This document shows positions 1-64,000 of a DNA stretch of 64,000 nucleotides, piece by piece. Origin of the DNA: Bacteroidota bacterium (GTDB taxonomy: Bacteria; Bacteroidota; Bacteroidia; Sphingobacteriales; Sphingobacteriaceae); contig JABDFM010000004.1 in assembly GCA_013286565.1 (NCBI GenBank), positions 1 through 64,000 on the forward strand, given 5' to 3'. The notes beneath the pieces are model-generated. The model was not told where the DNA came from and did not search any database. It was given only the letters and a program-made list of their open reading frames with translations. The position numbers were made by a program, and so were the translations under genes. How positions within the stretch are numbered: the first letter of the stretch is position 1; each line of letters opens with the position of its first letter.

Positions 1-1
1 G

Positions 2-514
2 GGCGCTAATATCGAGCAGATCGTTTCGTTACTGCTGATGGAAGGTAAACTGGCCGGCTTTCATTTTAATGATTCCAAATACGGGGACGATGACCTAACA
101 GTAGGCAGCATTAACCCGTATCAATTGTTCCTGATATTTAACGAACTGGTTGAAGGCATGGATGCCCGCGGAATGAACCATGCTACAGATATAGGCTGGA
201 TGATCGACGCTTCCCATAATGTGAAAGACCCAATCGAAGACCTGCTGCAATCCGTACAGGCTATTAAAATAGCTTATGCACAAGCTTTGTTAGTAGATAA
301 AACTGCGCTGTTATCAGCTCAAAATAATAATGATGTGACCTTAGCACAGGAAATTTTGCAACAGGCTTATCGCACCGACGTGCGTCCTTTGATAGCCGAG
401 GCAAGTTTGCGGGCTGGAGGTGCTTTGGATCCTATTGGTACCTACAGGAAAATGAATGTGCGGGAGAATTTGATAAAAGAACGGGGATCAAAAACCGTGG
501 CTACGGGGTTATAG
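2..514 (+). CDS. rhaI: L-rhamnose isomerase-type sugar isomerase, C-terminal part
   Basis: Partial gene: the frame is open from base 2, so the N-terminal half lies outside the window. The visible 170 residues contain GFHFNDSKYGDDDLTVGSIN and the tail LDPIGTYRKMNVRENLIKER, which match what I recall of the C-terminal region of Pseudomonas stutzeri-type L-rhamnose isomerases (TIM-barrel, metal dependent, L-rhamnose to L-rhamnulose). The HFND stretch would carry a metal or substrate ligand of the barrel (family knowledge). A sugar kinase gene follows 31 bp downstream of the stop, which fits a rhamnose or related deoxysugar route. Substrate specificity cannot be decided from this fragment. Confidence 0.8.
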   Translation, partial: GANIEQIVSLLLMEGKLAGFHFNDSKYGDDDLTVGSINPYQLFLIFNELVEGMDARGMNHATDIGWMIDASHNVKDPIEDLLQSVQAIKIAYAQALLVDKTALLSAQNNNDVTLAQEILQQAYRTDVRPLIAEASLRAGGALDPIGTYRKMNVRENLIKERGSKTVATGL

Positions 515-545
515 TGGATGACACCCTTTTTTGAATAAACCCAAA

Positions 546-1892
546 ATGAACCCAGCAGCCGTTATAACCATATTCGACATTGGTAAAACAAATAAGAAAC
601 TGTTTTTATTTGATGAAAACTACCATATCGTTTTTGAAAGATCGACGCGGTTGGACGAAGTGGTTGATGAGGACGGATATCCCTGCGAAGATTTGGAAAG
701 TCTGCAGCAATTTGTGGTTGATTCGTTAAATGACATCATCGGTCTTAAAGAATATGATATAAAGGCAGTCAACTTCTCCGCTTACGGTGCGAGTTTGGTT
801 TACATTGGTAATGACGGGCAGCCTTTAACTCCATTATACAATTATCTCAAACCATACCCTGAAGAACTGAGTAAACAATTTTATGCGAATCATGGAGGCG
901 AAGAACATTTTAGCATCGAAACCGCGTCGCCGGTTTTGGGCAGCTTAAATTCGGGATTGCAGCTTTATCGATTTAAGCAGGAAAAACCTGAAGTATTTAA
1001 GCACCTGAAATATGCTTTGCACCTGCCACAGTATTTAAGCTTTTTGCTGACGGGAAATTGTTATTCTGACCTGACAAGTATTGGCTGCCATACGGCGACA
1101 TGGGATTTCTCAAAAAACACCTATCATAATTGGATCGATAGTGAAGGGGTTATTTCAAAGCTTGCCCCAATAGTTGCGGCTGATAAAATCTCACAAGTGG
1201 TTTTTGGCAATAGTCCTATTAAAGTCGGACCGGGCATGCATGACAGTTCAGCTGCCCTTATCCCCTATTTACTGAATTTTAATGAACCCTTTATTTTAAT
1301 TTCAACCGGGACATGGAACATCAGTTTAAACCCTTTTAACCAATCGCCATTAACTGCTGATGAACTTCAACAGGATTGTTTATGCTACCTGCAATACCAG
1401 GGCAAACCAGTAAAAGCCTCCAGGTTATTTTCGGGTTTCGATCATGAGCAGCAGATTAAACGGATCGCGGAGCATTTTAAACAGAGCATTGCAAAATTCA
1501 GTCGTATAGCTTTCCAACCAGAGATCATTAAGCGGCTTAAAGTCAACCAACCGCAGGGTTTAGGGTTTGCATCAAGGCGGCTTTCCGATTTCAAGACTGC
1601 CGAAGAAGCCTATCATCAATTGCTGTTAGATTTGATCCATTTGCAGGTTGCTTCAACGCAATTAGTGCTTAAAGGCACTTCCGTAAAGAAAATTTTTGTG
1701 GATGGTGGGTTTAGTAAAAACGAGGTGTTCATGAATTTGCTTGTGACTGCGTTCCCGCAAATGGAAGTATATGCAGCTTCTACGGCCCAGGCTTCGGCTG
1801 TTGGGGCAGCGTTGGTAATGCATAAGGAATGGAATAGTAAGGTTATTCCCAATAATATTATTGAATTGAAGCATTACCTTTATCACACATGA
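546..1892 (+). CDS. FGGY-family carbohydrate kinase, probably rhamnulokinase-like
   Basis: About 448 residues, a usual length for FGGY kinases. The N-terminus has the phosphate-binding DIGKTNKKLFLFD strand-turn-strand of the actin/hexokinase fold, the middle has GPGMHDSSAALIPY and STGTWNISLNPF, and the C-terminal half has the ADENOSINE-type motif VDGGFSKN near residue 385. It would phosphorylate the ketose made by the isomerase just upstream (inference from pairing). ATG at 546 is chosen; an in-frame TTG at 531 is the alternative and no clear ribosome binding site separates them. Its stop overlaps the start of the next gene by four bases, so the two are probably translationally coupled. L-fuculokinase or another ketose kinase is possible. 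Confidence 0.8.
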   Translation: MNPAAVITIFDIGKTNKKLFLFDENYHIVFERSTRLDEVVDEDGYPCEDLESLQQFVVDSLNDIIGLKEYDIKAVNFSAYGASLVYIGNDGQPLTPLYNYLKPYPEELSKQFYANHGGEEHFSIETASPVLGSLNSGLQLYRFKQEKPEVFKHLKYALHLPQYLSFLLTGNCYSDLTSIGCHTATWDFSKNTYHNWIDSEGVISKLAPIVAADKISQVVFGNSPIKVGPGMHDSSAALIPYLLNFNEPFILISTGTWNISLNPFNQSPLTADELQQDCLCYLQYQGKPVKASRLFSGFDHEQQIKRIAEHFKQSIAKFSRIAFQPEIIKRLKVNQPQGLGFASRRLSDFKTAEEAYHQLLLDLIHLQVASTQLVLKGTSVKKIFVDGGFSKNEVFMNLLVTAFPQMEVYAASTAQASAVGAALVMHKEWNSKVIPNNIIELKHYLYHT

Positions 1893-2695
1893 TAATTAGT
1901 ATTTTGGGCTGCGGCTGGTATGGTATGGCTTTGGGTAAGGCGCTGCTTAAACAGGGCTTTTTAGTGAAAGGTTCTACTACATCAGTGGAGAAAATAGAAT
2001 CTTTATCGGATGAGGGCCTACTGCCATACCTGGTGCAGATCAGCGCGGATAGTGAACATTTCGACGCGGAATTTTTTCAATGCGACGTGCTGGTGATCAG
2101 TATTCCCCCAAGGTTCCGTAAAGGCGAAACAGCGGATTATCTGCCTAAAATAAGAAACATCTCAAAAGCTATTGAAAAATATGGGATAACGAAAGTCATC
2201 TACATCAACTCAACGGGTGTTTATGGCGATCATAACAGCGAGGTAAACGAGTTGAGTGACCCTGCGCCGGATACTGAATCTGGTAAGATCTTATTAGAAG
2301 CCGAAAAGCTTTTGCAATCGCAGGCTTCATTTAAAACCACCATCCTCCGCTTTGGCGGGTTAGTTGGCCCGGAACGTCATCCGGGGCGGTTCTTTGCGGG
2401 AAAAAAAGATATTCCAAACGGTAGGGCTCCGGTTAATCTGATTCACCTGCACGATTGTGTTGGATTGAGTGTAGCCATCTTTGAGCAAAGTGCTTTTGGC
2501 TATGTGTTCAATGCCTGCTCGCCTCATCATCCGCCAAAGGCAGCATTTTACAGGCAAGCGGCATTACAGGCCGGGTTTACAGCTCCGGAATTTATCGATG
2601 AGTTAACCAGCTGGAAGATAGTGAACAGCATTAATATAACTGCTGTGCTTCACTATCAATTCGTTGCTGATAACTGGCCCGATATTTACAAATAA
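1889..2695 (+). CDS. NAD(P)-binding SDR/epimerase-like protein
   Basis: 268 residues beginning with a Rossmann strand and glycine motif ([15 protein letters not shown]). [10 protein letters not shown] near residues 105-115 is the segment that carries the catalytic Tyr in extended SDR proteins, although the exact YxxxK signature is not obvious, and [13 protein letters not shown] follows. It resembles the YeeZ-like SDR proteins of Bacteroidota, whose reaction is generally not established. It overlaps the kinase upstream by ATGA, so it belongs to the same transcript as the sugar genes. It ends tail-to-tail with the sigma factor gene, the two coding regions overlapping by 10 bp. Confidence 0.7.
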
Positions 2696-3543
2696 GATTG
2701 CAGCAAGTTTGCTTTGGAATTGTGCCTCAAACGGGTTAATGCCTTATCTTTTATCTGGCGTACACGTTCGCGGGTCAAGCTGAATTTTTCGCCTATTTCT
2801 TCTAACGAATGTGGGGCATTGCTGCCTAAACCAAAAAACAACACGATAACCTGCCTGTCACGTTCAGCCAAAATGCTCAGTGAGCGTTTGATCTCTTGTG
2901 AAAGCGAATCGATCATCAGGTCGCTATCAGCGCCTGCATCTTTACTTTGCAGTACATCAAGCAGGGTATTTTCTTCACCGGCAATAAACGGCGCGTCAAC
3001 AGAAACCTGGCGACCGGCGTTTGATAAAGAATCAGCTATTTTTTCAGGAGTAGTTTCCAGGTCTTCAGCCAGTTCTTCAGCTGTAGGCTGGCGCTCCAGG
3101 TGTTGCTCCAGTTTGGATGCTGATTTGTTGATCTTACTTAATGAGCCGATCTGGTTCAATGGTAAACGCACGATCCTTGATTGTTCGGCAACAGCCGACA
3201 AAATAGACTGGCGTATCCACCATACGGCATACGATATAAATTTAAAGCCTTTTGTTTCGTCAAAACGTTTAGCGGCTTTGATCAGTCCGAGGTTACCTTC
3301 GTTGATCAAATCGCCCAAAGTAAGACCCTGGCTCTGGTATTGTTTAGCAACCGACACCACAAAGCGCAGGTTGGTTTTTGTTAAGCGTTCTAACGCGGCC
3401 TGGTCACCCTCACGTATCTTTTGGGCCAGTATTACTTCTTCCTGAGCGGTGATCAGGTCGACTTTTCCAATTTCATGTAAATATTTTTCCAGCGATTGTG
3501 ACTCGCGGTTAGTAATGGATTGGGTTATTTTTAATTGTCTCAT
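2686..3543 (-). CDS. RNA polymerase sigma factor, RpoD/SigA type
   Basis: 285 residues starting [21 protein letters not shown], the hallmark start of Bacteroidota sigma-70 proteins, so the ATG at 3543 is preferred over an upstream in-frame TTG-type extension. Region 2 contains [33 protein letters not shown] and [14 protein letters not shown] (core binding, -10 recognition and melting). Region 3 follows, and region 4 ends in [20 protein letters not shown], the -35 helix-turn-helix. Region 1.1 is absent, as usual in the phylum. The linker [18 protein letters not shown] and the tail [16 protein letters not shown] differ from the primary sigma factors I remember, so this could be a paralogue of the housekeeping factor rather than the factor itself. 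Confidence 0.92.
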
Positions 3544-3740
3544 GTTAATAAATAACCAACGGGTAATAGCCAACAGCAAATCATTGGGCGATCACCAGGT
3601 GGGGAATTAATAAATTAAAGCATCATCAAGTTGCTGAATATGCAGCACAAGTAAATAATTGAAACTGCCGATACTGCAAGCAGATTTGTTTTATGCAGTA
3701 TGTTATAGGGGTAGTTGATTTTTCTTGCTTTTATGATTTG

Positions 3741-3748
3741 CAAAGATA
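3741..3748 (-). promoter_or_regulatory. -7 promoter element of the sigma factor gene
   Basis: On the minus strand the bases read TATCTTTG, an exact match to the Bacteroidota -7 consensus TAnnTTTG, about 200 bp upstream of the sigma factor ATG. A good TTG -33 element at the expected distance was not seen. The rest of the 310-bp spacer 3544-3853 holds only this element and the hairpin at 3813-3847. Confidence 0.5.
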
Positions 3749-3812
3749 ATCAAAGAATTGTTAACGCTGTGTAAATATCTGGTGATATTTCAGTGTTGTT
3801 TATTTGTCTCAA

Positions 3813-3847
3813 AAAACTTACGAAGTTAAGAAAACTTCGTAAGTTTT
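3813..3847 (-). terminator. Rho-independent terminator of the ABC operon
   Basis: Perfect 15-bp inverted repeat (arm AAAACTTACGAAGTT) around a 5-nt loop, six bases after the stop of the ABC/M1 gene. On the minus strand the hairpin is followed by a run of six T. It ends the six-gene minus-strand operon and separates it from the sigma factor gene. Confidence 0.85.
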
Positions 3848-3853
3848 GATCTC

Positions 3854-6800
3854 TTACAGATCCTTCATATTATCATTAGGCTGGCGGTCTATCAGTTTTG
3901 CATAAGGATCAATACCCACGTTTACCGGTTTCCCTTTTACGATTACACTGATGGTATGCTGACCGTCAGTAAGCTTATATTTTTTAAGGTACAGCGGATT
4001 TGTTTGTGAACGGCCATCCTTATTATTGCTTTTGGCGGCAAATACCCCGATATCAATATAATCGTTCATGTTTTTGGCAGGTATATCGTTGCCCTTATTG
4101 TCTATCCAAACCTTGGCGACATCTACTTTAAGAGTTACTTTATATTCGCCCTTGTTGCCTGTGGGCATGGCTTTGGCTTCGGTCACTTTATTATCATACA
4201 GCGTTATCTTTTGCCAGGTATCAGTCAGGTAATACTGTAACGAATCGGGCACATGCTTTTGCAGGTAACGGTACAAGTCGTTAGCGCCCGCATAAGGTGG
4301 TTTGGTTTTAAACGCATACGCATTTTTAAAATCGCGCAAAGCTGAATTTATGCTGCCCTCTCCTATCAAATCCCTTAATCCATATAAAGCCACACTTGCT
4401 TTGCCACTCCATTCATACCACTGATCCGCCCTGATGAGGGGATGTTCTTTTTCTTCCATGCGTGCCCGCCTGAATAAGTAATACCATAACTGATCCTGCA
4501 AAATAGATTTCATATTATCCTTGCCATATTTCCTTTCAGCCATTACTAAAGCGCTGTAGTTTGATAATCCTTCGGGTATCACCAATGAACCTACTGTACT
4601 ATTTGGCGCTACCTGAAAACGCCACCATTGCTGGGCAAGCAGTCGTGTGGTATTGAAATAGCAATAGTCAAACTGATTAGGGTCAGTAAAATTGGCATTC
4701 CATGAATTATATTCAGCATAGGTATCCAATGTGGTCATGGATCCCTCATGGGGACCATACACTGATGTTTCGGCAAGGCGCATATCTTTGAAGGGATAGG
4801 GGCCGTATACTTTATTAAAATAGTTCAAGCCATCCTTGTAAGCGGCCATAAACCGGTTGATATTGGCATTATGTTCGGGATGATAATAGATATTGATATT
4901 TACTTTATGATCCAGCTGCACACTATCATGCAGCACCGCTAATTTTTCTGATATGATACCTACAGGCGCATATAATCCTGGTTGGGTTTGTATATAATGA
5001 AAATAGTTGCGCCCGTTTTGCTTCCACTGCTTTTGCAGTTCTCCGGGCGCTATTGCAGTTTGATCGCCTGAGGTACTTACAGTAATATCCATACTCGTCA
5101 GATCTGAAGCTTTACCTGATTTAAGCGTAGCGATCCCTTCGGGGTCATTTTGCGCTATTTCATCCTCCTTTTTTTCAGGCAAGCCGTTTTTCTTACGCAC
5201 ATAGGGGCTGTTTATTTCGTCATCATCGTCATACCCTAAGCCTGGTAAACCTCCATTAAAAAATGTACCGTTGTGAAGCAGATTGGCGGCGTAGAGGCCA
5301 TTTCTAAACCCTTTATAAGTAATATATGAATGGACTTCCAATACGGTCGAATCACCCGGTGCAAGTGGTTTTTCGAACTGATACAGGCGAAACTCCGCTG
5401 TATCCTGTTTTGGCCTGAACCAGTTGAACATACCGCGCTGATAAAATAACGGATATGTAAATGGAACCGGTTTCCCCTCGTTTTGAATCGAATAATTGGT
5501 CAGTTCGTCACCATCAAGCAACAGTTTTGAAATAGGTTGATTGGTTTTGTTGACGATGTTTACAAAAGCCTTTACAAACTCCTGCTGCTTATCAGGGTAA
5601 ATATCCGCATAGAGTTTAATACGGGTTACTTTTGGCAATGGCAGGCTTTGGTATTTCTTTAGCGTTTTTTCATAAATAACAGCCCGGTCCTCGCTCTCAT
5701 TTTTCATCAAGAAATTATTTAAATAACTGATGTTATAATAGTTATAGGCGCCTACTGCTAAAAACGAGAGCAGTAATACTACTGTAAATAGCCTGGTCTT
5801 TTTATCAAAACGTTCTGCAACCAACTGAAGCCTTTCTTTAAAGGAAGAAGTTACGCCACGGTAATAGAACAGGACGGAAATAATGATGAGCAAGCCACCG
5901 GCAAGCAGCCAGTACAGGTTAAACCAATAGATGGGTTTAAGCATGTGGCCCAGTCCATCCATGTCCGAAATGCCATACCATGGGGTATATGAATAGACAA
6001 GCAGGTTATAGTTAAACGTGCCTGTTACATTCAAAAAGAATACCAGCACCCATATGGATACTCCAACGCCATGTGCCACAAACTTACTGTTGATCACCAC
6101 ATGTACCACGTATGAAAAGATGACCATCTCCAGCAAGCGCGGTAAAATAATGGTAAATACAAAGATGAAATAAAATGACAGGTTATAATGGTAAAACCCT
6201 TTGGCCGTTTGTATCACAATACCGGCTATTAGCGGTATCAGCGATAAGCCGAAAGCAAGTATCAGGAGTGCAAGGAGTTTTGAGCCGTTTAAAACCCAAT
6301 TGGGCGGCGGCAGGGAATCATTTATAAACGCATAACGGGTAACCCTGTCCCGATGAAGTGTTTCGCCGGTATAAAATATGATGATGAGAAATATAAAGAA
6401 GGGAAATACATCATTAAATATATCCATCAGCATTACTGTACGCGGGAAATCAGGTACGCCAAAATCTCCGTTGCCCATCCAGAAGACAAATCCCAGGAAA
6501 ACAATCCCGCTTGACAGGATGATCCAGAAATAATTATCGCGGAGGATATTAGTTAGCTCAACCCTCGCAAGATTAAATATCGTATTGCGATTATAGGAGC
6601 CTGCAAAGCTCACTTTCACGTTGCGGTTTATGGAACGTTTAACTTTTGATACCACATCATCAATGGCTGACTTATCTCTTTTGCCGCTGAAGAATTTTTC
6701 GAAGTTGAAACGGATGTAAGTATAGAGCAATATCACCAACCCAACCCCCGACCAAATAATGCGGTTAAGCAGATAAGTGCCGTGGACAGGGAACAAAGTG

Positions 6801-7492
6801 GTGTTTTTTTGAATAGATGTAGCTGCACCAGATAGCTCACGCACACCGCTTATCCCAAAAGCATCAGAAAGGATGGTAACAGTGGTATTGGTTGTGTGCC
6901 CGAGGAAAAAGACAGAAAGAAAATAGCCTAAAAACAACAGGATACCACCACTATAGATCACTTTTACATTACGAGTAATAGCCACTAACCCAAAAAACAA
7001 GGAGGAGGTAAAGATCAGGTTTGGCAGGGCGATGGTAAAAAACGGATGCAGGTAATAGATCAGCCTATTGGGGCCATATTCTTTTGCGTCCCTCCATCTC
7101 ATTATAGGCCCCAGCTTTGTGCCCAGGTAAGCACCAATGATAATAGCACTTGCTATAAACAGCATACATATAAACGAGCCCAGGTAACGCCCCCAAAAAT
7201 ACCCGGCTTTGGTGATAGGGTAAGTAAGGTAATAATCCTTGGTATTGTATTCTATATCGCGGTATAAAGCCATGCCCATGATGGACGAGCTCACCAGCAT
7301 CATCATCATAGTGATACCCGCGCACCACATGGCGATAAGATAAGGCGCATTAATGTGTTCTTTTTCTCCCACAGGCAATGAACCGGTTGCAAAAACAGTT
7401 ATCGTGAAAATTAGCGCCGCAGCAAAATATAGGTAGACCGCGGGCCTCCTGATCCGGTTTTGGATCTCGAATAAAATTATTTTCCAGAACAT
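3854..7492 (-). CDS. ABC-2 permease fused to an M1 aminopeptidase-like domain, zinc site lost
   Basis: 1212 residues. Roughly residues 1-590 are membrane segments of an ABC-2 permease (ALIFTITVFAT, MVLVSSSIMGMALYRD, YLTYPITKAGYFWGRY), and the remaining part is an extracytoplasmic M1 peptidase-like domain. Fusions of this kind are common in Bacteroidota next to an ABC ATPase. In M1 enzymes zinc is held by HExxH and a Glu about 19 residues later. Here the corresponding residues 950-954 are RLLAQ, followed by the conserved QWW, and the later Glu is kept in IPEGLSNY (E974). Both His ligands and the catalytic Glu are therefore missing, and the domain is predicted to be catalytically inactive. The gene follows its ATPase by 21 bp and is the last gene of the operon. 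Confidence 0.85.
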   Translation of the reverse strand: MFWKIILFEIQNRIRRPAVYLYFAAALIFTITVFATGSLPVGEKEHINAPYLIAMWCAGITMMMMLVSSSIMGMALYRDIEYNTKDYYLTYPITKAGYFWGRYLGSFICMLFIASAIIIGAYLGTKLGPIMRWRDAKEYGPNRLIYYLHPFFTIALPNLIFTSSLFFGLVAITRNVKVIYSGGILLFLGYFLSVFFLGHTTNTTVTILSDAFGISGVRELSGAATSIQKNTTLFPVHGTYLLNRIIWSGVGLVILLYTYIRFNFEKFFSGKRDKSAIDDVVSKVKRSINRNVKVSFAGSYNRNTIFNLARVELTNILRDNYFWIILSSGIVFLGFVFWMGNGDFGVPDFPRTVMLMDIFNDVFPFFIFLIIIFYTGETLHRDRVTRYAFINDSLPPPNWVLNGSKLLALLILAFGLSLIPLIAGIVIQTAKGFYHYNLSFYFIFVFTIILPRLLEMVIFSYVVHVVINSKFVAHGVGVSIWVLVFFLNVTGTFNYNLLVYSYTPWYGISDMDGLGHMLKPIYWFNLYWLLAGGLLIIISVLFYYRGVTSSFKERLQLVAERFDKKTRLFTVVLLLSFLAVGAYNYYNISYLNNFLMKNESEDRAVIYEKTLKKYQSLPLPKVTRIKLYADIYPDKQQEFVKAFVNIVNKTNQPISKLLLDGDELTNYSIQNEGKPVPFTYPLFYQRGMFNWFRPKQDTAEFRLYQFEKPLAPGDSTVLEVHSYITYKGFRNGLYAANLLHNGTFFNGGLPGLGYDDDDEINSPYVRKKNGLPEKKEDEIAQNDPEGIATLKSGKASDLTSMDITVSTSGDQTAIAPGELQKQWKQNGRNYFHYIQTQPGLYAPVGIISEKLAVLHDSVQLDHKVNINIYYHPEHNANINRFMAAYKDGLNYFNKVYGPYPFKDMRLAETSVYGPHEGSMTTLDTYAEYNSWNANFTDPNQFDYCYFNTTRLLAQQWWRFQVAPNSTVGSLVIPEGLSNYSALVMAERKYGKDNMKSILQDQLWYYLFRRARMEEKEHPLIRADQWYEWSGKASVALYGLRDLIGEGSINSALRDFKNAYAFKTKPPYAGANDLYRYLQKHVPDSLQYYLTDTWQKITLYDNKVTEAKAMPTGNKGEYKVTLKVDVAKVWIDNKGNDIPAKNMNDYIDIGVFAAKSNNKDGRSQTNPLYLKKYKLTDGQHTISVIVKGKPVNVGIDPYAKLIDRQPNDNMKDL

Positions 7493-7513
7493 ATCGTAAT
7501 GATTAAAAGGCGG

Positions 7514-8401
7514 TTAAATGGTATTTACATCCACACGGGTAGCAATATTGCTAAAATAAACATCCTCCAGATTGGGCACGCCTGGTACAAAACCACTGCC
7601 GGGATCAGCTTCCTGCAACACCCGGATATGCAACTTACCTGTTTTTAATTGGGTGGATATGACGTTAAAATCATCCTGATAATGTGCCAGTTCGGCCTTA
7701 TTGATTGCCTTGCTGAATATTTTGCCTTCCATTTCACTTACCGCTGTGTCCGGTTCACCGGCATACAATACCTCGCCCTGGCAAATGATAGCAAAGTTGG
7801 AGCAAAGTGTGCTTACATCCTCCACAATATGGGTTGACAGGATGACGATGGTATTCTCGCCCAACTGGCTCAGCAGGTTATAGAAGCGGTTCCTTTCAGC
7901 AGGGTCCAAACCGGCAGTCGGCTCATCTACGATGATTAGCTTGGGGTTGCCGATCAATGCCTGGGCGATGCCAAAACGCTGTTTCATCCCGCCGGAGTAA
8001 GTACCGAGGTGCTTCTTTCTATCTTTTGACAGATTCACATTTTCGAGCAAACTCCCTACCAGGTCTTTTCTTTCACCCGCACTTTCTATCCCTTTGAGCT
8101 GGGCGATATGATCGAGCATGCGTTCAGCAGAAATCTTCGGGTACACGCCAAACTCCTGGGGCAGATAGCCCAGCAATTGCCGCACTTCGGTTTTATTTTT
8201 CAGCACATCCAGGTCGTCCAAAAAAATGCTGCCTTTATCTGCTTCCTGCAAAGTGGCAATAGTGCGCATCAGGGATGATTTACCTGCACCGTTTGGCCCC
8301 AACAGACCGAACATGCCGTTCTCTAAAGTCAGCGAAACATCTTTTAAGGCGCATACACCGTTCGCATACGTTTTTGAAAGGGAATTGATTACTAATTTCA
8401 T
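7514..8401 (-). CDS. ABC transporter ATP-binding protein
   Basis: 295 residues. Walker A GPNGAGKSSL, a Q-loop region QEFGVYPK, signature YSGGMKQRFG, Walker B LIIVDEPTAGLDP and the switch His in LSTHIVED are all visible. The start MKLVINSLSKTY at 8401 is used; an upstream in-frame ATG would add 16 residues with no homology. It sits 21 bp upstream of the permease/M1-like gene and 19 bp downstream of the hypothetical protein gene, so it most likely energises that large permease. Transport substrate unknown. Confidence 0.9.
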   Translation of the reverse strand: MKLVINSLSKTYANGVCALKDVSLTLENGMFGLLGPNGAGKSSLMRTIATLQEADKGSIFLDDLDVLKNKTEVRQLLGYLPQEFGVYPKISAERMLDHIAQLKGIESAGERKDLVGSLLENVNLSKDRKKHLGTYSGGMKQRFGIAQALIGNPKLIIVDEPTAGLDPAERNRFYNLLSQLGENTIVILSTHIVEDVSTLCSNFAIICQGEVLYAGEPDTAVSEMEGKIFSKAINKAELAHYQDDFNVISTQLKTGKLHIRVLQEADPGSGFVPGVPNLEDVYFSNIATRVDVNTI

Positions 8402-8420
8402 TTTACTAAGATTTAGATCG

Positions 8421-9161
8421 TTATTTCTTAAAAATATTTTGCGCCGCACCTGTTAATATTACCCTGGCGCTATCCGCCAGCCGGTAATTGAATTTGCTTT
8501 TCGGGACGTTATCAATAACAAGGGTGCTTTTGTTGCCTATATCCAGGGTGACGTTATCGAAGTGATTATCATTCGAAATATTTAATTGAGACCCGCTGCC
8601 TGGGCTTAAACCTATAGATGCTTTTACTACACCGATGCCATTGTTTGAAAGAAAAACCCTGCTGCCATAATCCTGGCTTATGGTGAGGCTATCCTGCTTA
8701 AATCCGTCAATCCATACCTTACGCATATTCCATTGATCCTTCACTATGGTATCAATATATATCCTGCCATTGGTTCCGTACCGGGCATTGGTTCTTAGTT
8801 CAGCTATTTTGGGGCACGAAATAATTAAAATATAAGCGTTGAAGTTATTCTGAAAGCTGTGTTTAAAAATCGCTTCAATATTTAGTGTTTTCTTTTGCTG
8901 ACTTACTCTTGTAAATTCATCGGCATCAGGGGCCATCCTTACCCTAAAGGGGCCCTGCTCGAACTTTACATTCGCAGCCGATACCGAATTTACATTGATG
9001 GTGTCAAAATCCTTAAATTTCAAATCGGTATAATAGCGGTATGGCTTCTTATAAGTACCGGCACGATATTCTGTTCGCACCATCATATCGTACACGAAAA
9101 GTTCTACTATAATAACCAACAAAGCGGCCAACAGGAGTTTAATACTTGTTTTCATGTTCAT
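8421..9161 (-). CDS. Membrane-anchored protein of unknown function in the ABC operon
   Basis: 246 residues. One N-terminal hydrophobic segment (LLLAALLVIIVELFVYDMMV) is followed by a soluble part rich in short beta strands and Asn/Ser turns (SIGLSPGSGSQLNISNDN, LDIGNKSTLVIDN). This is reminiscent of the right-handed repeats of DUF2807/GIN-type adhesin-like domains but not clearly a member. The start codon overlaps the stop of the GntR gene (TAATG), which implies translational coupling; a second ATG six bases later is also possible. No catalytic motif recognised. Its place between regulator and ATPase suggests an accessory role for the exporter. Confidence 0.65.
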   Translation of the reverse strand: MNMKTSIKLLLAALLVIIVELFVYDMMVRTEYRAGTYKKPYRYYTDLKFKDFDTINVNSVSAANVKFEQGPFRVRMAPDADEFTRVSQQKKTLNIEAIFKHSFQNNFNAYILIISCPKIAELRTNARYGTNGRIYIDTIVKDQWNMRKVWIDGFKQDSLTISQDYGSRVFLSNNGIGVVKASIGLSPGSGSQLNISNDNHFDNVTLDIGNKSTLVIDNVPKSKFNYRLADSARVILTGAAQNIFKK

Positions 9162-9544
9162 TATTTGGTTTTGTTATCATAGTTTTCAGCTTTAAAGCGT
9201 TCATACCGTTGTTGTATATCTTCAAGGTCAATATCCAACAGGTAGATGTTTCGGAAATATTCTGGCAGATCCTGCTGAATAAACCGTTCTTTACGATACG
9301 CCTTCACTTTATCGAACCCATCTGGCGCGACAAATAAACCGAGCCCTCTTTTATTATAGATCACTTCCTGGTTTTGTAAAAATTCATAAGTACGCATCAC
9401 TGTATTCGGGTTAACTTCCAGTTCAATAGCCAGGTCGCGCACCGAAGGTATTTTTTGTTCGGCGGGCCACTTACCCAGCAAAATATTTTCGCTTACGTAG
9501 GCTGCTATTTGCAGGTATATTGCTTCGTTATCTCTAAATTCCAT
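9161..9544 (-). CDS. GntR-family transcriptional regulator, YtrA type
   Basis: 127 residues. An N-terminal winged helix (AIYLQIAAYVSENILLGKW, then IPSVRDLAIELEVNPNTVMR) is followed by only a short helical tail of about 50 residues, the architecture of the YtrA subfamily. The start MEFRDNEAIY at 9544 leaves 11 bp to the permease gene; the frame stays open further upstream but would overlap that gene. YtrA-type proteins repress ABC transporter operons and bind an AGTGTA/TACACT inverted repeat. Such a repeat lies on the operon promoter at 11176-11201, so autorepression of all six genes is the likely circuit (inference). Confidence 0.88.
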   Translation of the reverse strand: MEFRDNEAIYLQIAAYVSENILLGKWPAEQKIPSVRDLAIELEVNPNTVMRTYEFLQNQEVIYNKRGLGLFVAPDGFDKVKAYRKERFIQQDLPEYFRNIYLLDIDLEDIQQRYERFKAENYDNKTK

Positions 9545-9555
9545 TTGGTGTATAA

Positions 9556-10329
9556 TTAAACCTGCTTCTCTTTCAGCCTGAAATAAGCCGCCGCCCATAA
9601 AATAACTGCCAGGCCTGTTGTGAGGCAGGTAAAAAAAGCATCCATGTTACCTGAAGGAACGATTGAAAAAAAATCGTGCCCTTCATAAAAATTAACCTGT
9701 GCAAAAGGTACCGCCGCTACAATATCCCGCCCTATTAGCATTTCGATAATTGGTGTATTGGCGAGCATCAACAGCATCACCCCGATAAAAAAGATAAACG
9801 CGGTTTTAATAAAATGCAGCTTGTTAAAAAAAATAGCCCCGCACATAGCAATTGCATGCATCATGGCAAAAACCAACAGTACCGAACCCAAACCGCGCTG
9901 ATGAAAAACATTAAAAACCTCGAACCTTACGGGCCAGTGCCTGGTGTTCAATATAATGGCAATAATGGGAGGATAAACGGCCAGAAACACCAGTTGAAAT
10001 ATAACATAGGAATAGAGCCATCCCAGTAAATATTTTTCGAAATGAGATGCCGGTAAAGTGAGTGCAGGTATCGCTTTTTTCTTATCGCCGATATCTGAAA
10101 AAATATTGCTGGTAAACATGGTGCCCGCCAGCATCAGTATGATAGCAAAAATGCCCGTTTGCAAAGCTATATTCATCGGCTCATCATTATTGATATAGGT
10201 AAAAAAACCTATACCCAATGACAACACACCGACCAATACCCCAAATGACATCAGGTAGCTTTTGTAATGCTCGGTGCTGTGTTTTATAAATAGCCTTCCA
10301 AATCGTTTTGCATTAAATATGTTGTTCAT
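9556..10329 (-). CDS. ABC transporter membrane protein
   Basis: 257 residues with about six hydrophobic segments (YLMSFGVLVGVLSLGIGFF, IALQTGIFAIILMLAGTMF, IFQLVFLAVYPPIIAIIL, AFIFFIGVMLLMLANTPII, and a last one LAVILWAAAYF). It begins one base after the stop of the ATPase gene at 10331, so the two are coupled and form one half-transporter pair. Equivalent to the membrane partners in YtrA-controlled operons. Substrate unknown. Confidence 0.8.
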   Translation of the reverse strand: MNNIFNAKRFGRLFIKHSTEHYKSYLMSFGVLVGVLSLGIGFFTYINNDEPMNIALQTGIFAIILMLAGTMFTSNIFSDIGDKKKAIPALTLPASHFEKYLLGWLYSYVIFQLVFLAVYPPIIAIILNTRHWPVRFEVFNVFHQRGLGSVLLVFAMMHAIAMCGAIFFNKLHFIKTAFIFFIGVMLLMLANTPIIEMLIGRDIVAAVPFAQVNFYEGHDFFSIVPSGNMDAFFTCLTTGLAVILWAAAYFRLKEKQV

Positions 10330-10330
10330 A

Positions 10331-11167
10331 TTAGTTTGCTTTAAGTGTTTCTATCAGTGAATTGCTGCCGGTGGTAACCGCATTGAAAAATAGCTCGAGG
10401 TCTATTTTGCTGAATTTGCCCGTAGTGTTTTTAATAATGGCGTTTTTGCCCCTTATGCTGTCCTCTTCATACAAAACCTGTAAGCCGGTGGTATCATTAA
10501 ACATACCGAAAGATACTTTTTCGCTGATCTCCTCAACCGGAGAATTGACCACGATCTCCCGCTCATGCAGCACCAGCAGGGTATCTATCAAGCTATCGAG
10601 GTCGCGTACCTGGTGTGTAGAGATCACCATGCACCTGTCCTCCGTTAATACAGAAGCGATGAGTTTACGGAACTGTACTTTTGAAGGAATATCCAGGCCG
10701 TTGGTAGGCTCGTCCATTATCAGCAGACTGGTGTTGGTAGCCAGACCAAAAGCGATCATGGCTTTTTTTTGCTGACCGTACGATTGCTTGTCCATTACCC
10801 CATCCAAATCAACGTCGAGAACCTTTAAATAATGATAGAAATCGCTTTGATTGAATTTTGGATAAAACCCAGCGGTATTGCCAACAAACTGAACCGGGGT
10901 AAGAGAGGGAACATATAACTCCTCGGCAATAAAGTAAATATCCTCCAAAACCGATACCGGGCGATCAGCTACATTGATACCATTGAACAAGCAGCTTCCC
11001 TTTTCAGGGAAGGCCAAACCGATCATGTTTTTTAACAAGGTTGATTTCCCTGCTCCGTTTTTACCCAGCAAACCATAGATATGCCCCTTATTCAAAGCAA
11101 GGTCGAGCTCCTTAAACAGCAATTGTTTATGAGGATAGGCAAAACTTAATTTTTTGATTTCTATCAT
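10331..11167 (-). CDS. ABC transporter ATP-binding protein, first gene of the YtrA-type operon
   Basis: 278 residues. Walker A GLLGKNGAGKSTLL near residue 35, Walker B LLIMDEPTNGLD and the switch-region His (ISTHQVRDLD) are present. The signature motif is unusual, SYGQQKK instead of LSGGQ, as in several YtrB-type ATPases. The C-terminal 70 residues after the ATPase core are a small extra domain. First gene of the operon: its ATG is nine bases from the operator palindrome, so transcription must start just in front of it. Confidence 0.88.
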   Translation of the reverse strand: MIEIKKLSFAYPHKQLLFKELDLALNKGHIYGLLGKNGAGKSTLLKNMIGLAFPEKGSCLFNGINVADRPVSVLEDIYFIAEELYVPSLTPVQFVGNTAGFYPKFNQSDFYHYLKVLDVDLDGVMDKQSYGQQKKAMIAFGLATNTSLLIMDEPTNGLDIPSKVQFRKLIASVLTEDRCMVISTHQVRDLDSLIDTLLVLHEREIVVNSPVEEISEKVSFGMFNDTTGLQVLYEEDSIRGKNAIIKNTTGKFSKIDLELFFNAVTTGSNSLIETLKAN

Positions 11168-11175
11168 GTGCTATA

Positions 11176-11201
11176 TAGTGTATTAGTATAATAGTACACT
11201 A
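11176..11201. promoter_or_regulatory. YtrA/GntR operator palindrome
   Basis: TAGTGTA and TACACTA separated by 12 bp form a perfect 7-bp inverted repeat. It closely resembles the AGTGTA-spacer-TACACT operator described for Bacillus YtrA (established knowledge; the spacer there is about 13 bp). It occupies the expected transcription start, directly downstream of the -7 element, where repressor binding would block initiation. The cognate regulator is probably the GntR protein encoded at 9161-9544. Confidence 0.75.
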
Positions 11202-11232
11202 CAAATGTAGATATAGTTTTTACATATCAAAA
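11202..11232 (-). promoter_or_regulatory. Promoter of the six-gene ABC operon
   Basis: On the minus strand TTTTG (11232-11228) and TACATTTG (11209-11202) are separated by 18 bp, matching the Bacteroidota consensus TTG-N17-23-TAnnTTTG on both elements. Initiation about 7 bp downstream would fall inside the operator palindrome. Confidence 0.8.
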
Positions 11233-11281
11233 GAATATTTCATTTTTTTTGAAATACGCAACGGGCGCGAATTACCGTATT

Positions 11282-11424
11282 GACTCACCCCGACATCGCT
11301 ACGCTTGCCGACCCTCTCTCCGCGTTGCGTAAAGAGGGTTAAAAAAAAAATAAAAACTATTTAATCCCTCTTTACGGCTTGCCGTAGAGAGGGTGGTCGA
11401 GCGAAGCGAAGACCGGGTGAGTTG
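11282..11424. repeat. Long imperfect inverted repeat
   Basis: Two arms of about 58 bp (11282-11338 and 11366-11424), roughly 80 percent complementary, around an A/T-rich 27-nt centre. The arm tips near the centre pair as CCCTCTTTACG with CGTAAAGAGGG (with small differences). It lies between the DUF3606 gene and the ABC operon promoter and could terminate the former. The remaining 11425-11588 shows nothing recognisable. Confidence 0.7.
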
Positions 11425-11588
11425 AATGGCGGTTTCCTTAATTTTGCCCCGTCCGGGCTATACTTGAGAATTGGCTAACCCGGGTCGGAGCAAGCCATAT
11501 TTTATAAGGAGTTTACAACGCGGCAACTGCCTGGAGCAATAAAAGCCGCATTTGATTCTATAGGTGATAGTTTCTACAAACTCATCGC

Positions 11589-11762
11589 TTATTTACTCAG
11601 ATACTTTTTAACCGCATCGGCTGAGTTACCGGCAACAGCTACTGCCTTTGCTAACTCTTCTTTGTTAATGCCCAGGGCCTTTGTCCAATGTTCCACTTCA
11701 AAGTATTCGTGAATATTGATCTTGTCCCAATTATGGCTGTATGTATAATCTATATTTTCCAT
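11589..11762 (-). CDS. DUF3606-type small protein
   Basis: 57 residues: MENIDYTYSHNW followed by INIHEYFEVEHWTKALGINK and a final helix ELAKAVAVAGNSADAVKKYL. The pattern of a short INxxExxEVxxWxxxLGV strand-helix and a terminal VGNSxxAVxKYL matches DUF3606 as I know it; its function is unknown. The ATG at 11762 is used because the frame upstream has no similarity. Monocistronic, facing away from the Nramp-like gene. Confidence 0.75.
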   Translation of the reverse strand: MENIDYTYSHNWDKINIHEYFEVEHWTKALGINKEELAKAVAVAGNSADAVKKYLSK

Positions 11763-11968
11763 TGCTTTGTTTATTTTTAACAGCATATTAGTTAAACGAT
11801 TAATAAAGCAAAAAGTTAGGTTCCGGGTATGAATATGACCCCTGGATGAGTCTGATAGATTTGATAGTTTGAATTCGTCCTTAAATAAAACAACTGTACA
11901 TTTATAAATCAGGGGTGTAGCGAACATTTATCACCCAAACCTGTTACTCTATCAATCAAACCCACTGT

Positions 11969-13267
11969 ATGCCATTAGAACCCGATGCTAAACCTAAGAG
12001 AAGAAAATACTGGAGATTTTTAACATTATTAGGTCCCGGCCTCACCACGGGCGCGGCGGACGATGATCCATCGGGTATAGCCACCTATTCGCAAACCGGA
12101 GCACAATTTGGATACGGTCAGCTTTGGACAGCGCTTTACATGCTCCCCTTTATGGCAGCCGTGCAGGAAGCTTGCGCACGTATTGGCCTGGTAAGCGGCA
12201 AGGGCATTGCCGCCGTAGTGAAGGAGCATTACAGCAAAACCGTATTATATTCCGTAGTGATTTTGGTGGTGGTTGCCAATACCATCAATATCGGCGCGGA
12301 TATTGGCGCCATGGCCTCGGCGGCGGAACTATTAATACCCGTTCCATTTGTGGTCTTAACTTTACTGATCACCGCCAGCATACTCATCCTCGAAATATTT
12401 ACCAATTATAAGGTTTATTCTAAGATATTAAAATGGCTTGCGCTGGCTTTGCTGGCCTACCCTATCACCGTATTTATTGTGCACGAGCCATGGCTTACCG
12501 TATTAAAAGCCACTGTTGTGCCGCACTTTGAATTCAGCTTTGCTTTCCTGTTTATCATTACAGGGGTTTTGGGCACTACTATTTCGCCCTATATGTTTTT
12601 TTGGGAGGCCTCGCAGGAGGTGGAAGAACAGCAGGAAAAGCACGACCAAAATATAAAGACTCCCATCACCCCAAACCTGATCCACCGGATGCGACTGGAT
12701 AATAATGCAGGCATGATCATATCTGAAATTACCACCTGGAGTATCCTACTGGTAGCTGCTACCGTTTTGCACCAAAGCGGGGTAAAAGATGTTAAAACCG
12801 CTGCCGATGCGGCAAAGGCCCTTGAGCCATTGGTTCACTCCTTCCCTAACGCGGGTTTCCTGGCGAAGCTTATTTTTTCGATAGGTATAATTGGGCTGGG
12901 TTTTTTGGCTGTGCCTGTATTGTCGGGTTCCGCGGCTTATGCGGTGTCCGAAGCATTTAACTGGAAAGCCAGTTTGAATTTGAAACTGAAGCACGCCCAC
13001 GGTTTTTACGGGGTAATCACCATCGCCACCATCATCGGCCTCATCATCAATTTTGTAGGGATCGACCCGGTGAAAGCGTTGGTTTATGCCGCAGTACTGA
13101 ACGGCGTTGCTGCAGTACCCTTATTATTCCTCATCATCAAAATATCCCGGAACGAAAAAGTAATGGGTAAGTACAAAAGCGGACCGTTATCCAGCTTCCT
13201 GTTATGGTTCACCTTTATAGCTATGGGTGCAGCAGCGGTAGCGATGTTTTTTACGATTGGGCATTAG
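11969..13267 (+). CDS. Nramp-family divalent metal transporter with altered metal motifs
   Basis: 432 residues with about eleven hydrophobic segments, the Nramp length. TM1 reads GPGLTTGAADDDPSGIATYS where canonical Mn/Fe Nramps have DPGN. TM6 reads GVLGTTISPYMFFWEASQEV where canonical members have the metal-binding Met of MPH. The aspartate of TM1 is kept but the Met is absent, so cation preference may differ, perhaps toward harder ions such as Mg2+ (inference, by analogy to Nramp-related transporters lacking this Met). An acidic DDD precedes the TM1 proline. The gene stands alone; no MntR-like regulator is adjacent. Confidence 0.85.
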   Translation: MPLEPDAKPKRRKYWRFLTLLGPGLTTGAADDDPSGIATYSQTGAQFGYGQLWTALYMLPFMAAVQEACARIGLVSGKGIAAVVKEHYSKTVLYSVVILVVVANTINIGADIGAMASAAELLIPVPFVVLTLLITASILILEIFTNYKVYSKILKWLALALLAYPITVFIVHEPWLTVLKATVVPHFEFSFAFLFIITGVLGTTISPYMFFWEASQEVEEQQEKHDQNIKTPITPNLIHRMRLDNNAGMIISEITTWSILLVAATVLHQSGVKDVKTAADAAKALEPLVHSFPNAGFLAKLIFSIGIIGLGFLAVPVLSGSAAYAVSEAFNWKASLNLKLKHAHGFYGVITIATIIGLIINFVGIDPVKALVYAAVLNGVAAVPLLFLIIKISRNEKVMGKYKSGPLSSFLLWFTFIAMGAAAVAMFFTIGH

Positions 13268-13365
13268 CGTATTTTTTAGTGGCAGTGGTAGTTTAGAGTT
13301 GCAGTATTTGCAAATGTTTTAATAATTTGCGGTGGACACAGCATAAATATTTTAACCAAACCATC

Positions 13366-13587
13366 ATGTTAAAAAAAGGCGAACATATTGAAGGCACACC
13401 TGTCGAATTACAGGTGTTATTAGACCAGGAGCCGGAAGCAAAGGAGTTTTTCGAAAGTCTGTCGAAATCGTATAAACAGGGGTATTGTGATTGGGTGGGG
13501 TCGGCAAAGCAGGAGGATACACGTAAGGTTAGGGCGGGTAAAGCGATGCTGATGCTGCGGAATAAACAAAAAACGCTGAAAACCTGA
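13366..13587 (+). CDS. YdeI/OmpD-associated-like small protein
   Basis: 73 residues: VELQVLLDQEPEAKEFFESL, then SYKQGYCDWVGSAKQEDTRK and a basic tail VRAGKAMLMLRNKQKTLK. The FFxxLxxxxKxxYxxWIxxAKxxETRxxR pattern is the C-terminal signature of the YdeI/OmpD-associated family, here as an isolated domain. Start ATG 13366 gives MLKKGEHIEG. Family role is not well defined (stress or peptide resistance has been proposed). It is followed directly by the 516-bp inverted-repeat element. Confidence 0.7.
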   Translation: MLKKGEHIEGTPVELQVLLDQEPEAKEFFESLSKSYKQGYCDWVGSAKQEDTRKVRAGKAMLMLRNKQKTLKT

Positions 13588-13609
13588 GTGTTTTAACATA
13601 ATCATTCTT

Positions 13610-14125
13610 CCCGCTCATAGCCGCGGGAGGGCCTAGTTACTTTCCCTTGATACAAAGTAACCAAAACTTAGCGCAGCGATCTCATGAACACCAATGAAAA
13701 ACAAACAACTGGTGAATAAATCAAGACAGAAAAAAGCTTCAGCCCGCCCTGCCGGTTCTTAACGCTTTTTTCGTGCTCCGCACATTGCAAAGGCTAAACC
13801 ATCTCCCGATAGCTATCGGGACCCGCCATACGCCTGGCCCGCTTTTCTGTCAGGCCAACGCTCTTTTTTGGTTTTCCCGTCAGCAGAACAGCTTCGGATG
13901 AAATAAGGCAAAACAATGGCGGCCCGTGCACTGGGAAGGGCATAGCAATAGTTGCTGAAGCGTGGGGTAAAGCGAACGAAGTGGGGCAACGTTTTGCAGC
14001 CCGTGGTTTTGCCTGATTTGCCGGGCGAAGGCCCAGTGCGGCAAAGAAGCATTTCTGCTGACAAGCCTTTTTGGTTACTTTTGTGGCTACAAAAGTAACT
14101 AGGCCCTCCCGCGGCTATGAGCGGG
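13610..14125. mobile_element. 516-bp non-autonomous element with perfect 34-bp terminal inverted repeats
   Basis: Bases 13610-13643 and 14092-14125 are perfect inverted copies (outer end CCCGCTCATAGCCGCGGGAG), and the similarity continues imperfectly to about 55 bp with an AAAGTAACCAAAA inner part. The interior holds an 18-bp perfect palindrome TCCCGATAGCTATCGGGA (13804-13821) and no credible transposase. A 108-codon open frame on the minus strand inside it is Cys/Pro/Arg-rich and is treated as non-coding. This accounts for most of the gene-free stretch 13588-14204. No target duplication could be defined by eye. Confidence 0.7.
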
Positions 14126-14204
14126 GCGGATGCTGTCATTTACCAACACTTATCTCCAATCCCAATCTAAAACTGTTACTCCCAACTGCCACTGCTACTC
14201 AAAC

Positions 14205-14738
14205 CTAAGCCATCCCAGCAATTTTCATAAGCCACCCTTGCAGTACGTTGAAAAGACCGCTGACAAGCAACGCAATGGACATGAAAATGATAATGGTAAG
14301 CGACCCAAAAACACCGTTAAAGATAATGAGCAGGCCGAAAATGGCTGTAAGAATCCCTCCGATGATCAAAAACAACGACCGTCCAAGGAACCACGAAAAG
14401 CTGACGAGCGAAATGCCGCGGAACAGGAACCAAAGCCCCACTATCACGCGCAATATGTCCATACTTGCCACTAAATACGCCATCAGTACCAGGCCAAGTA
14501 TCAAGTCGATAATGCCGAGCAGGAGGTGCCGGCGACGCTTGAGGGGATGGTGACCGCCTGTGGCGTGCAGCAATTCGCCTACGCCGGCTACAAAGATGAT
14601 GAGCCCGAAGAAAAAGCCCAGCGCCGCGTAACTGCTGGCGGGCGACAAGAGCATATAAATGCCTGCAGTAATAAACAGTAGCCCCCTTAATACAAATACC
14701 CACCAATGGCGCATGCCGCGGACGACCGTAAATTCCAT
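14205..14738 (-). CDS. HdeD/DUF308 family membrane protein
   Basis: 177 residues with six hydrophobic segments arranged as pairs (WVFVLRGLLFITAGIYMLL, GFFFGLIIFVAGVGELL, LLLGIIDLILGLVLMAYLV, FLIIGGILTAIFGLLIIF and the last IIIFMSIALLVSGLF). The repeated (L)RG(L)xxIxxGIxxL pattern and length are those of the HdeD/DUF308 family of inner-membrane proteins linked to acid resistance in enterobacteria. The start is either 14738 or an ATG 24 bp downstream (MRHWW). Stand-alone gene in an accessory region. Confidence 0.8.
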   Translation of the reverse strand: MEFTVVRGMRHWWVFVLRGLLFITAGIYMLLSPASSYAALGFFFGLIIFVAGVGELLHATGGHHPLKRRRHLLLGIIDLILGLVLMAYLVASMDILRVIVGLWFLFRGISLVSFSWFLGRSLFLIIGGILTAIFGLLIIFNGVFGSLTIIIFMSIALLVSGLFNVLQGWLMKIAGMA

Positions 14739-14781
14739 TATAACCGTTTTATTGGAGAAACTGGTGTGCAGGCGAAATGTT

Positions 14782-15114
14782 TTAGTAAAAGTAAAGTTTG
14801 GGTGGGGATGGTAGTCCGAAGTCCGAAGTCAGGGAGTAGAAGGTGGTGGGTGAGTGATGATAGGCGCGGTTCGCCTTTGTTGGTGTTGTCACCAACAAAC
14901 CGGGATTGCTTTTAAAATAGTTGGCGATGTACAAAACACAACAGTGGTACTTGTTGGTGACAACACCAACAAGGGCGCAACGGCCTACTTGCGGGGCAAC
15001 ATGATCGCCGGTTTCGGTATTGATATAGCGCACAAAGGTTTTATTGCGGTGGTTGCAACGCGGGCATTGGTAGCGCGATGAGGGGGTGGTGTAGGGTTCG
15101 AGGCGGAATTTCAT
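14782..15114 (-). pseudogene. Truncated DUF6371/PG0870-like protein gene
   Basis: The first 46 residues, MKFRLEPYTTPSSRYQCPRC and then RYINTETGDHVAPQVGRC, look like the N-terminal zinc-binding start of the DUF6371/PG0870-type proteins found beside RepA-like ATPases in Bacteroidota. Similarity stops abruptly at Cys46 (about 14977), exactly where a 98-bp double-hairpin repeat begins (14876-14973). The remaining codons to 14782 read through the repeat and unrelated sequence. The usual several-hundred-residue body is absent, so this is a broken gene. It lies downstream of the AAA ATPase on the same strand, the expected partner. Confidence 0.55.
14876..14973. repeat. 98-bp element with a perfect hairpin at each end
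   Basis: Each end is itself a perfect 10-bp stem with a 4-nt loop: TTTGTTGGTG-TTGT-CACCAACAAA at 14876-14899 and CTTGTTGGTG-ACAA-CACCAACAAG at 14950-14973. The two hairpins are inverted copies of one another, so their loops are complementary. The 50 bp in between are unique. It interrupts the DUF6371-like frame immediately after codon 46. Confidence 0.7.
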
Positions 15115-15160
15115 TCGGTTAGTTCATTGGTTCATTAGTTCATTGGTTGGGTTGGCGGGA

Positions 15161-15404
15161 AGTGTTCGTTTCATTTTTTGGGTTGACGTGCTTTGGAACG
15201 ATGTGGAACAGGGTGTGCCATTTTTATAATTTTGTCATTGCGAGGAACGAAGCAATCTCATAGGACGAGTAACCGCCCTGTATAGTTCGCGATTGCCACG
15301 TCGTTCCTCCTCGCAATGACATGGGTGATAATGTCGGGGGGGGATTTGTGCGCCTGTTCGTTCTGTTTTAGATGCTATCAACCTAAAAAATGAAACGAAA
15401 CACT
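15161..15404. repeat. Inverted-repeat-bounded segment carrying a REP-like hairpin
   Basis: Bases 15161-15187 and 15378-15404 are inverted copies (core TTCGTTTCATTTTTT, 1-bp indel). Between them is a large hairpin at 15234-15320 whose arms begin GTCATTGCGAGGAACGA, a REP-like unit that recurs at 30531, 31193 and 45708. The segment lies between the RepA-like ATPase gene and the DUF6371 remnant and accounts for the 15115-15415 gap. Confidence 0.65.
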
Positions 15405-15415
15405 TATACCCGGTG

Positions 15416-16486
15416 TTAAGCCTGGTCTTTAACTATCTGCGCTACTTTTAGCAGGCGGTTAACTTTTGAATAATGGATGCCCAGTTCGGCAGCTATTTCC
15501 CTTAATGATAATCCCTTTTGCTTCAACTCAACCACCCTTTCGGTGTACTCGTCGGTTTGCTGCTCTTTGATATCTTTCAGGTGCAGGCGCTCATCACCAT
15601 AACCTATAAAGTTGTATTGTAAAAAATTATGCGGCTTGGCAATATCGAAGATGCACACATTGCCCTCGCCATACACCTGCCCGGTATTGCGCTGCTTTAT
15701 CTGCTTCAGATACCGCCTGTGCTCACTTTGGTTGCTGTTGCCAATGGTAAAGGCGCTATCGCAAAAGTTCATCAGCATTTTACTGCCCTGTAAATCGTTG
15801 CTGGTAATGGGTTTTGACTTATCCCGCTTTGGCGTATGTGCCAGTGCCAGTATGCTTAGGCCATATTTATTTTTTAAGGCTTTTAGCTGCTTCATTAGTG
15901 GCAGTGCAAATTTAGCCTGCTCGTTTTCGGTACCGATGTAGGTGATATTATCAATAATAACCACTTTGGCATTGGTATCAATAATAGCTGCCTCGATAGA
16001 ATAATTTAAATATTCCTCAAAATCATTAAAGCCTTCGGGCAGTTCGGCATCAGGGTTAAGGTCTGCACGGTAAAAGTTATCGTTAAACTCATAATGCGCT
16101 TCCCATTCCTGCGTGTAGCGGGCTTCCAATTGCTTGGGGCTTAATTCAAAATCGCAGTATAAAACGGGTTGTGCCTGGGTTTCCAGTTCAAAGGGTTCCA
16201 TGCTTTTACCGCAGCTTATGTTGTTGCCTATCTGCATGGCTAAGATGGATTTGCCCGCATTACTGTCAGAAAATAAAATACACAATTCGCCCTCGTACCA
16301 GAACTTGCCGAAAAGCATTTGAGGTATGGGCAGTATTTTAGCTGCTTTCATCACCTGGTTAAAAGATCGTACCCGCAGCGAATTATCTTTTGCTTCGGGT
16401 TGGTTGGCTTGGTTTTGCCAATGCGCTGTATCGGCCTGCAATTGTTCGGCGCTCAGCCTGAAACTGCCTTGTTGTTGGTTGTTCAT
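15416..16486 (-). CDS. RepA-like AAA family ATPase
   Basis: 356 residues. Walker A SDSNAGKSILAMQIG near residue 75 and Walker B AKVVIIDNITYIG near residue 175 belong to the RecA/DnaB-like AAA_25 group that includes RepA helicases. LALAHTPKRDKS and LQGSKMLMNFCDSAFTIG are further core motifs. A C-terminal helix-turn-helix LSLREIAAELGIHYSKVNRLL could bind DNA. In Bacteroidota such genes occur in integrated elements beside a DUF6371 gene, and a broken copy of that partner follows here. Copies of AAACGAAAC-like motifs occur on both sides. Likely a remnant of an integrated plasmid-like element (inference). Confidence 0.8.
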   Translation of the reverse strand: MNNQQQGSFRLSAEQLQADTAHWQNQANQPEAKDNSLRVRSFNQVMKAAKILPIPQMLFGKFWYEGELCILFSDSNAGKSILAMQIGNNISCGKSMEPFELETQAQPVLYCDFELSPKQLEARYTQEWEAHYEFNDNFYRADLNPDAELPEGFNDFEEYLNYSIEAAIIDTNAKVVIIDNITYIGTENEQAKFALPLMKQLKALKNKYGLSILALAHTPKRDKSKPITSNDLQGSKMLMNFCDSAFTIGNSNQSEHRRYLKQIKQRNTGQVYGEGNVCIFDIAKPHNFLQYNFIGYGDERLHLKDIKEQQTDEYTERVVELKQKGLSLREIAAELGIHYSKVNRLLKVAQIVKDQA

Positions 16487-16500
16487 GTTTGGTTTGTTTA

Positions 16501-16602
16501 TTAAGTTGATTGTGTTGATTAGGTTGGATTAAGTTGATTGAGTAGTAGTGGTTGATTAAATAACTTATTCAACTTAACCTAACTCAATCAACCAATCCAA
16601 CC
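16501..16602. repeat. Word-repeat array, TTGATTAAG vocabulary
   Basis: Variant copies of AAGTTGATT and GGTTGATTA followed by their inverse (AACTTAACCTAACTC, AATCAACCAATCCAACC), giving a long A/T-rich hairpin directly upstream of the AAA ATPase start. The same vocabulary recurs at 43736-43826. The rest of the gap 16603-17119 holds a diverged AACGAAAC-type repeat (16700-16733) and another dispersed repeat copy at 16927-17002. Confidence 0.65.
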
Positions 16603-16926
16603 TTCGCGCAGCGAAAAAAATACTCTCCCAATAGCCCTATCTAAGTAGAAGGGGCTTTGACTTTGCCTTGATGGTAAAGCCCGCTAAATGGTGTGGTGTG
16701 TGTTTCGTTCGTTTTTTAGAACCGGGTAGGTTGTAATAAAACGAAACAAATTTGTCGACCGGGTATTAGCCGGGGAGATGATGTTCATTACAAATACAAA
16801 GATAAATCTTTATATTCAAAGAAAAATCTTTAAAATAAATAATTTTGTTTCTGTTTGTTACTTTATGCATGGGCTTAGAAAACGAACGAAACAGTGTGTG
16901 GAGCAGTAATCCGCGTTAGTGATGGA

Positions 16927-17002
16927 AGCGGATACCGGCCTGTGCCTAAGGCCTGCGGCAGTATGAGCGTACAGCACGACCCGAGGAACGAGGGAAACGT
17001 CC
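16927..17002. repeat. Third copy of the GGATACCGGCCTGTG dispersed repeat
   Basis: AGCGGATACCGGCCTGTG, then GGCAGTATGAGCGTA and GAGGGAAACGTCC match, in the same order, the arms of the large inverted repeat at 30230-31162. No gene is present in this copy. It ends about 120 bp before the DUF1003 gene. Confidence 0.6.
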
Positions 17003-17119
17003 ACACTTCGAGTGCCTCAGTGTGACACTTTTATCCTGTTCTATCAAGCTTATCAAACAATAGCCTATATATGCTGTTCCTGCTTACATTCAACCTATAT
17101 AAATAATCGGGGGTCGGTA

Positions 17120-17644
17120 ATGGATAAAGAAGTGACTAATGAGGGGCAGCAGGAGCAGGAATTGAAGTCGGCGCTGGAGTTTGAAAAAACTTTGGCCGAC
17201 CATTTCGCAGTAATGGTGACGGACCTGCTGGGCAGCATCGGTTTTTTGGTGGGGTACATGGTGATGTTCACGGTGTGGATATGCTGGAACCTGAATTTTA
17301 TCCCCGGTTTAAAGCCGTTCGACCCGTTCCCTTTCCCGATACTGATCATGGTGGTTTCTATTTTCGCCATCGTGCTGTCGGTTTCGGTGCTCATTAACCA
17401 GAACCGCCAGGGCAGGATAGAGAAGATCAGGCGGCAGGTGGAGTTCGAAGTAAACGTGCGCGCCGAAACGGAGATCACCAAAATGCTAACCATGCTGCAC
17501 GAAATTCAACAGAAAATGGGTCTGGGCGATACCGTGGATAAGGAACTGGACAACATGAAGGAACCGCTCGACATTAAACAGCTGCACCAGGTGATAGACG
17601 AAAATGAAAGCAGCGGTGCGGCTGCTGCGGACGTGGAGAAGTAG
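17120..17644 (+). CDS. DUF1003 membrane protein
   Basis: 174 residues. Two hydrophobic segments (GFLVGYMVMFTVWICWNLNF and PILIMVVSIFAIVLSVSVLI) are joined by a loop FIPGLKPFDPFPF, which is the DUF1003 signature (Wx(N)xxxxPxxxxFDPYPF). A highly charged coiled-coil tail follows (QGRIEKIRRQVEFEVNVRAE). ATG 17120 is used; upstream codons look non-coding. Function unknown. A strong hairpin terminator lies downstream. Confidence 0.85.
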   Translation: MDKEVTNEGQQEQELKSALEFEKTLADHFAVMVTDLLGSIGFLVGYMVMFTVWICWNLNFIPGLKPFDPFPFPILIMVVSIFAIVLSVSVLINQNRQGRIEKIRRQVEFEVNVRAETEITKMLTMLHEIQQKMGLGDTVDKELDNMKEPLDIKQLHQVIDENESSGAAAADVEK

Positions 17645-17720
17645 TTTGCAGTTATTAGTTTGCAGTTGGCAATAGAAAACCTGCCTCTACGGCGAATCAA
17701 GATGCCAGAGGTATGCTAAC

Positions 17721-17757
17721 AAAAAAGCCGGTACCTTTTGAGGATACTGGCTTTTGT
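17721..17757. terminator. Bidirectional terminator between DUF1003 and GH13 genes
   Basis: Stem AAAAGCCGGTACC paired with GGATACTGGCTTTT, one G-T pair and one mismatch, small loop, A-run on one side and T-run on the other. It can serve both convergent genes. Confidence 0.75.
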
Positions 17758-17770
17758 ATGTGGATTAACA

Positions 17771-17802
17771 CACATTTTCCCCTCTCGAGAGGGGAAAATG
17801 TG
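17771..17802. repeat. 32-bp perfect palindrome next to the GH13 stop codon
   Basis: The arm CACATTTTCCCCTCTC is followed at once by its exact reverse complement, with CTCGAG at the centre and no loop. It begins one base beyond the stop codon of the GH13 gene. It has no adjoining T-run, so it may be a repeat of the C/T-rich palindromic kind or part of a composite terminator. Confidence 0.8.
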
Positions 17803-17803
17803 G

Positions 17804-19735
17804 TTAGTGCAAAGGCGTATTGCTGTACAGGTGATACTCGCCGGGGGCAAGTGTCATCGTAAAGGGAAGTGCAGTTACGTTGATGGTGGTACCGGTGAAA
17901 TTGTCGGTATAGGTACCTATTGCTGGAAACTGCACGGGTACTGTTTGGCTAACTACATCAAAGTTACCCAGTACTTCCACCTGAGTGCCATCGGCGCCGA
18001 GCAACTGGATGAACTTTACTACACCGCTAAGATTATAGGTGTAAGTGGTAGTAGTGAAAACCGGGTTATTGATCTTCCACTTGATCATTTTGGCGTAAGT
18101 GGCATACAGGTGGCGACGGTTGGGGTCCTGCATGTATTCCCAATGCGGGAGCTTATCGGCCAGTCGGCCGGCGCTATCGATACTCATATCGTATCCTCGC
18201 TCACCAAACTGCCATACCATTTTTGGTCCGGGCGATGAGAACATGAAGGCGGCGCCCATTTCATCGCGCTTGAGCCCGGTGGGTAGGCTCTTGATATTGT
18301 AGCTACCATCGGGGCTGCTATTGCCATACTTATTATTTTTATACTGAAGGCGCTCCTCATCGTGGCTTTCAAAATAAGCCACCAGGTTGTATGGCGCTGT
18401 AAAGCTATATTGATCATAAAACAAACCGCCCAGGTCCCATGAGCCGCCACTATCATTATAGCTCATTAAGGCCTGCTCGCCGGGTGTGCTCAGGTTGGTC
18501 CACATCATCATACCCTGGTTTGCCAATATTGACTCTTCCTGGTTAACGGCAAAATATTCCAATATCACATAAAAGTTAGGGTCGATGCTTTTCATGTAGG
18601 TATTGTAATTTTCCCAAATGGCTACACGGCTTGGATCATAAGCGGCCCAGGCGCCTTCGTTAGTAGTTCCTGAATTGGTTTGGGTATAGCCTTTGGCTTC
18701 ATCAAAGCGGTAACCATCTATGTGGTATTCATTGATCCAGTATTTCATTACATTTTTGGTAAAATACTGGGTTGCGGCGCTCTGATGATTCATTTGATAG
18801 CCAACTGCATCAGGGTGCATGATTGCTACATCGAGCCAGGGATTATTTGCCGCTGGTGTATTAGTGGCCGAGTTCCAGTACATCTGTGCCAGCGGCGATG
18901 AACCAAACTGATCTTCCAGCACAATATCCTGTATCACCGCGATACCCTTTGAATGGCAGGCATCAATAAATGCTTTGTAATCGTTTTTAGTACCGTAATA
19001 TTTATCCAGCGCAAACATAAAGTTGGAGTTATAACCCCAAGAGTCGTTTCCTTCAAACTCATTAACAGGCAACAGCTCAACGGCGTTTACACCCAGCCTT
19101 ACTAAGTAGTTAAGTGTATCGGTGAGGGTTTGGTAAGCATGGGTTCCTACAAAATCGCGCACCAACAATTCGTAAACCACCAGGTTTTTGGGAGCAGCAC
19201 GTGTAAAATTGGTAGTTTTCCAGCTATAAGCCGGCTGGCCGTACCAGAATGTGCTTACAATGCCGGTAGTTAAGCCGGTAGGATAAGCCTTCAGGTTTGG
19301 ATAAACCGTGGTCGGGATACCAGGGTCGTTGGCAGGGTCGAGTACTTTTTCTGTATAAGGGTCGGCCACTTTAAGATTACCATCTATCAAATATTGGTAA
19401 GCATATTCTTTTGTTGGGTCGAGGTTATCTATCTGCACCCACCAGCGTGTACCATCGACGGAATTCTTCATGGTGTAAGCTGAACCTCCAGTCCAATTAT
19501 TAAAATCACCTAATACCGTAACCGATTTTTTACTTGGCGCATACAGGTTGAAGATCACTGATTTACCCCCATTAATGAAGGTGACCCCATCAGTAGAACC
19601 GGCGGGTGGATCTACGCCTTTCGGGTTACCGGTAACGTTCCCGGTATTACCGCCAGAATTATTTTCTTTTTTACATGCAGTACAGCAAATTAGCATCACC
19701 GCAACCAGCAACAGGTGGAAAAATCTTGTTCTCAT
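17804..19735 (-). CDS. Alpha-amylase family (GH13) lipoprotein
   Basis: 643 residues. A lipoprotein signal ends in the lipobox LICCTAC with lipidated Cys21. An N-terminal immunoglobulin-like/CBM48-type domain follows (SVTVLGDFNNW near residue 75), then a GH13 barrel with the nucleophile in GYRFDEAKG (Asp345), the acid/base Glu in VILEYFAV (Glu393) and the transition-state Asp in FESHDEE (Asp459). A C-terminal beta domain closes the chain. All three catalytic residues are present, so it should hydrolyse or transfer alpha-glucans at the cell surface or in the periplasm. It is not inside a sus-type cluster. The start fits the signal peptide. Confidence 0.93.
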   Translation of the reverse strand: MRTRFFHLLLVAVMLICCTACKKENNSGGNTGNVTGNPKGVDPPAGSTDGVTFINGGKSVIFNLYAPSKKSVTVLGDFNNWTGGSAYTMKNSVDGTRWWVQIDNLDPTKEYAYQYLIDGNLKVADPYTEKVLDPANDPGIPTTVYPNLKAYPTGLTTGIVSTFWYGQPAYSWKTTNFTRAAPKNLVVYELLVRDFVGTHAYQTLTDTLNYLVRLGVNAVELLPVNEFEGNDSWGYNSNFMFALDKYYGTKNDYKAFIDACHSKGIAVIQDIVLEDQFGSSPLAQMYWNSATNTPAANNPWLDVAIMHPDAVGYQMNHQSAATQYFTKNVMKYWINEYHIDGYRFDEAKGYTQTNSGTTNEGAWAAYDPSRVAIWENYNTYMKSIDPNFYVILEYFAVNQEESILANQGMMMWTNLSTPGEQALMSYNDSGGSWDLGGLFYDQYSFTAPYNLVAYFESHDEERLQYKNNKYGNSSPDGSYNIKSLPTGLKRDEMGAAFMFSSPGPKMVWQFGERGYDMSIDSAGRLADKLPHWEYMQDPNRRHLYATYAKMIKWKINNPVFTTTTYTYNLSGVVKFIQLLGADGTQVEVLGNFDVVSQTVPVQFPAIGTYTDNFTGTTINVTALPFTMTLAPGEYHLYSNTPLH

Positions 19736-19890
19736 TCTCTTTTCATTTTATAATTGGCCTATAAATCTAAGTTGATTTTTTCATTTTCAGGCAATAATCA
19801 AGAAAATAAAATGGTTTAAAGGCGATTTTATCGCTTTCATTTTTCTTTTATTCATAGTTTACCTTAAAATAAGCGGAATGATGGATGGGG

Positions 19891-20259
19891 TTATTTGGCA
19901 AACTTCTCAACCATTGCAACCAATTCTACCAGGTCAAATGGCTTTCTGAGGTAACCATCTGCCAGGCCCGCTTCCGAAATTTCTTTGATATTGCTAACTG
20001 CCGAAACTATAATTATGGGTATATGACTTGTGGCGGGATCTGATTTTAACTGCCTGCTTATCTGCTCGCCGTTGGCATCGCTTTTCCAGTCGCTCAGCCA
20101 ATTATCCAGCAATATCAGGTTGGGTTTATGATGATTGAGCTGTTTAAGTATCCTAGCATCTTCTGATGCGATCACTTCATAATTTTCTTCTTGCAGGGCG
20201 TAAACTATAGTTTCTCTGATGTCAGTATCATCTTCAATTACCATAATTTTTTTGCCCAT
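19891..20259 (-). CDS. Single-domain response regulator (CheY-like)
   Basis: 122 residues, receiver domain only. Acidic pair near residues 10-11 (IEDDTD), phospho-acceptor Asp52 in LILLDNWLSDW, Ser86 in IIVSAVS and Lys106 in YLRKPFDLVEL. No output domain, so it signals by protein interaction or as a phosphorelay step. No histidine kinase is adjacent. It resembles the two receivers near the window end, sharing the KPFD tail. Confidence 0.9.
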   Translation of the reverse strand: MGKKIMVIEDDTDIRETIVYALQEENYEVIASEDARILKQLNHHKPNLILLDNWLSDWKSDANGEQISRQLKSDPATSHIPIIIVSAVSNIKEISEAGLADGYLRKPFDLVELVAMVEKFAK

Positions 20260-20421
20260 AATGTCTTTTAAGCTAATCTACGGATGGTATCATCCTTTAA
20301 TAACTGTATTAACACCATAAGATACCCCTTTTGTTTTAAGTAAATTTTTTTTATTTAAAGCAGGATTAAAAATCAGGTTATCAGGACAATGCGGATGCTT
20401 CAGGAGCCCAAAACAAAAGGA

Positions 20422-21000
20422 TTAATTGGAGCCATAATAACACACCCGGCAGCGGGGTTCATAACTTTCCTTCTCGCCTAATAATATGGTTTCATCATCA
20501 GGTACCAGGCGATACGAATATAGAGCAGGGTTGCCGCATTTTACACAAACGGCATATACCTTGGTTATTGATTCGGCAATGGCCATTATAGCGGGAATAG
20601 GGCCAAAAGGGTTCCCTTTAAAATCCATATCCAGGCCAGCTACAATTACCCGCACTCCTTTGTTGGCCAGCATGGTGCACACATTGGGTAATTCATCATC
20701 AAAAAACTGCGCTTCGTCAATGCCGACTACCTGTACCTGGCTGCCTAACAATAATATGGACGAAGAAGTATCAACGGCGGTGGACTGTATAGAATTGGCA
20801 TTGTGCGATACTACCGCGTTTTGATCAAACCGGGTATCGGTTTTGGGCTTAAATATCTCAACCGATAGTTTCGCGATCTGGGCCCGCCTTAATCTGCGTA
20901 TCAGTTCCTCTGTTTTACCCGAAAACATGGAGCCGCAAATAACTTCAATACTGCCTCCAAATTCACTTTTTCTCTTAAAAACGTCGTCGCTATTAAACAT
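20422..21000 (-). CDS. tdk: Thymidine kinase
   Basis: 192 residues, type II TK1-like. Walker [20 protein letters not shown] near residue 25, [10 protein letters not shown] in the middle, the thymidine-binding region [14 protein letters not shown], and a C-terminal zinc site with CVKCG and CRVC. It phosphorylates thymidine in the pyrimidine salvage pathway. ATG 21000 ([11 protein letters not shown]) fits the family start. Divergent from the hypothetical gene at 21072. Confidence 0.95.
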
Positions 21001-21071
21001 TGCTGATTGCTGATTGCGGGCAAATATCATAATTTAATATTATTTTTGATAAGGATTTTCAACATACCGCC

Positions 21072-22031
21072 ATGAAGCAACAGGAAGTTTTTAAAAAGAT
21101 AGGCATTATTATAAAAGAGCTAAACGAACAATACAACTATTTGGAAGGTGCAACAGAGCAGCTTAACGATCTGGAGTTGGAGCTTTTTGTTGCCAATGCC
21201 CATTTCCTTGCAGAACATTCGGAAGTATTACGCAAGCTGAATTTACAAAACACCCCGGAGGCTGCAGCAACCCCTAAACCAGTAACAAGCAACAAGGAGA
21301 AATATTTTGAACCTGTAGTACATCAGGCACCTCCACCGATTGAGATGGAAACAGAAGTTACTGAAACACCAGACCCACCATCGGTTGATTTACCTGCAAA
21401 ACCTGTTGAAGCAAAAGCAGCCAAGAGCAATACAGAAGATAATCCGGTACCACATATTGAGATTGGGAGCAGCGGTGGGGCCGATGATGATTTTTCATAT
21501 GTCAGGCCGCAGGAGCCAGAGACTATAAGGCATGAGCTAATACTGGATGAAACACAAAACTGGGACGATGAGGATGATGAAGGGTTTATTAGTGAAGAAT
21601 TGACCGAGGAGGAAATAATAGATATACCACCTGTTAAAGCAGCAAAAACAGAAACTAAAAAACCTGTAATTGAAAAACCTGAGGCCAAAGCTAAAATTGA
21701 AGATACACGGGAAGAACCGCTTACGATCAATCAAAAAATGTCGGCACAGCTCAATAAGTCTGGCAGCAGGGTAACAGAGCAGCTGCATACGCAAACCATC
21801 AGCGACCTTAAACAAGCGATCACTTTAAATGACAAACTGTTATATATTAAAGACCTTTTTAATGGTTACAGCCTGGCCTACAGCGAGGCTATAGAGATAT
21901 TAAACCGTCTGAGTACTTTTGAAGAAGCCGAAAAGTTTTTACAAAGTAGCTATGCCGTTAAAAATGAATGGGGAAGCAAACAGACTACAGTTGACAAATT
22001 TTATGATCTGCTGAAAAGGCGGTATTTGTAG
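21072..22031 (+). CDS. Conserved hypothetical protein with acidic linker
   Basis: 319 residues in three parts. An N-terminal helical segment of about 55 residues (KKIGIIIKELNEQYNYLEGA) is followed by roughly 180 residues of Pro/Glu/Asp/Lys-rich, probably disordered sequence (WDDEDDEGFISEELTEEEII). The C-terminal helical domain (LKQAITLNDKLLYIKDLFNG and a final FYDLLKRRYL) resembles the tails of uncharacterised Bacteroidota proteins that I recall but cannot name. No signal peptide. Divergent neighbour of tdk. Function unknown. Confidence 0.75.
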   Translation: MKQQEVFKKIGIIIKELNEQYNYLEGATEQLNDLELELFVANAHFLAEHSEVLRKLNLQNTPEAAATPKPVTSNKEKYFEPVVHQAPPPIEMETEVTETPDPPSVDLPAKPVEAKAAKSNTEDNPVPHIEIGSSGGADDDFSYVRPQEPETIRHELILDETQNWDDEDDEGFISEELTEEEIIDIPPVKAAKTETKKPVIEKPEAKAKIEDTREEPLTINQKMSAQLNKSGSRVTEQLHTQTISDLKQAITLNDKLLYIKDLFNGYSLAYSEAIEILNRLSTFEEAEKFLQSSYAVKNEWGSKQTTVDKFYDLLKRRYL

Positions 22032-22095
22032 TGGTGTTAATGACGTTTTTCATTTAAACACATATATTGTATATTTGTATTAAGAGAAATTTATC

Positions 22096-22308
22096 ATGCT
22101 TACTGCTATTAAAGGATATTATGAAAAAGGACAAATCATCCTAAAGGAAGATGCTCCTGTTCTGTCAAAAACCGATGTTATCATCACCTTCCTTACCGAA
22201 GATGGTGTAAAAGCAAATGGTAAAAGGATTCCGGGTGGCTTAAAAGGAAAAGTATCTCTTCCTGATGATTTTAATGAGCCATTGGATGATCTTAAAGATT
22301 ATATGTAA
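22096..22308 (+). CDS. Probable antitoxin, DUF2281-like
   Basis: 70 residues: MLTAIKGYYEKGQIILKEDA, then DVIITFLTED and a C-terminal tail PLDDLKDYM. The N-terminal strand pair (IKGxYxxGxIxLxE) is typical of the small swapped-hairpin antitoxin-like proteins paired with PIN toxins, and the acidic tail would bind the toxin. Its stop overlaps the start of the PIN gene (TAATG). Confidence 0.75.
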   Translation: MLTAIKGYYEKGQIILKEDAPVLSKTDVIITFLTEDGVKANGKRIPGGLKGKVSLPDDFNEPLDDLKDYM

Positions 22309-22715
22309 TGGCTGACATGCGTTATCTCTTAGACACGCACAGCTTGATCTGGTTTCAGGAAAATAATCCAAAAATCCCTAAACAGGTAATGAGGATAATT
22401 CAGCAACCTGATAACATTATCCTATTCAGCCAGATTAGTTTATTTGAGATCACTATTAAACAAAAAATTGGTAAACTGCCCGCATTTTATGCAACGATTG
22501 AAGAAATTTATCAGCAAGCTATAAATGATGGCTTTACTTTCTTATCTATTCTTAACCACCATATTTATAATTATGATAAAGTTCCACTCATAAGAGATCA
22601 CCGTGATCCGTTTGATCGCTTACTCATAGCAACAGCATTAGAAGAAAATGCCATTATATTATCTGCTGATGAACAACTCCAGGTCTATAATGATCTTGTT
22701 AAAATAACCTGGTAA
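22308..22715 (+). CDS. PIN-domain toxin, VapC-like
   Basis: 135 residues with the PIN acidic residues: Asp in RYLLDTHSLIW, Glu in SLFEITIKQK, and the DPFDRLLIATA plus SADEQL segments near the C-terminus. This is the single-domain ribonuclease fold of type II toxins that cut RNA. It is translationally coupled to the upstream antitoxin. Two-gene module with no neighbours in common with its flanks, consistent with horizontal spread. Confidence 0.85.
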   Translation: MADMRYLLDTHSLIWFQENNPKIPKQVMRIIQQPDNIILFSQISLFEITIKQKIGKLPAFYATIEEIYQQAINDGFTFLSILNHHIYNYDKVPLIRDHRDPFDRLLIATALEENAIILSADEQLQVYNDLVKITW

Positions 22716-22747
22716 TTCTGCAATATATTGAATATGCTGAAGCGGCG

Positions 22748-24025
22748 TTACGCATAGATCATTCCCATACGGTTTGAATCGAGCTTGATCAGCACAAAGA
22801 TCATAATAGTAAAACTAAGCAACGAAGAACCCCCATAGCTGATCAAAGGCAGAGGGATGCCGATTGAAGGCACTACGCCGATGGTCATACCAATATTGAT
22901 GATGACGTGGAAAAAGATAACAGAGGCAACCCCGTAGGCATAAATACGCGAGAACGGCGATCGCTGTCGCTCAGCGATCCTGATGATACGCAATACTAAA
23001 AACAGGTATAGTCCCAAAACTACTATCGAACCGGCAAAACCCCACTCCTCGCCCACTGTGCAAAAAATAAAATCGGTGCTTTGCTCGGGCACAAATGAAT
23101 ACTTGGTTTGGGTACCCTGCATATAGCCTCTACCCCACATTTTACCAGAGCCGATGGCGATCTTTGATTGGTTTACATTATATCCTTTGCCTTTGATGTC
23201 TTTGGTTATCCCCAATACAATATCGATACGTACTTTTTGATGCGGTTTTAAAATACTGGTATAAATAAACTTAACACTGAAAACAAATGCCACGCATATA
23301 GCAAGGCCGAGCATAATAACTCTTATCAGCTTCCTGTTCCGCCTGAAAAGGAGTATGATCAGCGCTGCCAGCAAGATAAGGCCACCAACTATAAACGTCA
23401 GGTTATTGAGCTTAAGGGTTAACACAAAAAGAGTGATGAACAAGCCTTCGAGTATTAAAAAATAGGGTGAAACACCTTCACGGTACAAAACAAATAAGAG
23501 CGTACTAAAAACAAGCGTAGAGCCGGCATCGGGTTGCAGCATGATCAAAAACATCGGGAAAACAATGATGGATGCCGCAATTAAAAAAGACTTGGTTTCT
23601 GCTACCCTCACATTAGTCCCGCTGAGATACCTGGCAAGGAGCAAACAGGTGCTAAACTTTGCAAACTCCGAGGGTTGCAGCCTGAACCCACCCCCCAATG
23701 ATATCCAGGCCTGGTTACCCCCTACATTGCGCCCTACTACCAAAACTGCCATCAGCAACAACATCGTTATACCATAAAAAACAGGCGCCAGGGTACTAAA
23801 GAACCGGGTTTCGAGCAAGAGAATAATGATGCCGACCAATATCCCCACCATAATATATAAAAACTGCTTGCCATAGTTGGTAGCAGTATCCATAAAATAG
23901 GGATGCTTCTCATCAAAAGCCGCCGAATGGATATTGAGCCACCCTATAGTACATAAGGCCAGATAAATGAACACCATTATCCAGTCCACATTAAAAAAGA
24001 AGCCGCGCTGCTGGTTAGTGTTCAT
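22748..24025 (-). CDS. rodA: Peptidoglycan polymerase RodA
   Basis: 425 residues with about ten membrane segments, SEDS family. Typical segments are GSGKMWGRGYMQGTQTKYSF, PEQSTDFIFCTVGEEWGF and the C-terminal PLISYGGSSLLSF. RodA polymerises glycan strands during elongation together with PBP2. The start overlaps the end of mrdA by 11 bp, and it is the last gene of the mreBCD-mrdA-rodA run. Compared with FtsW, the neighbourhood with PBP2 and MreBCD assigns it to the elongation machinery. Confidence 0.95.
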   Translation of the reverse strand: MNTNQQRGFFFNVDWIMVFIYLALCTIGWLNIHSAAFDEKHPYFMDTATNYGKQFLYIMVGILVGIIILLLETRFFSTLAPVFYGITMLLLMAVLVVGRNVGGNQAWISLGGGFRLQPSEFAKFSTCLLLARYLSGTNVRVAETKSFLIAASIIVFPMFLIMLQPDAGSTLVFSTLLFVLYREGVSPYFLILEGLFITLFVLTLKLNNLTFIVGGLILLAALIILLFRRNRKLIRVIMLGLAICVAFVFSVKFIYTSILKPHQKVRIDIVLGITKDIKGKGYNVNQSKIAIGSGKMWGRGYMQGTQTKYSFVPEQSTDFIFCTVGEEWGFAGSIVVLGLYLFLVLRIIRIAERQRSPFSRIYAYGVASVIFFHVIINIGMTIGVVPSIGIPLPLISYGGSSLLSFTIMIFVLIKLDSNRMGMIYA

Positions 24026-26021
24026 CGTCTTTCCTTTCTAACAGTGCTGCTACCAATTTTACCGGGGTAGCTTTTTTGTTTCTTTTAACAGGCGTATTTA
24101 TACGGGCTTTTTTATTTGAGCTGTCTGTCTTTAATTTCTTTAGAGTATCCTTAGGTGTTGGTTTCACCTTTCCCTTAATGCTATAATTACCCAAGTCGGG
24201 CAGCCTGTTGGCGTTGATAAACTGTTCGGGTGTAATGCCTGATTCACGGGTGGTAATACTATCTTTTAGATATTTTTCCACGATGAAGCTGGCTATAGGC
24301 GCTGCCCAGTGTGCGCCCTCGCCTGAGTTTTCCACGATCACTGCAATAGCTATTTTAGGGTTTTCACGTGGGGCGAAGGCTACAAACACCGAATGATCTT
24401 CTCCATGGTTATTCTGCGCCGTACCGGTTTTTCCGCACATTACTACGCCTGGTATTTTTGACAGAACAGCCGTACCACGTTCAACCACCGCCTGCATACC
24501 ATCAATAAGCGGTTCGAAATAAAGCGAGTCTATCCCTACATAATTTTTCACTCTATATTCCGGCTTTATGATCTCCTTTTCACCGATCGCTTTAATTAGA
24601 TGCGGCTTATAATAAAAGCCATGATTAGCTATTGTACACTCAATATTTGCCAATTGCAAAGGTGTGGCCAACAATTCGCCTTGCCCTATAGCCAATGAAA
24701 TAACCGTACTTGAACGCCAGCCGCCAGGGTGATAAATCTTGTCATAATGCGCCGTAGTGGGCACATTGCCTTTGCCTTCGCTCGGCATATCCAACCCCAG
24801 CCGCGAACCAAGCCCAAATTTAGTTACGTTATTTCTCCAGTTGGTAAAGGTAGTTGCTGTGTTTTTCACACCATAATAATTCATCAGTTTTTCAAATACC
24901 ATTGAAAAATACCCGTTGCATGATGCGGCTACCGCGCTAGTTAAATTGACGTTGCCGTGCGCTTCGTTATGAAAACATTTTATTTTGTGATTACCGGCCC
25001 AATAGTATCCGGGGCAATAATAAGAGGTTTGTGGTGTGATGATCCCCTCCTGCAATGCAATAAGCGCACTAAGCGGCTTAAAAGATGATCCCGGTGGATA
25101 ATACGCCTGTATGGGCCTGATAAAAAACGGCTTGTATGGACTTTTATAAAGCTCAGCAGCATTATTGCCCCGCTGGCGCCCTACCATCAGGTTTGGGTTA
25201 TAAGTGGGGCTGCTTACATAGCACAATATTTCGCCGGTGGATGGCTCAATAGCTACAATACTGCCCACCTTATTTTTCATCAGCTGTTCGCCTAACTTTT
25301 GTATACGGATATCCAATGATGATATCAGGCGTTCACCAGCTACGGCTGCAGTATCATAAGCGCCGTTTGCATACGAGCCTTTCTGCCTGCCACGTGAATC
25401 AACCATCAGGTTTTGTACACCATGCTGACCGCGAAGCGCATCTTCATAAGATTTTTCCACACCGGTGACACCAATGTAGTCGCCCGCACGGTAGTATTTG
25501 CCCGAACGCTTGATATCATTATCTGTTACCTCACCAATAAAGCCTAAAAACTGGGCAGCTACCGAATCAGGATAGGTACGCAGGTACCTGACTTCCGAAT
25601 AAAAACCCGGGAACTCTGATAAACGTTCCTGGAACGCCGCATATACCTGGGGAGATAGTTGCTTTTCAAAAATGGAGGCTAAATTGCGCGAGTACTTTAC
25701 CGCCTTTGTAAACTGCTTATTAAAATCGTCCTTGGTGATGCTTAGCAGCCTGCAAAACTCCAGCGTATCGAATGGCTTTACCTCTTTGGGGGTAACCCAA
25801 ATATCATAGAATGGTTCATTCTGTACCAGTGCTTTCTTGTTACGGTCGGTAATGGGGCCACGGGCCGGGTTGGTATATACCCTGCGCAATACATTGTCCT
25901 GGGCATATAAAAGATAGCGGTCGTCAATGATCTGGATATAGAATAGCCTGGCCAGCAATATGAATATCAGTGTTATAAATATCCCCGCAATAACATATCG
26001 CCGCTCAAAAAACTTGTTCAT
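24015..26021 (-). CDS. mrdA: Penicillin-binding protein 2 (elongation transpeptidase)
   Basis: 668 residues. N-terminal membrane anchor (YVIAGIFITLIFILLARLF), pedestal domain, then a transpeptidase domain with SxxK at Ser312 (PPGSSFKPLS), SCN at 367-369 (AASCNGYF) and KTGT at 531-534 (CGKTGTAQNN). All catalytic motifs are intact. It crosslinks peptidoglycan with RodA. A basic, Lys/Thr-rich tail of about 60 residues after the domain is a common extension. Overlaps mreD by 4 bp and rodA by 11 bp. Confidence 0.96.
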   Translation of the reverse strand: MNKFFERRYVIAGIFITLIFILLARLFYIQIIDDRYLLYAQDNVLRRVYTNPARGPITDRNKKALVQNEPFYDIWVTPKEVKPFDTLEFCRLLSITKDDFNKQFTKAVKYSRNLASIFEKQLSPQVYAAFQERLSEFPGFYSEVRYLRTYPDSVAAQFLGFIGEVTDNDIKRSGKYYRAGDYIGVTGVEKSYEDALRGQHGVQNLMVDSRGRQKGSYANGAYDTAAVAGERLISSLDIRIQKLGEQLMKNKVGSIVAIEPSTGEILCYVSSPTYNPNLMVGRQRGNNAAELYKSPYKPFFIRPIQAYYPPGSSFKPLSALIALQEGIITPQTSYYCPGYYWAGNHKIKCFHNEAHGNVNLTSAVAASCNGYFSMVFEKLMNYYGVKNTATTFTNWRNNVTKFGLGSRLGLDMPSEGKGNVPTTAHYDKIYHPGGWRSSTVISLAIGQGELLATPLQLANIECTIANHGFYYKPHLIKAIGEKEIIKPEYRVKNYVGIDSLYFEPLIDGMQAVVERGTAVLSKIPGVVMCGKTGTAQNNHGEDHSVFVAFAPRENPKIAIAVIVENSGEGAHWAAPIASFIVEKYLKDSITTRESGITPEQFINANRLPDLGNYSIKGKVKPTPKDTLKKLKTDSSNKKARINTPVKRNKKATPVKLVAALLERKDDEH

Positions 26022-26536
26022 TTACGCTCTTTTATCCTGTAAAATAAAAATCCCGACAGCAGCATCAAAAATACTGTAAATATAGAACTCATAAAAAAGC
26101 GCCCAAGTGTGTAGGGTATTTCTGAAAAGCGAAAAACCTCCAGGTTGAACAGGAAAAAATGATGAAAGAGCGTCAACGTTACCGAATAAGTTAAAAACCA
26201 CCTGAAGCCCATTACACTCAGCGTGGGTTCGGGTTCGTTATCAAAGCCTTCTTTTTGTACGGTGATGCTGATGAATAATATTCTTACAAATGCCAGCAGT
26301 ACGCACGAGGCAGCATGCAGACCGGGTGTATCATAAAAGGCATCAATAGTGAGCCCCAATATGAACGACAGTGCAAACAGCAATACATTGGGTATCTCAA
26401 ATGGCAATAACAAGATAAATAATATGTACAGGTATGGTGTAGATATATTGTACAGGGTGATATTTTTCAATAAAAACACCTGCATAAAAACCAGCACTAT
26501 AAACCTCAACAGGTTGATCAGGATCGTTCTACTCAT
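26018..26536 (-). CDS. mreD: Rod shape-determining protein MreD
   Basis: 172 residues, almost entirely hydrophobic, with about five or six membrane segments (LLRFIVLVFMQVFLLKNITL, YLYILFILLLPFEIPNVLLF, and GLTIDAFYDTPGLHAAS as the conserved loop). ATG 26536 gives MSRTILINLLRF; the longer frame adds only basic residues. Overlaps mreC by 8 bp. Inner-membrane part of the elongasome. Confidence 0.9.
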   Translation of the reverse strand: MSRTILINLLRFIVLVFMQVFLLKNITLYNISTPYLYILFILLLPFEIPNVLLFALSFILGLTIDAFYDTPGLHAASCVLLAFVRILFISITVQKEGFDNEPEPTLSVMGFRWFLTYSVTLTLFHHFFLFNLEVFRFSEIPYTLGRFFMSSIFTVFLMLLSGFLFYRIKERK

Positions 26537-27362
26537 CTTTCTTTTGCTGCGCCTCCAGTGTCGCCTGCTCGGGTGCAAATTTATTAATGATCACATCTAC
26601 ATATTGCAGCTTGCTGAAATCAACGTCAAGCCTCACCTCCATATTTAATGAATACCCACCGGCCCTTGTCTTCAAATTACTCACCTTCCCTATCGGGATG
26701 CCCGCCGGGAACAATGAGTATTGCGAGGTCACCACTTCTTCGCCGATATGTGGCTGTGCACTATTTGAAACATCCTTCAAAAATCCTTTATGCGGGTCGA
26801 GGTTATCGGCCCATTCAATATACCCTATTTCCTTATTCTTAGCCAGCATAGCGCTAAAGCGCGAATCTTTATGCAGTAAAGATTGCACTACAGACAAGTG
26901 CTCCCCAACAAAAACCACTTTACCAACTAATCCCGAACTGCAAATAACCCCCATACCCTTACCTATGCCCTGTTTGCTTCCGCGATTAATGGTGATATAA
27001 TTATTGCTCCGGTTAACCGAATTATTGATCACCTTGGCTTCGATATAAGTGTATTGCTGCTTGTAAATGGTATCGTCCACCTTGCGTTTTGCCAGTGTAT
27101 CGACATAAAAAGAGCTTTTAAGCTGATTGCGTAAACGGGCGTTCTCGCGTGCAAGACTATCATTCACTTCGCGCAGCGAAAGATAACCAGATAGCACATC
27201 CATCTCGGCGTATAAGCTACCGGTAACCTTGCCAGTTGAGTTAATAAATGTTGCTTTTTGAAACGAGTTGTACTTGATATAAATAACCAGGGAGCTGATC
27301 TCGAAGATAAGAAACAAAAAAAATGCGTTATACTTAGTGATAAATACCAGGAGGTTACGCAT
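26529..27362 (-). CDS. mreC: Rod shape-determining protein MreC
   Basis: 277 residues. An N-terminal membrane helix (AFFLFLIFEISSLVIYI) is followed by a coiled coil (VNDSLARENARLRNQLKS) and two beta domains, with GSKQGIGKGMGVICSSGLVG as the conserved core. Periplasmic scaffold joining MreB/MreD to PBP2. The spacer from mreB is filled by a word-repeat array at 27364-27443. Confidence 0.94.
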   Translation of the reverse strand: MRNLLVFITKYNAFFLFLIFEISSLVIYIKYNSFQKATFINSTGKVTGSLYAEMDVLSGYLSLREVNDSLARENARLRNQLKSSFYVDTLAKRKVDDTIYKQQYTYIEAKVINNSVNRSNNYITINRGSKQGIGKGMGVICSSGLVGKVVFVGEHLSVVQSLLHKDSRFSAMLAKNKEIGYIEWADNLDPHKGFLKDVSNSAQPHIGEEVVTSQYSLFPAGIPIGKVSNLKTRAGGYSLNMEVRLDVDFSKLQYVDVIINKFAPEQATLEAQQKKDE

Positions 27363-27363
27363 G

Positions 27364-27443
27364 GGGGACTAGTTATGAGTGATGAGTTATAAGTAATGAG
27401 TTAAGCCTAATACTCAAAACTCATTACTTATAACTCACTACTA
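27364..27443. repeat. Word-repeat array between mreB and mreC, GAGTTATGA vocabulary
   Basis: Copies of AGTTATGAGTGATGAGTTAT and TAAGTAATGAGTTA followed by their inverses (AACTCATTACTTATAACTCA) form a nearly complete hairpin. It spans almost the entire 83-bp spacer between the mreB stop and mreC start. The same words recur at 48634-48722 and inside the riboswitch at 53398-53452. Confidence 0.75.
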
Positions 27444-27445
27444 AA

Positions 27446-28468
27446 TTACTGCATCAGAAATTTAAAATTACCAATATTTTTCAACGCGGTTCCTGTTCCG
27501 CGTACTACGGCACGCAATGGATCTTCGGCAACGTGAACAGGCAGCTTGGTTTTTGCGGCTACACGTTTATCGAGGCCACGCAGCAATGCACCGCCACCGG
27601 TTAAATAAATACCTGTCTGGTAAATATCTGCTGAAAGCTCAGGCGGGGTAATTTCCAGCGCCTTTAGTATCGCTTCCTCAATTTTTGAGATCGATTTATC
27701 CAGGCAATGCGCTATCTCGGTATAAGATACCATGATCTGTTTTGGAACACCTGTCATCAGGTCACGGCCCTGCACAGCAAAGTCCGCTGGTGGATCGGCC
27801 AGCTCAGGCAATGCAGCCCCTACTTCAATTTTTATCTTTTCGGCAGTACGATCACCGATCATGATGTTATGCTGACGACGAATATATTGTACAATATCAG
27901 AGTCGAAGTTATCACCTGCCACACGGATAGACTGGTCGCACACGATACCTGATAACGCGATAACCGCGATCTCGGTAGTACCACCACCGATATCGATGAT
28001 CATGTTACCCATTGGTTCTTCCACATCAATACCGATACCTACCGCGGCAGCCATTGGTTCGTGAATAAGGTAAACTTCTTTTGCTCCGGCTATTTCGGCA
28101 GAGTCGCGCACCGCACGTTTTTCAACCTCGGTAATACCCGACGGGATACAGATCACCATACGCAACGACGGGAAGAACCAGCCTTTGCCATGATTGATCA
28201 TTTTTATCATGCCGCGTATCATGTGCTCAGCAGCGTTAAAATCGGCTATTACGCCATCTTTCAACGGGCGTACCGTACGTATGTTCTCGTGGGTTTTGCC
28301 TTCCATTTGCATGGCCTGGCGCCCTATTGCGATCACTTTATTGGTGGTGCGGTCAAATGCGACGATGGATGGTTCATCGACCACTACTTTATCATTATGT
28401 ATGATGAGGGTATTTGCGGTGCCTAAATCAATGGCAATTTCTTGTGTAAAAAAGTTAAATAGACCCAT
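27446..28468 (-). CDS. mreB: Rod shape-determining protein MreB
   Basis: 340 residues, full actin-like length. Phosphate 1 loop IDLGTANTLI, phosphate 2 MIIDIGGGTTEIAVI and the adenosine motif IYLTGGGALLRGLD are present. Forms membrane-associated filaments that guide elongation. First gene of the mre/rod run; a -7 promoter element lies at 28495-28502. Confidence 0.97.
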   Translation of the reverse strand: MGLFNFFTQEIAIDLGTANTLIIHNDKVVVDEPSIVAFDRTTNKVIAIGRQAMQMEGKTHENIRTVRPLKDGVIADFNAAEHMIRGMIKMINHGKGWFFPSLRMVICIPSGITEVEKRAVRDSAEIAGAKEVYLIHEPMAAAVGIGIDVEEPMGNMIIDIGGGTTEIAVIALSGIVCDQSIRVAGDNFDSDIVQYIRRQHNIMIGDRTAEKIKIEVGAALPELADPPADFAVQGRDLMTGVPKQIMVSYTEIAHCLDKSISKIEEAILKALEITPPELSADIYQTGIYLTGGGALLRGLDKRVAAKTKLPVHVAEDPLRAVVRGTGTALKNIGNFKFLMQ

Positions 28469-28494
28469 ATTTTGTTTAAGTCAAAAATTGTCTG

Positions 28495-28502
28495 CAAAGT
28501 TA
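28495..28502 (-). promoter_or_regulatory. -7 element of the mreB operon
   Basis: Minus-strand TAACTTTG matches TAnnTTTG, 27 bp upstream of the mreB ATG. No clear TTG -33 element is visible at the usual spacing. Confidence 0.5.
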
Positions 28503-28604
28503 AATATCTCGATTCGGTTTTTCACGAATTTAGACTAATTAAAGCGAATAAAACTAATTATTATTGCCCAAACCAGATTTAATTTTTGTACGTATCTTTT
28601 TTAA

Positions 28605-30131
28605 TTAATGTTTAAAATGACGTACTCCGGTCATTACCATGGAAATACCCTTTTCATTGGCCATATTTACAGAATCCTGGTCCTTAATTGAACCGCCCGG
28701 CTGCAATACCGCAGTGATACCAGCTTCGGCAGCAAGCTCCACACAATCCGAGAATGGGAAGAAAGCGTCAGACGCCATTACTGCTCCATTCAGGTCGAAC
28801 CCAAAGCTGGCAGCTTTTATAATCGCCTGTTTCAGAGAGTCAACCCTTGAGGTTTGGCCCACACCGCTTGCCATTAACTGGTTATTTTTAGCAAACACAA
28901 TGGTGTTTGATTTGGTATGCTTTACTACTTTGTTGGCAAAAAACAGATCGCGCAACTCATGTTCGGTTGGTTGTTTATCGGTAACGGGGCGCATTTGATC
29001 GGGCCCTTCAATCACCAGGTCTTTGTCCTGCTCAATTACGCCGTTCAGTAAAGTCTTAAATTGCTTTACAGGCAATTCCACCGGTTGGCGTATCAGGATT
29101 ATCCTGTTCTTTTTTCCCTTTAGTACCTGTACTGCCTCGTCTGTGTAAGCAGGGGCTATCAGCACCTCAAAAAATATCTTGCTGATCTCTGTCGCGGTCT
29201 CCGCGTCAATCTCATCATTGGCAATAATTACACCACCGAATGCCGACACCGGGTCGCAGGCCAGGGCATCAATCCATGCCTCTTTTATGAACGACCTGCT
29301 GGCTATCCCGCAGGCATTGGTATGTTTCAGTATAGCGATGGTAGGCTCGGTAAATTCGTCTATCAAGGCTACGGCAGCATCCACATCAACCAGGTTGTTG
29401 TATGACAGTTCCTTGCCGTGCAGTTTGGTGAACATCGCCTCCAGGTTGCCATAAAATATACCCTGCTGATGTGGGTTCTCGCCATAACGCAGCGTCTCGC
29501 TTTTCAGGATGCTTTGTTTGAAGACGGGCAATTGCTCGTCCTGGTTAAAATAGGTAAATATCGCGGTATCGTAATGCGAAGTAATGTTGAACGCCTTTTG
29601 AGCGAACGAACGGCGCTGGTCAATGGTAGTTTCGCCATTCTGCTCTTTCAGTATCTCGCCTAAACCAATATAATCATCCTTTGATGCTACGATCACTACA
29701 TCCTTATAATTTTTGGCTGCTGCGCGTATCAGCGATATACCGCCGATGTCTATCTTTTCGATCACATCATCCTGCGCGGCACCCGATCTCACGGTTTCCT
29801 CGAAAGGGTAAAGGTCAACGATAACCAGGTCAATCTCCGGGATATCGTATTGGTCCAACTGCTGCTCATCGCTCTCAAAATTACGCCTGGCTAATATCCC
29901 GCCGAACACTTTTGGGTGCAGCGTTTTAACACGACCGCCTAAAATGGACGGGTACGACGTCAGGTCCTCAACAGCTATCACTTCGGCACCCAGGCTGCGT
30001 ATAAAAGTTTCGGTACCACCGGTGGAGTATATTTTTACACCCAAACGGCTTAACTCGTGGATGATAGGCTCCAGGTTGTCTTTATAATAAACTGAAATTA
30101 AGGCATTTTTTATTTGAACAGATTGGCTCAT
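28605..30131 (-). CDS. purH: Bifunctional AICAR formyltransferase/IMP cyclohydrolase
   Basis: 508 residues, the family's usual length. The N-terminal cyclohydrolase domain has IYSTGGTETFIRS and VKTLHPKVFGGIL. The C-terminal transformylase domain has LRYGENPHQQGIFY, the conserved ILKHTNACGIA with its catalytic Lys-His pair and SDAFFPFSDCVELA. It performs the last two steps of IMP synthesis. ATG 30131 (MSQSVQIK) is chosen over a GTG six bases upstream. Monocistronic; purN follows in the same pathway about 1.1 kb away on the same strand. Confidence 0.96.
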   Translation of the reverse strand: MSQSVQIKNALISVYYKDNLEPIIHELSRLGVKIYSTGGTETFIRSLGAEVIAVEDLTSYPSILGGRVKTLHPKVFGGILARRNFESDEQQLDQYDIPEIDLVIVDLYPFEETVRSGAAQDDVIEKIDIGGISLIRAAAKNYKDVVIVASKDDYIGLGEILKEQNGETTIDQRRSFAQKAFNITSHYDTAIFTYFNQDEQLPVFKQSILKSETLRYGENPHQQGIFYGNLEAMFTKLHGKELSYNNLVDVDAAVALIDEFTEPTIAILKHTNACGIASRSFIKEAWIDALACDPVSAFGGVIIANDEIDAETATEISKIFFEVLIAPAYTDEAVQVLKGKKNRIILIRQPVELPVKQFKTLLNGVIEQDKDLVIEGPDQMRPVTDKQPTEHELRDLFFANKVVKHTKSNTIVFAKNNQLMASGVGQTSRVDSLKQAIIKAASFGFDLNGAVMASDAFFPFSDCVELAAEAGITAVLQPGGSIKDQDSVNMANEKGISMVMTGVRHFKH

Positions 30132-30153
30132 TGACACACGTTTTTTTGAGCCG

Positions 30154-30161
30154 CAAAGGTA
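30154..30161 (-). promoter_or_regulatory. -7 element of purH
   Basis: Minus-strand TACCTTTG fits TAnnTTTG, 23 bp upstream of the purH ATG, giving a very short leader. The region just upstream (30162-30200) is a word-repeat array built from GATTAGAGGTTAGAGATC, so it overlaps the -33 position. Confidence 0.55.
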
Positions 30162-30229
30162 GTGATTAGTGATCAGAGATTAGAGGTTAGAGATCAGTTT
30201 TTTTATATCTGCTTTGGATGGGTTGTATT

Positions 30230-31162
30230 TGGGCGTTTCCCCTGCCGGGGCCAGGCTTTTCACTCATACTGCACGAGGCATTAATCACAGGCCGGTATCC
30301 GCTGCTATCCTTTACGCAAAGTTTCCGTTCCGTCTTTTGTCTGAACCATGATTTCCATGATTATTTAATAACCGCATCCTTAATCAAGTTAATCTACAAA
30401 TCAGGTAAACGTCGTAGCCATCTTGAACACCTATTAAAAACAAACAATTTGTGAAAAATCATAGTTCAGACATTTCCTTCAGCTACCATACCGGAATACT
30501 GCGGAATAATCCGGAAACCCTCCCCCACGCGTCATTGCGAAGAATGAAGCAATCTCTACACAGGACATTCAAACAGCATGATTTTTCTTAGGTCGTGGAT
30601 TGCAAATCCCGACCAACGTGAGGGGATGGTACTCATTCATGATTTTTTTCTTAAAAACTCAAATACAATAAAACCAATTATTGCGGCGGTAACTGCGATT
30701 AAGAAATTATCAATAGTCAAGATATCATTTAAGGCGTAAAGGATATTCTTCTTTTGTCCGTTGCCGGTTTTATTATACTCCCCCATTAATAAGTTTGAGT
30801 AAAAAAGAAATATGATAAAGGCTATTTCAATTATTGCCCTTAAAAAACTCCTATTTAATGAGGTTTTATTCATTGCTTATCGTTTACCCCGAAGATAGGG
30901 ATTTGGAACAATTTTTTGGGGTAATTCCGGTAATTTCCGGTATGGGGGAGCGGAAGGAAATGTCTGAACCATGATTTTTAGGATTCAAGGATTTTCATGA
31001 TGGTAATCTGATATTAAATCAAGTTAATCTGGTTAATCCGATAAATCATGGTTCAGACAAAAAGCGGAACAGAAACTTCGCGTAAAGGATAGCAGCGGAT
31101 ACCGGCCTGTGATTAATGCCAGTGCAGTATGAGCGTATAGCCTGACCCGCAGGGAACGCCCC
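30230..31162. mobile_element. Nested inverted-repeat cassette around a small membrane protein gene
   Basis: The outer arms 30230-30354 and about 31044-31162 are inverted copies over some 120 bp with few changes (shared core AATCACAGGCCGGTATCCGC). Inside, each side carries a sub-element bounded by GTCTGAACCATGATTT and its inverse (30339-30475 and 30961-31059). A further inner pair (CATTTCCTTC near 30471 and GGAAGGAAATG near 30952) with CCGGAAT-type blocks follows. The only gene inside is the 78-codon gene at 30637-30873. No transposase is present. This explains the gene-free stretches 30132-30636 and 30874-31257 apart from REP-like half units at 30531 and 31193. Confidence 0.6.
30637..30873 (-). 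CDS. Small two-helix membrane protein, function unknown
   Basis: 78 residues with a basic N-terminus, a first hydrophobic helix (AIIEIAFIIFLFYSNLLM), a polar loop YNKTGNGQKKNILYALND, and a second helix (FLIAVTAAIIGFIVFEFL) ending in RKKS. This is a typical bitopic hairpin with both termini inside by charge. No family recognised. It lies in the centre of the inverted-repeat cassette and is the only plausible gene there. Confidence 0.55.
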   Translation of the reverse strand: MNKTSLNRSFLRAIIEIAFIIFLFYSNLLMGEYNKTGNGQKKNILYALNDILTIDNFLIAVTAAIIGFIVFEFLRKKS

Positions 31163-31257
31163 AAAAATAAATTGTGGTTATTGATCAGCTTATGTAGAGA
31201 TGGCCACGCTATCGCTCGCCATGACGGTCTGGTTGTTGATTGGTTAACCTCTAATCT

Positions 31258-31836
31258 CTACGATTTCATCTTCTTCAGCAAATTCTCTATTACGCGGGGG
31301 AAGTGCTGGTGCTCCAGTTGCTGACCTTTAAATTTGATCATTTCGAGGTTGTCGCCGGGTTCAATCTTGAATTTGGATTGGTGCAGTATCTCGCCCTCGT
31401 CAAAATGTTCGTTCACGAAGTGGATGGTAATGCCCGATTCTTCTTCTTTGGCAGCCAGTACGGCGTTGTGCACATGATCGCCATACATGCCTTTGCCGCC
31501 GTATTTGGGCAACAGAGCCGGGTGCAGATTGATGATCTTATTGGGGAAAGCTTTGAGTAAAGTTGCAGGTACCAGCCATAAAAAGCCGGCGAGTACGATG
31601 AGGTCGACCTGTAGGTTTTTGAGCAGGCGTATCACATTATCGGTATCATAAAACTCCTGCCGGGTAAAAATATGCGCCGGTATCTCGAAATTGTCGGCCC
31701 GCTGCAATACGTAGGCCTGCGGATTGTTGGTCAATATCAGTACAACCTCGGCTTCGGAGCTGCGTTTAAAATGCTCCATTATCTTTTGGGCATTTGATCC
31801 TGAACCTGAAGCAAAAATAGCGATCCTTTTTTTCAT
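31258..31836 (-). CDS. purN: Phosphoribosylglycinamide formyltransferase
   Basis: 192 residues. The start MKKRIAIFASGSGSNAQKIM carries the phosphate-binding loop, and NLHPALLPKYGGKGMYGDHV is the catalytic segment with the conserved N-x-H and later Asp (HFVNEHFDEGEIL). It transfers formyl from 10-formyl-THF to GAR in purine synthesis. ATG 31836 is used since the longer frame adds only unconserved residues. Confidence 0.94.
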   Translation of the reverse strand: MKKRIAIFASGSGSNAQKIMEHFKRSSEAEVVLILTNNPQAYVLQRADNFEIPAHIFTRQEFYDTDNVIRLLKNLQVDLIVLAGFLWLVPATLLKAFPNKIINLHPALLPKYGGKGMYGDHVHNAVLAAKEEESGITIHFVNEHFDEGEILHQSKFKIEPGDNLEMIKFKGQQLEHQHFPRVIENLLKKMKS

Positions 31837-31969
31837 TGAGTTTTTTTGCTCTTTAATAGCAATTAACAACAGCCCTTATACGTGTATTACAGACGGATGG
31901 TGGTGTTAAATGTTTTGACAGCTATCAGATTGCATCAAATATAAAATTTTGAAGCTTTATTCGCACATA

Positions 31970-32473
31970 TTATGGAGTTTTTTGACGAACAAATCCATAT
32001 CTGGTTATGGTGCGCTTTTTATTGGACGGATAAAACTGCTCCAGGTCGCCGGTTTGCAGTACTAAGGAGTAATTTCCTATGTTAACGATCTGCGCCTGCG
32101 AGAATGGCATGGAACTGCCTGTTAGGGAAGTAGTGTCCTTCACCGTTATATCAGAAGCCAGGAAAAGCTGGTTTGATGATAGCGACCAATGCCCGGTAGC
32201 CGTTGGCTGCGGTGTGCAGCTATAATTGGTATAGGTGCAGGTTAAATTGGCATTAAAAGTGAGCACCTGGTTAAGGTTGCAGGTGGCGTATAGGGTATCG
32301 GTGGTTTTGAGTGTATCGCCCACAAAATTGGATACCTGGTACGATGCCAGTTGCCAGTTGCCGCCGGTAAAAAGTGTTTGTATAGAGCCCGAATTATCCT
32401 TTTTGCAGGAGTTAACCAACAAAATGATGGCCGAAAAACCAACCAGTAAAAACAGTAACAGTTTATATTTCAT
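31970..32473 (-). CDS. Lipoprotein with lipocalin-like fold
   Basis: 167 residues. Lipoprotein signal ending LLVNSCKKD, followed by a beta-rich domain beginning FTGGNWQLASYQV, with LTFNANLTCTYTNYSC and GHWSLSSNQLFL. The W-x-L-x-S opening and alternating strands fit the small lipocalin-like domains abundant in Bacteroidota. Ligand unknown. Divergently oriented to the dehydrogenase downstream. Confidence 0.75.
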   Translation of the reverse strand: MKYKLLLFLLVGFSAIILLVNSCKKDNSGSIQTLFTGGNWQLASYQVSNFVGDTLKTTDTLYATCNLNQVLTFNANLTCTYTNYSCTPQPTATGHWSLSSNQLFLASDITVKDTTSLTGSSMPFSQAQIVNIGNYSLVLQTGDLEQFYPSNKKRTITRYGFVRQKTP

Positions 32474-32604
32474 TTTATAGCAGGCAACAAAAATAGGAAA
32501 TTGGGCTTAACAGATTTCATATTGTTTAATATAACTGTAAAAATGCTTATTTAGTTTAGGATGATGGGCGAGGAGAAATAAATAAATTGGTACTTTAGTT
32601 GAAT

Positions 32605-33594
32605 ATGCTTGTTACCTACGAAAAACTCCAGTCTGAATTTAAACGGGTATTGCTCACCCTCGGCTTTACAGCACATAAGGCGGAACAATGCGCTATTATT
32701 TTTGCGGAGAATAGTCGCGATGGGGTTTATACGCACGGGCTGAACCGCTTCCCAACCTTTATACAATACATTAAGGACGGACTCATAAACCCCAACGCTG
32801 AACCAACAAAAGAGGGTGGTTTTGGTGCGATAGAACAATGGAACGGCAATTTGGGACCGGGAGTACTCAACGCCAGCTTTTGTATGGATCGGGCCATCAG
32901 CCTGGCAAAAGAAAATGGGATAGGCTGCGTAGCCATCAAAAACACCAACCACTGGATGCGTGGCGGCACCTACGGCTGGCAGGCAGCTGACGCGGGCATG
33001 ATTGGCATTTGTTTTACCAATACCATAGCCAATATGCCTCCCTGGGGTGGTATCGATGCACGTTTGGGAAATAACCCGCTGATCATAGCGGTCCCCCGGA
33101 AGGACGGACACGTAGTGCTGGATATGGCAATATCGCAATACTCCTTTGGCAAACTCAACCTCTACAAATCAAAAAACGAGCAGTTACCCCTACCCGGCGG
33201 ATATGATACCGAAGGCAATTTAACTACCGACCCTGCTGCCATTATCAAATCGCTGCGACCATTGCCCATAGGTTTCTGGAAAGGTTCGGGATTATCTTTA
33301 GTGCTCGATCTGTTGGCAACCGTGCTTAGCCAGGGCCAATCAACCGCTGATGTAACCCATAGCGGGTCGGAATCAGGGGTATCACAGGTGTTTATTTGCA
33401 TCCAGCCAAATGCGGGTGTTCAGACCGAAACGCTGATTGAGAACATTATTAAATACACCAAAAGCAGTCGGACTGAAAAGGAAGGCGGCTCCATCTTCTA
33501 CCCCGGAGAAAATACGCTGAAAACGAGGGAGAAAAGCTTAAAAGAAGGCATTTGGGTGGATGAAGGGATTTGGGAGAGGGTGAAGGGGATGTGA
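32605..33594 (+). CDS. LDH2-family NAD(P)H dehydrogenase, probably 3-dehydro-L-gulonate 2-dehydrogenase (YiaK-like)
   Basis: 329 residues of the LDH2/malate dehydrogenase-like fold unrelated to Rossmann enzymes. Conserved landmarks are DGVYTHGLNRFPTFIQYIKD with the catalytic His, CVAIKNTNHWMRGGTYGWQA, and PWGGIDARLGNNPLIIAVPR. The NHWMRGGTYGWQAA segment is what I associate with YiaK-type 3-dehydro-L-gulonate dehydrogenases rather than malate or ureidoglycolate enzymes. ATG at 32605 is used over a TTG six bases earlier. No other ascorbate or gulonate genes adjoin. Confidence 0.85.
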   Translation: MLVTYEKLQSEFKRVLLTLGFTAHKAEQCAIIFAENSRDGVYTHGLNRFPTFIQYIKDGLINPNAEPTKEGGFGAIEQWNGNLGPGVLNASFCMDRAISLAKENGIGCVAIKNTNHWMRGGTYGWQAADAGMIGICFTNTIANMPPWGGIDARLGNNPLIIAVPRKDGHVVLDMAISQYSFGKLNLYKSKNEQLPLPGGYDTEGNLTTDPAAIIKSLRPLPIGFWKGSGLSLVLDLLATVLSQGQSTADVTHSGSESGVSQVFICIQPNAGVQTETLIENIIKYTKSSRTEKEGGSIFYPGENTLKTREKSLKEGIWVDEGIWERVKGM

Positions 33595-33661
33595 AATATT
33601 AATTACAATTATAAGTTTCGTATATTTGTGTAGGGAGTAAGATATTCTAAGATTTACGATC

Positions 33662-33895
33662 ATGTATTCAGAAGCAAAAAAACTACATATCATAGAAGAA
33701 GTTCTCAAAATAGAAAGTGAGACTACTTTATCTGCTTTGGATGATTTTTTGAAGAAATCAAAAAAAGCCAAAACCCCAATGAATGAATCCAGCTTTAAGG
33801 AATTTTCAGGTATTTGGTCTAAGGCCGAAGCTGAAGAAATAGAACGGATCATAGCGGAATCATGTGAAACGATCCATCTCGATGACTGGAAATAA
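33662..33895 (+). CDS. Probable antitoxin of a VapBC-like pair
   Basis: 77 residues, mostly helical and charged (KLHIIEEVLKIESETTLSAL, then FSGIWSKAEAEEIERIIAES and the acidic end HLDDWK). It overlaps the PIN toxin gene by 14 bp. Helix-plus-acidic-tail proteins of this size directly before a PIN gene are typical antitoxins. A specific family is not recognised. Confidence 0.7.
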   Translation: MYSEAKKLHIIEEVLKIESETTLSALDDFLKKSKKAKTPMNESSFKEFSGIWSKAEAEEIERIIAESCETIHLDDWK

Positions 33896-34274
33896 CATCC
33901 TGTTAGATACCAATATTATTATTGAGCTATTCAAAGGAAACCATTCTGTTACCACATCCCTGGAAACTCAACAATCAGTTAATATCCCCTTTGCTGTTTT
34001 AGGAGAATTATATCTTGGTGCCTACAGATCGTCGAACCCCAAAAAGCATATAAAACAAGTAAACGATTTTTTAAAGAAATGCAACGTCCTTGTCGCAGAT
34101 GATGAAACGGCAAATAATTATGCTTTAATAAAGACTGAATTACTCAATAAAGGCAAACCAATCCCGGAAAATGACATTTGGATAGCTGCCATAGCCAAAC
34201 AGCACGAATTAAAGTTGATTACAAGAGATAAACACTTCACTGAAATTGATGGGCTAAGTATAGAAAATTGGTAA
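33882..34274 (+). CDS. PIN-domain toxin, VapC-like (second locus)
   Basis: 130 residues. PIN acidic residues in NNILLDTNIIIELF, VLGELYLGAYRS, IPENDIWIAAIA and LITRDKHF are all seen. ATG 33882 (MTGNNILLDTN) fits the family better than a GTG 18 bp earlier. It is the VapC/FitB-like subgroup (ELYLGAYRS), different from the PIN at 22308, so the two loci are not recent duplicates. Confidence 0.87.
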   Translation: MTGNNILLDTNIIIELFKGNHSVTTSLETQQSVNIPFAVLGELYLGAYRSSNPKKHIKQVNDFLKKCNVLVADDETANNYALIKTELLNKGKPIPENDIWIAAIAKQHELKLITRDKHFTEIDGLSIENW

Positions 34275-34292
34275 AATCAATTATTTCATAAC

Positions 34293-35015
34293 CTACTCTA
34301 CCAACCCCTCAAATTTATCCCAAAACCCATCCTTAGGCAAAGGCGCTACGATCTCGATAGGCTCTTTTTTGATGGGATGGATAAAGCGCAGCCTACGGGC
34401 ATGCAGACAGATACTTTTTTTTAAGCTGCCGCGGGGATAGCCGTATTTATTATCACCAACAATAGGGCAATCCAAAGTAGCTAACTGTACACGTATCTGG
34501 TGCGGCCGCCCCGTGATGGGGTTAACTTCTATCAAATAATAACCTTCCAGTTCGGCAACGAGTTTGTAATTTAATTCGGAACGCAGGCTACCAGTTACTT
34601 CGTGGTCGTGGGCCTTGGTTACGTTTTTTTGTGGGTTTTTTATTAGCCAGTGTACCAGGTTACCCTCGGCGGGTTGGGGACGGTTGCGTACCACGGCATA
34701 ATAGGTTTTGCTCATCTCCCGGCTTTTAAAAAGCTGGTTAACCCTATCCAGGGCTTTGCTGGTTTTGGCAAACAGGATCACGCCGCTTACGGGTCTGTCA
34801 AGCCGATGCACCACACCTAAAAAAGCTCCATTGGGTTTATTATATTTTTTGGCAATGTATTTCTTCACCTTCTCATCCAGCGGCTCATCCCCCGTTTCGT
34901 CCACCTGCACAATATCGCCCGCACGTTTATTTACGGCGATGAGGTGGTTATCTTCATAAAGAATATCCTTATCGGTAATATCGTGGTTGATGTATTTAAT
35001 GTTAACTCTGGTCAT
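34293..35015 (-). CDS. RluA-family RNA pseudouridine synthase
   Basis: 240 residues. Catalytic motif GVVHRLDRPVSGVILFAKTS with the essential Asp, followed by YYAVVRNRPQPAEG and the C-terminal ITGRPHQIRVQLATLDCPIV. It lacks an S4 domain, as in the short RluA-like enzymes that modify tRNA or 23S rRNA. The exact RNA target is not decidable. Its start is preceded at once by a word-repeat array (35027-35098). Confidence 0.9.
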   Translation of the reverse strand: MTRVNIKYINHDITDKDILYEDNHLIAVNKRAGDIVQVDETGDEPLDEKVKKYIAKKYNKPNGAFLGVVHRLDRPVSGVILFAKTSKALDRVNQLFKSREMSKTYYAVVRNRPQPAEGNLVHWLIKNPQKNVTKAHDHEVTGSLRSELNYKLVAELEGYYLIEVNPITGRPHQIRVQLATLDCPIVGDNKYGYPRGSLKKSICLHARRLRFIHPIKKEPIEIVAPLPKDGFWDKFEGLVE

Positions 35016-35026
35016 AGGTTTGTAGA

Positions 35027-35098
35027 TAGACCATAGTCAATAGTCCATGGTCAATAGCAACTCAATTACTATGGTCTATGGACTATCAACTATGGACT
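35027..35098. repeat. Word-repeat array between panB and the RluA gene, CTATGGTC vocabulary
   Basis: AGACCATAGTCAATAGTCC and ATGGTCAATAG are answered by ACTATGGTCTATGGACTATC and CAACTATGGACT, giving a palindromic arrangement. It fills the 86-bp spacer between the panB stop and the start of the synthase gene. The same words recur at 39308-39380 and 49775-49855. Confidence 0.75.
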
Positions 35099-35101
35099 TA
35101 T

Positions 35102-35917
35102 TTAATACTGCTCTTTCTCATTCGGAAAATCCTTCGCCTTCACATCAGTAATATAGTTTTTGATAGCGTCGTTCATCACGTTATACAAGTTGGCATATTG
35201 CCGCAAAAACCTTGGTTTAAACTCTTTGTTGATGCCCAGCATATCATGTAAAACCAAAACCTGCCCATCACAATGTCGGCCAGCACCTATACCAATTATC
35301 GGAATATGTACGCTTTCAGTAACTTCTTTTGCCAGTTGGGCCGGTATCTTCTCCAGCACAATGCCAAAGCAACCAAGCTCCTGCAACTTCAATGCATCAT
35401 CACGCAGTTTTTGCGCTTCAACTTCTTCTTTGGCACGTACGGTATAAGTACCAAACTTGTAAATAGATTGAGGCGTTAAACCCAAATGCCCCATTACCGG
35501 GATACCGGCAGTGAGGATACGTGTTACAGATTCTGCGATCTCAACACCACCCTCCATCTTCACCCCGTGCGCGCCCGACTCCTTCATAATACGGATAGCC
35601 GAGTTAAGCGCCTCCTTGGAGTTTCCCTGGTAGGAACCAAAAGGAAGATCAACAATAACCAATGCCCTTTTTGCAGCCCGTACTACGGATGAGGCATGGT
35701 AGATCATCTGGTCTAAAGTTATAGGCAGCGTAGTCTCATGCCCGGCCATTACGTTTGAGGCTGAATCGCCCACTAAAATAATATCCATACCGGCCGCATC
35801 AACAATAGCGGCCATCGAATAATCGTAGGCGGTAAGCATGGCGATCTTCTCGCCACGGTTTTTCATCTCCTGCAAAATATGGGTGGTAACCCTTTTGATC
35901 TCTTTATTTACAGACAT
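35102..35917 (-). CDS. panB: 3-methyl-2-oxobutanoate hydroxymethyltransferase
   Basis: 271 residues, the family length. Motifs [52 protein letters not shown] and [20 protein letters not shown] carry the metal-binding Asp residues and catalytic Glu of PanB. First committed step of pantothenate synthesis. Divergent from carA, with a word-repeat region between them. Confidence 0.96.
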
Positions 35918-35930
35918 GCTGGTTGTTTTA

Positions 35931-36072
35931 GGATGACACGAATTACACGAATTTATTCGAATTACACGAATTAATTTTGATCGTGATAATTAACGCCAAT
36001 TAAATGAGTTACATAAATCAGTTAAAAAGCATAATGCAAAATTCGATAAAAATTCGTGAAATTCGTGTCTTA
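35931..36072. repeat. ACACGAATT repeat pair between panB and carA
   Basis: GACACGAATTACACGAATTT and a second ACACGAATTAATTTT on the panB side are answered by AATTCGTGAAATTCGTGTC on the carA side, giving inverted word repeats that bracket about 100 bp. The right array ends five bases before the carA -7 element. Confidence 0.65.
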
Positions 36073-36076
36073 TCAT

Positions 36077-36084
36077 TATATTTG
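36077..36084 (+). promoter_or_regulatory. -7 element of carA
   Basis: TATATTTG fits TAnnTTTG, about 99 bp upstream of the carA ATG. The leader holds no recognised riboswitch; the -33 position falls in the CGTG word repeat. Confidence 0.55.
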
Positions 36085-36182
36085 CGGCGTGAATCCAGTA
36101 GTCGCCCGCTACACTTCTTACACCTGTTTTCACGGAGCTGCACCCCAGTTTGACCGGCACATAAACTATTCAATTTTTTATT

Positions 36183-37292
36183 ATGATCACCAACTTCACC
36201 AAGTTACCTGCAGTATTATTACTGGCTGACGGGACCGTATTTTATGGCAAAGCCGCCGGAAAGATAGGCACCACCACCGGCGAGATCTGTTTTAATACCG
36301 GGATGACCGGTTACCAGGAAGTATTTACCGATCCTTCCTATTTCGGTCAGATCCTGGTAGCTACCAATGCACATATCGGCAATTATGGTATCGCCAAAGA
36401 AGAAGTTGAATCCGGACATATTCAAATAGCGGGACTGGTTTGCAAAAACTACAACATTTATTATACCCGCAAGCAGGCCAACGAATCTATACAGGACTAT
36501 TTCCAGGAACAAAACCTTGTATCTATTTCTGATATTGATACACGCCAACTGGTTAGACATATACGTGATAAAGGCGCGATGAACGCCATTATCTCATCTG
36601 AGATATTAGATTTAGAAGAACTAAAAAAGAAACTGGCCGAAGTACCATCAATGGATGGGCTTGAGCTTTCATCAAAGGTAACAACTAATGAAACCTATAC
36701 GTTCGGTGAAGAAACAGCCACCTATCGGGTAGCTGTGCTTGACCTGGGAGTAAAGAAAAACATACTGCGTAATTTCCATGACCGTGATGTTTATGCCAAG
36801 GTATATCCGGCTAAAACAACCTTTGAAGAAATGGAAAAAGATTTTTCACCGAATGGCTACTTTATTTCCAACGGTCCCGGCGATCCTTCGGCTATGCCTT
36901 ATGCCATCGAAACGGTAAAGGATATTTTAAAGGCTGATAAACCGATGTTCGGGATATGTTTAGGTCACCAGTTATTAGCTTTGGCTAATGATATTCCTAC
37001 TATAAAAATGTTCAATGGTCACCGTGGATTAAACCACCCGGTAAAAAATGTGATCATCAATCATTGCGAGGTAACCTCTCAAAATCATGGCTTTGGCGTA
37101 GTGCCGGAAGCAGTAAGAGCATCGGATAAAGTGGAGATCACCCATGTTAACCTGAATGATAAATCTATCGAGGGCATCCGTGTAAAGGATAAAAAAGCAT
37201 TCTCGGTACAATATCACCCCGAATCATCCCCCGGCCCGCATGATTCAAGGTATTTGTTTGATGATTTTGTAAAGATGATGGCGAAGAATTAA
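36183..37292 (+). CDS. carA: Carbamoyl-phosphate synthase small subunit
   Basis: 369 residues. The N-terminal CarA domain starts ADGTVFYGKAAGKIGTTTGE and includes FNTGMTGYQEVFTDPSYFGQ. The C-terminal class I glutamine amidotransferase domain has the nucleophile Cys in MFGICLGHQLLALAND and the His-Glu pair in QYHPESSPGPHDS. It supplies ammonia to the large subunit for arginine and pyrimidine synthesis. carB is not next to it; the next gene is unrelated and a terminator follows. Confidence 0.95.
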   Translation: MITNFTKLPAVLLLADGTVFYGKAAGKIGTTTGEICFNTGMTGYQEVFTDPSYFGQILVATNAHIGNYGIAKEEVESGHIQIAGLVCKNYNIYYTRKQANESIQDYFQEQNLVSISDIDTRQLVRHIRDKGAMNAIISSEILDLEELKKKLAEVPSMDGLELSSKVTTNETYTFGEETATYRVAVLDLGVKKNILRNFHDRDVYAKVYPAKTTFEEMEKDFSPNGYFISNGPGDPSAMPYAIETVKDILKADKPMFGICLGHQLLALANDIPTIKMFNGHRGLNHPVKNVIINHCEVTSQNHGFGVVPEAVRASDKVEITHVNLNDKSIEGIRVKDKKAFSVQYHPESSPGPHDSRYLFDDFVKMMAKN

Positions 37293-37317
37293 AATTACCG
37301 ATATTAATGAAATACAG

Positions 37318-37349
37318 CCTTGCAGATTAAAACTTTGCAAGGTTTTTTT
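37318..37349 (+). terminator. Terminator of carA
   Basis: CCTTGCA and TGCAAGG form a perfect 7-bp stem with an 11-nt loop, followed by seven T. Confidence 0.85.
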
Positions 37350-37395
37350 ATTTTTATTATTAAAATAATAAATAATTGAGTATCTTGGTTTCTGA

Positions 37396-37995
37396 ATGAA
37401 AAAACAGCATACCAAAACGATACTCACCACGGTTATACTGCTTTTGGCTTTATTACAAGGCCCATTCCTGTTTTACTATACCTACGGATTTTTCAAGCTG
37501 ATCTTTTTGATACCCTTGGGCCTAATCGGGCTGGGTCTAACGATCTATTTATTTTTTAGCGTTTGTAAATATGCTGCAACTAATACCAGGTATCACATTA
37601 TCGGCTTGATATTGGCTTTTGTTATTGGCTTTTTCACTATCAGAACCGATGCTCTTGAATATCTTGATTGGAAATTCAGAAAAGCAGATAGAGATAAAAT
37701 TGTTGAAGAAGTAAAACAGGGGATATTAGTGCCTAACGACAGCGGTATATATCACTTACCCTCCAACACTTTTCTGCCAATTTCAAATGGGGGCAATGAT
37801 ATTGTGGTCAACGAAAATGAAAATGGCACTACCTCAGTAGAATTTTATATCGACCGCGGGTTCATAGATCATTACTCGGCCTTTCTATATACAAATGATG
37901 AAAATGAAATTGCCGGGTTAGACCGCGCAATTGCAAATGGCAGTAACCGCGCTTTTAAAAAATTCGGCGATAATTGGTACCGCGTAGGTTATTAA
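37396..37995 (+). CDS. Membrane protein of unknown function
   Basis: 199 residues. Three hydrophobic helices in the first half (TILTTVILLLALLQGPFLFY, LIFLIPLGLIGLGLTIYLFF, IIGLILAFVIGFFTI) precede a soluble domain of about 100 residues (GILVPNDSGIYHLPSNTFLP, VEFYIDRGFIDHYSAFLYTN). The soluble part resembles small immunity-like or sensor domains in general appearance only. No family recognised and no operon partner. Confidence 0.65.
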   Translation: MKKQHTKTILTTVILLLALLQGPFLFYYTYGFFKLIFLIPLGLIGLGLTIYLFFSVCKYAATNTRYHIIGLILAFVIGFFTIRTDALEYLDWKFRKADRDKIVEEVKQGILVPNDSGIYHLPSNTFLPISNGGNDIVVNENENGTTSVEFYIDRGFIDHYSAFLYTNDENEIAGLDRAIANGSNRAFKKFGDNWYRVGY

Positions 37996-38026
37996 ACCCT
38001 TTCCTTTTTTTTACGAACCCGGATTT

Positions 38027-38062
38027 TTCACCGGTTCATCCACTAACTTCATTCATTCACCG
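38027..38062 (+). promoter_or_regulatory. Candidate activator site, TTCACCG direct repeats (site A)
   Basis: TTCACCG at 38027 and 38056 with TTCATCC at 38035; 38035 and 38056 are 21 bp apart, two helical turns. This spacing recalls LytTR-type response regulator sites (inference). It is about 50 bp upstream of a near-match -7 element (CATATTTG at 38115) for the first small peptide. Confidence 0.35.
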
Positions 38063-38142
38063 AGAATTTCCCGCTGTTCGCCTAAAACTAATAACGCTTT
38101 CCTGTGCCTGAGGGCATATTTGTGGTATAAATCACACGGATC

Positions 38143-38241
38143 ATGAAAACACTACTACTCATTCACATCGTTCATTTAGCTGCGCAGGCTGTTCAGCATA
38201 TCCATACCATCATCCATGCGCTGGGGCATTTAATGAAATAA
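38143..38241 (+). CDS. Candidate 32-residue histidine-rich peptide
   Basis: MKTLLLIHIVHLAAQAVQHI followed by HTIIHALGHLMK. Six of 32 residues are His, spaced mostly at 3-4 residues (8, 11, 21, 25, 29), so a helix would expose a His-lined face. ATG at 38143 is followed by a clean stop. The upstream -7-like element and the leader length are reasonable, but such a short frame can arise by chance. It precedes the ABC exporter by 300 bp and may be related to it. Confidence 0.35.
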   Translation: MKTLLLIHIVHLAAQAVQHIHTIIHALGHLMK

Positions 38242-38299
38242 TTTATATAAAGCAGTAATAATTTAACAATATAAAACCACCCGCTTAACATACCTCGTG

Positions 38300-38307
38300 T
38301 ATTTTTG
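38300..38307 (+). promoter_or_regulatory. -7 element ahead of the second small peptide
   Basis: TATTTTTG matches TAnnTTTG exactly, 20 bp before the ATG at 38328. No matching -33 was seen. Confidence 0.45.
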
Positions 38308-38327
38308 CATCAAACTACCAGTTTACA

Positions 38328-38411
38328 ATGAAAGCACTATTCCAACTTTACAATTACCTGCTTGAACAGGCGGAAACATTCACCAGATCGTTTGCCAACC
38401 TGTTAGGCTAA
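38328..38411 (+). CDS. Candidate 27-residue amphipathic peptide
   Basis: MKALFQLYNYLLEQAETFTR then SFANLLG. Leu, Phe and Tyr lie on one side of a predicted helix and Gln, Glu and Arg on the other. It starts 20 bp behind an exact -7 element and begins with MKALF, as the first peptide begins with MKTLL, so both may be members of one family. Length makes the call uncertain. Confidence 0.35.
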   Translation: MKALFQLYNYLLEQAETFTRSFANLLG

Positions 38412-38466
38412 CGCATAAATCGCCATCCGATTTTAAAAGTCTCCACACAGGGGGCTTACAGATATC

Positions 38467-38494
38467 TTCACCGTAATTTTTCCACCATTCACCG
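38467..38494 (+). promoter_or_regulatory. Candidate activator site, TTCACCG direct repeats (site B)
   Basis: TTCACCG at 38467 and again at 38488, exactly 21 bp apart, and the second reads ATTCACCGAAAAT, which nearly equals ATTCACCGAGAAT at site A. It ends 43 bp before the ABC ATPase start. Probably a binding site of a response regulator acting on the exporter genes (inference). Confidence 0.4.
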
Positions 38495-38537
38495 AAAATA
38501 TTATGGTTATTCCATTTTTCTATCCCATTTTTACAGT

Positions 38538-39302
38538 ATGGCAAAACAACCCATTATCACTGTAAAAAACCTGGTAAAAAAATACGACGATTTTACAGCT
38601 GTAAACGGCATTAGCTTTGAAGTTTTTGAGGGCGAAATATTCGGTTTGCTTGGCCCCAACGGAGCCGGTAAAACCACCACCCTCGAGATCATCGAAACAC
38701 TGCGTGATAAAACATCCGGCGAGATCACTGTAGATGGATTCTCTATCGACAAAGATACCGACAGTATTAAGAAACGGATAGGCGTACAATTACAGGCCGC
38801 GGGTTATTATCCTAACCTGAATCTTTCGGAACTGATCGTGCTTTTCTGCGGCTTATATGGCATCGACAAAAAACCGATGGAAATGTTGGGTAAAGTGGCC
38901 CTAACGGATAAGGCCAAATCAAAATACAAAGATCTTTCGGGCGGCCAAAAGCAGCGCTTCTCTATTGCCACCACGCTGATCAATGATCCACGCATTATAT
39001 TTCTTGATGAACCAACCACCGGTCTTGACCCGCAGGCGCGCAGAAACTTATGGGAACTGATAAAAGAAATTCGCGATAGCGGTACTACCGTGGTCATCAC
39101 CACCCATTACATGGATGAAGCAGAGGTACTTTGCGACCGCGTAGCCTTTATAGATGGCGGTAATATAATAGGCATTGATACGCCGGATAATTTTATTGAT
39201 AAACTGGTAGCTACCGGCTTTGAACGTAAAAAACAAGTAAAGCTGGCCAATTTAGAGGATGTATTTATTACCATGACCGGTAAAGAATGGCGGGAAGATT
39301 GA
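38538..39302 (+). CDS. ABC transporter ATP-binding protein
   Basis: 254 residues of the DrrA/CcmA type. Walker A LGPNGAGKTTTLEI near residue 40, signature LSGGQKQRFSIA, Walker B IIFLDEPTTGLDPQA and switch His ITTHYMDEAE. Pairs with the ABC-2 permease encoded 115 bp downstream. Exporter of an unknown substrate. Confidence 0.92.
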   Translation: MAKQPIITVKNLVKKYDDFTAVNGISFEVFEGEIFGLLGPNGAGKTTTLEIIETLRDKTSGEITVDGFSIDKDTDSIKKRIGVQLQAAGYYPNLNLSELIVLFCGLYGIDKKPMEMLGKVALTDKAKSKYKDLSGGQKQRFSIATTLINDPRIIFLDEPTTGLDPQARRNLWELIKEIRDSGTTVVITTHYMDEAEVLCDRVAFIDGGNIIGIDTPDNFIDKLVATGFERKKQVKLANLEDVFITMTGKEWRED

Positions 39303-39307
39303 TTTGG

Positions 39308-39417
39308 CCCATAGACCATGGTTGATAGTCCATGGTAAATAACTAAGACAACTATCGACTATGGTCCATCGACTATTGACAAAAAAATCACCAATGAACT
39401 ATTGAACCAATGAACTA
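39308..39417. repeat. Word-repeat array between ATPase and permease genes
   Basis: CCATAGACCATGGTTGATAG and TCCATGGTAAATA are answered by CAACTATCGACTATGGTCC (the CTATGGTC vocabulary of 35027 and 49775). CCAATGAACTATTGAACC and AATGAACTAATG follow (the TTCATTGG vocabulary also seen at 15116-15150). It fills the whole spacer up to the permease ATG. Confidence 0.7.
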
Positions 39418-40572
39418 ATGACTACCAACAACAAACCATACAGCAATACTAAAGCTACCCTCGCGATAGCAAAAGCCAGTTTCCGGTCGATATTACGAAG
39501 CCCTTCGGCGGTGGTGTTCAGCCTGGTGTTCCCTTTGATATTTATAGTCGTATTTGCCAATATTGGTGGCGGCGGCATATCTGTTGATGTGGGCGTAGCT
39601 AAAACGTGTGATACCAGCAGTATTATTTACAAAGCATTAAAGTCGGTCAAGATCGTTAACCTGGTAACCAACCAGTCGACCGATGAAATGAATAAGAACC
39701 TGTCAAAAGGTTCAATCGATGCTATTTTAGACATCAAGAATAATCACTCGGGAGGATTGACGCTTTATCCGCCATTATCCCTTCCACCAAATAATTTACC
39801 GAACAAACCCCCGTTCTCGGTTAACGTGCAATACACCAAGGCTTCCAATAAGGATGGTATTCTCAAGTCTGTTATCAGCAACATCATATCCCAGATGAAC
39901 TCAAGTATGTCCAAAGGATTACCGCAGATGGCAGAGGTAAACGAAACCACCATCCAGGGCCGTGAGTATAAGTATATCGACTTCATCCTGCCGGGCATGC
40001 TTGGCTTTTCCCTGTTGAGCAGCGGCGTTTTTGGTACAGCCTTCGTGTTTCTTAGTTTACGTTTAACATTGGTGATTAAACGTTTTTTTGCTAACCCGGT
40101 AAAACGTTACAGTATTGTTTTGGGCGAGGCTTTGGCGCGTATCGTATTTGCTTTGTTGGGCGCACTGTTCATTATCGGTATTGGCCATTATGCATTCGGC
40201 TTTACGCTGATACATGGTTTCATTACAGTGCTTAATATGCTCGTATTATCAGCTATAGGGCTCATCATCTTTATGGGGTTTGGCTTTATTATATCCGGCG
40301 TAGCCAAAAACGAGAGCACGGTGCCGCCCTTCTCCAATATTATTACCTTACCCCAATTTTTGTTATCGGGCACTTTCTTTTCAACTACCGCTTTCCCGGT
40401 ATGGTTGCAACACATTAGCAGGGTATTGCCCCTCACCCATTTAAATGACGCCATGCGAAAGGTGGCTTTTGAAGGCGCATCGCTTGGGGAGGTGTCACAT
40501 CAATTGCTGATATTAGGTATCTGGTTTGTCGGGATCTATATTGTTGCGGTGAAAACGTTTAAGTGGGAGTAG
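39418..40572 (+). CDS. ABC-2 type permease
   Basis: 384 residues. One N-terminal membrane segment (SAVVFSLVFPLIFIVVFANI), a large extracytoplasmic loop of about 140 residues, then five segments (IDFILPGMLGFSLLSSGVF, IVFALLGALFIIGIGHYAF, VLNMLVLSAIGLIIFMGFGF, ITLPQFLLSGTFFSTTAFPV and the last ILGIWFVGIYIVAVKTF). Typical DrrB/YhbE-like ABC-2 permease. Partner of the ATPase upstream. Confidence 0.9.
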   Translation: MTTNNKPYSNTKATLAIAKASFRSILRSPSAVVFSLVFPLIFIVVFANIGGGGISVDVGVAKTCDTSSIIYKALKSVKIVNLVTNQSTDEMNKNLSKGSIDAILDIKNNHSGGLTLYPPLSLPPNNLPNKPPFSVNVQYTKASNKDGILKSVISNIISQMNSSMSKGLPQMAEVNETTIQGREYKYIDFILPGMLGFSLLSSGVFGTAFVFLSLRLTLVIKRFFANPVKRYSIVLGEALARIVFALLGALFIIGIGHYAFGFTLIHGFITVLNMLVLSAIGLIIFMGFGFIISGVAKNESTVPPFSNIITLPQFLLSGTFFSTTAFPVWLQHISRVLPLTHLNDAMRKVAFEGASLGEVSHQLLILGIWFVGIYIVAVKTFKWE

Positions 40573-40766
40573 TTGGAATGCAGAATGAATTGGATGATTG
40601 TAAAGTCAAAATGTTGTAAGGTTCAGGCTTTAGACCGATCAAAGATGAAAAGAATCGTGGCCATCCGTAAATCCTATGAATCATGGTTCAGACAAAAAAA
40701 ACAGCGCGCTCACATTAATTTTCTGTTAATCTTAAAGTAATTTTCACCGAAAGTTATTATCATTTG

Positions 40767-40774
40767 TATATTTG
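40767..40774 (+). promoter_or_regulatory. -7 element of eno
   Basis: TATATTTG matches TAnnTTTG, 66 bp before the enolase ATG. TTTTC-led repeats at 40719 and 40741 (22 bp apart, the second TTTTCACCGAAAGTT) overlie the -33 to -55 positions and resemble the TTCACCG sites near 38 kb. Confidence 0.6.
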
Positions 40775-40809
40775 GAGAATATATACTTATAGTGTACTTT
40801 TGACACTAA

Positions 40810-42138
<1,329 letters not shown>

Positions 42139-42185
42139 AAGGTTAAAGGCGAAAGCTGAAAGGTTAAAGCCTTCTAATTATTAAG

Positions 42186-42213
42186 AGCCTCGATTTTATC
42201 GGGGCTTTTTTTT
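42186..42213 (+). terminator. Terminator of eno
   Basis: AGCCTCGAT-TTT-ATCGGGGCT hairpin (one or two G-T pairs) followed by eight T. It is preceded at 42138-42175 by AAAGGTTAAAGGCGAAAG-type word repeats, also seen after the DEAD helicase region and at the 3' end of sucD. Confidence 0.85.
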
Positions 42214-42252
42214 GTTTTTATTTCTTACTTTTATTTTTCTAAACTTTATCTC

Positions 42253-42609
42253 ATGAATTGTTATAATCATCGTACCATACCGGCTGTTGCCACTTGTAAA
42301 AACTGCTGCAAAGGATTATGTCCTGAGTGTCTCACTGAAGTCGAAAATGGAATAGCATGTACTACTACTTGTGTGGATGAAGTTAAAACTCTCAATGCTT
42401 TAATTAATAATAACAAAAAGTCAACTGACAGAGTAGCTGGCATCTACAATCGCAATGCATTTATATATGCAGCTTTAGGCTTACTATTTTTTTATTCTGG
42501 ATTTAGGTATAATGATTTAAGGGTATATGGTATTGCTGCAGGATGTATATTTTTAATTGGTGCTATTTTGATGCTCAATACTGCAAGAAAATATAAAAAC
42601 AAGAATTGA
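42253..42609 (+). CDS. B-box-like zinc finger membrane protein
   Basis: 118 residues. The N-terminal Cys/His cluster MNCYNHRTIPAVATCKNCCK with GLCPECLTEVENGIACTTTC is a B-box-type zinc site of the kind fused to membrane proteins in bacteria. Two hydrophobic helices follow (AFIYAALGLLFFYSGF and YGIAAGCIFLIGAILML). Function unknown. The gene-free stretch 42610-42962 after it shows only a 12-bp palindrome GGAAATATTTCC and nothing else supportable. Confidence 0.75.
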   Translation: MNCYNHRTIPAVATCKNCCKGLCPECLTEVENGIACTTTCVDEVKTLNALINNNKKSTDRVAGIYNRNAFIYAALGLLFFYSGFRYNDLRVYGIAAGCIFLIGAILMLNTARKYKNKN

Positions 42610-42962
42610 CAACTTCTTGAAAGTTATCTATTCTAATATAAACCAATAGAGCTAAAAGAGATATTATGTGGAAATATTTCCCCCTATTTCCATTTAAACA
42701 AGAAGTGTATTCCAATTTATAAATAATTTTCTGTTTGGTTAAATTATCCTGTAAAACTTTCATCCACTGAGGCTGAGAGGGTAAAATGCTGGTTTCCCGG
42801 CATTATCATCAAGGTTAAAGATACGTTTCAAACTGTTGCCTACTAAAAACCGGTATCCACACATATTGATTATTTTAATGGTATAATAATTGGAATCGTA
42901 TATTCACAGGTTCATGATACCCCGCTTAACCTTTAAATAATGTTTAGCAACTAAATTACCTT

Positions 42963-43721
42963 ATGATGAAAACTAACATTAAACCTCTTCTCGCGATTAT
43001 GGTTTGTGTATTGATGGTTTACAGCGCATGCCGTAAAGTTGACAATGCCCCGGTATCTTCCCAAACAACCAACACTGATGTGCTGGGCGGCCAGATAGCG
43101 GTAAACCTTGCCCAATCATTAGCCGGAAACTTTGGCGGTGTAAACGTGATGGGCGGTGTTGATTCGGCATCCCTGGCTGGGCAACATCACGCTGCTGCCA
43201 TTTATCCCCTCTGTGGTTTATTCACTGATTCCTTAGTGAACTACAACTGGAATTTAGGTGATACCGTAAAAGCACATACTGGTGGAAACCTTACTTTTTT
43301 CTTTAATTGCAATAATGGCAAGCCGAACGGCTATACTGCTTACGATTCATTAGCTACCACTAAAACAACGCGCTACGGATCGTCCGAGTGTTATGTAAAA
43401 CAATATTACACGATCAAATGCCTGGATGATAACCACCTGTTTGTTGGCGTTGACGGTGATATTTACTTCTACAGTCTGATAACTGATCTTTGTGGTTGTC
43501 AATCAATCACCAATGCCAACTATGTACTCAGTGGCCTGAAAGTTGACTTGACGACCAAAGACATTTTGAGCGGTACAGCCACCTTTAAAGCATATGGCAA
43601 GGGCTGGTTTTTAACCGGCACAATAGTTTTCCTCGGAAACCACATGGCAGATGTTACTATTAATGGAAAAACATTTCGAATTAATGTGATAACAGGTGAA
43701 TGCAACTGTGGAATAAGATAG
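42963..43721 (+). CDS. Lipoprotein of unknown function
   Basis: 252 residues. Lipoprotein signal LLAIMVCVLMVYSACRKV with lipidated Cys about residue 23. The mature part is Gly/Asn/Thr-rich with many beta strands and several Cys (YPLCGLF, FFFNCNNGK, LITDLCGCQS, ITGECNCGIR), the last pairs suggesting disulphides in the periplasm or on the surface. No domain recognised. Confidence 0.75.
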   Translation: MMKTNIKPLLAIMVCVLMVYSACRKVDNAPVSSQTTNTDVLGGQIAVNLAQSLAGNFGGVNVMGGVDSASLAGQHHAAAIYPLCGLFTDSLVNYNWNLGDTVKAHTGGNLTFFFNCNNGKPNGYTAYDSLATTKTTRYGSSECYVKQYYTIKCLDDNHLFVGVDGDIYFYSLITDLCGCQSITNANYVLSGLKVDLTTKDILSGTATFKAYGKGWFLTGTIVFLGNHMADVTINGKTFRINVITGECNCGIR

Positions 43722-43735
43722 TTAATTAGGTTAAG

Positions 43736-43826
43736 TGGTTGATTGAGTTGATTAGTTCACTGCCAGTAATTTATTTTAATGAACTTAATCGAACCCAATC
43801 TAACTTAATCAAGTCAATCGAACCTC
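43736..43826. repeat. Word-repeat array upstream of the DEAD helicase, TTGATTGAG vocabulary
   Basis: GGTTGATTGAGTTGATTAG is answered by AATGAACTTAATCGAACC and CTAACTTAATCAAGTCAATC, making a long imperfect hairpin. Same words as at 16501-16602. It stops 13 bp before the helicase -7 element. Confidence 0.7.
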
Positions 43827-43838
43827 AAATAAAAACCG

Positions 43839-43846
43839 TATCTTTG
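43839..43846 (+). promoter_or_regulatory. -7 element of the DEAD helicase gene
   Basis: TATCTTTG matches TAnnTTTG, 98 bp upstream of the ATG. The -33 position lies inside the word-repeat array. Confidence 0.55.
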
Positions 43847-43943
43847 CAAATATTACCCGTTCGCTTACGGTTTTGATTTATCCAGACGACTCTTCAGATC
43901 CGCTTTATGCATTCGCGTTAGCACATTACATTAGATACATTAC

Positions 43944-45209
43944 ATGTCATTCGAAAATTTAAATTTAATTGAGCCTATCCTCAGGGCCTTAAAAACTGAG
44001 GGATATACTACCCCTACTCCTATACAGGAACAAGCTATACCCATTGTATTACAACACCGCGACTTGTTGGGTTGCGCGCAAACCGGTACTGGTAAAACGG
44101 CCGCTTTTGCTATACCTATTCTGCAGTTATTGTACCAGGACAGGTTGCAGCACAAGGAACAAAAAACCATCAAGGCCATCATATTAACCCCAACCCGCGA
44201 GCTGGCTATACAGATCGACGAGAGCTTTGCCGCTTATGGCAAACACACCGGGTTAAAGCATTTGGTGATCTACGGTGGTGTATCACAAAATCCGCAAACG
44301 GACGCTTTGCGCCGTGGTGTGGATATATTGGTGGCCACACCAGGCCGTTTATTAGACCTGATGAACCAGCGCTTTGTTCACCTGGAGCATATTAAAATGC
44401 TGGTATTAGACGAGGCCGACCGTATGCTGGATATGGGCTTTGTGCATGATGTAAAAAAGATCATCGCCAAAGTACCTGTAAAAAGACAAACGCTGTTTTT
44501 CTCGGCTACCATGCCAAACGAAATCCAGCAACTGGCTAATACTATCCTAACTAACCCTGCAAAGGTGGAAGTTACTCCAGCCTCATCTACTGCGGATACC
44601 ATACAGCAATCGTTATATTATGTAGAGAAATCGGATAAGAAAAACTTGCTGATCCACCTGTTAAAGGACAAAGCAATTAAAACCGCTTTGGTATTTACCC
44701 GCACCAAACATGGCGCTGATAAAGTAGTGAAGGATCTTACCCGAGTTGGCATCACTGCCGAAGCTATCCACGGTAATAAATCACAAAACGCAAGGCAACG
44801 TGCGTTAACCAATTTTAAGAACCGCACTACAAGGGTTTTGATAGCTACTGATATTGCTGCACGTGGTATTGACATCGACGAACTGACCCATGTGATCAAT
44901 TACGAGCTACCAAACATCCCAGAAACTTACGTACACCGTATAGGTCGTACTGGTAGAGCAGGTGCAAGCGGTATCGCCTTTTCATTCTGCGACCAGGAGG
45001 AGATTGAATTTCTGAAAGATATTCATAAACTGATCTCGAAACATATCCCTATAACCGAAGAGCATCCTTATCCAATGAGTCCGGCTGCTTATATTAAGAA
45101 ACAGGAACCAGCTAAAAGCGGTTCAGGTCAGAGGCATCATCAGTCTGCCGGTCACAGGGACGGCCAGAGACGCTTTGGTGGAAACAGAAGCGGCGGGAAT
45201 AGGCGGTAA
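43944..45209 (+). CDS. DEAD-box RNA helicase, RhlE type
   Basis: 421 residues. Q motif [14 protein letters not shown], motif [13 protein letters not shown], Ia [44 protein letters not shown] and [12 protein letters not shown] are all intact. A short basic tail rich in Gly, Arg, His and Ser ([14 protein letters not shown]) follows the core, as in RhlE-like proteins of Bacteroidota. Remodels RNA, probably ribosome assembly or cold response. A palindromic repeat (45230-45263) follows the stop. Confidence 0.94.
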
Positions 45210-45229
45210 ATCATTTAGTTCGATTTTAA

Positions 45230-45263
45230 AGTCTCCCCTACAGGGGGAGATTTAGAGGGGGCT
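45230..45263. repeat. Half copy of the CTCCCC/GGGGAG double-hairpin element
   Basis: AGTCTCCCCTACAGGGGGAG followed by ATTTAGAGGGGGCT equals one arm of the elements at 48282-48361 and 57112-57198, in the opposite orientation. It lies 20 bp beyond the helicase stop and could terminate it. A shorter relic is at 38428-38455. Confidence 0.7.
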
Positions 45264-45340
45264 TGTTAACAAGTTAATAATCTCCCTTGCATCGTTCAAA
45301 ATAATTAAATAGCTTTAAACGAAATTTTACACGGTTTGGA

Positions 45341-45640
45341 ATGAAGCGCCTGCTTAATCTTTTTAAGAACAAATACTTCCTGGTTACTGTAGCTTTCCTG
45401 GTATGGATGACCTTCTTTGATAGGAACGACCTGTTCTCTCAATACCAATATCACCACCAGGTAGCTAAATTAAAGCAGGAACGCGACTTCTACCAAAAAG
45501 AAACCGCCAAAGTTCACCAAGATCTGGACGAACTCACGTCCAATAAAGAAAAACTCGAAAAATTCGCCCGCGAAAAATACCTCATGAAAAAAGATAATGA
45601 GGATGTTTTTGTGATCGGGAAAGAAAAGAAGCAAGATTAA
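45341..45640 (+). CDS. Septum formation initiator family protein (DivIC/FtsB-like)
   Basis: 99 residues. Short N-terminus, one membrane helix (KYFLVTVAFLVWMTFF), then a coiled coil (HQVAKLKQERDFYQKETAKV) and the conserved EKFAREKYLMKKDNEDVF that ends FtsB/DivIC proteins. Part of the division complex that links early and late divisome proteins. In many bacteria it follows eno directly; here three genes lie between. Confidence 0.9.
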   Translation: MKRLLNLFKNKYFLVTVAFLVWMTFFDRNDLFSQYQYHHQVAKLKQERDFYQKETAKVHQDLDELTSNKEKLEKFAREKYLMKKDNEDVFVIGKEKKQD

Positions 45641-45707
45641 ATTCATAAAGGTTAAAGCCTTCCAACGCAATTCTATCTCTTGGCTTTATGTTAGTTATAA
45701 ACAAGAT

Positions 45708-45838
45708 CGTCATTGCGAGGAACGAAGCAACCTCTACATAGGACATTCAAAACCGCGATCAATTTTAAGGGCAAACAGGCATCCCCGATATGCATGTGTA
45801 GAGATGGCCACGCTATCGCTCGCCATGACGGTCTGTTT
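45708..45838. repeat. Complete REP-like hairpin unit
   Basis: CGTCATTGCGAGGAACGAAG at the left end and GCTATCGCTCGCCATGACGG at the right end form the imperfect terminal pairing of a 130-bp unit, with ACCTCTACATAGGACATTC and GTGTAGAGATGGCCACGC as the next inner pair. Relatives are at 15234-15320 and as two halves at 30531 and 31193. Fills the spacer between the convergent DivIC-like and TRIC genes. Confidence 0.65.
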
Positions 45839-45882
45839 TATTTTCTTGAGGGAATCGCATTTGCCCCTACTTTTCATATCAA

Positions 45883-46491
45883 CTATGCATAGAATTTCGG
45901 CAACGACAAATTATACTTTACCGCTACTATCCTAATGGCACAAACAACAGTCACTGACAATAACTTTACAACATCACTATCTACCTGGTTGATCAATAGC
46001 AGGTACAAGGTACCGCCAATAATACACGCCGTAGCATAAATTTCCTTTTGGAATATCAGGGGGATATTGTTCAATAGTATGTCGCGGAGTACACCGCCAA
46101 AACAGCCGGTAATGGTGCCCAGCGCCACGCAAACTCCCGGATTAAGCCCCGCATTGATCCCTTTTTGTATGCCGATAATGGTAAACAGCCCAAGGCCCAG
46201 CGCATCAAACAGAAATAAAGTGATCTTAAATGTCTTGATATATTTTTTAAAAAGTATAGTGGCTATCACCGTTCCTAATATGATAAGGGGCAATTGGTAA
46301 TCACGCATCCAGCTAACCGGGGTATCGCCAATTAGCACATCCCGGATTGTTCCACCGCCAATAGCGGTTACAAAACCCATGATCAGAACGCCAAAAACAT
46401 CCAACCGTTTTTGCATGGCCGAAAAAGCACCCGAGATAGCGAAAGCCACCGTCCCCGAAATTTCTATTGCAGATGAGATATTGACCATCAT
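45883..46491 (-). CDS. TRIC/UPF0126 family cation channel
   Basis: 202 residues with seven membrane segments in two related halves. Each half carries the family motif: FVTAIGGGTIRDVLIGDTPV in the first and GCFGGVLRDILLNNIPLIF in the second. Bacterial TRIC homologues form trimeric monovalent cation channels. Its start overlaps the end of the VWA gene by 4 bp, so it is in that transcript. Confidence 0.9.
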   Translation of the reverse strand: MMVNISSAIEISGTVAFAISGAFSAMQKRLDVFGVLIMGFVTAIGGGTIRDVLIGDTPVSWMRDYQLPLIILGTVIATILFKKYIKTFKITLFLFDALGLGLFTIIGIQKGINAGLNPGVCVALGTITGCFGGVLRDILLNNIPLIFQKEIYATACIIGGTLYLLLINQVDSDVVKLLSVTVVCAIRIVAVKYNLSLPKFYA

Positions 46492-48620
46492 ATTTCCCCT
46501 TCGCGTTTACGGATAAACCATTCTAAGCTTAACAAAGCTAATATCAGCACAAATATCCATTTCAGATCTATCAGGTCACTATAGTGCTTGTCCTCGTAAA
46601 CCACCGTTTTGATATTTTCATTTTTGCGGATCAGATCGGCAAGGCTGCTGATTTGGGATGGGTAGAGCATTTGTCCGCCCGATTGTTTGGCCAGGTCATA
46701 CAGCAAGCGGTGATCGGCAGCGCTTTGACGGGTTTCGAGGTTTAACGGTTTTACGGTTAATTGTCCTTTAGCGGTGAATGGTTTATCACCCAATTTTGTT
46801 GTAGCGGTATAGCTGTATTCATCTACAGGGAGTGCCCCGGCATCCAGCTGGTAGCTTTGACCGTTGCGGGTAAACAGGAAACTGTAATTTTTACCGGATT
46901 GGCTTTTCAGTTCTATCCTGACATCGGGGGTGTTGACCAGTTCCAGCGCATCGTTGTATAACTCGGCATTCAGTATTACATTTTCGCCTTCATCAAACAC
47001 GTTTTTAGCTGGATAAACCCTGAAACGCTGCCTGTTATTATTGGCAGTAAGGTATTGTACACCCTGGCCGAGCAATTCTTCAAGCGCATGGTGATTTCCA
47101 TAGGTTTGATACTCGGCTAATGCCCAGCGCCATAGGCCTTCGCCTGTAAGTATCGCTATCCGGTGCCCGTTCTCGTCACCGAATGATAATAAAGGATAGG
47201 CTGTCGATACCTCTCCTATTTTCTGTTTCAGCAAAACCTGGCCTGCTCCGTTACCACTGTAATTGCCAAAAGGCGCCAATAACGGTGGAAACTGACTGAT
47301 CTTTTTCCGTGTCGAATCAGATAAGGTAAACAGGGAGAACTCTACTATCGGCTCTGCAAATACCTCCTGCATTTCCTCGCGACCGGAATTGATCTGCACT
47401 AATTTCTGTTCTGAATTTAATAGTTGCAGATCAGTTTGCGCACCAGCCATGTACCAAACGGGGATTTTACTTTTTGTAATAAAGGTTTGCAGGTCGCCAT
47501 TGCTATTACTTGCCGATTGGTATAAGATCACCAGGCTGTAATCGCTCAATTTCAGTTTAGGAATGTCGCTAAGCAGGCTTGCCTTTACCTCATAATTCTT
47601 GTTGTTTTCAATGGCTTGTTTGATCACCGTGATATCCGGGTGTGGACTATCATAAAGCAGCAATATCTTTTGTTTGGCATCGAGCACTTCCACATAAATG
47701 GTTTCAGTATTATTTTGTAACGATACCTCATTTTTAACAGGGGCTATGCTGATGGTAAACTTGCGTATGCCTTTTTTATCCGCATTGAGTTTCAGTGGTA
47801 CCACCTTTCTGAAATTATCGGAAGTTACCGGGTCGTTCTGACTGAACACCTGTTTGCCATCTTCGGTAATACTTAGCCGGATATTTTCGCCTTTGGCCTG
47901 GTAGGCTTCCGCCAAAACTTCCACCTCAAAATCATTCCCTAAATAGGCTGTTTTATTATAGTTTACGTTACCGATCAGCAGGTCGCGTTTTGCAACTGTA
48001 TCGCCTAAAGCAATGGTATAAATGCTTGTCTTTAAATTTTTAGCCTCGTAACGCGGGTCGCTGCCCTGGTTGTATAAGCCGTCCGTAGCGAGTATAAGCG
48101 CGCCGATGTTCTGATTAGCAAACCGCTCGTTCAATTGGTGAATAGCCGATGAAATATTAGTTTGCTTACCATCAAATTTACCGGAAAGGCTATCATGCAG
48201 GTTTCGGCTGAAATTGAATTCGCGTACATCATACTGGTCGCCCAACTGCTGTTTTAGGTGCGACAGAGAAGCAACCCAATCAGCCCCCTCTAAATCTCCC
48301 CCGGTAGGGGAGACTTTTTTATTTTCTAAAGCCCTCCCTTCCGGGGAGGGTTTGGGTGGGGCGAATAGTTTTATGGATTGCGAATTATCCTGAGCGATCA
48401 GCAGCAAAGGCTTCTGCGGATCATAGGCGACCGACTTCACCAAAGGTGCGATCAATAAAAAAGAGATGATAGATACAGCGATAGTCCTTACGGCAAACAA
48501 ACCATAACGGGCAGCTTTACCCAGGCTGACCGGCTGGCGGTACATCAGCCATGCATACAGCAGGCCCAGCAACAGGCAAACAGGCGTCCACCATCCCGAA
48601 ACTGAGCCCCATGTTAGCAT
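46488..48620 (-). CDS. VWA-domain membrane protein with an in-frame repeat insertion
   Basis: 710 residues. Two N-terminal membrane segments (VCLLLGLLYAWLMY, TIAVSIISFLLIAPLVKSVA) precede a von Willebrand A domain with the MIDAS sequence DNSQS (78-82), TNISS and ALILATDGLYNQG. Long beta-rich and glutamine amidotransferase-like regions follow, and a final helix WIFVLILALLSLEWF ends near the C-terminus. This resembles the BatA-like membrane proteins of Bacteroidota. Residues 88-113 (PPKPSPEGRALENKK, then SPTGGDLEGA) are encoded by a palindromic element at 48282-48361 and interrupt the VWA fold after the first strand. Function unknown. Confidence 0.8.
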   Translation of the reverse strand: MLTWGSVSGWWTPVCLLLGLLYAWLMYRQPVSLGKAARYGLFAVRTIAVSIISFLLIAPLVKSVAYDPQKPLLLIAQDNSQSIKLFAPPKPSPEGRALENKKVSPTGGDLEGADWVASLSHLKQQLGDQYDVREFNFSRNLHDSLSGKFDGKQTNISSAIHQLNERFANQNIGALILATDGLYNQGSDPRYEAKNLKTSIYTIALGDTVAKRDLLIGNVNYNKTAYLGNDFEVEVLAEAYQAKGENIRLSITEDGKQVFSQNDPVTSDNFRKVVPLKLNADKKGIRKFTISIAPVKNEVSLQNNTETIYVEVLDAKQKILLLYDSPHPDITVIKQAIENNKNYEVKASLLSDIPKLKLSDYSLVILYQSASNSNGDLQTFITKSKIPVWYMAGAQTDLQLLNSEQKLVQINSGREEMQEVFAEPIVEFSLFTLSDSTRKKISQFPPLLAPFGNYSGNGAGQVLLKQKIGEVSTAYPLLSFGDENGHRIAILTGEGLWRWALAEYQTYGNHHALEELLGQGVQYLTANNNRQRFRVYPAKNVFDEGENVILNAELYNDALELVNTPDVRIELKSQSGKNYSFLFTRNGQSYQLDAGALPVDEYSYTATTKLGDKPFTAKGQLTVKPLNLETRQSAADHRLLYDLAKQSGGQMLYPSQISSLADLIRKNENIKTVVYEDKHYSDLIDLKWIFVLILALLSLEWFIRKREGEI
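48282..48361. repeat. Double-hairpin palindromic element inserted inside the VWA gene
   Basis: Two hairpins, TCTCCCC-CGGTA-GGGGAGA and CCCTCCC-TTCCG-GGGAGGG, in the order found in the intergenic copy at 57112-57198, with the shared left end AGCCCCCTCTAAATCTCCC. Length 80 bp, plus or minus a few bases, keeps the frame open and adds about 26 residues. Confidence 0.8.
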
Positions 48621-48633
48621 TAGTTATATGTTT

Positions 48634-48722
48634 GTGTTGTAAGTTATGAGTTATGAACGAAGTAAATGTGAGCAATTATACGTTTTAAACAAACTAAAAA
48701 CTCAAACTCACAACCGACTGCT
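48634..48722. repeat. Word-repeat array between fabG and the VWA gene, AGTTATGAG vocabulary
   Basis: GTAAGTTATGAGTTATGAAC is loosely answered by AAAACTCAAACTCACAACC. It occupies most of the 105-bp spacer. Same words as 27364-27443 and the riboswitch insertion. Confidence 0.55.
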
Positions 48723-48725
48723 CAC

Positions 48726-49469
48726 CTACAGCATTCCCCCATCAACAGGAATAACCTGCCCGGTGATATAAGAAGCCATATCTGATGCCAGGAAAACACA
48801 GCAATTGGCCACATCTTCGGTTTCGCCGCCGCGTTTAAGCGGGATAGCTTGTGCCCAGCCTTCCACTACTTTGGGGTCTAATATTTCGGTCATTTCGGTT
48901 TTGATAAAACCGGGAGCGACTACGTTGGTACGTATATTACGGGAGCCTAATTCTTTAGCGATAGATTTAGAAAAACCGATGATACCTGCCTTTGAAGCCG
49001 CATAATTGGCCTGCCCCGCATTGCCCTGCACCCCAACTACCGAACTCATATTAATAAACACACCATAGCGATTTTTCATCATAATTTTTGATGCGGCCTT
49101 GGTGACATTGAAGATCGATTTCAGGTTTACATCCAGCACTTCATCCCAGCTTTCCTCGGTCATACGCATCAGCAAACCATCCTTGGTGATACCGGCGTTA
49201 TTCACCACGATATGCAGGGTACCGAAATCGGCAATGATATCATTAACCAGTTTTTCGGCCTCATCAAATTTAGAAGCATCAGAACGATAGCCCTTTACCT
49301 GTGTGCCAAAACTTTGCAGTTCCTGCTCCAAAGCCTGTCCTTTTTCAACAGACGATAAGTAAGTAAATGCCACATTGGCGCCATGCTCGGCAAATTTCTC
49401 GGCTATTTTACGACCTATACCCTTTGATGCACCTGTGATGAGTGCGGTTTTTCCTTCTAATAATTTCAT
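48726..49469 (-). CDS. fabG: 3-oxoacyl-ACP reductase
   Basis: 247 residues, classical SDR. Cofactor loop TGASKGIGRKIAEKF, NNAGITKDGLLMRMTEESWD, catalytic Ser in INMSSVVGVQGN and the YxxxK in QANYAASKAGIIGFSKS, and the C-terminal MASYITGQVIPVDGGM. The NNAG-x-TKDGLLMRM stretch is characteristic of FabG rather than other SDRs. It reduces beta-ketoacyl-ACP in fatty acid elongation. Confidence 0.95.
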   Translation of the reverse strand: MKLLEGKTALITGASKGIGRKIAEKFAEHGANVAFTYLSSVEKGQALEQELQSFGTQVKGYRSDASKFDEAEKLVNDIIADFGTLHIVVNNAGITKDGLLMRMTEESWDEVLDVNLKSIFNVTKAASKIMMKNRYGVFINMSSVVGVQGNAGQANYAASKAGIIGFSKSIAKELGSRNIRTNVVAPGFIKTEMTEILDPKVVEGWAQAIPLKRGGETEDVANCCVFLASDMASYITGQVIPVDGGML

Positions 49470-49560
49470 TTTTGTTCAGAATGATTTCGGGGGTCGAAGA
49501 TAGACATTTAGTCGGAAAGTCAGAAAAGTCCGGAAGTCCGAAAGATAGTAGTCTTAATAA

Positions 49561-49767
49561 TTACTTAACAATAAGGGAGGATTGATATTCCTTCTGTAAT
49601 TCCAACAAACACCCCGCACACAAACACCCGTCATACAGCTCACTCACATATTGCGTTTCATTAAGCGTTAGCTGCACTTTGGCGCACTGGCATTTGGTGA
49701 ATGAATTGGCTTTACATTCAAATGCCGACTGGCAGCGTTCGCAACGGACGATTTCGTGTTTGGTCAT
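49561..49767 (-). CDS. Cysteine-rich CWC family protein
   Basis: 68 residues with four Cys motifs: IVRCERCQSAFECKANSFTK, CQCAKV, then DGCLCAGCLLELQ. This CxxC-x4-CxA/K and CxC-x(n)-CLCxxCL pattern is the small cysteine-rich CWC family, probably a zinc-binding protein of unknown role. Its start is preceded directly by a word-repeat array, and nrdA lies on the far side. Confidence 0.8.
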   Translation of the reverse strand: MTKHEIVRCERCQSAFECKANSFTKCQCAKVQLTLNETQYVSELYDGCLCAGCLLELQKEYQSSLIVK

Positions 49768-49774
49768 TCGTTTT

Positions 49775-49855
49775 GTCCATGGTCAGTGGTTGATAGACCA
49801 TAGCCAAAAGTAAATTAATTACTATCGACTATGAACTATTAACTATCGACTAAAA
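49775..49855. repeat. Word-repeat array between nrdA and the CWC gene, CTATGGTC vocabulary
   Basis: GTCCATGGTCAGTGGTTGAT and AGACCATAGCC are answered by ATTACTATCGACTATGAACT and ATTAACTATCGAC. It fills the spacer from the CWC start to the nrdA stop at 49856. Confidence 0.7.
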
Positions 49856-52234
49856 TTACGCCGAGCAGGTCACGCATCCCTCATCCATCGAGCATGATGG
49901 ACCAGCTGGTATTTCGTCGGCCACTTGCTCTACATGATCAGGTATTACCGGCTCCATATTTTTGCCGCCCTGGTTCTCTACGGTAAATTTCACTGCCTGC
50001 GATGCCGCTTGTGTGCGTAGGTAATACATACCTGTTTTCAAACCCTTTTTCCAGGCATAAAAATGCATGGAAGTCAGTTTAGACGCATTTGGCGAATTGA
50101 TAAATAGGTTAAGCGATTGCGACTGACAAATATACGCACCCCTATCAGCAGCCATATCGATAATGTTACGCATTTTGATCTCCCATACGGTTTTGTACAG
50201 GTCTTTTAGCTCCTGCGGAATCTCTGCAATATCCTGTATCGAACCGTTCGCGGTGATGATCTTATCTTTCATCGCGTTGTCCCACAAACCGCGGTTTACC
50301 AAATCGCGCAGCAAGAATTTATTGACGATGATAAACTCTCCGCTTAATACGCGGCGGGTGTAGATATTAGAGGTGTAGGGTTCAAAACATTCGTTATTGC
50401 CCAATATCTGCGAGGTGGAGGCGGTTGGCATAGGAGCAACCAATAAGGAGTTACGCACGCCGTGATTCATCACATCCAAACGCAGGTTTTCCCAGTCCCA
50501 TCTGCCGGTATCCGGTTTTACATCCCACAGATCAAACTGGAATTTACCTTTTGATAATGGCGAACCTTTAAATGTTTCGTAAGCGCCATCTTGGATAGCC
50601 AGGTCTTTCGAAGCCGTCATGGCTGCAAAGTAGATGGTCTCGAATATCTCTTTGTTCAGTTTCTTGGCTTCTTCGCTTTCAAACGGCAGGCGCAGTAAAA
50701 TGAAAGCATCTGCCAGCCCTTGCACACCCAAACCAATTGGACGGTGGCGCAGGTTAGAATATCTGGCTTCTTCAACCGGGTAATAGTTGTTATCAATGAT
50801 CTTATTCAGGTTCAAAGTAACCTGGTAAGTTACCTCGTATAATTTCTGGTGATCGAAAACGCCATTGTTTACATATCTCGGCAATGCCAGCGAGGCCAGG
50901 TTGCAAACAGCCACTTCTTCGGCCGATGTATATTCCATGATCTCGGTACACAAGTTGGAACTTTTGATCGTCCCCAAATTTTGCTGGTTCGATTTGCCGT
51001 TGGCGGCGTCCTTATATAATAAGTAAGGCGTGCCGGTTTCTACCTGTGCATCCAGTATGGCAAACCAAAGTTCCTGTGCCTTTACGGTTTTGCGGGCGCG
51101 CCCTTCTTTTTCATATTTTTCATAAAAGGCTTCAAACTCGGCACCAAAACAATCGGCTAATCCCGGTGCTTCGTGCGGGCAGAACAGGCTCCATTCTTCA
51201 TTAGCCTCTACCCTTTTCATAAACAGGTCGGATACCCAAAGGGCGTAGAACAAATCGCGGGCACGCATTTCTTCTTTACCATGGTTTTTGCGGAGATCTA
51301 AAAAGTCAAATACATCCGCATGCCATGGTTCTAAATAAATAGCGAATGCACCCTTACGCTTGCCACCGCCCTGGTCTACATAACGGGCTGTATCGTTAAA
51401 TACTTTTAGCATGGGTACAATACCGTTACTGGTGCCATTAGTGCCGCTGATGTAAGAACCTGTGGCCCTTACATTGTGGATGCTCAAACCAATACCACCT
51501 GCGCTTTGAGATATTTTGGCGGTTTGCTTTAATGTATCATAAATGCCGTCAATACTATCATCCTTCATCGTCAATAAAAAGCAGGATGACATTTGTGGTT
51601 TCGGCGTACCGGCATTAAATAAGGTCGGCGTAGCATGGGTGAACCAGCGCTCGCTCATCAGGTTATAAGTTTTGATGACGCTATCTACATCCTCTTTGTG
51701 AATACCTACAGCAACCCGCATAAATAAATGCTGCGGGCGCTCGGCAATTTTACCATCCAGCTTTAACAGGTATGATTTCTCCAACGTTTTGAAGCCGAAA
51801 TAATCAAAACCAAAATCACGGTCGTATATAATGGTGCTGTCCAGTAGTTCGGCATTAGCTTCGATCACTTCCCATACATCATCGGCAATCAGCGAAGCAT
51901 TTTTGCTCGTTTTGGCATCGATATAACCATGCAAAAGTCGCATGGTTTCTGAAAATGATTTAATGGTATTCTTATGCAGATTGGATACGGCTATGCGCGA
52001 TGCCAGTAAAGCATAATCCGGGTGCTTGGTGGTTAATGAGGCCGCGGTCTCTGCAGCCAGGTTATCCAATTCGGAGGTGGTTACCCCGTCGTACAAACCT
52101 TCAATTACTTTTTTGGCTACATCGATCGGGTCAACCAATGCAGGGTTTAAACTATAGCACAGTTTCTCGATGCGTGCGGTTATTTTATCAAATTTTACGG
52201 TTTCTTTTTTACCGTCTCTTTTTATTACATACAT
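49856..52234 (-). CDS. nrdA: Ribonucleoside-diphosphate reductase, alpha subunit (class I)
   Basis: 792 residues. N-terminal ATP-cone ([20 protein letters not shown]), then the ten-strand barrel: [20 protein letters not shown] with one active-site Cys, [11 protein letters not shown] and [11 protein letters not shown] with the radical-site Cys, and the loop [20 protein letters not shown]. The C-terminal tail ends CVTCSA, the CxxC that is re-reduced by thioredoxin or glutaredoxin. It makes dNDPs with NrdB. Follows nrdB with a 37-bp repeat-filled spacer. Confidence 0.96.
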
Positions 52235-52235
52235 G

Positions 52236-52270
52236 GGTGTTGGAGATTAGAGGTTAGAGATCAGTGATTA
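52236..52270. repeat. Word-repeat array between nrdB and nrdA, TTAGAGATCAG vocabulary
   Basis: GGAGATTAGAGGTTAGAGAT and CAGTGATTAG fill the whole spacer between the nrdB stop and nrdA start. Same words occur upstream of purH (30162-30200) and, inverted, upstream of the purN end (31243-31260). Confidence 0.7.
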
Positions 52271-52271
52271 G

Positions 52272-53243
52272 TTAAAAATCATCATCAAGCGAAAAAGCTT
52301 TGCTTTCCTGCGTATTCAGCACGCCGTTTTTCTGATAATCGCCTACGCGTTTTTCAAAGAAATTAGTTTTGCCCTGCAGGGATATCATCTCCATAAAATC
52401 AAATGGATTGGCGGCATTATAAACTTTATCATAGCCTAATTCTAATAACCACCTGTCGGCTACAAATTCAATATACTGGCTCATTAGTTTGGCGTTCATA
52501 CCAATGAGATTTACTGGTAACGCATCAGTCACAAATTCCTTTTCTATCTCAACGGCATCAGTAATGATGGCGGTCGCTTCTTCCTTAGATAGCTTTTCGC
52601 CCAGCATACTGTATAACAAACAGGCAAACTCACAATGCATACCTTCATCACGAGAGATCAGCTCATTGCTGAAAGTAAGGCCTGGCATCAAACCACGTTT
52701 TTTGAGCCAGAAAATAGAGCAGAAACTTCCGGAAAAGAAGATACCTTCTACCGCTGCAAATGCAACTAAACGCTGAGCAAAGGTTCCGTTATTGATCCAT
52801 TTGAGTGCCCATTGCGCTTTTTTTTGCACTGCAGGTACGGTATCGATGGCATGAAACAAACGATCCTTTTCGGCAGGGTCTTTTACATAAGTATCGATCA
52901 GCAAGGCATAGGTTTCTGAATGAATATTCTCCATCATAATCTGGAAACCATAAAAACACCGTGCTTCGGGCACCTGCACTTCGCTCATAAAGTTTACGGC
53001 AAGGTTCTCATTCACGATCCCATCGCTGGCTGCAAAAAAAGCCAGGATATGGGATATAAAATGCCGCTCGCCGTCGTTCAGGTTTTCCCAGTGCTTCAGG
53101 TCGTCGGAGAGGTCGATCTCCTCGGCGGTCCAAAAACTGGCCTCGTGCTTTTTGTACATTTCCCAGATGCGGGGATAGTTGATGGGGAGGATCACAAACC
53201 GGTCCTTGTTCTCCCTTAATAATACTTCATTTTCCTGTTTCAT
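52272..53243 (-). CDS. nrdB: Ribonucleoside-diphosphate reductase, beta subunit
   Basis: 323 residues. Start [20 protein letters not shown]; metal-ligand segments [29 protein letters not shown] and [14 protein letters not shown] are visible, and the tail [14 protein letters not shown] is the alpha-subunit docking end. The ATG at 53243 is preferred; the longer frame continues into the riboswitch region. Di-iron (or related) oxygen-dependent radical generator of class I reductase. Preceded by a cobalamin riboswitch, which is the likely control of the nrdBA transcript. Confidence 0.96.
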
Positions 53244-53356
53244 GCCTCGTCGTTTTTTTATTTGTTTGGGGCTGACAAAAGACGATGAACCGGGCACTTT
53301 ACGGAAGTACAGGGGACAGGGCTTTCATCAAAACCTTATTCGTGAAAGTTTTGACA

Positions 53357-53530
53357 AGCTATCTGGCAGGTGTCTGGCTTATAGTAGTTGTGGGTAGCGA
53401 GTGATCAGTTATGAGTAAAAAACTCACTACTTAAAACTCAAAACTCAGTACTAAAACACAGTTGCACGTCAGCCCATGATTTGCACATGGTTCCCTTTTA
53501 ATACCGGCTTTTAACCCGGCAACCTTTGAT
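53357..53530 (-). ncRNA. Cobalamin riboswitch upstream of nrdBA
   Basis: Read on the minus strand the order of conserved blocks is GGTTGCC (53524-53518), TAAAAGGGAAC (53500-53490), a stem CCATGTGCAAATCATGG, GCTGACGTGCAACTGT (53473-53458) and AAGCCAGACACCTGCC (53380-53365). These correspond to the AdoCbl riboswitch core: P3 AAGGGAA, the GCAACTGT of P5/P6 and the B12-box CCTGCC. Between CAACTGT and the last block is a word-repeat array (53398-53452) in a peripheral helix position. The nrdB ATG is about 115 bp downstream; a TCAAAAC/GTTTTGA hairpin at 53328-53354 may be part of the expression platform. Rfam confirmation not run. Confidence 0.88.
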
Positions 53531-53705
53531 AGCGTTTGTTAAAGAACTTAGAGTTTCAAAGATAACGGGTGGGGCTATTACGATGTTAGTGATAGTTTTT
53601 AACATCGGGGTTAGTTATGCACAAGGCGGCAATCAGACATATTTTGTTTTTAAAAACTGTTCTTTCAATAAAATGTTTGTAAATTCAATTAAAAAACCCA
53701 TCACC

Positions 53706-54428
53706 ATGAAAAAATATTTAGCCGAACTTATCGGAACCTTTGCCTTAGTATTATTTGGTTGCGGAGCAGCAGTTGTTGACGGAAAAACAATCCCTGCCGC
53801 AGTTCTTCCCGACGCTCCGTTAGGAGTTGGAATTTTGGGTATAGCACTTGCATTCGGACTGGCCGTTGTTGCGATGGCCTACGCCATCGGCCCGATCTCG
53901 GGCTGTCATATCAATCCTGCCATCACCATAGCCATGCTTGTGGCTAAAAAGATCAGCGGCAAAGACGCCTTAGGGTACATTATTGCCCAGTTTATGGGCG
54001 CTACCATTGGCGCTGCGGTATTGTACGCATTTTTGTCAGGCAGTCCCAATTTTAACGGGATCGGAGAATGGGGCCTGGGATCAAACGGATGGGGCCCTGG
54101 CTACCTCGGTGGATATTCCACCACATCGGCTTTCCTGGCCGAAGTTATTCTTACTTTCCTGTTCCTGTTTGTTATTTTCGGTACTAATTCACGTTTTGGC
54201 AACTCATCAATGGCCGGGTTAGCTATCGGGCTTACTTTGGTACTCATACATTTAGTGGCTATACCCATTACCGGTACATCAGTTAACCCAGCCCGTAGTT
54301 TTGGGCCTGCTATTTTTGCAGGTGGCAAAGCATTGGGTCAATTATGGCTGTTTATGATCGCACCTGTAATTGGCGGGATATTAGCTGCCCTGGTATGGCG
54401 CAATGTGTTTGATAAGGAGGCGAATTGA
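53706..54428 (+). CDS. Aquaporin (MIP family channel)
   Basis: 240 residues, six membrane segments and two half-helices with the NPA boxes: ISGCHINPAITIAMLVAK and ITGTSVNPARSFGPAIF. The start MKKYLAELIGTFALVLFGCG is typical of the AqpZ-like water channels, so ATG 53706 is chosen over earlier in-frame starts. The residues after NPA2 (ARSFGPA) fit AqpZ-like water channels better than glycerol facilitators. Divergent from the riboswitch-nrdBA unit. Confidence 0.92.
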   Translation: MKKYLAELIGTFALVLFGCGAAVVDGKTIPAAVLPDAPLGVGILGIALAFGLAVVAMAYAIGPISGCHINPAITIAMLVAKKISGKDALGYIIAQFMGATIGAAVLYAFLSGSPNFNGIGEWGLGSNGWGPGYLGGYSTTSAFLAEVILTFLFLFVIFGTNSRFGNSSMAGLAIGLTLVLIHLVAIPITGTSVNPARSFGPAIFAGGKALGQLWLFMIAPVIGGILAALVWRNVFDKEAN

Positions 54429-54523
54429 TTGTTGGAATGTTGTAAGGTTGGAAAGTTGTAAGGTTAAAACACCATTAAAGGCAACTTTCCAACCTTAAAA
54501 CCTTCCAACTTTTCAACCTTCAA
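54427..54523. repeat. GGTTGGAAAGTTG inverted word repeat
   Basis: AAGGTTGGAAAGTTG (54443-54457) and CAACTTTCCAACCTT (54481-54495) are perfect 15-bp inverses, with further AAGGTT and CCTTCCAAC words outside. It lies between the convergent aquaporin and msrB genes and may terminate both. Related words occur at 40605. Confidence 0.75.
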
Positions 54524-54878
54524 GAGGCACAAACTTCAATGAAACCGAGTTTACACAATGCCTGGTATTTTTTGGGGTAAGGTATTCACCTTCGAAAACA
54601 TGGCCAAGATGGGCACCACAGTTGGCGCATACGATCTCCACGCGGCGTCCATCCGCATCAGGGACACGCTTTACTGCACCTGGTATCTCATCATCAAAGC
54701 TGGGCCAGCCGCAATGTGATTCAAATTTTGTTTCAGAAGTGTATAATGGCGTATCGCATCTTTTGCATACATACAGTCCGTGCGCATGATTGTCTAATAA
54801 CGAGCCTGTGAATGGCCGTTCTGTACCTTTATGTAGTATTACCCGTTCTTCTTCCGGGGTTAATTTGTTGTATTCCAT
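54513..54878 (-). CDS. msrB: Peptide-methionine (R)-S-oxide reductase
   Basis: 121 residues. Zinc Cys pairs CKRC and CANC, the conserved [14 protein letters not shown], the [13 protein letters not shown] segment and the catalytic Cys in [13 protein letters not shown]. Repairs methionine-R-sulfoxide with thioredoxin. The start [13 protein letters not shown] at 54878 is used; a longer start would add only MKSKNN. Confidence 0.95.
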
Positions 54879-55003
54879 ATTGTTTTTTGATTTCACCGAT
54901 GAGGTAGTGATTTCACCGATTTCTTATATATAAAGATACGAAAATTAGTCGGGATGGATTGGTTTGAGAAGCTATATTGACACTGGTTTGACCAACAAAA
55001 ATA

Positions 55004-56014
55004 TTAGTTCTCCCACTTTATTGTGTCTTTATTTTGCTTGATGTACTCATAACTCTGGTCAAAATATTTTCGCATGCTTTTATTTAAGTACTGCTTCCAT
55101 GATATGTCTTCATTTCGGTAGTGCACTAACCAAGCCATGGCATAGGCAATAACCTGTTCGGGCAAATAGCCACTCTTTCTCATTCGCCAACCCTGATGTG
55201 TACTGCCCGTCCATTGTGCAAATTTGAAGTATGAATTTCCCTTAAATACTCCGAATCCAAACGCCACAGCAGTCAAATCAGTTAATAGCTCATCATTTTC
55301 TTCCATCCTGTACTCACCAAGCAATTTATAATGAGCCAACTCATGCGACATTGTGCTTATTAAACTTATGGGGTCCTTTAACTCTTCCAGTTCTATCCGG
55401 ATTTCCTTATGACCTAATCCATTGTCTATATATTTACCTGACGAGCTTTTCCAGCTGCCTTTTAATTTGTCTTGAGGAGTCGCAGTTATACCTTCAGAAA
55501 ATGACGTTGGCTTATTTGAGTAAAACATTAACTGAATTTCCCAGGCATCAATATGCATAATCGATATTAATCTTTCAAGAATATATTCAGCATCCTCTTC
55601 AGTTCCTGTAAATTCACGGTCAAAGTACTGCTTATCAGGAGTGATGGTACTTAGCGATTTTAAATATATTGGTTCAAATAACTCAGTGAGCAATAATAAA
55701 GAACGCTCTACCCATTTTTTGTCATTTTCGGTAATGGGAAGCTTTTCTTTCTTTCCCAAAGACAAAAGTGATTTGACGTTTAATTTTGTTTTTGGAATTT
55801 CGACCTTTTCATACCAATCGGCATGGGGACTCACCTGATTGCAACCGCCCTTTGATTTAAGGCAAACTGTGTTTTCGTAAACTTTTCCGCATCCTGGGCA
55901 ATTTGCTCTCGTGGCGAACGTATTCCATGCCGTTTTGCAAACAGAACATTGCCACCGACAAGTTTCATCGGGTTCCCATCCACATTTTGGACAACTTACG
56001 TGTACATCTTGCAT
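55004..56014 (-). CDS. Zinc-ribbon protein with a HELAH metallopeptidase-like motif
   Basis: 336 residues. The first 60 hold three Cys pairs (VSCPKCGWEP, WQCSVCKTAW, ANCPGCGKVY), a tandem zinc-ribbon. The middle has MSHELAHYKLLGEYRMEEND, that is HExxH at 224-228 with acidic residues 14-18 positions later (Glu242, Asp246), as in gluzincin peptidases. Residues 243-260 (LLTDLTAVAFGFGVFKGN) continue a plausible helix. No signal peptide, so cytosolic. Zinc-ribbon plus HExxH suggests a DNA- or protein-associated peptidase, but function is not known to me. Neighbours (msrB, sucD) give no clue. Confidence 0.7.
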   Translation of the reverse strand: MQDVHVSCPKCGWEPDETCRWQCSVCKTAWNTFATRANCPGCGKVYENTVCLKSKGGCNQVSPHADWYEKVEIPKTKLNVKSLLSLGKKEKLPITENDKKWVERSLLLLTELFEPIYLKSLSTITPDKQYFDREFTGTEEDAEYILERLISIMHIDAWEIQLMFYSNKPTSFSEGITATPQDKLKGSWKSSSGKYIDNGLGHKEIRIELEELKDPISLISTMSHELAHYKLLGEYRMEENDELLTDLTAVAFGFGVFKGNSYFKFAQWTGSTHQGWRMRKSGYLPEQVIAYAMAWLVHYRNEDISWKQYLNKSMRKYFDQSYEYIKQNKDTIKWEN

Positions 56015-56038
56015 GAATTTTATTTATCATCCTAAATT

Positions 56039-56067
56039 AAAAAATCCCGGCCAAAACCAGGATCTTT
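56039..56067 (-). terminator. Terminator downstream of sucD
   Basis: Stem ATCCCGG/CCAGGAT with one mismatch around a CCAAAA loop, flanked by an A-run and T-run so that it can work in both directions. Confidence 0.7.
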
Positions 56068-56124
56068 TTAATTATTGAACAGATTAAAACCTTTCAGCTT
56101 TTACCTTTATGCTTTCGCCTTAAA

Positions 56125-57012
56125 TTATGCTTTCACCTTTAATTTAGCCAATTCCTCTGCCATGGCAGCGCCGATATCGGCTGGTGATTTTACTACTCGG
56201 ATACCGCACTCTGTCATGATCTTCATTTTAGCGGCGGCAGTATCATCGGCACCGCCAACAATTGCACCTGCGTGACCCATACGGCGTCCCGGAGGGGCGG
56301 TTTGGCCTGCTATGAACCCTACTACGGGTTTGGTGCCGTTTGCTTTTATCCAGTAAGCAGCTTCGGCTTCCATGCCTCCGCCTATTTCGCCTATCATGAT
56401 GATGCCGTGGGTGTCAGGGTCGTTCATCAGCAACTCAACCGCTTCTTTGGTTGGTGTACCGATGATCGGGTCGCCGCCAATACCGATAGCAGTAGTGATA
56501 CCTAAACCTGCCTTCACTACCTGGTCAACCGCTTCGTAAGTTAAAGTACCTGATTTGGAAACTACACCCACATTACCTTTTCTGAAAATAAAGCCCGGCA
56601 TGATACCGATCTTACTTTCATCAGCAGTGATAATACCGGGGCAGTTTGGCCCGATCAAACGGGTATCCCTGTCCTTAATATATTCCTTCACCATGATCAT
56701 ATCCTTTGTCGGGATACCTTCAGTGATGCACACGATCAGTTTGATACCAGCTTCGGCAGCTTCCATAATGGCATCAGCAGCGAAGGGAGGTGGAACAAAT
56801 ATGATGGAAACATTAGCGCCTGTTTTATCAACGGCTTCTTTAACGGTATTGAACACAGGTCTATCCAGGTGTTTCTGACCACCTTTGCCGGGGGTAACAC
56901 CACCAACCAATTGTGTTCCGTACTCGATCATTTGCGAGGCGTGGTAAGTGCCTTCGTTGCCGGTAAAACCCTGAACAATTACTTTAGAATCTTTATTTAC
57001 GAGAACGCTCAT
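56125..57012 (-). CDS. sucD: Succinyl-CoA ligase, alpha subunit
   Basis: 295 residues. CoA-binding start [59 protein letters not shown] and the phospho-His loop [13 protein letters not shown] with the active-site His about 246. Forms succinyl-CoA ligase with SucC, substrate-level phosphorylation in the TCA cycle. sucC is not adjacent, so the subunits are encoded apart. The last codons are a KLKVKA tail that resembles the AAAGGTGAAAGC words of the spacer. Confidence 0.96.
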
Positions 57013-57111
57013 AGTGTTTTAAAATGTACGGCAAAGCTAAAGTTATTACTGATAATCTCAAAGCCAATAAAGTCCTTATTTATTTGAATATTTAATGATG
57101 AATACACAAAT

Positions 57112-57198
57112 AGCCCCCTCTAAATCTCCCCCGGTTGGGGAGACTTTCATTGAGCATTTTAAAACCCCTCTCTATCGGAGAGGGGTTTGGGGTGAGGC
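57112..57198. repeat. Double-hairpin palindromic element overlapping the 3' end of the symporter gene
   Basis: Left hairpin TCTCCCC-CGGTT-GGGGAGA and right hairpin CCCCTCTC-TATCG-GAGAGGGG, flanked by AGCCCCCTC on the left and TTTGGGGTGAGGC on the right. Same design as the copy in the VWA gene. The right hairpin loop holds the symporter stop codon. Confidence 0.8.
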
Positions 57199-58410
57199 TG
57201 GATGAAACTCTCCTTCACTCTTCGCGATCACTATCGTAGCAATACCATTCCCGATCACATTGGTGATAGCCCTTGCTTCTGACATGAAACGATCCACTCC
57301 TAATAATATCGCCACACCTTCAACGGGTATAAGTTTAATGGCATTTAATGTTAACGTTAACACAATAAAACCGCTGCCTGTTACACCTGCCGCCCCTTTA
57401 GAGGTGATCATCATGATGCCGATAATGGTAAGCTGCTCCTCCCATGACAAGGGTCTGTGAAATACCTGCGCCAGAAATATCACGGACATCGACAGGTAGA
57501 TCGTTGTGCCATCCAAATTAAAGGAGTAACCGGCAGGTATTACCAACCCAACCACCGATCTGGAGCAGCCGAACTTTTCCAGCTTCTGCATCATGCCGGG
57601 TAAAGCGGATTCTGAGGACGAGGTTCCCCATACGATCAGTATCTCTTCCTTAATGAATTTAAGGTATTTCCAGATACTAAATTTGTAGAGGTAACAGATA
57701 AAATTGAGCACAACAAAAATAAACAGGATACAGGTAATATACACTGCAGCCATTAGGCTGGCCAATGGCTGCAGTGTTTTTATGCCATACGTGCTGATGG
57801 TATATGCCATCCCGCCAAAAGCTCCTATGGGTGCCACACGCATAACAATACGCATAATATTGAAAAACACTTTCGATAGCTTATTGAATAGATTGATCAC
57901 CGGCTGACCTGATTCCCCCATAAAGCTCAATCCGAAACCAAACAGCACCGCAAAGAAAAGTATCTGCAAAATATCGCCTTTGGCAAAGGCATCAAACGCG
58001 TTGCTGGGGATAACATTGGTAAAAAAATCAACCCAATGCATATCGGCAGCGGCTTTTTGGTAAGTAGCCAGTTTAGCTGCATCAGCACCATGCGCCACTA
58101 CACCATCGCCCGGCCTTATAATATTAGCTACCGTAACACCGATGATGAGCGCGAAAGAAGTAACCAATTCAAAATACAATAGGGCCTTGCCGCCTACCCT
58201 GCCCACCTTTTTCATATCGCTCATCCCGGCTATGCCCAATACGATCGTCAAAAAAATGATGGGCCCGATAAGCATCGTGATCATCTTGATGAACATTTTA
58301 CTGATCAGTTGGGCCGTTGGACCAAATTGCTTAAAATAAATCCCCACAATTACACCCAGCACTATGGCAACAAGAACCTGGAAAGTTAGGTTGGATAAGA
58401 GTTTCTTCAT
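57172..58410 (-). CDS. Dicarboxylate/amino acid:cation symporter (DctA/GltP type)
   Basis: 412 residues with eight membrane segments and two hairpin loops of the DAACS family. Motifs MIGPIIFLTIVLGIAGM and NIIRPGD lie in the first half; WGTSSSESALPGMMQKLEKF, IPAGYSFNLDGTTIYL and TSKGAAGVTGSGFIVL are the signature of the substrate-binding core. It imports C4-dicarboxylates or glutamate with Na+ or H+. The start at 58410 (MKKLLSN) is used. The C-terminus ASPQTPLR and stop come from a palindromic repeat, replacing the usual tail. Confidence 0.93.
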   Translation of the reverse strand: MKKLLSNLTFQVLVAIVLGVIVGIYFKQFGPTAQLISKMFIKMITMLIGPIIFLTIVLGIAGMSDMKKVGRVGGKALLYFELVTSFALIIGVTVANIIRPGDGVVAHGADAAKLATYQKAAADMHWVDFFTNVIPSNAFDAFAKGDILQILFFAVLFGFGLSFMGESGQPVINLFNKLSKVFFNIMRIVMRVAPIGAFGGMAYTISTYGIKTLQPLASLMAAVYITCILFIFVVLNFICYLYKFSIWKYLKFIKEEILIVWGTSSSESALPGMMQKLEKFGCSRSVVGLVIPAGYSFNLDGTTIYLSMSVIFLAQVFHRPLSWEEQLTIIGIMMITSKGAAGVTGSGFIVLTLTLNAIKLIPVEGVAILLGVDRFMSEARAITNVIGNGIATIVIAKSEGEFHPASPQTPLR

Positions 58411-58546
58411 GCAAAACAATTATACGATTATTTGTCTATTGTCTGAACCCTGGTTAAATAGATTAAAGGATTGCCATGATTGCAATTGTTACAAACCGGC
58501 AATAAACATATCTTCAACTTATAAAAAATGTAAATAAGTTTGTTGT

Positions 58547-58996
58547 ATGAGTTCAATTTATAATTTCCGCAGAGTATCCGGACAGCTATCCTGTTCAGGG
58601 CAGCCTACAGAAGATCAATTAAAGCATTTGGCCGGTGACAAATACCTGGTTATTGTGAATTTGGGACTGCTCAATACCAAATATTCATTGCCAAATGAAG
58701 ATGGAATAGCAACTGAGCTTGGGATTGACTATTACCATATACCGGTATTATTTGATGACCCGCAAATAAGCCAACTCGCCGATTTTATAAATTATATGGA
58801 TGAGCACAGCGGTAAAAAGACAATAGTTCACTGCGCCGCAAATTACCGAGCTTCTGTGTTTACTGGTCTCTATCTTTTCGCGACAGCAAAATTGGATGAA
58901 CGGGAAATGCAGGAATTTATAGAAGATGTATGGCAGCCGGATGCGGTGTGGCAGCAATTTTTGGAGGAAGGACTGGAATATATAAAGCAACGATAG
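58547..58996 (+). CDS. Tyrosine-phosphatase-like protein with a CX4R loop
   Basis: 149 residues. Landmarks RVSGQLSCSGQPTEDQLKHL (the DUF442/beta-lactamase hydrolase-like start), YHIPVLFDDPQ and the P-loop-like IVHCAANYRASVFTG. The loop has Cys-Ala-Ala-Asn-Tyr-Arg, that is C followed by four residues then R, rather than the CX5R of canonical phosphatases. This spacing is known to me from a subgroup of DUF442-like proteins, and activity is uncertain. No signal peptide. Stands alone. Confidence 0.75.
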   Translation: MSSIYNFRRVSGQLSCSGQPTEDQLKHLAGDKYLVIVNLGLLNTKYSLPNEDGIATELGIDYYHIPVLFDDPQISQLADFINYMDEHSGKKTIVHCAANYRASVFTGLYLFATAKLDEREMQEFIEDVWQPDAVWQQFLEEGLEYIKQR

Positions 58997-59054
58997 AGCA
59001 AATCAGTCACTCTATCCCATACCCGGGCTTTATAATTGAAGGAATAAATGGAGC

Positions 59055-59483
59055 TTATGATTGTATATAGCTTTTCAGATGTTCAATGGTTTCCAGGTGC
59101 GTCAATATAGTTTCGGTTACCAGGTCATTGATAGAAATGATACCGCATAAGCGGTCGCCTTCAAAAACGGGAAGGTAACGGATATTGCCCTCGCTCATAA
59201 TATGCATACAGGTTTCCACCGTGTTGCCGGGTATGATATGCGGCAGGTTGGTGGTCATGATTTCGCGTACGGTTGTTTCATCGGATGATTTCCCTTTCAG
59301 GATCACTTTACGCGCATAGTCCCTTTCTGTCAGCAAGCCTACATAGCCCCCTTGTTCCGTAACCACTACCGAGCCGATATTTTTATCGTCCATCAGTCTT
59401 AACGCATCCAGTACCGAGGTCTCCGCATCAATGGTGATCACATTACCCCCTTTACGGGTAAGAATATCCGAAACTTTTTTCAT
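59055..59483 (-). CDS. CBS-pair domain protein
   Basis: 142 residues, two CBS repeats: first TIDAETSVLDALRLMDDKNI to GLLTERDYARKVI, second IIPGNTVETCMHIMSEGNIR to GIISINDLVTETI. Stand-alone CBS pairs bind adenine nucleotides and act as regulatory modules. No partner enzyme nearby. The gap 59484-59818 after its start holds nothing recognisable. Confidence 0.9.
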   Translation of the reverse strand: MKKVSDILTRKGGNVITIDAETSVLDALRLMDDKNIGSVVVTEQGGYVGLLTERDYARKVILKGKSSDETTVREIMTTNLPHIIPGNTVETCMHIMSEGNIRYLPVFEGDRLCGIISINDLVTETILTHLETIEHLKSYIQS

Positions 59484-59818
59484 AACAGCGTGATTATTAT
59501 TTACAAATGGCTTATAACCAAATATACAAAATAGAATTTTAAAAACGGTATTTTAATGCCCGGATTATTTAAAAAAGTAATGTTCAATTTTAGTCCCCAT
59601 CATAAGCCCATCATTCACATTAAACATGAAAATAACAACCATCTGCCTCGCCATATTTTGCAAAAGCTATTTTAGGGTTTTTCAAGTAAAAAAAGGCGTT
59701 TTGAATCATATATAAAGAAATTTATTCCCCTGTTATCTTATTTATCTGATTTTTCACGTTTAAAGGTTTCAGTCACCCATAAACAAACCCAACAGGCTGA
59801 TTGTGTTTTACCTGATCC

Positions 59819-61027
59819 ATGTTTAAAATTTCGACTTTAATCCTATTTTGTTTTATACCGGGCATATTGATGGCTCAAAAGGCTATTGATCCTAACAGGC
59901 TAATAGATACCGCAGGCAAAAAGGATATTACTGATGTAGCCCGATCGATATTTCATATCAGCTCAAAACCTGTAGAGGCAAAAAAAAATAAAACCATTTA
60001 CTTTTCTATACTGCCGCTTTCATACGCTGTGCCTGGTGGTGGGCAGGCATTATTCACCTCAACCACTGCTGGCTTTTACCTGGGCGATCGCAGCACCACC
60101 TACCTCTCAACTGTTAGCTTTACGCCATATTTTAACTTTACAGGGCGATTCGGTATCCCCTTTCGGTCCAGTATATGGTTAAAAGATAACAGTTGGAACA
60201 TACAGGGCGACACACGCTTCCTGGTATATCCTCAATATACCTGGGGGCTGGGCGGTGGGGTGCCCGAGTATAATAAGTTTACGGTAAACTATCAATATAT
60301 CCGTTTCTACCAAAGCGCGCTCAAACGCATTACATCTTACTTTTTTGCGGGTATTGGTTATGATATGGATTATTACCTGGATATAGAGACCAATGATCCC
60401 AATGCACTTAAAAAGTTTACTGGCTACCCTTATGGCACCTCGTCCGAACAAAACTCCTTTTCGTCAGGCGGAACTATAAATTTACTTTATGACACTCGTA
60501 ATAATGACCTTAACCCCCTACCCGGATCATACACAAACGTAGTGTACCGAATAAATTCCATGGCGTTGGGCAGTAATGCTAATTGGCAATCGTTGTATGT
60601 GGATATGCGAAAATATATATCGCTGACATCAACTAAAGAAAAAAATATGCTGGCTTTCTGGACTTTTTATTGGACAGCATTTAATAAAGGTGTGCCTTAT
60701 CTTAATCTGCCCAGCATTGGATGGGACCCCTATCAGCAATCAGGCAGAGGGATAGAACAAAACCGGTACCGGGGCAAAAGTCTGGTTTATTTTGAAACCG
60801 AATACCGAAAGGATATCACTAACGATGGTTTACTGGGCTTTGTGGTTTTCGCGAATGTCAATTCTGTCACAGAGCCAAATACTAACCTTTTTACTTACTG
60901 GCACCCTGCTGGCGGAACCGGTTTGCGCATAAAATTCAATAAAAGTTCAAGTACCAATATAGCTATAGACTACGGCTTCAGCCAAAACTATTCGGCCCTT
61001 AAGTTGGGTTTGGGTGAAGCATTTTAA
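59819..61027 (+). CDS. BamA/TamA-type outer membrane beta-barrel protein
   Basis: 402 residues with a signal peptide (TLILFCFIPGILMAQ). Alternating-strand sequence throughout (FGIPFRSSIWLKDNSWNIQG, FVVFANVNSVTEP), and GIEQNRYRGKSLVYFETEYR matches the R-G-(F/Y) strand of Omp85 barrels. No POTRA domains, so it is a short barrel-only member, common in Bacteroidota. It ends in an aromatic residue (GEAF), as outer membrane proteins do. Substrate or ligand unknown. Confidence 0.85.
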   Translation: MFKISTLILFCFIPGILMAQKAIDPNRLIDTAGKKDITDVARSIFHISSKPVEAKKNKTIYFSILPLSYAVPGGGQALFTSTTAGFYLGDRSTTYLSTVSFTPYFNFTGRFGIPFRSSIWLKDNSWNIQGDTRFLVYPQYTWGLGGGVPEYNKFTVNYQYIRFYQSALKRITSYFFAGIGYDMDYYLDIETNDPNALKKFTGYPYGTSSEQNSFSSGGTINLLYDTRNNDLNPLPGSYTNVVYRINSMALGSNANWQSLYVDMRKYISLTSTKEKNMLAFWTFYWTAFNKGVPYLNLPSIGWDPYQQSGRGIEQNRYRGKSLVYFETEYRKDITNDGLLGFVVFANVNSVTEPNTNLFTYWHPAGGTGLRIKFNKSSSTNIAIDYGFSQNYSALKLGLGEAF

Positions 61028-61150
61028 TGAATTTCATAAACTCCGAGGGAATAAATGGAGTATATGCTTTATTATAATAAATTCCTTTTATAGCAATTTC
61101 TTGTATAGTTATACAAAACACGTAAAGAAAATATTACACGCAGAGGATTA

Positions 61151-61175
61151 TATGAGTGATATTTTATCACTCATA
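61151..61175. promoter_or_regulatory. Perfect inverted repeat in the -33 region of a response regulator promoter
   Basis: TATGAGTGATA-TTT-TATCACTCATA, an exact 11-bp inverted repeat, ending 15 bp before the -7 element. Its position suggests an operator; it could also be a terminator of the barrel gene, but no T-run follows. Confidence 0.45.
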
Positions 61176-61190
61176 AATCAAAAAACATCA

Positions 61191-61198
61191 TATATTTG
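61191..61198 (+). promoter_or_regulatory. -7 element of the 61.3-kb response regulator gene
   Basis: TATATTTG matches TAnnTTTG, 117 bp upstream of the ATG. Confidence 0.5.
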
Positions 61199-61314
61199 AT
61201 TCATATAATCATTCAATATCGATTTATAACTACACTTACTCTTGATACTTTTTCGTTGAGCATTTTTGCGAAACCCCTTTTAATACCCTATTGAGATTTT
61301 AAACTTTAAATAAT

Positions 61315-61674
61315 ATGTTAAAGCGCATTTTAGTTTTGGATGACAATAAGGACATACTCGACATTGTTACTGAAGCTTTATCATACGAACAGTTTGAAGT
61401 AAAAAGCGTTAATGAAAGTAAAAAAGTTATGCCTCTTATTGAGGAGTTTAATCCTGACCTGGTGATACTTGATTACCGTGTTGCAGGTGAAAACGGCGGG
61501 GAAATATGCAGGCAGATCAAATCGCACCCTAAATTTTACGATATACCTGTAATTATTTTTTCAGCTTACATCAACCACAATGATGATGTGATGGCTTATG
61601 GCTGCGATGCTGTTATTAATAAACCATTTGACTTAGTGGAATTAATTGAAAAGGTAAATAACCTTATTTATTAA
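61315..61674 (+). CDS. Single-domain response regulator
   Basis: 119 residues, receiver only. Acidic residues near 9-10 (VLDDNKD), phospho-acceptor Asp53 in DLVILDYRVAGENGG, Ser83 in IFSAYINH and Lys103 in VINKPFDLVELIEKV. Closest in the window to the receivers at 19891 and 62728. Single-receiver proteins of this kind are numerous in Bacteroidota and pair with hybrid kinases encoded elsewhere. Confidence 0.9.
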   Translation: MLKRILVLDDNKDILDIVTEALSYEQFEVKSVNESKKVMPLIEEFNPDLVILDYRVAGENGGEICRQIKSHPKFYDIPVIIFSAYINHNDDVMAYGCDAVINKPFDLVELIEKVNNLIY

Positions 61675-61878
61675 AGGCGATTTTTACCCCTGTATCATCT
61701 TTCAATCTCTTATAATCTTTTAAGGAATTTATAGTTTTCAAGAAAATTATTGCGGCATTTTTACTCTAAAAGCCGAAATTATCCTAACAATTTATTAATA
61801 CGGATTTATCATTTAGGTTTTCCTAAGGTTATATATTTGATAGGTGAAAAAAATACAATATCCTCTAATTGTATTAGC

Positions 61879-62070
61879 ATGCTAATGACAATAAATGAAC
61901 AAAATGCCGGGAGTGGATTATTTAGAAGAGTCCTGGTTTGTCCCAAATGTAAAGTAGAACTCGGTCACCGGGTGCGTCGTGGGTTCTTTTTTAGATATTT
62001 CCTAAACTGGCTACGCATAAAAAGATACTATTGCTATAAATGCAAACGAAAATATCACCTGTGGGGTTAA
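61879..62070 (+). CDS. Small double-CxxC zinc-ribbon protein
   Basis: 63 residues: LVCPKCKVELGHRVRRGFFF, then RYFLNWLRIKRYYCYKCKRK. Two CxxC pairs are separated by about 30 residues with a hydrophobic basic stretch. ATG 61879 (MLMTINEQN) is a possible start, and another lies two codons later; the long frame upstream is not conserved. Very similar in layout to the 60-residue protein at 62180. Confidence 0.6.
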   Translation: MLMTINEQNAGSGLFRRVLVCPKCKVELGHRVRRGFFFRYFLNWLRIKRYYCYKCKRKYHLWG

Positions 62071-62179
62071 TTATAAATTAACATTTCCTGACTTATAATA
62101 CCTAATTTGAGCAAAATATAATTTTCTTAACTTTAGTTTTTCTTAATTCAATTTTTTACTTTCACCTTTTAACTTAAAA

Positions 62180-62362
62180 TTGAGCAAGACTACTAAACCT
62201 ATTAGGCTTTATTATTGCCCAAAGTGCGGACAATCGTTTCACTACCAAATGCATCGAAGCTGGTTTGTGAAGTATCTTCTCTTTTTTATTCCTTTAAAAA
62301 AATATTTCTGCGCAAAATGTGCTAAACCGCGATACATTTCGGTAAAAGCTAACAACAAATGA
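62180..62362 (+). CDS. Small double-CxxC zinc-ribbon protein, paralogue
   Basis: 60 residues: LYYCPKCGQSFHYQMHRSWF, then VKYLLFFIPLKKYFCAKCAK. The order CPKC, His/Arg, aromatic WFVKYLLFF, K(K/R)YxCxKC equals that of the upstream protein, so these are tandem paralogues. The start is TTG at 62180, since no in-frame ATG precedes the CPKC motif closely. The 365-bp region 62363-62727 downstream is A/T-rich with nothing supportable except a weak -7-like TATCTTTTG near 62625. Confidence 0.55.
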   Translation: MSKTTKPIRLYYCPKCGQSFHYQMHRSWFVKYLLFFIPLKKYFCAKCAKPRYISVKANNK

Positions 62363-62727
62363 AATTTATTGAATAATGCCCGTACGCTTGAATGATCTGT
62401 ATATAATACCAAATAGCAGATTGTGCTAAATAGTGAACCAGTGTATCAAAAAGAGCCCAATAATATACATTTGATAGAAACAGGGATACGTTAAAAATAA
62501 CTTTTTTTTATTTTTTTTAACATCCATATCCTGTCAGGTACTATTTAAATTCAGCATTCAAACACGGGGAATTAACCATACTGATAATTTATTTCTACAA
62601 GAGAAACCGTTGCAAATAGTTATATATCTTTTGTATTACCAATCCATTTTAAATATTTGTTGACCAACTTGGTATAATAATTGCCCTATTATTTTAATAA
62701 TTATATAACATTTTAAAAATATATGTG

Positions 62728-63093
62728 ATGCAACGGATTTTAGCGGTGGATGATAACGAAGATATTTTAGAAGTTTTGCAACTGATACTTGAAGATTCTG
62801 ATTATGAAGTGGAAACACTTAGTGACGGGCATCTGTTATTTGATAAAATAAAAGCACACAGACCTGACCTTATTCTACTGGATATTATGCTTGGAAACAT
62901 GGATGGGCGCGAGTTGTGCAAAGATGTTAAATCAAGAAAAGATACGCACGATATACCTATCATATTAATTTCGGCAAGTCATAATCTGGCAGACCGCTTT
63001 ATACCGGGCAATGCACCAAATGATTTTTTAGCCAAGCCATTTGATATTAGCGAATTACTTAAAAAAGTTCATACCCAGCTATCCGCTGCATAA
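62728..63093 (+). CDS. Single-domain response regulator
   Basis: 121 residues. Acidic pair at 8-9 (VDDNED), Asp52 in LILLDIMLGNMDGRELC, Ser82 in ILISASHN and Lys103 in FLAKPFDISELLKKV. The start ATG at 62728 is used rather than the GTG three bases earlier. Third CheY-like receiver of the window. Confidence 0.9.
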   Translation: MQRILAVDDNEDILEVLQLILEDSDYEVETLSDGHLLFDKIKAHRPDLILLDIMLGNMDGRELCKDVKSRKDTHDIPIILISASHNLADRFIPGNAPNDFLAKPFDISELLKKVHTQLSAA

Positions 63094-63127
63094 TAGGTTT
63101 TAAACTTTCAAAATATCGAAAGTTGAT

Positions 63128-64000
63128 CTATTGATCAAATCTCCCTTTTTTATAGGCCGTCATATATTGATCATAATCCTTCTTAACCTGTTTGGAGTAT
63201 TTGAGCGAATAATTTAAGATGGCTTCCTGCCATTGGTCGTTTTGCCCAAAGGCGATCAGTTGATCAGCGATCGCAGAACCCTGACGCCCCGAGCACCGTA
63301 ATTGCGCTGAAGCAGTTAATAAGGCCATGTCATCAATCACCCGGCACATATCATCATAGCGCTCCTTTATCAGCTCAAAATTGATCCTGTCCTCTGTTGG
63401 CTGCATTTCCTGCAATACATAGCTATCTTTATTAAATATACTTGTACCCAACAGTGCAACCGAAACATTTTGCATACGATGCTGTACTTGTAGCACACGG
63501 TCGGCTTCGGTTTCCCAATAGGGTTGCTTAACGGTTACATAAGGCTGTAATGAAGATGTTTTAGCTTCCTTCATATCAAGCAACAGGTATTTATTTTTTG
63601 CATCAGGGCTTTTAAGTAAAAACAGATAACGCTTTACTCCTACGCTGCCTGTGCCTGCAAGCCTAAAAACGCAATCGATAACTTTAAAGTTATAGTGGCC
63701 GGCATTGCTGGTTTTAATCCAACTGTTAACATGATTTGCCAGCTCTTTTTTAAGCGATTTCTCAACCTCAAAACGGTTTTCATTATCAGGCAACAGTCGG
63801 ATTTTATGCTTTTTTGAAGTAGCTCTTTTTTTTAGTAATTCTTTTTGCTTGCGATTCTCTACATTGGTTAAAAATGTGCGAACTATTCCTTTAGCGGTAC
63901 GCGGATCAATACTGATGGCTTTTCCATTAGTCAGCGCATTGGCATAACTCTTTAAAAATAACTGCGCTGTTTTTACAGCCCTTTCTTCATCTATCTCCAG
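63128..64000 (-). CDS. DUF2252 family protein, truncated by the window edge
   Basis: 291 residues are visible, the N-terminal part being beyond base 64000; the frame is open to the last base. Motifs KVIDCVFRLAGTGSVGVKRY, LLLDMKEAKTSS, VLQVQHRMQNVSVALLGTSI and YVLQEMQPTEDRINFE belong to DUF2252, a family with a kinase-like fold and unknown substrate. The GTGSVG and KEAK segments would be the nucleotide-binding loop and lysine (inference). It converges with the receiver gene upstream in coordinates. Confidence 0.85.
   Translation of the reverse strand: MEIDEERAVKTAQLFLKSYANALTNGKAISIDPRTAKGIVRTFLTNVENRKQKELLKKRATSKKHKIRLLPDNENRFEVEKSLKKELANHVNSWIKTSNAGHYNFKVIDCVFRLAGTGSVGVKRYLFLLKSPDAKNKYLLLDMKEAKTSSLQPYVTVKQPYWETEADRVLQVQHRMQNVSVALLGTSIFNKDSYVLQEMQPTEDRINFELIKERYDDMCRVIDDMALLTASAQLRCSGRQGSAIADQLIAFGQNDQWQEAILNYSLKYSKQVKKDYDQYMTAYKKGRFDQ

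Follow-up and report, generated by a model that had tools for sequence, protein, structure and literature searches.

In a 64,000-nucleotide stretch of a Bacteroidota genome, analysed at its full length and called here the window, the P6 arm of a B12-sensing riboswitch ahead of nrdBA is built of degenerate seven-base repeats. It is probable that in most relatives a heptanucleotide hairpin of the dispersed type has replaced the short stem-loop that occupies this P6 extension in outgroups. The observations that carry this reading are the position of the array, its heptad periodicity, orthologous arms made of other words, one short arm nested among array bearers, and a likeness to unlinked arrays of the same genome. 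The features of the locus are as follows.

53349–53543, minus strand: cobalamin riboswitch aptamer (RF00174), ahead of nrdB; cmscan 51.7 bits (gathering threshold 31.5), E 5.5e-10, model positions 1–189
53458–53543, minus strand: 5′ half of the aptamer core, ending with the conserved CAACTGT block; from the Rfam alignment, kept in nrdB orthologues
53380–53457, minus strand: P6 arm, a degenerate heptanucleotide array; from lag-7 and lag-14 z values, hairpin fold and genomic relatives
53365–53379, minus strand: B12 box, AGCCAGACACCTGCC; from the Rfam alignment and the sequence
52272–53243, minus strand: nrdB, ribonucleotide reductase small subunit, downstream of the riboswitch; from the open reading frame and related loci
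49856–52234, minus strand: nrdA, large subunit, the gene after nrdB; open reading frame of 792 aa

The aptamer is the sole Rfam RNA in the window that scores above its gathering threshold, and with both core and B12 box present it belongs to RF00174. The nrdB frame is listed from 53297 with an upstream GTG, and the ATG at 53243 was adopted as the start; the nrdA frame matches TIGR02504 with a score below the family cut-off. The closest named relative of the NrdB protein is that of Mucilaginibacter limnophilus (93% identity), followed by Mucilaginibacter sp. JRF (92%), and in both species the riboswitch likewise stands ahead of nrdB. An NrdB frame follows the element in all 23 orthologues described below. 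The genome, of which the assembly is incomplete (71.68% complete, 131 contigs), also encodes a B12-dependent reductase, NrdJ, elsewhere (C102, 484 bits with neighbours), which would be in keeping with B12 repressing the enzyme that does not need it. The nrdB element is a putative cobalamin-binding regulator of the downstream gene. By eye, a TCGTC upstream of nrdB (53240–53300, minus strand) can pair with GACGA at the ribosome site, and in orthologues both sides differ yet seem to remain complementary. Such co-varying complements suggest a translational expression platform. A search of a phage collection gave no match.

On the minus strand the CAACTGT block ends at 53458 and the B12 box begins at 53379; the 78 nt between them are, in their entirety, a degenerate array of seven-base repeats. 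The first-pass annotation had pointed to repeat words at 53398–53452; they are there, and the full array is longer. Read along the RNA strand, the 5′ side holds four heptads of the NNTRAGT type (ACTGAGT, TTTGAGT, TTTAAGT, AGTGAGT) and runs into a T-rich loop, after which five heptads, mostly ACTCANN, form the 3′ side (ACTCATA, ACTGATC, ACTCGCT, ACCCACA, ACTACTA). The word TAACTGA is present once. Lag-7 identity in the arm is 0.56 vs 0.32 expected (z 4.2), with a z of 4.3 at lag 14, and Tandem Repeats Finder reports 53419–53457 with a period of 21 and a score of 62. A stricter local scan, which requires 0.64 identity at one lag within 40 nt, does not pick up the arm; taken alone, therefore, its signal is moderate, and the orthologues carry the case. 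Together with a few flanking bases (53385–53462) it is predicted to fold into a single imperfect hairpin of -17.7 kcal/mol, with a z of -2.0 against dinucleotide shuffles; the z for the arm hairpin against mononucleotide shuffles is -3.0.

Of 149 genomes in the genus, 46 contain a match to a core pattern in which up to two mismatches were allowed. The element stands ahead of an NrdB frame in at least 23 of the 149, the window's genome included, and this is a lower bound because the pattern is strict. The remaining matches mostly belong to another class of B12 riboswitch, ending in GTCG; matches in G118, G123 and G138, as well as second matches in some nrdB genomes, were left out of the reading. 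The first-pass annotation had proposed comparing presence and absence of the insert across relatives; in this comparison the core is conserved while arms range from 2 to 160 nt. In 18 of the 23 orthologues the arm is a heptad array of 72–160 nt, so the array is not peculiar to the species of the window. The other five show no 7-base periodicity and have, after CAACTGT, arms of 2 (G132), 18 (G147), 21 (G128), 46 (G037) and 47 nt (G047). The arms of G037 and G047 (L112 and L113) share GCAACTGCTT..GC..CTGCAA, repeat the core word GCAACTG inside the arm and do not resemble heptad arrays. Outgroup arms measure 16–17 nt at three loci, two of Flavihumibacter and one of Paradesertivirga. When 40 of 80 related nrdB loci were scanned with Rfam, eight gave a cobalamin match, namely the two Mucilaginibacter and six others: one on the opposite strand (L049), one with a large extension of canonical type (L051), three with short arms (L057, L055 and L093), and L107, which was left out of the arm reading.

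The long arms differ in their words and share their step. By eye, at least three vocabularies can be told apart (GTGA, GAGT and AAGTT). The 5′ halves are C-poor and the 3′ halves G-poor, least clearly so in G120. When the halves of all 18 long arms are pooled, lag-7 identity is 0.526 vs 0.298 after shuffling (z about 20), with 0.506 at lag 14 and 0.490 at lag 21; no other lag between 1 and 20 is raised. Taken singly, 16 of the 18 reach a lag-7 z of at least 3 (G060 and G104 have only 1.1), and the best lag among 3–15 is 7 or 14 in every one. For contrast, the z is 1.9 in 46 distinct arms taken from the genus's other B12 riboswitches; for the riboswitch cores it is -0.4 at lag 7 and reaches 4.6 at lag 14. 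As a possible second host, RNase P RNA was examined with a strand-neutral lag test on 15 of 16 genus sequences (L177 left out); identity is 0.274 vs 0.254 (z 3.5, a small effect), and no comparable array was found in these 15. Among the RNAs compared (RNase P RNA and other B12 arms), strong 7-base periodicity is confined to the nrdB arms.

It might be supposed that the arm is the ordinary variable P6 extension (P7–P11) of a class I cobalamin riboswitch and that its repeat-like words are coincidental, since cobalamin riboswitches do vary there and Rfam scores the whole element above threshold. Class I riboswitches, according to the accessible part of PMC11260477, have a P6 extension that is large and contains a second four-way junction (P7, P8, P10, P11). 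The other B12 riboswitches of the genus that were read, including the second one of this genome (C11, L001), have in the arm position a motif of the CCACTG..GGGAAGG type, which agrees with class I and a second four-way junction. This motif is absent from the nrdB arms, and the window's arm is, by prediction, one heptad hairpin with no such junction. Rfam leaves the arm unaligned (58 model positions vs 65 bases), so the array bases do not correspond to the conserved P6–P8 helices, a correspondence that would have spoken against the first-pass annotation; its placing of the array in a variable peripheral arm outside the core agrees both with this and with the differences between orthologous arms. 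With the periodicity restricted to nrdB arms among the RNAs compared, and with arm-related sequences in intergenic regions, the ordinary-extension reading is already contradicted and very improbable. With class II riboswitches, as the accessible part of the same source describes them, the element has in common the core, the B12 box and the lack of a P7/P8/P10/P11 junction. Class II is marked by a truncated P6 extension and by GGAA at J3/4; here GGGAACC is present, and the arm is short in the outgroups, G132, G147 and G128 but long in 18 orthologues, in which a repeat hairpin of 72–160 nt fills the place of the truncated P6.

Folding models are consistent with an arm that pairs mainly with itself. 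The 18 long arms fold with z values of -2.2 to -6.7 against mononucleotide shuffles and of -2.2 to -5.6 when the halves are shuffled within themselves; a single hairpin is predicted in 16, and two loops in G060 and G120. Heptads lie on both sides of the peripheral stem and are predicted to pair with each other, as in the stem of the Nostoc type discussed below. An unconstrained fold of 296 nt did not reproduce the Rfam core, and models of the aptamer only were used instead. In such models for seven of the 18 long-arm species, 0.2–6.2 nt of the arm pair with the core, as against 13.7–21.9 nt when the arm is shuffled. P5 does not drop below 0.91. Core pairing of P6 is 0.18–0.93 with the arm, 0.06–0.28 when the arm is cut to two bases and 0.00–0.02 with shuffled arms; in G008 it is 0.28 whether or not the arm is present. 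The arm slightly lowers P3 in the window's aptamer, from 0.99 to 0.83. The proposal in the first-pass annotation that the repeats form their own hairpin on top of the RNA without breaking the core thus holds for the predicted self-folding and the small effect on core helices; the hairpin does not sit atop the arm, it is the arm. Other arrays of the window, swapped into this position on both strands, were fairly well insulated too: three two-armed ones paired with the core over 1.0–5.1 nt and two one-armed ones over 5.6–10.5 nt, compared with 9.2–34.2 nt for five coding pieces. P6 was well formed in only one of the ten array-swap trials. The models thus suggest that self-pairing comes with the class of repeat, whereas the fit to P6 depends more on the site.

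The history of the arm was followed in a tree of nrdB. There, G132, with its arm of 2 nt, and G008 (97 nt) are sisters (support 100/99), nested among array bearers. A topology that unites all short arms in one clade is rejected (p-AU 6e-5), and one that groups G132 with only the outgroup-like rows is rejected less strongly (p-AU 0.028). G132 keeps the core, the B12 box and nrdB, and this, with its nested position, makes it look like a natural deletion of the arm. An independent switch of vocabulary in G143 was also considered. G143 falls with the GTGA group in the tree (86/92), yet a topology that unites the AAGTT arms is not rejected (p-AU 0.251). Slippage in whole heptads finds no support in gap lengths, as only 7 of 42 gaps of at least three bases between related arms are multiples of seven, without enrichment.

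Alternatively, selection could act specifically on the arm as a regulatory part, such as a stem bound by a protein or a ruler of length, and the heptads would then serve this function. In comparisons of 11 overlapping genome pairs, substitutions are rarer at paired (73 of 612) than at unpaired (80 of 353) arm positions, which speaks for such a role, and in the accessible part of PMC4679880 MacGregor suggests a post-transcriptional regulator that binds TAACTGA in Beggiatoaceae, a word found once in the window's arm. Against it, both the words and the length (72–160 nt) vary between species while the core is constant, G132 has an arm of only 2 nt, and similar hairpins occur in many unrelated spacers. 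A selected regulatory part is accordingly considered unlikely. Selection on the pairing itself leaves a weak signal: an arm's own halves fit slightly better than 3′ halves swapped within the vocabulary class (374 of 20,000 shuffles were as low). Compensatory evolution within the arm was likewise considered, and the sign of it is weak; among 62 changed pairs from the 11 overlapping genome pairs, 4 are compensatory, 22 one-sided and 36 broken.

Sequences related to the arm lie elsewhere in the window and the genome, and the following two arrays belong to this part of the argument.

27365–27442, no strand assigned: related heptad hairpin in the putative mreB–mreC spacer; BLAST 76%, E 0.0014; lag-7 match 0.70; tandem repeats
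52233–52282, no strand assigned: lag-7 array with different words, lying across the nrdB–nrdA spacer; lag-7 match 0.70

The vocabulary that the first-pass annotation saw shared with the mreB–mreC spacer is recovered by BLAST (27377–27428 of the window against the arm). In its own genome the window's arm has 34 further matches at E ≤10, of which 10 (in 9 places) are at E ≤0.01; the mreB–mreC spacer is among them, and another, at C8:25650, is full length with 75% identity. Fourteen matches (11 places) were inspected, and 13 have no spanning open frame of 80 codons, L202 being the one that does. Alignment scores with the arm are 34–62 for these 14 and at most 34 for the orthologous arms of 22 species and three outgroups, a comparison biased towards the own genome, where the top matches come from 3.2 Mb while each other genome contributes a single arm. 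Searching 22 other whole genomes with the same arm gave 4 matches in G120, one each in G012, G029, G105 and G122, and none in 17. According to a hand-set gene list, the window's arrays outside the riboswitch comprise 12 rows in spacers and 4 in coding sequence. The spacer rows have a period of 7 in five cases, 8 in four, 9 in two and 10 in one; pooled spacers give a lag-7 identity of 0.290 vs 0.273 (z 4.0), not above lags 4, 9 and 14. Periods in spacers are thus mixed, and seven is the rule in riboswitch arms and not the sole period in spacers. One of the window's arrays, at 54429–54512, is a two-armed period-8 array (GTTGGAAAGTTGTAAG / AACCTTCCAACCTTAA) between convergent genes that looks like a terminator-like hairpin of similar style. 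The closest own-genome relative of the arm (L197, G000:C8:25650–25730) lies between two 63-nt direct repeats, 198 bases apart and 90% alike, so that a larger repeat unit either contains the heptad hairpin or is interrupted by it.

A dispersed palindrome might be moved by a REP-associated transposase (Y1, RAYT-like). The genome has eight Y1_Tnp matches, seven of them above the cut-off, and the full-length relative at C8:25650 would also speak for this. The fetched flanks of all eight Y1_Tnp loci contain no lag-7 array, and at the one locus that was read the flanks hold different palindromes, GTTCC..GGAAC. Mobility of this kind is therefore regarded as highly improbable. The locus that was read (L211, G000:C29, about 1300–1960) has a Y1 (RAYT-like) transposase gene with several of these palindromes on its flanks; they appear to form a REP family separate from the heptad arrays.

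The words of the arms were also compared with those of whole genomes. The AAGTT-type arm of G026 has matches in 10 of the 23 genomes. Outside the riboswitch and nrdA these number 9 in G143, 8 each in G026 and G099, 7 in G116, 5 in G029, 4 in G104 and 3 in G105; these counts exclude the riboswitch arms, own and orthologous, as well as three nrdA matches (in G104, G105 and G143), and include some places once per strand. Among the 11 other long-arm genomes G122 has 3, G000 has 1 and nine have none, and among the five short-arm genomes G128 has 7 and the others none. Twenty of the matches were fetched: three lie in nrdA, one (L232) lies in another open frame, and the remaining 16 are not spanned by any open frame of 80 codons. 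Among these 16, nearly identical arrays occur at the same site in sister species (L229, L230 and L233; L224 and L231), so shared descent explains part of the pattern. The GTGA-type arm of G012 has matches in 19 of the 23 genomes, with none in G099, G104, G116 and G143; it also matches AAGTT-arm genomes (G026 11, G105 5, G029 2), counts from which riboswitch arms were not removed. From these sequence comparisons, arm vocabulary tends to follow genome vocabulary, and since six of the seven AAGTT genomes form one clade, this amounts to only one or two independent contrasts. It is conceivable, if doubtful, that arm and intergenic hairpins evolve in concert, each genome having a heptad dialect that is rewritten by copying or by a shared mutational machine working in 7-base steps. 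This is supported by the 10 own-genome matches of the window's arm vs 4 in G120 and at most 1 in the other 21 genomes, and by the matches of the G026 arm in 7/7 AAGTT-arm genomes vs 2/11 other long-arm genomes. Were it true, the arm would be repeatedly overwritten while selection holds the core, and it would record the current dialect of its genome.

Some arrays met in these searches are worth noting on their own account. In G060 (C4:104133–104225) GTGA-type matches follow one another at exact 21-base steps, possibly as a long tandem array. L235 (G143:C10:3702–3777) is a nearly perfect heptad palindrome of about 30 pairs (-60.3 kcal/mol with flanks), far better matched than the riboswitch arms and perhaps a recently formed hairpin. 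L232 (G105:C12:21835–21865) is a perfect-looking heptad array inside an open frame of 395 residues, possibly a coding array; by eye, the start of the frame resembles a folate synthase family protein.

Taken together, the arm is probably a structural filler that is indifferent to sequence. It would pair mainly with itself, leave the core with its four-way junction free and cap P6; in the folding models it would be tolerated because a C-poor 5′ half and a G-poor 3′ half favour self-pairing. Its letters would turn over by processes common to intergenic arrays, for which slippage by 7-base units and copying between arms or between arrays are candidates. On binding B12 the RNA would mask the ribosome site of nrdB, in the manner of other B12 switches that act on translation, and the arm would have little effect on affinity. 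The first-pass annotation took the array to mean that repeats enter functional RNA, and the 18 genomes in which a heptad array makes up the riboswitch arm bear this out. Its further statement, that selection tolerates the repeats only at permissive positions, may hold, the contrasts covered being 15 RNase P RNAs and 46 arms of other B12 riboswitches. It appears that a genomic repeat that changes fast can be accommodated in a working RNA, provided that the repeat folds into its own hairpin. The 23 orthologues amount to a natural experiment: the core is the same in all, the arms span 2–160 nt, and one seems to have been lost cleanly. This makes testable both the freedom of an RNA arm to vary and the origin of the unexplained 7-base step.

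Heptads are known from the structured RNA of another phylum as well: in cyanobacteria, short tandemly repeated repetitive (STRR) sequences occur, among other places, in RNase P RNA. The likeness lies in heptads that occupy a variable helix of a structured RNA; both the phylum and the RNA are different here.

Between genes, heptamer repeats (TAACTGA and others) occur in Beggiatoaceae, cyanobacteria and five Bacteroidetes, and a polymerase-related reason for the 7-base unit was suggested by Mrazek et al. (2007), as cited there (PMC4679880, accessible part). The arrays described here share with them the heptad unit, the intergenic placement and the presence in Bacteroidetes. As far as the accessible part of that paper goes, those are direct repeats of one word, mostly near start codons in the main species, whereas here degenerate two-armed hairpins are found, one of them inside a riboswitch.

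The closest parallel is the P6b stem-loop of the group I intron in tRNA-Leu(UAA) of Nostoc. The accessible part of PMC4476775 describes heptads of class I (TDNGATT) and class II (NNTGAGT), and reports that class II has given way to class I on several independent occasions, always in that direction, with the core constant. In both systems degenerate heptads pair together into a peripheral stem of a structured RNA and the length varies; the 5′ heptads of the window's arm fit NNTRAGT. The Nostoc stem belongs to a self-splicing cyanobacterial intron and has two classes, whereas here the array sits in a riboswitch and not in a tRNA-Leu intron. At least three vocabularies occur here by our own grouping, related arrays are scattered through the same genome, and one arm has apparently been lost completely. 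No description of heptad arrays in a riboswitch was found among the open-access papers listed, and the nrdB arm is the first riboswitch case of a heptad-built peripheral stem known to us. It thus adds to the Nostoc tRNA-Leu intron a second, phylogenetically remote case in which seven-base repeats build a stem of a working RNA.
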